This document shows, piece by piece, positions 1 to 27,515 of a stretch of 27,515 nucleotides of DNA; positions within the stretch are counted from its first letter, which is position 1, and each line of letters starts with the position of its first letter. Below the pieces are notes generated by a model that was not told where the DNA came from, did no database searches, and saw nothing but the letters and a program-made list of their open reading frames with translations. The DNA comes from Bryobacteraceae bacterium. Its GTDB lineage: Bacteria > Acidobacteriota > Terriglobia > Bryobacterales > Bryobacteraceae. Made by a program: the position numbers and the translations under genes. The DNA lies in contig JASHQT010000340.1 in NCBI GenBank assembly GCA_030039005.1, positions 1-27,515 of the forward strand, in the 5' to 3' direction.

Positions 1-351
1 AACGCGCATGATGGCGGGCGCGCCGTAAGCTTTGCATTGCTCGCCGGCAGCGATGTCCTTTTCAGGATCCCACGCGTTTCCAACGCGTCGGCCTTCATTA
101 TTTAAAGGAATACTGGCAAAATCGCCACGGATGGGCGTCACCATGCGCCAGCGCCAGTCCTCGGTGACGACGGAGACCCAATATCCTGTAAAGTCAACGG
201 GAGCAGAGGCTTGGGCGGACTTTTGCGCCTGTGCGCCGATGGGCGGGCCGATTCCGGGAGGGGGTGGGAGACCCTGTGCCTGGGCCGGCGACATTTTTAG
301 GGCCAGGGCGCCTGCAACGAAAGCGAGGAGTGTGAGGGATCGGCGTGTCAT
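1..351 (-). CDS. Secreted GYW-type protein of unknown function (3' part cut by window edge)
   Basis: The reading frame starts at ATG 351-349 and stays open to the window edge, giving 117 residues without a stop. The N-terminus (MTRRSLTLLAFVAGALALKMSPAQA) looks like a signal peptide, followed by a Pro/Gly-rich linker (GLPPPPGIGPPIGAQAQ). The segment GYWVSVVTEDWRWRM then follows, and later AAGEQCKAYGAPAIMRV. I recognise this as an uncharacterised exported type seen beside DUF6152 genes in Acidobacteriota and some Proteobacteria; this is memory, not a search. Its start overlaps the stop of the upstream MBL gene in an ATGA arrangement (348-351), so it is probably translationally coupled as the last visible member of the operon. 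The function is unknown; the Trp/Cys-rich mature part suggests an extracytoplasmic protein. Confidence 0.75.
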   Translation of the reverse strand, partial: MTRRSLTLLAFVAGALALKMSPAQAQGLPPPPGIGPPIGAQAQKSAQASAPVDFTGYWVSVVTEDWRWRMVTPIRGDFASIPLNNEGRRVGNAWDPEKDIAAGEQCKAYGAPAIMRV

Positions 352-1310
352 CTACTTGCGCTCGGGCCCTTTCCCTGGGAGAGGCTCTTGTAGACGGCAT
401 CGATGAACTGGTCCGTGGTCCAGAAGCCGGTGGTGGCGCCGTATTGGGTGTCGTAATCGAGGGTGGGTTTGGCGGCCTTAATTTGGTCCAGCGTCATGCC
501 TTGCTTGATCATGGCCTGGAAGCGGTCGCGAATGATGGTGAGCATGTTGCGGTATTCCACCACGTCGGCTTCGTCGCAGAGCCGGCCGTGACCGGGGATG
601 ACCATGGTGCCACCTTCCTGGTATTTGGCGGGGACGGTGATATCGATGATTTTGTTCAGCGCCTCGATTTCGCCCTGCACGCTGCCGCCGCGCGCGAGAT
701 CGATGATGGGATAGCTTCCGGGCGTGAAGACGTCGCCGGTCGAGAGCACGTCGGACTTACGGAAGAACACCAAGCTGTCGCCGTCGGTGTGGGCGTTGGG
801 GACGTGGTACACGATGATGGCTTCGCCGTTGAAATAGAAATCCTTGGTGGGCTGGAAATATTCGTCGTTGGGCCAATCGGCTTCATTGACCTTGGGTTCG
901 CCCGGCGCGGGCGAAGTCATGCGGTTTAAGACGTTCGACTGCGCGACGATGCGCGGCGGACCGATGGATTCGCGTGTCATGCCCAGCTTGGCCATTGCGG
1001 CGTTACCGCCGGTGTGGTCCGTGTGGACGTGGGTGTTGACGATCCAGCGAATGGGGCCATCGGATAGCGTGCGGATTTCGGCCATGGCCTTGGGCGCGAG
1101 TTCGGCGAATCCGGTGTCGACGAGCATGACGCCGTCCTTGCCGGTTTGGACAGTGATGTTGCCGCCATCGCCGAAGATGACGTGGACGCTGCCTTGGGCG
1201 GGGGCGAGGGTGAGTTGGGGATTGGCGGTTGGCGATTGGCAGAAACAGGCACTTGCGAGAAAGAAAATGCCACACAAGAGTGTGTGGCCTACAGTGCGGA
1301 AGGGGGACAT
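348..1310 (-). CDS. Exported MBL-fold metallohydrolase, stand-alone
   Basis: This is a 320-residue protein with an N-terminal signal peptide (MSPFRTVGHTLLCGIFFLASACFC). The metallo-beta-lactamase metal ligands are all present: HVHTDH at residues 94-99, His173 in AHTDGD, Asp193 in TGD and His241 in PGHGRLCDE. A dinuclear metal hydrolase acting outside the cytoplasm is therefore likely, with unknown substrate. The frame is open upstream to 1466, but ATG 1310 begins a good signal peptide and overlaps the stop of the upstream gene as TAATG, so I chose it. The protein is closely similar to the C-terminal halves of the fused proteins at 2787-4670 and 7546-9345. A palindrome (1269-1288) lies in the signal-peptide codons and a G-rich repeat (1196-1245) just after them. 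Other MBL roles, such as lactonase or glyoxalase, cannot be told apart from sequence alone. Confidence 0.88.
   Translation of the reverse strand: MSPFRTVGHTLLCGIFFLASACFCQSPTANPQLTLAPAQGSVHVIFGDGGNITVQTGKDGVMLVDTGFAELAPKAMAEIRTLSDGPIRWIVNTHVHTDHTGGNAAMAKLGMTRESIGPPRIVAQSNVLNRMTSPAPGEPKVNEADWPNDEYFQPTKDFYFNGEAIIVYHVPNAHTDGDSLVFFRKSDVLSTGDVFTPGSYPIIDLARGGSVQGEIEALNKIIDITVPAKYQEGGTMVIPGHGRLCDEADVVEYRNMLTIIRDRFQAMIKQGMTLDQIKAAKPTLDYDTQYGATTGFWTTDQFIDAVYKSLSQGKGPSASR
1196..1245. repeat. G-rich ATTGG-type low-complexity repeat in the MBL gene
   Basis: The plus strand has four G-runs at 1196-1198, 1200-1204, 1208-1210 and 1217-1220, followed by alternating GATTGGC/GGTTGGC units to about 1245. It lies just after the signal-peptide codons and encodes PTANPQLTLAPAQG. 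The G-runs are on the template strand of the gene. Similar ATTGGGG-rich stretches occur at 4865-4888 and 5516-5615. Confidence 0.6.
1269..1288. repeat. Perfect palindrome inside signal-peptide codons of the MBL gene
   Basis: Arms GCCACACA and TGTGTGGC flank a four-base AGAG centre, so the arms are fully complementary over 8 bp. It occupies codons 8-14 of the MBL protein (GHTLLCG). Read on the minus strand, the core is CACAC-TCTT-GTGTG, close to the CACAC-TC-GTGTG core of the repeats at 2202 and 2283. Confidence 0.8.
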
Positions 1311-2272
1311 TATTTTGAGTTCACGGTGCAGTCGAACAGAGAGGTGCATTTGCAGTAGCGGGTGCAGTGATCGGGCGGATGGTATTCGTTCGCGATCTTC
1401 TTCCGATATTCCGGATACAATGTCTCGGCGCCGCCGCGCGTAGCTTCGTAGGGGAGGCCGTACCAATCGGCGAACTCATGCAGGAACGGATTCTTGCCGG
1501 GCAAATGATTGGGAACCGTGCCCTCCGGGCGCGGCACTTCCGGAGCGTACTCGCATCCGAAGATCCCGATGTTCTGGCCGGGATCGATGAACCAGTTGTC
1601 GCTGCGGACCAAAGGCTCGGTGAGGTACACCGGATCGTCGACCACGGTGATGATGGTCAGGTAGTCGCCGTGGCGCACCCAATGCTCGGTGAAAACGGCT
1701 TTGTCGCTGCGCGGTATGCCGTTGCGGCGCATGTAATTGGTCTTCAGGTGCGTGGTGGTAATGGTGAGCATGTTGCCATCCCAGACGCCAGTGGAAAAGC
1801 CCTGCCAGGTGTGCTCGGCCCAGGCGGGAGGATGCGGACGGCCGTCCATCCAAACGGTGCGCTCGCTGTCCCAAGCGAGCATGTGGGTGTGGAAGGCGAC
1901 CAGCTTTTGCGAAGTCTGGTCGATTTCGCGCCAGATTCGCAGATTGCCAAGGCCACGCATGGAATAATCGGCGCCATGGGGGCGGCACTGGTATTCGGGA
2001 ACAACCGAGATGCGATCGGCATCGTAGGTATCGCCGGCCATGCGGGCGGCCGCGTTGATGGGAAGCTCGGTATAGTCGCCGAGTTCGGGGCCCGGAAGGC
2101 GCTCGGGCCCGTCTTCGTGGTAGAGGGGCGACCATTCGCCAGTGAAATCCACCTGGGCGAACGCGGGGAGGGTAAGGAGGGCCGTGAAGAGAAGAAGAAG
2201 AGCGTTCACACGAGTGTGAACGCCACAGAGAAAGCTCCGCGCGATCCTACGGCGAGGTAGGGGATGGGTCAT
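1310..2272 (-). CDS. Exported GEW-domain protein, stand-alone partner of the MBL hydrolase
   Basis: This is a 320-residue protein. The N-terminus has an arginine-rich n-region, a repeat-encoded segment (FLCGVHTRVN), then a hydrophobic core ending LPAFAQ, consistent with a signal peptide of about 40 residues. The mature part carries the marks shared with the N-terminal halves of both fused proteins: GEWSPLYHED (45-54), ERLPGPEL, WMDGRPHPPA (141-150), HTWQGFSTG, TTTHLK, DPVYLTEPL and VPNHLPGKNPF. I do not recognise a catalytic motif. The tail is Cys-rich (Cys303, 307, 309, 315), unlike the fused copies, where this position runs into the linker. The start is uncertain: ATG 2272 has no clear Shine-Dalgarno sequence, and GTG 2209 inside the repeat would give a shorter signal peptide (MNALLLLFTALLTLPAFAQ). 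The stop overlaps the MBL start by one base. Confidence 0.8.
   Translation of the reverse strand: MTHPLPRRRIARSFLCGVHTRVNALLLLFTALLTLPAFAQVDFTGEWSPLYHEDGPERLPGPELGDYTELPINAAARMAGDTYDADRISVVPEYQCRPHGADYSMRGLGNLRIWREIDQTSQKLVAFHTHMLAWDSERTVWMDGRPHPPAWAEHTWQGFSTGVWDGNMLTITTTHLKTNYMRRNGIPRSDKAVFTEHWVRHGDYLTIITVVDDPVYLTEPLVRSDNWFIDPGQNIGIFGCEYAPEVPRPEGTVPNHLPGKNPFLHEFADWYGLPYEATRGGAETLYPEYRKKIANEYHPPDHCTRYCKCTSLFDCTVNSK
2200..2229. repeat. 30-bp palindromic repeat, copy A (within signal-peptide codons)
   Basis: A 30-bp sequence with 10-bp arms GCGTTCACAC / GTGTGAACGC around GA (2202-2223), followed by CACAGA. It is identical to copy B at 2281-2310. It lies in frame inside the signal-peptide region of the GEW-domain gene and encodes CGVHTRVNA. 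Confidence 0.9.
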
Positions 2273-2280
2273 GGCGAGCG

Positions 2281-2310
2281 GAGCGTTCACACGAGTGTGA
2301 ACGCCACAGA
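2281..2310. repeat. 30-bp palindromic repeat, copy B (intergenic)
   Basis: Identical to copy A over 30 bp, 81 bp away and in the same orientation. It sits between the DUF6152 stop (2319) and the GEW-domain start (2272). Transcribed, its 10-bp arms could form a hairpin between the two genes. No T-run follows, so it is not a canonical intrinsic terminator. Confidence 0.9.
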
Positions 2311-2318
2311 AACGACAG

Positions 2319-2711
2319 TTACTGGACGACGCCCTTCCAACTCCAGCCGTCGGAGGGACGCGTGATGCTCTGCATGCGGATGCGATGGTCGTCCGGATTG
2401 CGGCCCGGATTGCCCTTAATGACGACCTCATCGCCCGGCTTGAGCGTTTCGCGCGTAACGCCATCGCGGCTCAATTGGCCACCGGCGCCCCATTCGACTG
2501 CCCAGGTCTGCATCACGCCCTTGTCATCCGGGGCTTCGACGTGCACGAAAGAATGGGGATTGCGGTACAGGAACTGCACAAGCTTGCCTTGAATCGTGAT
2601 GGTCTGATCCTCGAAATAGGTGGCCGCAAACGAGTGATGCGCAAAGACATTCACTTGCGTGCTCATCATGGTAGCCGCAGCGACAACCAAGAACAACAGT
2701 GTTCGTTTCAT
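2319..2711 (-). CDS. DUF6152 family exported protein
   Basis: This is a 130-residue protein. The signal peptide MKRTLLFLVVAAATMMSTQVNVFA ends immediately before HHSFAATYFED, the typical start of mature DUF6152 proteins. ITIQGKLVQFLYRNPHSFVHVEA, WAVEWGAGGQL and KPGDEVVIKGNPGRNPDDHRIRM follow in the family order. The fold is probably a small OB-like beta barrel with a conserved N-terminal His pair that could bind metal; that is inference. ATG 2711 was chosen over the open frame to 2777 because AAGGA lies just upstream on the minus strand and the signal peptide starts here. It is transcribed after the fused GEW-MBL gene (75 bp downstream of its stop) and before the GEW-domain gene. The function is unknown; the family is often found beside exported proteins like those here. 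Confidence 0.88.
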   Translation of the reverse strand: MKRTLLFLVVAAATMMSTQVNVFAHHSFAATYFEDQTITIQGKLVQFLYRNPHSFVHVEAPDDKGVMQTWAVEWGAGGQLSRDGVTRETLKPGDEVVIKGNPGRNPDDHRIRMQSITRPSDGWSWKGVVQ

Positions 2712-2786
2712 TTTGTTTCCTTTGGGGTTTTGTTCCCGACTAAACTTTATAATATACCGTAACTTGCAAAGCTGCATGCAGGCCGA

Positions 2787-4670
2787 TTACTTGCCTCCCA
2801 GACTCTTATATACGGCCGCCACGAACTCATTGGTCGTATTGAAGCCTTTATCCGCGCCGTACCGGGCATCGTAATCCATGGTGGGCCGAGCCGCCTGAAT
2901 CTGTTCCAGCGTCATGCCCTTCTTGATATCCGCCTGGATGCGATCACGAATGATAGTTACCATATCACGATATTCGATCAATTCCCAACGGTCACACAAG
3001 CGGCCGTGGCCGGGGATGATGTAGGTGCCGCCCTCCTCGTCGTGTTTGGAGATGGCCATGTCGAGCAGGTGGTTCAGAGCGTTCAGTTCTCCCTGGATGC
3101 TGCCGCCGCGCGCGATATCGATGAATGGATAGCCGGTAGTGACGAAGATGTCGCCGGTGGCGATGACGTCAGAGTGGCGAAAGTACACCACGCTATCGCC
3201 GTCGGTGTGGGCGGCCTTCTCATGCGTGATTTCGATCGACTCGCCGTTGAACCATAGCGTCTTGCGATCGCCCAGGAACGTGTCGGTGGGCCAGGACTCG
3301 GCCGGCGCGGCGGGCTGATTGCCATCGGCCATGCTCATGCGATCGAGCACGGCCTGGTGCGCGATGATGGCAGCGCCTTTGGAAGCGTCCGAGATGTCGC
3401 CGGTGACATTGGCGCCAGTGATGGTGACGCCCGCCGCGCGCAGCTTTAGGTTCCCGCCGGTGTGGTCGGGATGTACGTGCGTGTTGATGATGTATTGCAG
3501 CGGCTTGCCGGGTGCGAGCGTATGGATGGCGTCGATGACTTTGTCCGCGGTTGCGGCGAGACCCGTGTCCACGATCAGAACCCCCATGTCGCCGACTTGC
3601 ACGGCGATGTTTCCACCGGCGCCGACCAGCATGTACACATTGTCCTGCACCGGAAGAACGTGGACTTCGCCATCGGCGGGATTGGGATTCTGCGCCATGT
3701 TCTTGGTGGGCATGGGCACGATCTCGTCCTTGGCGAAGACGTTGCTGGGCGTAGGTGGCGGGTTCTCGATGACTTTTTTGAATTCCGGATACATCGTCTC
3801 CGGACCGCCCAGAGCCGCGATCAACGGGAGGTGGTACATGTGCGCGTATTCGTCAATGAATGGGTTCTGGCCAGGCAGGTAGTTGGGCACCGCGCCCTTC
3901 GGCCGGCCTTCCACTTCTTCCACTTCTTCGCACGGGTAGAGCCAGTTGCCACCGGCATTGGTGTTGAAGGTGAAGTCCTGGGTTTTGATGAGCGGCTCGG
4001 TGAGATAGACCGGATCGGTGACGATGCTGACGTGGGTCAAGTGATCGCCATGGCGGATGAAGTGCTCTACCAGCGTGGCCTGGTCACTTTCCGGAAGCCC
4101 GTCGCGCCGCACCCAGCCCTGCTTGATGTGCGTGGTGTAGACGGTGAGGACGTTGCCTTCCCATTTGCCGGTGGAGAAGCCCATCCAGGTGTGCGCGGCC
4201 CAGGCGGGAGGATGCGGGCGTCCGTCCATCCAAATGGTGCGCGTCTGCTCATACGTGCTGATGTAGTTTTTGATCGCGATGATTTTCTGGGATTGCGGGT
4301 CCTTTTCGTCCCAGAAGCGCATTTGCAGCGGGCCGCGATAGATGTAGGGCGCGACGTGCACCTGGCACTGATGTTCGGGCATGGTGAGCCGCGAGGAGTT
4401 CCAGCTTTCGGCCCACAGGCGCGAGCCTTCGGTGATGGGAAGGCCCGAGTAATTGACCAGCTCCGGACCGGGAATGCGCTCGAGAAAATCTTCGTGCAGG
4501 AGGGGATTCCAAGTGCCGGACAGGTCCACGCCCACGTCAGGAACGAATTGTCCCACCACGGCCTGGCCATAGGCGCTGAGGCCTACGAGGGCTGCCAGTG
4601 GCAGCAGGACTTTTGAACGAAATGCGGAACAGGTCATGGAACTAAACGGGGTTCGGCAGAAACTGCCCAT
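2787..4670 (-). CDS. Exported two-domain protein: GEW domain fused to MBL metallohydrolase (copy 1)
   Basis: This is a 627-residue protein. Residues 1-35 form a signal peptide (hydrophobic VLLPLAALVGLSAYG). Residues about 50-300 match the stand-alone GEW-domain protein at 1310-2272 (GTWNPLLHED, IWMDGRPHPPA, TTHIKQGW, DPVYLTEPL, VPNYLPGQNPF). A Pro-rich linker spans about 303-335. Residues about 336-627 match the MBL protein at 348-1310 with full ligands: HVHPDH 398-403, His488, Asp507, His555. The frame runs open to 4790, but ATG 4670 follows a GGAGAG ribosome site with 4-base spacing and begins a signal peptide; ATG 4637 lacks such a site. It is the first gene of the minus-strand run and is divergent from the gene at 4836. 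The substrate is unknown. Confidence 0.88.
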   Translation of the reverse strand: MGSFCRTPFSSMTCSAFRSKVLLPLAALVGLSAYGQAVVGQFVPDVGVDLSGTWNPLLHEDFLERIPGPELVNYSGLPITEGSRLWAESWNSSRLTMPEHQCQVHVAPYIYRGPLQMRFWDEKDPQSQKIIAIKNYISTYEQTRTIWMDGRPHPPAWAAHTWMGFSTGKWEGNVLTVYTTHIKQGWVRRDGLPESDQATLVEHFIRHGDHLTHVSIVTDPVYLTEPLIKTQDFTFNTNAGGNWLYPCEEVEEVEGRPKGAVPNYLPGQNPFIDEYAHMYHLPLIAALGGPETMYPEFKKVIENPPPTPSNVFAKDEIVPMPTKNMAQNPNPADGEVHVLPVQDNVYMLVGAGGNIAVQVGDMGVLIVDTGLAATADKVIDAIHTLAPGKPLQYIINTHVHPDHTGGNLKLRAAGVTITGANVTGDISDASKGAAIIAHQAVLDRMSMADGNQPAAPAESWPTDTFLGDRKTLWFNGESIEITHEKAAHTDGDSVVYFRHSDVIATGDIFVTTGYPFIDIARGGSIQGELNALNHLLDMAISKHDEEGGTYIIPGHGRLCDRWELIEYRDMVTIIRDRIQADIKKGMTLEQIQAARPTMDYDARYGADKGFNTTNEFVAAVYKSLGGK

Positions 4671-4835
4671 CTCACTCTCCTCAAAAACGTAAAACGACGT
4701 ACATCGGGGCTTTGGACGCGTGTATGCAATAGACTTGGCGTTTGGAGCGCGGTGCAAGTTACGCGCGCGCCGGATGCGATCCATCACCAAAAGTAATATT
4801 AACCCTTTTGCTATGCTACGGGGCTGGAGGTGGGG
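4671..4835. promoter_or_regulatory. Divergent intergenic region
   Basis: This 165-bp spacer separates the minus-strand run from the plus-strand cluster and should hold promoters for both. I see ribosome sites at both ends (GGAGAG read on the minus strand at 4675-4680; GGAGG at 4826-4830). A TATGCT at 4812-4817 is a possible plus-strand -10 but has no convincing -35 partner. TTGCAC read on the minus strand near 4750 is a weak -35 candidate. No operator-like palindrome stood out. Confidence 0.4.
4826..4830 (+). promoter_or_regulatory. Ribosome binding site deciding the start at 4836
   Basis: GGAGG sits five bases before ATG 4836. An in-frame GTG at 4830 overlaps this site and is therefore unlikely to be the start. 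Confidence 0.75.
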
Positions 4836-5516
4836 ATGAACGCGCTTGTGTTACGACTCGTGCTGGGGTTGGGGATTGGGGCCTGGGGACTTGGCACACT
4901 CGTGGTTGCTCAGGAGCCTGCGGGGTTACCGAAGGATATCGATTCGAAATCGTATTCTCGGCTTCCGGTGCTGAAGCGGAGCGATATGAAGACCGACGAG
5001 GACAAGCGCATCTACGACATGCTGGCGGGAGACGAAGGCAAGACGGTGACGCCGACTGGTCCGGCAGCGATCTCGCTCTACAGTCCCAAGGTGGCCGAAG
5101 CCATCCAAATGCTGAATCAATACCTGCGCTTTCAGGGCTTGCTGAAGCCGCGCGATTACGAAGTGGCGATTCTGGTGGCGGCGCGGGAGTTCGATCAACA
5201 GTACGAATGGAGCGGACATGAAACGGCGGCGCGGCGCGCCGGGGTGCCGGATGCGGTGATCGAGGCGATCAAGCACAACCAGCCGGCGAAGGGATTCTCC
5301 GATCGCGACACGCTGATCGTGACTTTCGCGCGCGATTCGTTCCATGGGCATAGGATCGGTCCGGAGCTGTATGCGAAAAGCGTCGAGACGTTCGGTACGC
5401 AAGGGACGCTGGAGCTGGCGACCATTATCGGGGACTACGCGATGGCGGCGGTGATGCTGAACGCCGAGGACCAGCACGTGCCGCCGGACCGGCCGTCGAC
5501 ATTGCCGGTGAAGTAG
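4836..5516 (+). CDS. Exported carboxymuconolactone decarboxylase (CMD)-like protein
   Basis: This is a 226-residue protein. The N-terminus MNALVLRLVLGLGIGAWGLGTLVVAQ looks like a signal peptide. The CMD-type core is in the C-terminal half: VAILVAAREFDQQYEWSGHETAARRAGVPDAVIEAI, followed by a helical segment (LIVTFARDSF, LATIIGDYAMAAVML). It has the Glu-Trp-x-x-His pattern of CMD relatives but no CxxC, so it is not an AhpD-type thiol peroxidase reductase. Known CMD enzymes decarboxylate gamma-carboxymuconolactone in the cytoplasm; an exported relative in this setting probably does something else. The start was chosen by the GGAGG site. The signal-peptide codons hold a four-tract G-quadruplex motif (4865-4888) and a degenerate piece of the palindrome family (4895-4904). 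Confidence 0.82.
   Translation: MNALVLRLVLGLGIGAWGLGTLVVAQEPAGLPKDIDSKSYSRLPVLKRSDMKTDEDKRIYDMLAGDEGKTVTPTGPAAISLYSPKVAEAIQMLNQYLRFQGLLKPRDYEVAILVAAREFDQQYEWSGHETAARRAGVPDAVIEAIKHNQPAKGFSDRDTLIVTFARDSFHGHRIGPELYAKSVETFGTQGTLELATIIGDYAMAAVMLNAEDQHVPPDRPSTLPVK
4865..4888 (+). other. G-quadruplex motif in coding strand just after a start codon
   Basis: Four GGGG tracts at 4865-4868, 4871-4874, 4878-4881 and 4885-4888 are separated by loops TT, ATT and CCT. This meets the strict four-tract, short-loop pattern. It is on the coding strand, so the mRNA carries it 30 bases after the A of ATG 4836. Folding is predicted, not shown. Confidence 0.7.
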
Positions 5517-5615
5517 CTCGCCTGCGGCTCGCGCGATTGGCGCGGGCTCGCCTGGGGCTCACGCGATTGGAGAAAGGCCTCGCATTCGCTCGGCGGGATT
5601 GGGGACCTGGCACGC
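5516..5615. repeat. Two-unit 30-bp tandem repeat followed by ATTGGGG-type sequence
   Basis: Two 30-bp units (5516-5545 and 5546-5575) share GCTCGCCTG-GGCTC-CGCGATTGG with a few substitutions. After them comes GGGATTGGGGACCTGGCACGC (about 5598-5618), which resembles the G-rich stretch at 4871-4899. The first unit begins at the last base of the CMD stop codon. The spacer to 5663 holds no other recognisable element. Confidence 0.75.
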
Positions 5616-5663
5616 TGGACGCGAGCCGGAGTCTTCGAGTGACCCCGGCGATAATGAGGTTAG

Positions 5664-6866
5664 ATGCGACGCTCGGGACACGCTGATCTTCCGCTGCACG
5701 GTGGACGGGTGCCGGGGTGGCTGGCCGAGCGCATGACGCGGCTGGGAACGGCGATCAGCGAAAGCATCTTGCTGCACTATGGACCTTCGGAATTGCTTTC
5801 GCGGTTGAGCGATCCGTTCTGGTTCCAGGCGCTCGGTTCGGTGATGGGCATGGACTGGCATTCGTCCGGCATTACTACCTCCGTGATCGGGGCGCTCAAG
5901 CGCGGGCTGAATCCGCGTGCGCAGGAGCTCGGAATTTTCATTTGTGGAGGGCGAGGGAGACACTCGCGCAGGACGCCCGATGAGCTGCGGGCGGTGGCGG
6001 AGACAACCGGCCTGGATGGCGAAGCGCTGGCGCGCACCAGCCGATTGACGGCGCGCATCGACAACAACGCCATCGCTGACGGGTTTCAGATCTACCTGCA
6101 CGCCTTCGTGCTGACGGCGGGCGGCGAATGGGCGGTGATCCAGCAAGGGCTGAACGATGACGTGGGGTTCGCGCGACGTTATCACTGGCATTCGGCGACG
6201 GTCCGCGATTTCACGTGCTCACCGCACACGGCGATCGAAGGCGCGCCGCAGGGCGAAATCATGAACCTGGTGGATGCAGCCGCGCATCCGGCGCAGAGCG
6301 CGCTGGTCGAGATCAGCCATCAGCCGCCTGAGATCACGATTCGGGATCTGCAACTCGCGATGCCTGAGCATCACGATGTGCGTGCGGAAAACGTCGATCT
6401 GAAGCGGCTGGGCGCGGTGTTGGCAGTGGCGTACGAACGCGACCTGCATGATTTCGCGGAGTTGCTGTTGGTAGAGAAGCTGGGACCGCGCACGCTGCAG
6501 TCGCTCGCGCTGATCGCCGAAGTGGTCCACGGGACGCCGGTGCGTTTTTCGGATCCGGCGCGCTTTTCGTTCGCGCACGGCGGCAAGGATGGGCATCCGT
6601 TCCCTGTACCCCTCAAAACATACGACGCTTCGTTGAATGTGCTGCGCTCGGCGCTCGATTCGGCGAAGGCCGGCGATCGCGAGAAGCTGGACGGCATGCG
6701 GCGGCTGGACCAGTTCGTGCGAGCGGTAGGGGAACGGCGGCAGCCCGAAGCCGATTTCGATGCCGTCATCCGTCATGAACGCGCCATTTCGCGAGAACTG
6801 GGCGGGCGGACAGTGTTCGATGACAAGCGGGTTGCGAAGTCGCGGCAGCTCGACCTCTTCTTCTAA
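5664..6866 (+). CDS. DUF763 domain-containing protein
   Basis: This is a 400-residue cytoplasmic protein without signal peptide or membrane segments. It is recognisable as DUF763 from its N-terminus: RRSGHADLPLHGGRVPGWL, LSDPFWFQALGSVMGMDWHSSGITTSV and GALKRGLNP. The conserved block around residues 45-80 and the later HWHSATVRDFTCSPHTAI and NLVDAAA segments also fit. The length is near that of archaeal and bacterial homologues. The family has no established biochemical function that I know of. ATG 5664 is preceded by TGAGGT at about 5655-5660. Forty-five bases downstream is a DUF892 gene, which may be co-transcribed. The charged C-terminal stretch (RHERAISRELGG...KSRQLDLFF) ends QLDLFF, which resembles a beta-clamp-binding peptide; that resemblance is only suggestive. 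Confidence 0.9.
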   Translation: MRRSGHADLPLHGGRVPGWLAERMTRLGTAISESILLHYGPSELLSRLSDPFWFQALGSVMGMDWHSSGITTSVIGALKRGLNPRAQELGIFICGGRGRHSRRTPDELRAVAETTGLDGEALARTSRLTARIDNNAIADGFQIYLHAFVLTAGGEWAVIQQGLNDDVGFARRYHWHSATVRDFTCSPHTAIEGAPQGEIMNLVDAAAHPAQSALVEISHQPPEITIRDLQLAMPEHHDVRAENVDLKRLGAVLAVAYERDLHDFAELLLVEKLGPRTLQSLALIAEVVHGTPVRFSDPARFSFAHGGKDGHPFPVPLKTYDASLNVLRSALDSAKAGDREKLDGMRRLDQFVRAVGERRQPEADFDAVIRHERAISRELGGRTVFDDKRVAKSRQLDLFF

Positions 6867-6911
6867 GCGAAACCTCCCCCGCGACTCCGAGTCCAACCGC
6901 AAGGAGCAATC

Positions 6912-7454
6912 ATGGAACTTCTGCAAGAACTGTTGACCGAAGAATTAAGAGATCTGCTGAGCGCCGAGAATCAGCTCGTCAAGGCGCTGCCGAAGATGGC
7001 CAAAGCGGCGAAGGATGACGAGTTGAAGTCGGCGTTTCAGGAGCATCTGGAACAAACCAAGGAACATGTGGAACGCCTGAAGCGGGTGTTCGAGATGCTG
7101 GACGCAAAGCCGCGCGCGAAAACGTGCAAAGGCATGGCCGGATTGGTGGAAGAAGGCCAGGAAGTGATCACGGAAGGTAAGCAGAAGGAAGAAGCGGCGG
7201 CGGATTTGGCGCTGATCGGCGCGGCGCAACGCGTGGAGCATTATGAGATCGCAGCCTATGGCACCGCGCGCGCCATCGCCGAGCAGATGGAGCGGGAGGA
7301 TATCGTGAGGCTTCTCAGCCAGACGTTGGATGAGGAAGAAAAGGCCGATCAACTGCTAACCCAATGCGCGGAGCCGCTGCTGGAACAGGCCGCCCGGGGC
7401 GCCGAGGAGGAGGAAGGGGAAGAGCAAGAAGAGATGGAAGAAGAGGAAGTCTAG
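6912..7454 (+). CDS. DUF892/YciE-YciF-like ferritin-like protein
   Basis: This is a 180-residue, strongly helical and acidic protein. The N-terminal pattern LLTEELRDLLSAENQLVKALPKMAKAA, then FQEHLEQTKEHVERLKRVFE, KCKGM-like CKGMAGLVEEG, AAQRVEHYEIAAYGTARA and LSQTLDEEEKADQLLT are the YciE/YciF (DUF892) four-helix layout. The Glu/His residues needed for a di-iron site (for example Glu62, His63 and the EHYE motif) are present. Known relatives are stress-induced and dimeric, with unclear chemistry. The C-terminus ends in an unusual run of glutamates (about residues 164-179). AAGGAG at about 6900-6905 sets the start at 6912. Confidence 0.88.
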   Translation: MELLQELLTEELRDLLSAENQLVKALPKMAKAAKDDELKSAFQEHLEQTKEHVERLKRVFEMLDAKPRAKTCKGMAGLVEEGQEVITEGKQKEEAAADLALIGAAQRVEHYEIAAYGTARAIAEQMEREDIVRLLSQTLDEEEKADQLLTQCAEPLLEQAARGAEEEEGEEQEEMEEEEV

Positions 7455-7545
7455 AGTTTGAATACATAGCCGACAGCTGCGTGGCCTGGGGCCGCGCGTG
7501 TCGCACCTTCGTCCCATATCATCGCGCTGCATGCAGGATTGTTAT

Positions 7546-9345
7546 ATGCTCAACTGCATGTTGCACAGAATTGCGGGCGCCACGTTGCTGCTCGCGACCT
7601 CATTGATCCCGGTCCACGCCGAAGATTTGTTGGTGGGCGAGTGGAGTCCGCTGCATCACGAGGATTACAACGAGCGCATCCCCGGACCGGATTTGGGCGA
7701 TTTCGCGGGTCTTCCGATCGACGATTCCGCGCGCGCTTTCGCCGAGGCCTGGGACGCATCGCGCCTCACGCTGCCCGAACATCAGTGCCGCGTGCACGTT
7801 TCGCCGTACATTTATCACGGTCCGCTGCATTTGAGGATCTGGGAGGAAAAAGATCCGTACACGCAGCGCGTGATCGCGATTAAGAATTACATCAGCACCT
7901 ACGAGCAGACGCGAACCATCTGGATGGACGGGCGCCCGCATCCACCGGCTTACGCGCCGCATACGTTCATGGGATTTTCGACCGGCAAGTGGGACGGCGA
8001 CGTCCTGACGGTTTACACCACACACATCAAGCAGGGCTGGGCACGGCGGAACGGGTTGCCGGAAAGCGACGAAGCCTCGATGACCGAGCACTTCCTGCGG
8101 CACGGGAACATCATGACGCACATGACCATCCTGTACGATCCCGTGTATCTGGCGCAGCCGCTGGTGCGCACCGACGATTTCCAGCTCGACGAAAAAGAGC
8201 TGGGCGGCTGGTTGTGGCCGTGCGAAGCGGTGGAAGAGATTTTGTCGCGGCCCAAAGGCGCGGTGCCGAATTATTTGCCGGGAAAAAATCCGTTCCTGTT
8301 CGAATATGCCGACAAATATCACTTGCCGCACGCGGCGGTGATGGGCGGGCCGGAGACGATGTATCCGGAATATCGGAAGGTGCTGGCAACCGCGAAGATC
8401 GATTCCGAGGCGGCTGCGCCGCGTCCGCCCGCGAAATCGCCGGGGCCAGAAAATGGCGACGTGCATATTCTTCCGGTGCAAGGGAACGTGTACATGCTGG
8501 TGGGCGCAGGCGGCAACATCACGGTGCAAGTGGGCGAGCAGGGTGTGCTGCTGGTGGATACGGGGCTGGCGCAGTTCTCCGACAAAGTGATCGCCGCGGT
8601 GCGAACGCTGTCCGATAAGCCGATCCACTACATCATCAACACGCACGTGCATCCGGACCACGTGGGAGGGAACGAGGCGCTGGCGAAAATCGGCGGTGGC
8701 TCGGCGCGCGAAGTGACGCTGGTCAACACGCCCGGGGAAACAGCGGCGTTGAGCGTCCAAATCATCGCGCATCAAAATGTCTTTGACCGGATGAGCGCGA
8801 CGGGCACAAAGTATCCGGAAACGGCGTGGCCCACCGATACCTATCTGGGCGGGGAGAAAGAAGTCTATTTCAATGGCGAGGCGGTGCAGATGTTCCACAT
8901 GCCCTCGGCGCACACCGACGGCGACACTATCGCGTTCTTCCGCCGCTCGGACGTGGTGAGCGCCGGCGACGTTTTCGTCACCAACGGCTACCCGATCATC
9001 GATCTCAAGAACGGAGGCAGTTTGCAAGGCGAGATCGACGCGCTGAACAAATTGCTGGACCTGGCGATTCCGGCCCATCACGAGGAAGGCGGCACATATA
9101 TTATTCCGGGGCACGGACGCTTGTGCGACGAGTTTGACGTGCTGGAATATCGCGACATGGTAACCATCGTGCGGGACCGGCTCCAAGCGATGATCCAGAA
9201 AGGCATGACGCTCGATCAGATCCAGGCTTCGCGGCCGACGATCGATTGGGACCCACGCTACAATACGCCCGGCGCGTTCTGGACCGCCGAACAGTTTGTC
9301 GAGGCGGCGTACAAGAGCCTGACGCAAACAAAACAGACAAACTAA
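7546..9345 (+). CDS. Exported two-domain protein: GEW domain fused to MBL metallohydrolase (copy 2)
   Basis: This is a 599-residue protein. The signal peptide is MLNCMLHRIAGATLLLATSLIPVHA. The GEW domain covers residues about 30-285 (GEWSPLHHED 31-40, IWMDGRPHPPA 125-135, TTHIKQGW, DPVYLAQPL, VPNYLPGKNPF). A Pro/Ala linker lies at about 286-303. The MBL domain covers 304-599 with full ligands: HVHPDH 367-372, His456 in AHTDGD, Asp475 and His523. The frame is open from 7498; ATG 7546 has AGGA (7535-7538) at good spacing and starts the signal peptide. It shares long identical stretches with copy 1 but lies on the opposite strand, so the two form a diverged inverted duplication around the CMD-DUF763-DUF892 genes. 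An SDR gene starts five bases after its stop. Confidence 0.88.
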   Translation: MLNCMLHRIAGATLLLATSLIPVHAEDLLVGEWSPLHHEDYNERIPGPDLGDFAGLPIDDSARAFAEAWDASRLTLPEHQCRVHVSPYIYHGPLHLRIWEEKDPYTQRVIAIKNYISTYEQTRTIWMDGRPHPPAYAPHTFMGFSTGKWDGDVLTVYTTHIKQGWARRNGLPESDEASMTEHFLRHGNIMTHMTILYDPVYLAQPLVRTDDFQLDEKELGGWLWPCEAVEEILSRPKGAVPNYLPGKNPFLFEYADKYHLPHAAVMGGPETMYPEYRKVLATAKIDSEAAAPRPPAKSPGPENGDVHILPVQGNVYMLVGAGGNITVQVGEQGVLLVDTGLAQFSDKVIAAVRTLSDKPIHYIINTHVHPDHVGGNEALAKIGGGSAREVTLVNTPGETAALSVQIIAHQNVFDRMSATGTKYPETAWPTDTYLGGEKEVYFNGEAVQMFHMPSAHTDGDTIAFFRRSDVVSAGDVFVTNGYPIIDLKNGGSLQGEIDALNKLLDLAIPAHHEEGGTYIIPGHGRLCDEFDVLEYRDMVTIVRDRLQAMIQKGMTLDQIQASRPTIDWDPRYNTPGAFWTAEQFVEAAYKSLTQTKQTN

Positions 9346-9350
9346 GGGGA

Positions 9351-10082
9351 ATGGAACAGCTCATTGGGAAGGTTGCGCTGGTCACCGGCGGAGGGCGTGG
9401 CATCGGCCGTGCGATTTCGTTGGCACTGGCTCGCGCGCGCTGCGATATTGCAGTCAACTATCGCGAGCGGCGTGATGCTGCCGAGTCCGCGGTGTGTGAA
9501 ATCCAGGCGTTGGGACGGCGCGCGGCCGCCATCCAAGCGGACGTTTCGCGTGCCGGCGATGTCGCGCGGTTGGTTCGCGAGACGGAATCCGCCCTTGGGC
9601 CGATCGAGATTTTGATCAACAACGCGGGTAAGATCCTGATTCAATCGGTCGAGCAGATGACCGAGGAAGGTTGGAACGACATGATCGCGTCCAACCTCAC
9701 TTCGTGTTTTCTGATGACGCAGGCCGTGCTGCCCGGCATGCGGGCGCGGCGTTGGGGTCGCATCATCAATATCTCTTCGGTGGCGGCGCAGGCCGGCAGC
9801 ATCGTGGGCGTGCATTATGCGGCGTCGAAGACGGGGATGCTGGGGCTCACGCGCAGCTACGCACGCGTGTTGGCGAAAGAGGGGATCACGGTGAACGCGA
9901 TCACACCGGCGCTGGTTGCGACGGAGATGGTGCGGTCGAATCCGGTAGCCAAACCGGAGATGATTCCGATCGGACGTTTTGGCGAGGTGGATGAAGTCGC
10001 CGATGTGGCAGTGATGCTGGCGGGGAATGCGTATATTACGGGCCAGACGATTAACGTGAACGGCGGATATTACATGAGCTGA
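9351..10082 (+). CDS. SDR-family oxidoreductase, 3-oxoacyl-ACP reductase (FabG)-like
   Basis: This is a 243-residue cytoplasmic protein with the full classical SDR set: TGGGRGIG cofactor motif near residue 12, NNAG at about 90, an Asn in IASNLTSC, the catalytic Ser in NISSVAAQ, YAASK as the YxxxK motif, and NAITPALVATEM after it. The C-terminus ITGQTINVNGGYYMS is typical. It is an NAD(P)H-dependent reductase or dehydrogenase; FabG-like sequence alone does not give the substrate. It begins five bases after the fused GEW-MBL gene, with AAGGGGA overlapping that gene's stop, so co-transcription and coupling are likely. An upstream extension to 9246 is only the open frame inside the previous gene. 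Confidence 0.88.
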   Translation: MEQLIGKVALVTGGGRGIGRAISLALARARCDIAVNYRERRDAAESAVCEIQALGRRAAAIQADVSRAGDVARLVRETESALGPIEILINNAGKILIQSVEQMTEEGWNDMIASNLTSCFLMTQAVLPGMRARRWGRIINISSVAAQAGSIVGVHYAASKTGMLGLTRSYARVLAKEGITVNAITPALVATEMVRSNPVAKPEMIPIGRFGEVDEVADVAVMLAGNAYITGQTINVNGGYYMS

Positions 10083-10088
10083 GGCGCG

Positions 10089-10871
10089 CTAGATCACCTT
10101 GGTCGCGCCGCCGTCCATATCGATCAGCGAACCCTGCAAGAAGCGGCCTTCGGGGCTTACCACGAATGCGACCAACGCGGCGATGTCCTGCGGTTCGCCG
10201 ACGCGCGTGGTGCGGGCGCTCGCGACCAGCCGCTGCTCGGCGGTTGCGACGTCGATGCCTTGGTCTTTGGCCGTGGCTTCGAGCATGCGGCGATAACGCT
10301 CGGTGCGAATGCTGCCGGGATTCACGGCATTCACCTGCACGCCGTCGCGAATGCCGATATCGGCTAGCGCTTTGGTGAGCGAGAGCAGGGCCGCGTTGAC
10401 CGAACCGCCGATGGCGAACAATGGCCCGGGCATGCGGCCGCCGACACCGGAGATGTTCACCACGGAGCCGGCTTGTTGCTTCAGGTGTGGCCACGCGGCG
10501 CGCGTGAGGCGCATGGCGCCGAAGAATTTGAGCGCGAAGCCGTCGGCCCAGTCGTCATCGGTGAGTTCGAGAAAGTCGCCGCGCTTGGTGGCGCCTGCAT
10601 TATTGACCACGATATCGATTTGGCCGAATTGCGTCAGCGCAAAGTCGACAGTTCGCAATCCAGCGTCCATCTCACGCAAATCCACGGCGCACGACGCCGA
10701 ACGGCCACCAGCGTGTTCCATCTCCTTCACGGCCTGTTCCATCAAATTGCGATCGCGGGCGCAGAGCACCACTTGCGCGCCTTCGGCGGCCAGGCGCAGC
10801 GCAATGGCGCGTCCGATGCCGCGGCTCGCTCCGGTCACAATCGCGGTCTTGCCTACGAGTCGTTTTTCCAT
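10089..10871 (-). CDS. SDR-fold protein lacking the catalytic Ser-Tyr-Lys residues
   Basis: This is a 260-residue protein. The nucleotide-binding half is intact: TGASRGIG near the N-terminus, DLREMD, and NNAG. The catalytic half is not. Where classical SDRs have Asn in the helix before the active site, this has Lys (ALKFFGAMRL). The catalytic Ser position reads Gly (NISGVGG), and the YxxxK position reads G-G-S-V-N before AALLSLTKALA. The rest (VQVNAVNPGSIRTERY, GSLIDMDGGATKVI) is SDR-typical. I recall a subfamily with the same IGGSVNAAL signature, so this is probably a conserved variant rather than a decayed gene. It converges on the canonical SDR (6 bp apart) and diverges from the citrate-type transporter. 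ATG 10871 has no clear ribosome site. Confidence 0.85.
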   Translation of the reverse strand: MEKRLVGKTAIVTGASRGIGRAIALRLAAEGAQVVLCARDRNLMEQAVKEMEHAGGRSASCAVDLREMDAGLRTVDFALTQFGQIDIVVNNAGATKRGDFLELTDDDWADGFALKFFGAMRLTRAAWPHLKQQAGSVVNISGVGGRMPGPLFAIGGSVNAALLSLTKALADIGIRDGVQVNAVNPGSIRTERYRRMLEATAKDQGIDVATAEQRLVASARTTRVGEPQDIAALVAFVVSPEGRFLQGSLIDMDGGATKVI

Positions 10872-10925
10872 GTGTGTGGTGAATGTGAGTAATCCGTTCC
10901 ATTATGCTTGTTCCAAGAGAACGCC

Positions 10926-12212
10926 GTGCTGGCTTCATCCACTACCTCATCCCGACGCGCGAAGTTCATGCCGGTGGTGCGGGTGGCGGCCGGGAATGCG
11001 CTGGAGATGTACGATTTTCAAATCTTCGGCTACTACGCCACGGCGATCGCGGCGACGTTCTTCCCCACCGGCCATGAGTTCGCGTCGCTGATGCTCGCGC
11101 TCGCGACATTCGGCGCGGGATTTCTGATGCGGCCAGTCGGCGCGGTCGTTTTGGGCGCTTATATCGATCATCGGGGGCGGCGCGCGGGCCTGCTGCTGAC
11201 GTTAGCGCTGATGGGCTTCGGGACATTATCGATCGCGTGCTTGCCGGGGTACGCGGTGCTGGGCATCGCGGCGCCATTGCTGGTTCTGCTCGGACGGCTG
11301 GTGCAGGGATTTTCGGCGGGCGTCGAACTGGGCGGCGTTTCGGTGTATCTTTCCGAGATCGCGCCGCCCAAGCGCAAGGGATTTTATGTGGCCTGGCAAT
11401 CGGCCAGCCAGCAAGTAGCGGTGATGTTCGCGGCACTGCTCGGCATCGCGCTTACGTCCACGCTATCCACCGGGCAGATGGCGCGCTGGGGATGGCGGAT
11501 CGCGTTGCTCGCCGGATGCGCGCTACTTCCGCTGCTGCTGTTTCTCAGGCGGTCACTCGAAGAAACGGCCGATTTCCTGGCGCGACCCCGCACGCAGGCG
11601 TCCGTTATCGTGAAATCGCTCTTCGCGAACTGGCGCTTGGTAGTGCTGGGCATGATGATGTCCACCATGACGACGGTTTGCTTTTACCTGGTGACCGCAT
11701 ACACGCCCACGTTCGGGAGCGCGGTGCTGCACCTGGCCGCCACGGGAAATCTTGTGGTGACGTTGTGCGTGGGCGTGTGCAACTTCATCGTGCTGCCGCT
11801 GTCGGGCGCGTTGTCGGACCGCGTGGGACGGCGGCCGATCCTGGTCTGGTGCACGGTGATCGCCCTGCTCACCGCGTATCCGGCGCTGTTGTGGCTGGTG
11901 AGCGCGCCGTCATTTACCCGGCTGCTCATCGTGGAACTGTGGTTCTCGCTGTTTTACGCCACATATAACGGCGCGATGGCGGTGTATCTGATCGAGATCA
12001 TGCCGCCCGCGGTGCGCACGTCGGGCTTTTCGCTGGCCTACAGCTCCGCGACGGCGGTTTTCGGCGGATTCACACCCGCGATTTGCACATACCTGATTCA
12101 CGTCACGGGCAACCGCGCTATCCCAGGTGTTTGGCTGTCGTTCGCCGCGGTTTGCGGATTGACCGCCGCCTTGGCATTATCGCGCCAGCGTCCGCAACAC
12201 GCCGGTTGTTGA
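10926..12212 (+). CDS. MFS citrate/tricarballylate:H+ symporter (MHS family, CitA/TcuC-like)
   Basis: This is a 428-residue inner-membrane protein with about 12 hydrophobic segments. It follows the CitA/TcuC pattern closely: VRVAAGNALEMYDFQIFGYYAT, FLMRPVGAVVLGAYIDHRGRR, GRLVQGFSAGVELGGVSVYLSEIA, WQSASQQVA, ALSDRVGRRPILV, LWFSLFYATYNGAMAVYLIEIMP and VRTSGFSLAYSSATAVFGG. The likely role is proton-coupled uptake of citrate or a related tricarboxylate. Key charged residues of the two GxxxD-GRR loops are present. The frame is open from TTG 10908; I chose GTG 10926 because AAGAGA (10915-10920) sits five bases upstream. ATG 10968 is a shorter option. No tcuA/tcuB dehydrogenase genes are nearby. Confidence 0.88.
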   Translation: MLASSTTSSRRAKFMPVVRVAAGNALEMYDFQIFGYYATAIAATFFPTGHEFASLMLALATFGAGFLMRPVGAVVLGAYIDHRGRRAGLLLTLALMGFGTLSIACLPGYAVLGIAAPLLVLLGRLVQGFSAGVELGGVSVYLSEIAPPKRKGFYVAWQSASQQVAVMFAALLGIALTSTLSTGQMARWGWRIALLAGCALLPLLLFLRRSLEETADFLARPRTQASVIVKSLFANWRLVVLGMMMSTMTTVCFYLVTAYTPTFGSAVLHLAATGNLVVTLCVGVCNFIVLPLSGALSDRVGRRPILVWCTVIALLTAYPALLWLVSAPSFTRLLIVELWFSLFYATYNGAMAVYLIEIMPPAVRTSGFSLAYSSATAVFGGFTPAICTYLIHVTGNRAIPGVWLSFAAVCGLTAALALSRQRPQHAGC

Positions 12213-12226
12213 TATCCTGCACGATG

Positions 12227-12233
12227 GAGGGAA
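12227..12233 (+). promoter_or_regulatory. Ribosome binding site deciding a GTG start at 12239
   Basis: GGAGGGA, overlapping an upstream ATG at 12224, is well placed for GTG 12239. The ATG at 12224 has no ribosome site of its own. Confidence 0.65.
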
Positions 12234-12238
12234 TCAGA

Positions 12239-12751
12239 GTGGCCTCGTTTCGCCGGTACGGAATTGTCACAGCCTTGATCGCTGCAGCACCCTTGTTGGC
12301 GCAACAAAGCCCTCCGGAACGGACGTCGGTCACGATCGCAGGCAAAATGATTCGCATCGATTATTCCGCGCCCTCCATGCGCGGCCGCAAGATCTTCGGC
12401 GGGCTGGAGCCTTATGGACGCGTCTGGCGCGCGGGCGCCAACGCCGCCACCGCGCTACACACGGACGCGAATCTGGACATCGGCGGCCTCACGGTTCCCA
12501 AAGGCGATTACACGCTGTTCGTTTATCTCGATCCCAAGCAGTGGCAACTGGTGGTGAGCAAGGCCACGGGCGAATGGGGGCTTGATTACGATCCCAGCCG
12601 CGATCTCGGCCGCGTGAAGATGGAGATGAGCAAGCCGCCCAAGCCGATCGAGACGTATAAGATGACGCTTTCGAGCGAGGGCGGGAACAAAGGGAAGCTG
12701 CGGCTGGAGTGGGAGAACACCGTCGCGGAAGTTCCTGTCACCGTCAAATAA
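12239..12751 (+). CDS. DUF2911 domain exported protein
   Basis: This is a 170-residue protein beginning at GTG 12239, which follows GGAGGGA; ATG 12224 would add five residues. The signal peptide is MASFRRYGIVTALIAAAPLLAQ. The mature part has the DUF2911 order: IDYSAPSMRGRKIFGGLEPYGRVWRAGANAATALHTD, then GLTVPKGDYTLFVYLD, WQLVVSKATGEWGLDYDPSRDLGRVKM, and a C-terminal beta stretch (GKLRLEWENTVAEVPVTVK). The family is common in Bacteroidota and Acidobacteriota, is predicted to be an extracytoplasmic beta protein, and has no known function. It starts 26 bases after the transporter stop, so the two are probably co-transcribed. Confidence 0.88.
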   Translation: MASFRRYGIVTALIAAAPLLAQQSPPERTSVTIAGKMIRIDYSAPSMRGRKIFGGLEPYGRVWRAGANAATALHTDANLDIGGLTVPKGDYTLFVYLDPKQWQLVVSKATGEWGLDYDPSRDLGRVKMEMSKPPKPIETYKMTLSSEGGNKGKLRLEWENTVAEVPVTVK

Positions 12752-12837
12752 CGCGGTGCGTTTCTGCGCGGCTGCAACAACTCGACAAAGAGAGCGCACC
12801 TACTGGCCGCCGCGAGCCTCCAAACACACGGGGGCTT

Positions 12838-13554
12838 ATGCCAGACAAGAAAACAGCGATCATCACGGGCGCCTCAGGCGGGATCGGCTCGGGTTTGGTG
12901 GAGGCATTTCTGGCGGAGGGTTATCACGTCGTCGCCACTTCTCTTCATGCGAGTCCATCGCTCGCTGTCTCGCGCGATCTAGTTTTCGTCGACGGCGACA
13001 TCGGGAAACAGGAGACGGCTGCCCGAGTGATCGAAGCCGCGATCACCCGCTTCGGAACCGTCGATGTTTTAGTGAATAATGCCGGAATTATGCGCACCAA
13101 GCCGTTCATTGACTTTACCTCCGACGATGTCCATGCCTTGTTCTCAACTAACCTGTTCGGATTCCTTTATATAACTCAAAGCAGTGTGAGGCAGATGCTG
13201 AAACAGGGATCGGGGCACGTTGTGACCATTACCGCGGCGCTGGCCGACCAGCCCATCGCCGGCATCAATGCCTCAGTTTCGATGATTACCAAAGGGGGCT
13301 TGAATGCAGCGACCAAAAGCCTGGCGATCGAGTACGCAGCGGCGGGTATCCGCTTCAATGCCGTAGCCCCAGGCGTGGTGGAGACGCCGTTGCATAAGGG
13401 CGATTCGAAGGAATCTCTTGCGGCAAGGCAGCCCATGAAGACGATTACGCAAGTGAAAGACGTCGTCGACGCGGTTCTCTATCTCTCGCGCGCGGGACAG
13501 ATAACGGGCGAGGTAATCCACGTCGACGGCGGCGCTCATGCGGGCCGTTGGTAA
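12838..13554 (+). CDS. SDR-fold protein with Tyr of YxxxK replaced
   Basis: This is a 238-residue protein. The cofactor half is canonical: ITGASGGIGSG, DGDIGKQ and NNAGIMRTKPF, with Asn kept in FSTNLFGF. In the active-site half the usual I-S-S reads I-T-A, and the YxxxK position reads S-M-I-T-K (ASVSMITKGGLNAATKSLA), so Tyr is missing while Lys remains. NAVAPGVVETPLHKG and ITGEVIHVDGGAHAGRW complete the SDR frame. I recall homologues with the same DQPIAGxNASVSMITKGGLNA signature, so this is likely a conserved subfamily. ATG 12838 was chosen because the fold begins here; a short GGGG lies before it. It follows the DUF2911 gene by 86 bp on the same strand. Confidence 0.85.
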   Translation: MPDKKTAIITGASGGIGSGLVEAFLAEGYHVVATSLHASPSLAVSRDLVFVDGDIGKQETAARVIEAAITRFGTVDVLVNNAGIMRTKPFIDFTSDDVHALFSTNLFGFLYITQSSVRQMLKQGSGHVVTITAALADQPIAGINASVSMITKGGLNAATKSLAIEYAAAGIRFNAVAPGVVETPLHKGDSKESLAARQPMKTITQVKDVVDAVLYLSRAGQITGEVIHVDGGAHAGRW

Positions 13555-13624
13555 CCGATCTTTGGCATCCAAGGTTAATTCTATTTGTTAACAGTTGGCG
13601 CGTCCGAGCGTCTACCGTTCGGAT

Positions 13625-15793
13625 ATGGCCACCAAGATTTTGCCTGGACGCCCGCACCCATTGGGTGCGACCTGGGACGGCGCTGGAACGAATTTCGCTA
13701 TTTACTCAGAACATGCCGAATGGGTGGAACTGTGCCTATTCGATCAGCGCAATGCTCCCGAAAAGGAGCGCATTCGGTTGCCGGAGCGGACCACGTACGT
13801 CTGGCACGGCTATATTCACGGACTGCAACCGGGGCAATTGTACGGATATCGCGTGCACGGTCCTTTCCAGCCCAACGACGGCCTGCGCTTCAATTCGAGC
13901 AAGTTGTTGATCGACCCGTACGCCAAGGCGCTGGCCGGGCAAGTGGAGTGGTCCGCGCCCATTTTTCCCTATCAGCCGGGGAACGGCGACGCGGATCTCT
14001 CGATGGACGAAAATGACGACGCCGCGGGCATGCAGAAGTGCGTTGTGGTAAGCCCGCACTTCGATTGGGAGGAAGACCGGCCGCTGTGCCTGCCGCTCAG
14101 CGATTCGGTCATTTACGAACTGCACGTCAAGGGCTTCACCAAGCGGCATCCGGAAATTCCCGAAGCGCTGCGCGGGACATACGCGGGCCTGGCCGCCAAG
14201 CCGTCCCTCCAATATCTCAAACGCCTGGGCGTTACAGCGGTCGAACTGATGCCGGTGCATGCGTTTCTGACCGACAAACATCTTGCCGAGAAGGGACTAA
14301 CGAATTACTGGGGCTATAACACAACGAATTTCTTCAGTCCGGATTCGCGCTATTCGAGTTCCGGCGACCGCGGCGGCCAGGTGGCGGAGTTTAAAACCAT
14401 GGTGAAGGCGCTGCACCGCGAGGGCATCGAAGTGATTCTGGACGTGGTCTACAATCACACCGCCGAGGGCAATCACATGGGGCCGATGCTGAGCTTTCGC
14501 GGCGTCGATAATGCGACCTACTATCGCCTGGTGAACGATCAGAAGCGTTACTACATGGATTACACCGGCACCGGAAACAGCTTGAACGCGCGGCATCCGC
14601 AGGTGCTGAAGCTCATCATGGACAGCCTGCGGTACTGGATCGAAGAGATGCACGTCGACGGCTTTCGCTTCGATCTGGCCTCCACGCTGGCGCGCGAACT
14701 GCACGACGTGGACCGGCTGTCGGCGTTTTTCGACATCATTCACCAGGACCCAGTCATCGGGCAAGTGAAGCTGATCGCCGAGCCGTGGGACGTGGGCGAC
14801 GGCGGCTATCAGGTGGGCAATTTTCCCGCCGGATGGGCGGAATGGAACGGGCGTTATCGCGATACGGTGCGCCGCTATTGGAAGAGCGATGACGGGCAGC
14901 TTTCTGATCTGGCGTACCGGCTCACCGGCTCGAGCGATCTATACGATCGGGACGGCCGCCGCCCTTCGGCCAGCATCAATTTCGTCACCGCGCACGACGG
15001 GTTCACACTGCACGATTTGGTGAGTTACAACGGCAAGCACAATGAAGCGAACCAGGAAGACAACAAGGACGGCTCCAACGACAACCATTCGTGGAATATG
15101 GGCGCCGAGGGGGCGACGGACGATCCGGAGATCATCCAAAAGCGCGAGCGTCAGAAACGTAATTTTCTCGCCACGCTGCTGCTATCGCAGGGCGTTCCGA
15201 TGATCCTCGGCGGCGATGAAATCAGCCGCACGCAGAATGGCAACAACAACGCCTATTGCCAGGACAACGAAAACACCTGGGTGGATTGGCAACTGGACGG
15301 CTGCAAAGTGACGCTTCTGGAATTCACGCAGAAGTTGATTCAGATCCGGCGCGATCATCCCAATCTGCATCGCCGCAAGTTTTACCAAGGTCGCGCGATC
15401 CGGGGCACCGAGGAGAAGGACATCGTGTGGCTGCGTCCGGACGGGCAGGAGATGGAAGACGAGGAATGGCACCTCGGCTGGGTGCGGTGTCTGGGCATGA
15501 TGCTCAACGGCCAAACGCTGGGCGAGGTGGACGAGACGGGGGAAGCAATTAGGGACGACAGCTTCCTGATCATGCTGAACTGCCATCACGAGCCGATCCA
15601 ATTCTATGTCCCCACGCCGCCCGATTCGGAAAAATGGGAAATCATCCTCGACACCAACGATCCGGGTTTGAGCGCGAACTCCCGCTTCACTGAATCCGGC
15701 AAGCCGGTGGAGCTGGTGCCGTTATCGTTGGTGGTGTGCCGCGAACCCACCGCGCCCGGCGTTTCGCTTCTGCTGAGCCCGGAACGCCAGTGA
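13625..15793 (+). CDS. glgX: Glycogen debranching enzyme GlgX (GH13 isoamylase type)
   Basis: This is a 722-residue cytoplasmic enzyme that hydrolyses alpha-1,6 branches of glycogen or limit dextrins. It has an N-terminal CBM48/isoamylase-N domain (about 8-125) and a GH13 barrel with the four conserved regions: DVVYNHT (273-279), GFRFDLAS with nucleophile Asp350, LIAEPWD with acid/base Glu386, and FVTAHDGF with Asp458. [17 protein letters not shown] is typical of GlgX/TreX. The frame is open from TTG 13595; ATG 13625 starts just before the conserved [12 protein letters not shown] and is preferred, though its ribosome site is weak. Its stop overlaps the treZ start as GTGA. It could equally be called TreX, given the trehalose partner. 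Confidence 0.95.
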
Positions 15794-17658
15794 AACCGGC
15801 CCGCAGACGATTTCCGGTGGGCGCGGAAATCGCGAACGAGGGAGTCCATTTTCGGGTTTGGGCGCCGGCTGCCAGGGCGCTCGACGTGGTTTTCGATGGC
15901 GGTCCGATGGTGGCGCTGGAAGCGGAGGAATCCGGATATTTTTTCGGCGGGGTGGATGGCGCGGTTGTGGGCTCGCGCTATCAGTACAGGCTAAATGGCG
16001 GCGGGTTGTGCCCCGATCCGGTGTCGCGCTTCCAGCCGGAGGGTCCGCACGGGTCTTCCGAAATCATCGACGCGACTCCATTTCCCTGGACCGATTCGAG
16101 CTGGCGCGGCGTCGCGCTGCCGCATCAGGTGATTTATGAGATGCACATCGGCACATTCACGCGCGAAGGCACATGGTTGAGCGCGATGGCGGAGCTGCCG
16201 CGTCTCGCCGAGTTGGGAGTCACGGTCTTGGAAGTAATGCCGGTGGGTGAATTCCCGGGGCGCTTCGGCTGGGGGTACGACGGCGTGCAGTGGTTTGCGC
16301 CGGCGCACATTTATGGAAGGCCCGATGATTTCCGGCGCTTCGTCGATCGCGCGCACGGGCTGGGGCTGGGCGTCATTCTGGATGTGGTTTACAACCATCT
16401 GGGGCCCGATGGCAACTACATGGGGAAATTCGCGCCACAATTTTTTTGCGCAGAAACCACGGATTGGGGCAAGGCCATCAACTTCGACGGGCGAGAGTCC
16501 GGGCCGGTGCGCGAGTTCGTCATCGCGAACGCCTGCTACTGGATCGAGGAATTCCACCTGGATGGGCTGCGCCTGGACGCGACGCAAGACATCCACGACT
16601 GCTCCGAGGATCACATCTTGCGTGCGATCGCGCGCGAAGTTCGCCGGCGCGCCGCGCCGCGGGAGGTGATTATCATCGCGGAAAACGAACCGCAAGAGAC
16701 CCAGCTGGTGCGAGCGCCGGAACAGTGCGGCTACGGACTGGATGCGTTGTGGAACGACGATTTCCATCACACCGCCATGGTGGCTCTGACGGGCCGCAAC
16801 GAAGCTTACTACACGGATTACTTGGGGACGCCACAGGAATTCATTTCATCGGCCAAGTACGGCTATCTTTACCAAGGCCAGCGCTACCAATGGCAAAAGA
16901 AGCGCCGCGGCACGCCCGGGCTGGATCTGGCGCCGGCGGCGTTCGTCAATTTCATCCAGAACCACGATCAGGTTGCCAACTCCGCTTATGGCCAGCGCTG
17001 CCACATGCTCGCTTCCCCGGGCAAACTGCGGGCTCTGACGGCGCTACTGCTGCTCGCACCGGGGACGCCAATGCTTTTTCAAGGCCAGGAGTTCGCAGCG
17101 TCCAGCCCGTTTCTTTTCTTTGCCGATCACACGCCGGAGTTGGCCCGCAAGATTCGCGAAGGCCGCGCCGAATTTCTCGCGCAGTTCCGCAGTTTGGCGA
17201 CTGAGGAGGTTCAGAAGCGCTTTGCGGATCCCGGCGATCCAGTTACTTTCGAGCGCAGCAAACTGGATTTCTGCGAACGGCAGACGCATGGCGAGATCTA
17301 CGATCTGCATTGCGACCTGTTGAAACTGCGGCGTGAGGAGCCGGTGTTTCGCGCGCAAAAGCCGCGCGGTTTGGACGGGGCGGTGCTTTCTTCCGAGGCG
17401 TTCGTATTGCGCTTTTTCGGTGATCGGGGCGACGACCGGTTGTTGTTGGTGAATCTCGGCGTGGATTTGCATCTGGATCCGGCGCCCGAGCCGCTGCTCG
17501 CGCCGCCGGAAGATCGCACGTGGATCATCTTATGGTCGAGCGAAGATCCGAAGTATGGCGGCATCGGCACACCGCCGCTCGACACGGACGAGAATTGGCG
17601 AGTCCCCGGCCATGCGGCCTTCGTATTGACGCCCAAGGTGTTAAAACCGTATGGATGA
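15790..17658 (+). CDS. treZ: Malto-oligosyltrehalose trehalohydrolase TreZ
   Basis: This is a 622-residue cytoplasmic enzyme that releases trehalose from malto-oligosyltrehalose. It has an N-terminal E-set/CBM48 domain (about 8-100: [21 protein letters not shown]) and a GH13_10 barrel with [16 protein letters not shown] (114-129), [13 protein letters not shown] (198-210), [12 protein letters not shown] with nucleophile Asp263, IIIAENEPQ with Glu298, and [13 protein letters not shown] 15790 overlaps the glgX stop as GTGA and begins right before the conserved RRFPVGAE; the open frame from 15736 lies inside glgX. The gene ends inside the start of the next gene (8-bp overlap). Its substrate is made by TreY, which is not in the window. 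Confidence 0.95.
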
Positions 17659-19720
17659 CCTGGTTATTCGAATGCCGTGGCCGGGCGACGACGGCCGATT
17701 CCCCGACCCGGGCCTCAGTTGCGAATGGCTGGTGACCAACGGCCTGGGCGGCTACGCTTCGGGCACGTTGTCCGGCGTAATCACCCGCCGCTATCACGGC
17801 TATCTGGTGGCGGCGCTTCCCGCGCCATTCGGCCGCGTGATGATGCTCAACGAATTGACCGAGCGCCTGGAACTTCCCGGGAACAAATTCGTGCAACTGG
17901 GCGGTCAGGAACGCGGGGGTGGGCCGGGGAACCTCGACGTCATGCAATACGTGAGCGAATTCAGGCTCGAATCCGGCACGCCGGTTTGGCGCTTCGAGGC
18001 CGGCGATATCGTGATCGAGAAGCGGTTAGTGCTGCCGCATGGACAAAACACAGTGTTCATCCATTATTCGCTGCTTTCGGATCAGGAGCGTGTTCGGCTG
18101 GTGCTGCGGCCGTCGATTCACTTTCGTCCGCATGAGACACCGGTCAGCGCGCCACTGGAATCCACGTATACGTTGACGGTCGGCGAGGATCGCTACGAAA
18201 TTTCCTCGGGCGCCGATATCTCACCTTTGCGGATTCTCTTTGCGGGCCAAAACGCGGCGCTGACGGTAGACCGCATGCGGATCGAGAAAGTCACTTACGT
18301 CATCGAGGAACGCCGCGGCTATCCGGCCCACGGAGATTTGTGGAGTCCGGGTTTCTTCCATGCCGATTTGAAGAAGTATTGCGATGCGACGCTGATTCTG
18401 TCTTCGCAATCCTGGGACGATATGCGGGCGCTCAGCCCGGCACTGGCGCGCCTATCGGAATCGGACCGCAAGCGGCGGTTGCTGACGCTGGCAGCAAGCA
18501 CGTTGGAAAAAAGCCTTCCCGAATTCGTAAAGGAGCACGCGACGGCAGCCGAACTAGTTTGGGCCGCCGACCAGTTCTTAATTACGCCCGCGGGACGGAC
18601 CGACGATGCCACGCGCGCTCGTGCCGTGGGCGACGAGATCCGCACGGTCATTGCCGGCTACCACTGGTTCACCGACTGGGGCCGCGACACGATGATCTCG
18701 CTTGAAGGCCTGACGCTCTCCACCGGCCGCTACGCCGAGGGCGCCTGGATTCTGCGGACGTTTTCCCATTACATTCGCGACGGCTTGATCCCAAATCTGT
18801 TTCCCGAGCGCCACACCCAAGGTCTTTACCACACCGCCGACGCGACGCTATGGTTTTTTCACGCGCTGGACCGTTACACCGAGCTCGCCGGCGACCGCTC
18901 GGTTCTCCAGATGGTGCTACCCAAGCTGCTGGATATTTTCGAATGGCACATGCGCGGCACGGCGTTCGGCATCGGTGTGGATCCTAAAGACGGACTGCTG
19001 CGGCAGGGCGCGGATGGATACGCACTCACATGGATGGATGCGAAGGTGGAGGACTGGGTGGTGACGCCGCGCCGCGGCAAAGTGGTGGAGATCAACGGGC
19101 TGTGGTACAACGCGCTGAAGCTGCTGGAAGGCTGGCTCATCGAGGAGAACGAGCGCGAAGACGCCGAGCGTGTGGCGCGGGCCGCCGAGCGGGCGCGCGA
19201 GTCCTTCAACGCGCGGTTCTGGTATGAACCTGGCAAACATTTGTTTGACGTGCTCGACGGCCCGAACGGCGACGATCCGGCCTGCCGGCCGAATCAATTA
19301 CTGGCCTTCTCGCTGAAGCATCCGGTTCTGGATGAGGCGCGGTGGGCCGACGTGCTCGAAGTGGCGTGCGCCAAGCTGGTAACTCCGGTCGGCTTGCGGT
19401 CGCTCGCGCCCGATCACAAGGATTACAAGCCCAAGTACGATGGCGACGTGCGAGCGCGCGACGCCGCCTACCATCAGGGAACGGTGTGGGCTTGGCTGAT
19501 CGGGCCGTTCATCGATGCCTGGCTCAAAGTCCACCCAGATGATTTCGATACGGCAGGAACGTTTCTGGACGGTTTTGTGCCTCACCTAAGGGAAGCCTGC
19601 GTCGGGTCGATCAGCGAGATCTTCGATGCCGAACCGCCGTTCACTCCGCGCGGCTGCGTCGCGCAAGCGTGGAGCGTCGCCGAAGTGCTGCGCTGCTGGA
19701 TCAAGTGCCGGATGCGTTAG
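17651..19720 (+). CDS. Amylo-alpha-1,6-glucosidase / glycogen debranching protein (GDE, GH133 type)
   Basis: This is a 689-residue cytoplasmic protein. An N-terminal GDE_N-type beta domain spans about residues 20-225 (SCEWLVTNGLGGYASGTLSG, RRYHGYLVA, LPHGQNTVFIHY). A C-terminal (alpha/alpha)6-like GDE_C domain spans about 290-689, with GYHWFTDWGRDTMISLEGL (336 onward), LYHTADATLWFFHAL, LTWMDAKVEDWVVTPR, VEINGLWYNALKLLE and YHQGTVWAWLIGPF. These are the active-site blocks of amylo-1,6-glucosidases. It probably trims branch-point glucose from glycogen. ATG 17651 overlaps the treZ stop (17656-17658), which fits tight coupling. Together with GlgX it gives the operon two unrelated debranching activities. 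Confidence 0.93.
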   Translation: MDDLVIRMPWPGDDGRFPDPGLSCEWLVTNGLGGYASGTLSGVITRRYHGYLVAALPAPFGRVMMLNELTERLELPGNKFVQLGGQERGGGPGNLDVMQYVSEFRLESGTPVWRFEAGDIVIEKRLVLPHGQNTVFIHYSLLSDQERVRLVLRPSIHFRPHETPVSAPLESTYTLTVGEDRYEISSGADISPLRILFAGQNAALTVDRMRIEKVTYVIEERRGYPAHGDLWSPGFFHADLKKYCDATLILSSQSWDDMRALSPALARLSESDRKRRLLTLAASTLEKSLPEFVKEHATAAELVWAADQFLITPAGRTDDATRARAVGDEIRTVIAGYHWFTDWGRDTMISLEGLTLSTGRYAEGAWILRTFSHYIRDGLIPNLFPERHTQGLYHTADATLWFFHALDRYTELAGDRSVLQMVLPKLLDIFEWHMRGTAFGIGVDPKDGLLRQGADGYALTWMDAKVEDWVVTPRRGKVVEINGLWYNALKLLEGWLIEENEREDAERVARAAERARESFNARFWYEPGKHLFDVLDGPNGDDPACRPNQLLAFSLKHPVLDEARWADVLEVACAKLVTPVGLRSLAPDHKDYKPKYDGDVRARDAAYHQGTVWAWLIGPFIDAWLKVHPDDFDTAGTFLDGFVPHLREACVGSISEIFDAEPPFTPRGCVAQAWSVAEVLRCWIKCRMR

Positions 19721-19740
19721 ACCTTTATTACGCGCGCGGC

Positions 19741-21087
19741 TCAGCCGCCCAGGAAGCCCAGATTTTGCGAGCCGAAGTTCGCGAGATTCGGAAACACGGT
19801 GGCGAGCGCGCTTGCGGGAATGCCGAACCAGGAGCAAAGCGTAGCACCGTATTGATCCACCGACGTAGTGGGAATCCATCGGCCGCGCGTATCGGTGTCG
19901 TTGGGCCCGCCCAATTCGAAGGTGGGAAATTGGCCGTAGATCTGGCCGCCTTGCACCGCGCCGCCGAGGACCAGATGATGGCTGCCCCAGGCATGATCGC
20001 TGCCATCGGTCGTAGTGGGCTGGAAGGTGCGGCTGAAATCGGATTCGGTGAACGTGGTGACGTTCTCGGCGACCCCGAGTTCCTGGGTGGCGGCATAGAA
20101 AGCGGCCAAGGCCTGGCTCAGTTGCGGATAAAGATTGTTGTGGGTTTCCAGTTCGCCGGCGTGCGTATCGAAGCCGCCGAGGGAGCAGAAAAAGATTTGC
20201 CGGCTCATCCCCAGGTAGGACTGTACCTGGATAATTTCGGCCACCTGCTGGAGTTGGGATCCCAGGCTGGTGGAGGGAAATTGCGTTTTGAGCGGCGAGG
20301 ACTTGGCCAGCGCGGCTTCGAGCGCAGCCGCATCGGCGATACTGTTAGCCGTCGTATTGTTGGCCGCCTGCACGAGGGACAGGCCATTATCGGATGTGAG
20401 CAGCGTAGTCAGCGCGTTCAAGCGAGCCTGCGAGGGCACGGAACCGTTGAAGCCTTTGAGCGTCAGCGATTCTCCGGGCGCGATGGCCACCGGCTGCGTG
20501 GTCACTCCTTGTCCTTCAAGTGCGTTGCCGGCCACCGAAAGGAACGCCGGGAAGTTTCCCGAATTGATTTTCTGCGAGGCCAGATAATCGGCCGCGCGGC
20601 CGGCCCATCCGGTGGGGCTGCTGCCCTGCGCGACGGAGGTCTGCCATTGCAACTGCTGGTCGGCATGCGAAAACAGATTCAGCGGAATCGGAGCCTGAGC
20701 GGCCTGATATTGTGCCTGTGTCAGCGGTTGGACCAGCGATCCTGTATTCGCCACCACCGCCAGCTCCTTGCTCGAGAACATGCTGGCAACTTCCACGAGC
20801 TTGCCATGAAACGCAAACGGGGCGTTCGAAACGCTGTAGACGGTGGGCGTCAGCTCGCTCGCTGAGAGCGCGAGGCTGCCGCGGATCGACGTGTAAGCTT
20901 GAAAGCTGGCGTCATCCAGCGGGATCACGGTGTTGTTCGAATCGTTACCGCCGAACAGGAATACGCAGACGAGCGCGCGATAGTTGGCGCTACTCTGCGC
21001 CATGGCCGGAAGCAGACCGAAAGGGCGCAGCGCCAGCGTTCCCACGGTAGCCGCGCTTGCCCGAATGAAACCTCGCCGTGACAGCAT
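19741..21087 (-). CDS. DUF1501 domain exported protein (Tat signal)
   Basis: This is a 448-residue protein. The N-terminus MLSRRGFIRASAATVGTLALRPFGLLPAMAQ has the twin-arginine signature S-R-R-G-F-I at residues 3-8, so it is predicted to be exported folded by Tat. The mature part has the DUF1501 marks LVCVFLFGGNDSNNTVIPLD, SHADQQLQWQT, FFCSLGGFDTHAGE and TFTESDFSRTFQPTTTDGSDHAWGSHHLVLGGAV. The DUF1501 fold resembles the sulfatase/alkaline-phosphatase group, but no activity is established. The ribosome site GGAG overlaps the upstream stop TAG. It lies 11 bp downstream of the DUF1800 gene, its usual partner. It converges on the GDE gene with only 20 bp between them and no visible terminator. 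Confidence 0.93.
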   Translation of the reverse strand: MLSRRGFIRASAATVGTLALRPFGLLPAMAQSSANYRALVCVFLFGGNDSNNTVIPLDDASFQAYTSIRGSLALSASELTPTVYSVSNAPFAFHGKLVEVASMFSSKELAVVANTGSLVQPLTQAQYQAAQAPIPLNLFSHADQQLQWQTSVAQGSSPTGWAGRAADYLASQKINSGNFPAFLSVAGNALEGQGVTTQPVAIAPGESLTLKGFNGSVPSQARLNALTTLLTSDNGLSLVQAANNTTANSIADAAALEAALAKSSPLKTQFPSTSLGSQLQQVAEIIQVQSYLGMSRQIFFCSLGGFDTHAGELETHNNLYPQLSQALAAFYAATQELGVAENVTTFTESDFSRTFQPTTTDGSDHAWGSHHLVLGGAVQGGQIYGQFPTFELGGPNDTDTRGRWIPTTSVDQYGATLCSWFGIPASALATVFPNLANFGSQNLGFLGG

Positions 21088-21098
21088 TTCCAGTTCTC

Positions 21099-22661
21099 CT
21101 AATGAATGACTTGATACTCGTTCGACGTCAAGACCGTGTACAGCGCGACTTGCGCTTTCGCCGTGGGCGTGGACGCGGCATCGATGGCCGCGGTGGCCGC
21201 TTGTTGGAGAGCGGTGGACATCGCGCCGTGCAGAAAGATCGAGCCGATGTAGTTGAGCAGCGAGCTCGCGTTGCCCGCCTGCTGGACAAAGGGCGTGAGA
21301 TCCACCGTGGTTCCCTTGTCAAGTGTGCCGTACAGGGTTGCGGATACGATGTCGTCGCGACTAGCCGCGGTCTGCGTCGTGTAGATCTGAAATTCCGGTC
21401 CTAGGAATCCGCCGGGAATGCGGTAGAGCGGAGAAAAATAGCTGAACACGCTCGGCGCGTTGAACAGATCCTCGCTCAACAAAGATGTGTCGTAATAAAT
21501 CGCGCTATTCGCTGTCAACGTCGCGTTCAGCCCGCGCAGCAAATTGGGCAGGAAGAGAACCGGCTCCCGCAGATGGCCGAATGTGGAACTCGCCCAGGCA
21601 GGAGCGTCGTCGCCGGCGCGCGCCTCCGGATCGGTGAGGATCGCGGTAATTACTGCCTGAAGATTGCCGATGGTGCCCGTCCCATCGTTCTCGAACACGC
21701 TGGCCACTCGCGCGACGTACTGCGGGCTGGGATTGCTGGTCACCAGGTGCTGGATCAACTGCATGGCAACGAACGGGGCCATGGACGGCTGCGCCATCAG
21801 GGCATCGAGCAGCGAATCCAGATCCTGTTCCGCGGTCTGGCCGGCGGGGATGGTGACGCCGCCAAAGATGGCCTTCGCCGTGGTGTCGTGCTCAGCTTCC
21901 ACTGCGTACATCTGGCCGAAGAAATATTGGGGATTATTGATCTTCGCGGTCACACCGGGCGCGGTGGGATAGGTCCAACCCGTGAGCACCTTGGCCATGT
22001 TAGTCACCACCGCCTGATCGTACGTCGGAACCGGCTTGCCGTTTTGGTCGAGCACCGGCGTGCCGTTCGGATTCAATTCCGTCAGCCCCAGCGTGAATAA
22101 CTGCATCACCTCGCGGGCGTAATTCTCGTTCGCCGACGTGTCTTTCGCCGGATTGGCCTTGTTGTTGTTCGCCATGTTCAGGTAGCGGCCCATGGCGGGA
22201 CTCAGGGTGAGGTCGTGAATCAGAGTGCGGTAGTTTCCAAAAGCGTCGTCGCGGAAAATTCTCCAATACGGCGGAAACGCGTAGGCAATGGGAAGGCCGG
22301 TGAACGAGACCACCCAAATCTGGCTGAGCGCGAACGCCACGCGCTGCCGCAGTTGATCCTGTCCGGTGACCGTGTTCTCAAAAAACGCGGCTTGCACGGG
22401 ATGGATGTCGCGGTTGGGCTGGCCGGAAGAGGCATCGATCGGCTGATCGGGAATATTGGATGTGTTCAGCGCGAATTGGGCGGCCAGCCAACTGTTGATC
22501 CCCATCTGTTGGAGCTGCGCGATGGATGCCGGCGTGGGGCCCCAGGTCGCCTGATCGAGGAAACGCGCGGCCGCACTCGCTGTCATCTGTGTCGTGCCTT
22601 GCGCGCAGATGGGGACCGTTGCGCATGCGGCCAGCAGACAAGCCCTCCACGAGATTCGCAT
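21099..22661 (-). CDS. DUF1800 domain exported protein
   Basis: This is a 520-residue protein with a signal peptide (MRISWRACLLAACATVPICAQ). DUF1800 marks run through the chain: AARFLDQATWGPTPASIAQLQQMGINSWLAAQF, HPVQAAFFENTVTGQDQLRQRVAFALSQIWVVS, DLTLSPAMGRYLNMANN, NENYAREVMQLFTLGL, MAKVLTGWTY, FVAMQLIQHLVTSNPSP and a C-terminal LTSNEYQVIH. Function is unknown; the family is widespread in Acidobacteriota and Planctomycetota and nearly always sits with DUF1501. An excellent ribosome site, GGAGGTAA (22666-22673), sets the start. It is probably the first gene of a two-gene transcript. Confidence 0.94.
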   Translation of the reverse strand: MRISWRACLLAACATVPICAQGTTQMTASAAARFLDQATWGPTPASIAQLQQMGINSWLAAQFALNTSNIPDQPIDASSGQPNRDIHPVQAAFFENTVTGQDQLRQRVAFALSQIWVVSFTGLPIAYAFPPYWRIFRDDAFGNYRTLIHDLTLSPAMGRYLNMANNNKANPAKDTSANENYAREVMQLFTLGLTELNPNGTPVLDQNGKPVPTYDQAVVTNMAKVLTGWTYPTAPGVTAKINNPQYFFGQMYAVEAEHDTTAKAIFGGVTIPAGQTAEQDLDSLLDALMAQPSMAPFVAMQLIQHLVTSNPSPQYVARVASVFENDGTGTIGNLQAVITAILTDPEARAGDDAPAWASSTFGHLREPVLFLPNLLRGLNATLTANSAIYYDTSLLSEDLFNAPSVFSYFSPLYRIPGGFLGPEFQIYTTQTAASRDDIVSATLYGTLDKGTTVDLTPFVQQAGNASSLLNYIGSIFLHGAMSTALQQAATAAIDAASTPTAKAQVALYTVLTSNEYQVIH

Positions 22662-22665
22662 CCGG

Positions 22666-22673
22666 TTACCTCC
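22666..22673 (-). promoter_or_regulatory. Strong ribosome binding site of the DUF1800 gene
   Basis: Read on the minus strand this is GGAGGTAA four bases before ATG 22661, the best Shine-Dalgarno match in the window. It suggests higher translation of this gene than of its neighbours, many of which have weak sites. Confidence 0.75.
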
Positions 22674-22759
22674 GTTCGACTCTATCTCCTACCAACACAC
22701 GTATCGCTCGGAAGTGTCGCAAATTTTGCTGCGGTGTTTCGCTTAGTGGTGGCCTACGA

Positions 22760-23512
22760 TCAACGCCGGATCACCCGGAAGCGGAACGAATAGCCGAAGC
22801 CGACAAAGTGGTCCACGGCGGCGCGAGAGAGTCCCACGCCCACGTGCATGTCGAGCTGCTGATTCGGCGTGGGACGAAACGCGGCGCCGATGTGCAGCAG
22901 GTGGCTGGGGCCTCCCCGCTCCGGAAAATCGCCTGCGTATTCGACGAACGCGTCGGCCGTTTTGGTCAACTGGCGATCGATCAGGAACGTGGTCTCGCCG
23001 GTCACGTTTCGCCGGCCATCTTGCGCCAATCCATAAACGGAAAACATGCCTGCCGCGGTCCAGTTGGAAGACAGCGCCCGCGACCAGGGAAGCTGCACGG
23101 AAGGATCGTAGCGGCCGCTCGAAATTCCCCGCGCGCCGGTGGGCATGCTGAGTGACAGGATCAGGGAAACGTCGAAGCCCGCGACCGGTCCCAACTGCTG
23201 CTTCATTCCCGCGCCCAAGTCCCCGAAACCAGAGGGCGCGCTGGATTGAAAGGAAGCGTAATAGTCGGGTACGAAGAGGCGCAATTCGGTTTTCGAGAGC
23301 AAGCCGAAGCGCACTTCGGTCTCCGGACCATCCAAGGTTTCGTCCCCCTGGCTCACACTGTAGAGAAACCCATTTTCAAATTGCAGAGTGCCGGCGGGAA
23401 CCACGACGCTCGACTCGGTCACGGCGGGCCGGTCCGTTGAGATCGGCGAATCATCAGCGCGCGCCGCTGCCGCGAAAATCATCAACATTGCGACCGCGAG
23501 CAATCGGGCCAT
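22760..23512 (-). CDS. Outer-membrane transporter-like beta-barrel protein (Phenol_MetA_deg type)
   Basis: This is a 250-residue protein with signal peptide MARLLAVAMLMIFAAAARA. The mature start DDSPISTDRPAVTESSVVVPAGTLQFENGFLYS matches the 'transporter' outer-membrane family (Phenol_MetA_deg). Alternating amphipathic strands follow (ETEVRFGLLSKTELRLFVPDYYASF, GFGDLGAGMKQQL, SLILSLSMPTGARG, FVGFGYSFRFRV). It is predicted to be a beta barrel; whether it transports anything is not known. ATG 23512 overlaps the kdpA stop as TAATG, so it is coupled to kdpA. The longer open frame to 23947 lies inside kdpA and is not used. Confidence 0.85.
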   Translation of the reverse strand: MARLLAVAMLMIFAAAARADDSPISTDRPAVTESSVVVPAGTLQFENGFLYSVSQGDETLDGPETEVRFGLLSKTELRLFVPDYYASFQSSAPSGFGDLGAGMKQQLGPVAGFDVSLILSLSMPTGARGISSGRYDPSVQLPWSRALSSNWTAAGMFSVYGLAQDGRRNVTGETTFLIDRQLTKTADAFVEYAGDFPERGGPSHLLHIGAAFRPTPNQQLDMHVGVGLSRAAVDHFVGFGYSFRFRVIRR

Positions 23513-25200
23513 TAGTGCCGTAGAAATTCGACGATCGGACCCAGCGCTAGCGCCGGAAAGAAACACAAAGCACCCACCAGCAGGACCGTTCCGAAAACCA
23601 GCGCGCCGAAGGTCGGAGTGTCGCTCGGCAGTGTTCCGGCGGTGTCCGGCAGGCGCCGTTGGAGCGCGAATCGGCCCGCGAGTGCCAGCGCCAAAGCCGC
23701 CAATCCGAATCGTCCAACCAGCATGGCGATCACAGTGGTTAGGTTGTAAAACACGCTGTTGGCGTTCAGCCCGGCCATGGCCTGTCCGTTGTTGGCCATG
23801 CACGAAGCAAAGGCGAACAGGATTTCGGTGAATCCGTGCGGCCCGGTGTTGGTGGTCAATCCAGCGCGACCGGCCTCGGTGATCACGGCGATGCCCGTCA
23901 GCATCAGTACGACCATCGGCGTGAGCAGCGCGTACAGAGCGATCCAACGCGTTTCCGCCGAACCGATTTTCTTGCCGAGATATTCGGGCGTCCGTCCGAC
24001 CATCAGCCCGCCCAGGAAAACGCCCACCAGCGCGGCCATCACGATGCTGTACACCCCTACGCCCAATCCCCCGAAGACCACTTCCCCAAGCAGCATGAAA
24101 ATTAGAACCGGGAGCACGCCGATGGGCTGAAACGAATCGTGCATGGAGTTGTAGGATCCGGTGGAGCCGTTGGAGGTCACGATGGCGGTGAGCACGGATT
24201 CACCGACGCCGAACCGCACTTCCTTGCCTTCCATGTTCCCGCCCGCGATGTGCAGGCCAGCCAGTTGCGGCGGCGGCTGGGATTCAGCCCAATCGCAGAC
24301 GATCAAACCCGTCACGAACAGCGCCACCATCACGATCAACAACGTCCAACCGGCTTTCGGACGATGTGTCATGTGGCCGAAGGCGATCATGAGCGACGCA
24401 GGCAGGACGACGATGGCGAGCATGCCGAGAAAGTTTGTGAAGGGCGTCGGATTGGCGTAAGGATGCGCGCCGTTGGCGTTGAAGAATCCGCCGCCGTTGG
24501 TGCCCAGATTCTTGATGAATTCGAGCGCGGCCACGGGTCCTTGCGCGATGGTCTGAGTCCCGCCCTCCAGGGTGTGAACCACAGTGTACGGCTCCAGGTT
24601 CAGCGGCACGCCTTGCCACACCAGAAGCAGACTGCCAATGAGCGCCAGCGGCATCAGGACCCAAAGTAGGGACCGGACCAGGTCCACCCAGAAATTGCCG
24701 ATGGTCGCCGAGCGTTCGCGGGCGATGCCGCGGATGAATGCGAATCCCACCGCGAGCCCGGCCGCGCCGGCCAGGAAATTCTGCGCGACCAACCCAATCA
24801 CCTGCGTTAGATATCGCAACGTGTTCTCGCCGGCGTAGGCCTGCCATGTGGTGGTGGTGGAGAAACTCACGGCGGTATTGGCGGCCAAATCCGCGGTCAT
24901 GGGCGTGGTGAGGTACGCGTTCGCGGGACCGCCCGGCAGCATGCGCTGCAACATCAAGATCAGAAACAGCAGCAACGTGCAGCCTGCGCCGAACAGCAGG
25001 AAACAAGCGATATACAGGCCGGCCGTCATTTCTTCCTTCGGGCGCACTCCGAGCGCGCGATACAGCAGCGATTCGATGGGTTGCAATAACGGATCGAGCC
25101 ACGTTCGCCGGCGCTGCGCGACGCGCGCCAAATACAGGCCGACAGGAAGCGCGAGCGCGATGACAATCGCAAGAAAAACAAGATATTCGATCCAGCGCAT
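23512..25200 (-). CDS. kdpA: Potassium-transporting ATPase subunit KdpA
   Basis: This is a 562-residue inner-membrane protein and the K+-binding, channel-like subunit of the KdpFABC pump. Length and motifs fit the family: TTTTWQAYAGENTLRYLTQ, NFLAGAAGLAVGFAFIRGIAR, the filter-region segment GTNGGGFFNANGAHPYANPTPFTN, EVVFGGLGVGVYSIVMAALVGVFLGGLMVGRTPEYLGKKI and ASCMANNGQAMAGLNAN. Many hydrophobic segments, about ten, are visible. It follows kdpC by 6 bp and has no ribosome site, so it probably depends on coupling to kdpC. The usual order is kdpA-kdpB-kdpC; here kdpC comes first and kdpB is absent. Nothing in the frame looks broken. Confidence 0.96.
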   Translation of the reverse strand: MRWIEYLVFLAIVIALALPVGLYLARVAQRRRTWLDPLLQPIESLLYRALGVRPKEEMTAGLYIACFLLFGAGCTLLLFLILMLQRMLPGGPANAYLTTPMTADLAANTAVSFSTTTTWQAYAGENTLRYLTQVIGLVAQNFLAGAAGLAVGFAFIRGIARERSATIGNFWVDLVRSLLWVLMPLALIGSLLLVWQGVPLNLEPYTVVHTLEGGTQTIAQGPVAALEFIKNLGTNGGGFFNANGAHPYANPTPFTNFLGMLAIVVLPASLMIAFGHMTHRPKAGWTLLIVMVALFVTGLIVCDWAESQPPPQLAGLHIAGGNMEGKEVRFGVGESVLTAIVTSNGSTGSYNSMHDSFQPIGVLPVLIFMLLGEVVFGGLGVGVYSIVMAALVGVFLGGLMVGRTPEYLGKKIGSAETRWIALYALLTPMVVLMLTGIAVITEAGRAGLTTNTGPHGFTEILFAFASCMANNGQAMAGLNANSVFYNLTTVIAMLVGRFGLAALALALAGRFALQRRLPDTAGTLPSDTPTFGALVFGTVLLVGALCFFPALALGPIVEFLRH

Positions 25201-25206
25201 GGGCGA

Positions 25207-25872
25207 TCAGTGAGACCGGGCGTCGTCGAGCGCGAGATTCAAATCGAGCGTCGAAACGCGCCGTTGGCCTAGCAACCCGAACTGCGGGCCCTTAGTGTAC
25301 TTCGCCACAAGAAGGCGAACGGCGTCCTCTGTTATGCCGCGCGCATGCGCCACACGCGGGATTTGCAGCTCGGCATTTTCGGGTGAAATATCGGGGTCGA
25401 GGCCGCTGCCCGATCGCGTGACCGCGTCGATGGGAATTTCGGCATCGGGCGCAAGACCGTTGCGCTTGCGATAATCGGCAGCCAGTTGCCGGATGCCCGC
25501 GAAGTCCGCCGCGCCGTTGAGCAGCTTGGGATTGTTCGGGCCGAGATTCGTGCCGCCTGACGACGTCGCATCGTAGCCGGCACCCGTGGCCGAGGGACGC
25601 GGCTGGAAATATTCATTCCGCGTGAACTGCTGCCCGATCAGCTCGGACCCAACGATAGCGCCGTGGCGCATCACCAAGCTTCCGCTCGCCTGGCGCGGAA
25701 ACAGAGGCCGGCCGATCGCGAACAATAGCAGCGGGAAAACACAGCCGGTGAGCAACGTTAAAACGAAAACGCTGAGGATGGCCGGCCGGAGTTGCGCGCT
25801 GAGACGGGCACGCGGGGCCTCGGGGAACACGGCCGACGCGGGCCGTTCCCCAGGTACATCGGGGCTACTCAT
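25207..25872 (-). CDS. kdpC: Potassium-transporting ATPase subunit KdpC
   Basis: This is a 221-residue protein with one membrane segment (RPAILSVFVLTLLTGCVFPLLLFAIG, about 31-55) and a periplasmic domain. KdpC marks are present: GSLVMRHGAIVGSELIGQQFTRNEYFQPRPSA, GGTNLGPNNPKLL, DAVTRSGSGLDPDISPENAELQIPRVAHARGI and RRVSTLDLNLALDDA. KdpC stabilises the KdpFABC complex and influences ATP binding by KdpB. It has about 28 extra N-terminal residues, Pro/Arg-rich, compared with a typical KdpC. ATG 25872 was chosen as the last in-frame start before the conserved part; its ribosome site is weak. It is the first gene of this transcript, with the divergent SnoaL-like gene upstream. Confidence 0.95.
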   Translation of the reverse strand: MSSPDVPGERPASAVFPEAPRARLSAQLRPAILSVFVLTLLTGCVFPLLLFAIGRPLFPRQASGSLVMRHGAIVGSELIGQQFTRNEYFQPRPSATGAGYDATSSGGTNLGPNNPKLLNGAADFAGIRQLAADYRKRNGLAPDAEIPIDAVTRSGSGLDPDISPENAELQIPRVAHARGITEDAVRLLVAKYTKGPQFGLLGQRRVSTLDLNLALDDARSH

Positions 25873-26006
25873 AAGGTCCAGGAATGTCTTCGCCTGTAGT
25901 TTACCGAGATCAGTCTGAAAAAGACATAGAGAAGCTATAAAGATTCGATGAACAAACCCGCCCGCTCGTTTGACAACCTCCCACTGGATGAACAAACATA
26001 GTACCC
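25873..26006. promoter_or_regulatory. Divergent intergenic region upstream of kdpC and the SnoaL-like gene
   Basis: This 134-bp spacer holds an 11-bp direct repeat GATGAACAAAC at 25947-25957 and 25987-25997 (40 bp start to start). It also has a perfect TTGACA at 25970-25975 pointing to the plus-strand gene. Read on the minus strand, TTTATA-N5-TCTATG (25925-25941) partly resembles the E. coli KdpE site TTTATA-N5-TTTACA. No rho-independent terminator is seen. Confidence 0.45.
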
Positions 26007-26492
26007 ATGAAAATTCAATTCACCTTTGCAGCTCTGTTCGCCGCGATGCTGGTTTCCGTGCCGCTCTGCGCGCAGGACCCCGTGGTGGCCGCTCCCGATG
26101 TCGACGCTCTGTTCCATAGCAAGGATAAGAAGCTCGACCGCAATAAGCAGGCTGCATACCATATCGAAAAGGATCTGCTGGAAGCCAATCATTGGGACGA
26201 GGCTAACAAATGGCTGACGGATCGCTATCTGCAGCACAATCCCAATGCGAAGAACGGACTGGCGGGCGTGGTAGCGTTCTTCTCGTCGCGGAAACCGACA
26301 CCGGTTCCCGAACATCTGGGCGCCAAAGTGACGTTTGTTACCGCGGAAGGCGATTACGTCACCGTAGGAACCGTGCGTGAGATGAAAGACAAAGCGGGCA
26401 ACCCGTACACGACCACGTGGTTCGATACCTGGCGCTTCGTGGACGGCAAGGCCGACGAGCACTGGGACTGCGCCGAAAAATTCAGCCGCTAG
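26007..26492 (+). CDS. Exported SnoaL-like / NTF2-like protein
   Basis: This is a 161-residue protein with signal peptide MKIQFTFAALFAAMLVSVPLCAQ. The mature part has an NTF2/SnoaL-like layout: helical ANKWLTDRYLQHNPNAKNGLAGVVAFFSS, then beta strands AKVTFVTAEGDYVTVGTVREMKD, TTTWFDTWRFVDGKADEHWD. The Y-x-Q-H-N-P motif followed by G-x-x-x-x-x-x-F is characteristic of predicted SnoaL-like proteins. Such folds may act as cyclases, isomerases or binding proteins, so the activity is open. ATG 26007 is the first start after an in-frame TAG at 25999; no ribosome site precedes it. The M28 peptidase gene follows after 37 bp. Confidence 0.85.
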   Translation: MKIQFTFAALFAAMLVSVPLCAQDPVVAAPDVDALFHSKDKKLDRNKQAAYHIEKDLLEANHWDEANKWLTDRYLQHNPNAKNGLAGVVAFFSSRKPTPVPEHLGAKVTFVTAEGDYVTVGTVREMKDKAGNPYTTTWFDTWRFVDGKADEHWDCAEKFSR

Positions 26493-26529
26493 AGGCCGAC
26501 TTCACGGGAACACGATCACGCTACAATCG

Positions 26530-27515
26530 ATGAATCCCGTGAAACCAATACCCTCGGTTGTGCTGCCATTATCCTTATTGGCCATCCCGCTCTGCGCGCA
26601 ACAGCCGGAAACGCGCCTGAATCCGGCGGTGGCCGAGATGGTGGATGCAGTTTCGGGCGAGCGCATCGCGGCGACGCTCAAGAAGCTGGAGAGCTTCGGC
26701 ACGCGCTACGTGCTGTCGCCGCAGGACGATCCGGCGCATGGCATTGGCGCGGCCAAGCGCTGGATTCATGACACGCTCGCGAGCTACAGTCCGCGGCTCC
26801 GGGTAAGCTATCAGGACTTCAGCATCAAGAAAGGCGCGCGGCGCGGGCAAATCATCCGTGACGTGGACTTGTCCAACATCGTGGCGGTTCTGCCGGGCAC
26901 AACCGAAAAAGATCGCTACGTATTGATTACCGCGCACTATGATTCGGTGAATCTGGTGCGCAAGAAATACATAGGTCCGGAACAAACTGTCGCCGAAATG
27001 GTGCGCCAAGGCATCGACGAGAAAGAAGCGCGGCGTTTTCTCGAAGTCCTGCCGCGCGATCGCGAACAAGGCCCGCTCGATTTTGAAGCCACGGCGGCCG
27101 AGAGCACAGCGCCTGGGGTCACCGACGATGGCAGCGGGACCGCGGCTGTGATGGAGCTGGCGCGCGTGATGAGCCAGCATCAATTCGACAAAAGCGTTGT
27201 TTTTATCTTGTTTGCCGGGGAAGAAGTGGGACTGAGCGGCAGCCAAGTGTATGCGGCGCAGGCCAAGAAAGACGGGATGCAGATTGAGGCCGTGCTGAAC
27301 AACGACATTATCGGTAGCGATGTTTCGGGCAACGGACGCTCGTCGAGCAGTGTTCTGCGCGTGTTTTCCAGCGGCCCCGACGACGGCGCGACGCGCGAAC
27401 TGGCGCGCTATACGAAGTCGATCGCCGAGCGCTATGTGCCATCGATGCAGGTCCAGATGGTGTTTCGCGGCGATCGATTTTTGCGCGGCGGCGATCATCG
27501 GCCGTTCGTCAACGC
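26530..27515 (+). CDS. Exported M28-family zinc aminopeptidase (3' part cut by window end)
   Basis: The frame starts at ATG 26530 and is open to the window end (328 codons). The N-terminus (MNPVKPIPSVVLPLSLLAIPLCAQQ) is a signal peptide; GTG 26539 is another possible start. M28 metal-site residues appear in order: His and Asp in YVLITAHYDSVN, Asp in PGVTDDGSGTAAVMELAR, the Glu pair in FILFAGEEVGLSGSQVYA, and Asp in VLNNDIIGSD. The last ligand, His, may be the one in GGDHRPF at the very end. It is likely a periplasmic or secreted aminopeptidase, with homologues acting on N-terminal residues of peptides. The insertion between the first His/Asp pair and TDDGSG (KKYIGPEQTVAEM...DREQGPLDF) is longer than in small M28 enzymes. 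Confidence 0.9.
   Translation, partial: MNPVKPIPSVVLPLSLLAIPLCAQQPETRLNPAVAEMVDAVSGERIAATLKKLESFGTRYVLSPQDDPAHGIGAAKRWIHDTLASYSPRLRVSYQDFSIKKGARRGQIIRDVDLSNIVAVLPGTTEKDRYVLITAHYDSVNLVRKKYIGPEQTVAEMVRQGIDEKEARRFLEVLPRDREQGPLDFEATAAESTAPGVTDDGSGTAAVMELARVMSQHQFDKSVVFILFAGEEVGLSGSQVYAAQAKKDGMQIEAVLNNDIIGSDVSGNGRSSSSVLRVFSSGPDDGATRELARYTKSIAERYVPSMQVQMVFRGDRFLRGGDHRPFVN

Follow-up and report, generated by a model that had tools for sequence, protein, structure and literature searches.

We tentatively propose that the GEW domain and an MBL-fold hydrolase form one exported unit, in which a ligand-binding barrel is docked in a fixed way onto the enzyme. The two domains occur three times in the window (the whole 27,515-nucleotide stretch of DNA analysed here, whose source is a probable soil bacterium), once as the neighbouring genes GEW1 and MBL1 and twice as the fused proteins F2 and F3. 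Judged by eye from the N-termini of the window proteins, the GEW-MBL proteins are presumably exported to the periplasm. Thousands of proteins carry GEW, which lacks a Pfam model, finds no relative by sequence in the PDB and is genetically tied to a well-known enzyme fold.

Split and fused forms of one domain pair

The relevant genes of the window are as follows.

1..351, minus strand: GYW, a further barrel protein of the GEW superfamily, truncated at the window edge (117 aa visible)
348..1310, minus strand: MBL1, MBL-fold hydrolase with a signal-like N-terminus (Pfam PF00753, 68.5 bits; ligands HHDHHDH)
1310..2272, minus strand: GEW1, predicted barrel protein with a signal-like N-terminus and a Cys-rich C-terminal tail
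2319..2711, minus strand: DUF6152 protein (PF19649, 86 bits, cut-off 27)
2787..4670, minus strand: F2, GEW-MBL fusion (ligands HHDHHDH)
4836..5516, plus strand: carboxymuconolactone-decarboxylase-like protein, between F2 and F3 (PF02627, 26.3 bits, cut-off 23)
7546..9345, plus strand: F3, GEW-MBL fusion (ligands HHDHHDH; AlphaFold2 pTM 0.90)

The open reading frames of the original prediction and the one-base overlap of GEW1 with MBL1 (TAATG) were all confirmed. GYW and the DUF6152 gene had been overlooked there; the start of GYW overlaps the stop of MBL1 (ATGA). The carboxymuconolactone-decarboxylase-like gene is also retained at a syntenic locus (L076). A near-palindrome at the GEW1 start was present in 0 of 92 loci.

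As had been predicted, the products of the split genes correspond to the two halves of the fusions, at 46–54% identity in BLASTP: GEW1 is 51% identical to the N-terminal half of F3 and 46–49% to that of F2, MBL1 matches the C-terminal halves at 54% (F3) and 49% (F2), and F2 and F3 share 61% across 579 columns. Local alignment scores for five pairs ranged from 737 to 1936, against a top score of 72 in 200 shuffles of any pair, and the shared motifs WMDGRPHPP, TTH-K, DPVYL--PL, HVH-DH and PGHGRLCD were all found. BLASTP also aligned GYW with GEW1 (36% identity over 70 aa, E 1.7e-10). The idea that the split pair is simply a fusion cut in two was not borne out; the pair belongs to an old separate lineage, with its Cys-rich tail and GYW as a third gene. 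A recent fission is rejected because GEW1 and MBL1 sit in a strongly supported clade made up entirely of split forms (24 rows, SH-aLRT 100 in both quick trees).

Linkage across genomes

In ten carrier genomes, 69 of 85 GEW domains were either fused to an MBL of this family or linked to one, and 16 were neither (85 of 120 GEW rows were counted, weaker rows, mostly fragments and GYW, being omitted, together with 82 of 148 MBL rows, with an "upstream" class that spans up to 1.4 kb). Both fused and split forms recur among relatives, and the copies of GEW, most of them paired with an MBL, reach 15 per genome. Parsimony on quick trees gave 7–8 switches between fused and split states, 2–3 of them forced by well-supported branches. 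The GEW and MBL trees are correlated (Mantel r 0.61, highest of 999 permutations 0.21), a correlation that would arise from linked genes even without contact. Three rows affected by truncation or misassignment at contig ends were removed before the trees and the GEW residue listing, and the 93-row trees include 16 of 108 database fusions. The database set consists of the 120 best matches out of thousands, and its proportions are not population frequencies; in the broad genome surveys few candidates were scored for each genome, so that prevalence and copy number may be underestimated there.

Domain order was identical in every fusion seen, and the AlphaFold2 model of F3 is confident in its overall arrangement (pLDDT 88, pTM 0.90). 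The broader claim made there, that the two domains act together, thus stands in part: the linkage, the fused/split switches and the fusion model favour it, and the 16 GEW domains without a linked MBL, a configuration named beforehand as evidence against it if frequent, tell in part against it. So does the genome in which both families were counted (G004, 3.7 Mb), where the barrel superfamily far outnumbers the MBL family, with 122 barrel matches against 18 MBL matches at E 1e-15.

The MBL metal site

All three MBL domains of the window belong to the MBL fold superfamily by PF00753 (MBL1 68.5, F2 56.4 and F3 65.2 bits, cut-off 22.7), and by sequence their metal sites look complete, with HxHxDH and the distal H, D and H all present. 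Across 186 sequences (80 GEW-MBL pairs, with the L076 MBL counted twice, plus 108 fused database sequences, less 2 gapped), all seven ligands were retained in 86, only the HxH pair was changed in 64 of the 100 altered copies, which keep the later D, H, H, D and H, and 36 fell into the remaining class. On the quick tree, well-supported branches require no fewer than nine changes in ligand state. Each of the five later ligands was kept in 99–106 of 107 fused database sequences, and MBL divergence relative to GEW was only slightly raised in altered copies (distance ratio 1.20 versus 0.93). With the later ligands kept, the altered MBLs look more like a modified, possibly one-metal site than like decay; subclass B2 beta-lactamases are the comparison case for a one-metal MBL site.

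Among the top 50 Foldseek matches, the MBL half of the fusion model was nearest to the Burkholderia cenocepacia MBL 8d2z, the alkylsulfatases SdsA1/Pisa1, BcII and chlorothalonil dehalogenase. The alkylsulfatases, the dehalogenase and 8d2z share the MBL fold but are only 15–21% identical to the fusion, and we know of no GEW-like partner for any of them. In NCBIfam, each of the three MBL halves matched TIGR04559 best (83–93 bits), one of the SoxH-related quinoprotein-relay hydrolase models; however, scores against TIGR04558 and TIGR04559 reached at most 93.2 bits, far below the cut-offs of 300 and 280, the matches were confined to the MBL half, and the window proteins differ in having a barrel fused or linked.

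A predicted barrel with near-invariant polar residues

Searches of GEW against Pfam and NCBIfam, and against PDB sequences, returned no match at E up to 1. The AlphaFold2 model of GEW1 (pLDDT 87) contains one strand, short helices and then nine or ten strands, an order which we take to be close to that of fatty-acid-binding proteins. Its best structural neighbours were SAHS, UnaG, FABP, CRBP and NanoLuc-type barrels, with structural E values that were not significant. GEW is predicted to be a fatty-acid-binding-protein-like barrel whose order of strand, short helices and strands resembles that of FABP/retinol-binding proteins, UnaG and NanoLuc (calycin-like) but which differs from them in a C-terminal extension and in bearing no sequence relation to PDB entries at E up to 1. 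The structure alignments comprised GEW1 with 59 locus sequences and 33 of 120 database matches for the barrel, and 2 window, 12 locus and 108 of 120 database fusions for the fused form.

Ten polar-type positions, chosen from 43 listed conserved residues, were near-invariant among the relatives compared: C96, D143, R145, H175, K177, R183, S189, D213, C240 and E245. They were kept in 84/84 GEW domains with an intact MBL, in 98–100 of 99–100 with an altered MBL and in 11/11 to which no MBL was assigned; the fused database sequences taken by themselves (107) gave 41/41 with an intact and 64–66 of 65–66 with an altered MBL.

How the pair may work

In the proposed unit, a fatty-acid-binding-protein-type beta-barrel with a conserved polar residue set would dock onto the MBL-fold hydrolase, either within a single chain or as the product of a neighbouring gene, the split form usually including GYW as a second barrel. 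The barrel may capture a small, probably hydrophobic molecule and pass it to the MBL, whose dinuclear metal site would hydrolyse a bond such as that of an ester, lactone or sulfate. Since the window's MBLs retain all metal ligands, this capture-and-hydrolysis action is likely for them; family-wide, the barrel appears to be the constant part, the first two MBL ligands having changed many times. GEW may serve the MBL site as a lid or substrate presenter. It may equally well be the constant core, because the HxH pair changes repeatedly and the GEW residues do not.

Taken further, the barrel could be the main functional site, with its own binding or catalysis, and the MBL chiefly a scaffold or regulator that is catalytic in some members only. 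The frequent ligand changes beside unaltered GEW polar residues, the existence of GEW without MBL and the excess of barrels in G004 all speak for this possibility, and the MBL fold has been kept in a complex after metal-ligand loss in the catalytic/pseudo-enzyme pair INTS11/INTS9 of Integrator, which differs in consisting of unrelated RNA endonucleases without a barrel. Nevertheless, we hold it rather unlikely: 86 MBLs are fully intact, including all three window copies, most altered copies change the HxH pair only, the later five ligands persist, and divergence barely rises. If the barrel were the working core, many genes annotated as "MBL fold metallo-hydrolase" or "cyclase" would owe a key part of their function to the unannotated half, and the altered-HxH members, about half of the sample, might be something other than ordinary dinuclear zinc hydrolases.

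If the two were separate periplasmic proteins in the same pathway, linked for co-expression, sometimes fused by chance and without working contact, this could account for the lone GEWs and for the variable gene order (MBL-GYW-GEW in L019, L025 and L030), but the constant domain order in the fusions seen, the fused/split switches and the confident joint model make such an arrangement improbable. A role for the MBLs as antibiotic-degrading beta-lactamases, with GEW as an accessory, seems very improbable. It would draw on a weak similarity to class B models and on BcII among the structural neighbours; yet the three MBLs score just 47.6–52.9 bits against NF012229 (bla_class_B_core, cut-off 100), the subclass B1, B2 and B3 models are also under cut-off among the best 25 families per protein, an Asp occupies the position of the Cys of B1/B2 enzymes (as we place it by class B numbering), and a single genome can hold many copies.

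GYW, DUF6152 and the wider barrel superfamily

By profile-profile comparison, GEW matched GYW proteins (E 2.9e-40; 34 sequences from other loci) and DLSGxW proteins (E 1.9e-24; 8 sequences), and on these sequence profiles we group the three as one superfamily. The split cassette consists of GEW, MBL and usually GYW, with DUF6152 sometimes added. GYW was present at 52/56 split pairs versus 1/10 fusions (Fisher 1.8e-7), an association that could not be told apart from shared ancestry (sign test p 1 over 2 supported independent pairs); a functional tie of GYW to the split form was therefore set aside.

DUF6152 (PF19649) proteins are a separate family, though found in the window and as recurrent neighbours of GEW-superfamily barrels. 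G004 has 98 DUF6152 matches, 77 of which adjoin a barrel, and a literature search by the names DUF6152 and PF19649 found no paper in the library searched. It is quite possible, if speculative, that the window shows one branch of an extensive periplasmic system that has yet to be described. Barrels and DUF6152 proteins would make up a two-part module, which some Acidobacteriota and Gammaproteobacteria would have multiplied to dozens of copies, or around a hundred, in a single genome, perhaps with a separate ligand for each. Enzymes such as the MBL would be attached to the barrel or placed next to it, and a later change or loss of their chemistry may leave complexes led by the barrel. Amplification on the scale of G004 points to unexplained envelope biology.

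Conserved surroundings did not serve as a substrate clue. No Pfam family dominated 206 flanking ORFs, drawn by a simple longest-ORF script from 296 selected (242 listed) with GYW-like or spurious-looking frames excluded; among the first 25 families listed per scan were OMP_b-brl_4 (6), tannase (4) and PQQ propellers (4), raw counts from which we claim no pathway. Between the DUF6152 modules of G004, 97 of 98 ORFs were used, and these included three PQQ propellers and three matches to NCBIfam acido_non_PQQ.

Split and fused genes for a predicted barrel and a probable hydrolase side by side

The original prediction placed four related genes in the window: a split pair, GEW1 (a predicted barrel domain) and MBL1 (a metallo-beta-lactamase-fold domain), and two GEW-MBL fusions, F2 and F3. 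These positions are confirmed, together with the one-base overlap of GEW1 with MBL1 (TAATG), and we further identified two genes that had been overlooked, GYW and the DUF6152 (PF19649) gene that precedes GEW1.

Genes of the window
1-351, minus strand: GYW, second GEW-superfamily barrel, 117 residues inside the window
348-1310, minus strand: MBL1, MBL half of the split pair
1310-2272, minus strand: GEW1, GEW half of the split pair
2319-2711, minus strand: DUF6152 gene
2787-4670, minus strand: F2, GEW-MBL fusion
4836-5516, plus strand: carboxymuconolactone-decarboxylase-like (CMD) gene, between F2 and F3
7546-9345, plus strand: F3, GEW-MBL fusion

The split products match the fusion halves in the same order, as predicted (GEW1 at 46-51% to the N-terminal halves, MBL1 at 49-54% to the C-terminal halves; alignment scores 737-1936, against a best shuffled score of 72), and F2 matches F3 at 61% over 579 columns. 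The stop of MBL1 overlaps the start of GYW (ATGA), a divergent GEW relative (36% over 70 amino acids). Export, also claimed originally, agrees with signal-peptide-like N-termini as judged by eye. A Bryobacterales locus, L076, keeps the gene order fusion, CMD, fusion, DUF6152, GEW. The GEW1 start codon lies between two identical copies of a near-palindrome, GCGTTCACACGAGTGTGAACGC (2202-2223 and 2283-2304); one lies inside the signal-peptide region, so the true GEW1 start is uncertain, and the element is absent from all 92 loci compared. Elsewhere in the window, a DUF1501 gene adjoins a DUF1800 gene (19741-22661, minus strand; PF07394, PF08811).

Linkage of the two domains

We examined 91 strong GEW domains, from the window and from 80 loci chosen as the best among 170 confirmed places in species genomes. 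Of these domains, 57 are followed directly downstream by an MBL, 8 have it upstream, 15 carry it as a fusion, and 11, some of them at contig ends, have no assigned partner (58, 8, 15 and 10 under a looser assignment rule); locus L001 has a partial MBL at a contig end. The proposed association was borne out across ten carrier genomes by 36 split-downstream, 19 fused and 14 upstream arrangements among 85 GEW domains, and not by the 16 domains without an MBL. In the other direction, an assigned GEW is missing for 4 of the 69 strongest MBLs in these genomes, and two of the four (G094:C60, G005:C2) adjoin a GEW fragment. The trees of the two domains are correlated, with a Mantel r of 0.61 against at most 0.21 in 999 permutations, a result to be expected of linked genes in any case. 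Fused and split states interchange 7-8 times on quick trees, 2-3 of these changes being forced by well-supported branches. Two cassettes, L066:10016-12093 and L067:6276-8360, run GEW-DUF6152-GYW with no MBL of the GEW-linked family between or beside.

The split pair is more than a fusion cut in two. GYW lies within 1.2 kb of 52 of 56 split pairs versus 1 of 10 fusions, counting cases with GYW present or a contig long enough to judge, a contrast that is clade-confounded and amounts to two independent supported pairs. GEW1 ends in a tail, C-x-R-Y-C-x-C followed by a further Cys, found by pattern in 16 of 24 members of its clade, 20 of 91 GEW domains overall and none of 15 fusions. GEW1 and MBL1 each group with split forms only, in a 24-row clade supported by SH-aLRT 100 in both quick trees, which indicates that the split and fused genes of the window diverged long ago as paralogues.

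A probable constant barrel core and a variable metal site

MBL1, F2 and F3 all keep the seven metal ligands (HHDHHDH). Of 186 readable MBL sequences, 86 are complete, 64 have only the first pair (HxH) changed, the typical form of the site being NTSADADH, and 36 are otherwise changed. On an unrooted quick tree of 93 rows with motifs masked, the site switches between complete and altered 16 times, well-supported branches requiring at least 9 of these switches, and the HxH-only state changes 8 times (at least 6 required); from the MBL superfamily at large, we infer that altered sets are losses from the complete one. HxH is complete in 41 of 107 fused database hits, and the five later ligands are each conserved in 99-106 of them, so the usual event appears to be a specific HxH swap, not decay. 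The altered MBLs, with an MBL/GEW distance ratio of 1.20 versus 0.93 for complete ones, show no visible decay in sequence.

Ten picked polar GEW residues are present in 84/84 proteins with an intact MBL, 98-100 of 99-100 with an altered one and 11/11 without an assigned MBL, figures partly due to selection because the loci were retrieved via GEW peptide patterns. Fused database hits alone, retrieved with the whole protein as query, give 41/41 (intact) and 64-66 of 65-66 (altered). The fixed polar residues thus do not appear to track the ligand state, a pattern that speaks for the barrel being the constant core, which might serve the hydrolase or be served by it. Most likely, a periplasmic barrel would bind a small hydrophobic molecule and dock to an MBL hydrolase, whose metal ligands are complete in the window copies. 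Gene neighbours, in the flanking ORFs of the loci and of genome G004, give no clue to substrate or reaction.

GEW within a wider barrel-DUF6152 repertoire

At E up to 1, GEW matches no Pfam or NCBIfam family and no PDB sequence. At least 7,399 relatives have GEW length (8,000 candidates were scored) and at least 7,610 have fusion length (7,995 scored). In the best 120 of each that were inspected, GEW-length proteins, where named in the source, are "hypothetical protein"; fusions are also "cyclase", "glyoxylase-like" hydrolase or "MBL fold metallo-hydrolase". Profile comparisons (GEW-GYW, E 2.9e-40; GEW with a third related family, DLSGxW, E 1.9e-24) indicate that the three form one superfamily.

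The record titles of the 80 loci assign them to Acidobacteriota and Proteobacteria, the latter mostly Gammaproteobacteria, SAR86 included. Distribution is patchy: of 149 genomes sampled from the phylum of carrier G001, 3 carry GEW, G001 itself included, and of 61 from G001's family 4 do, among them the already known carriers G001 and G003; there are 1 to 15 copies per carrier. DUF6152, on which we found no paper in the literature searched, is present in 10/10 carriers tested (4 to 98 copies), in 10/119 genomes of G001's phylum (G001 among them) and in 1/114 of G004's class, that one being G004.

G004, a 3.7-Mb genome whose locus L030 is labelled Gammaproteobacteria and of which L081-L092 are stretches, holds 98 DUF6152 and 122 barrel matches. 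There, 77 of the 98 DUF6152 lie at most 700 bases from a barrel on the same strand (about 6 expected by chance), 24 are apparently in one frame with a barrel (by equal frame length) and 13 are far from any. This abundance and adjacency suggest that GEW-MBL belongs, as one branch, to a larger repertoire of barrels and DUF6152 proteins. Among 97 flanking ORFs scanned within L081-L092, three match TIGR04528 (NCBIfam, "acido-empty-quinoprotein group A"), a possible tie to periplasmic oxidation.
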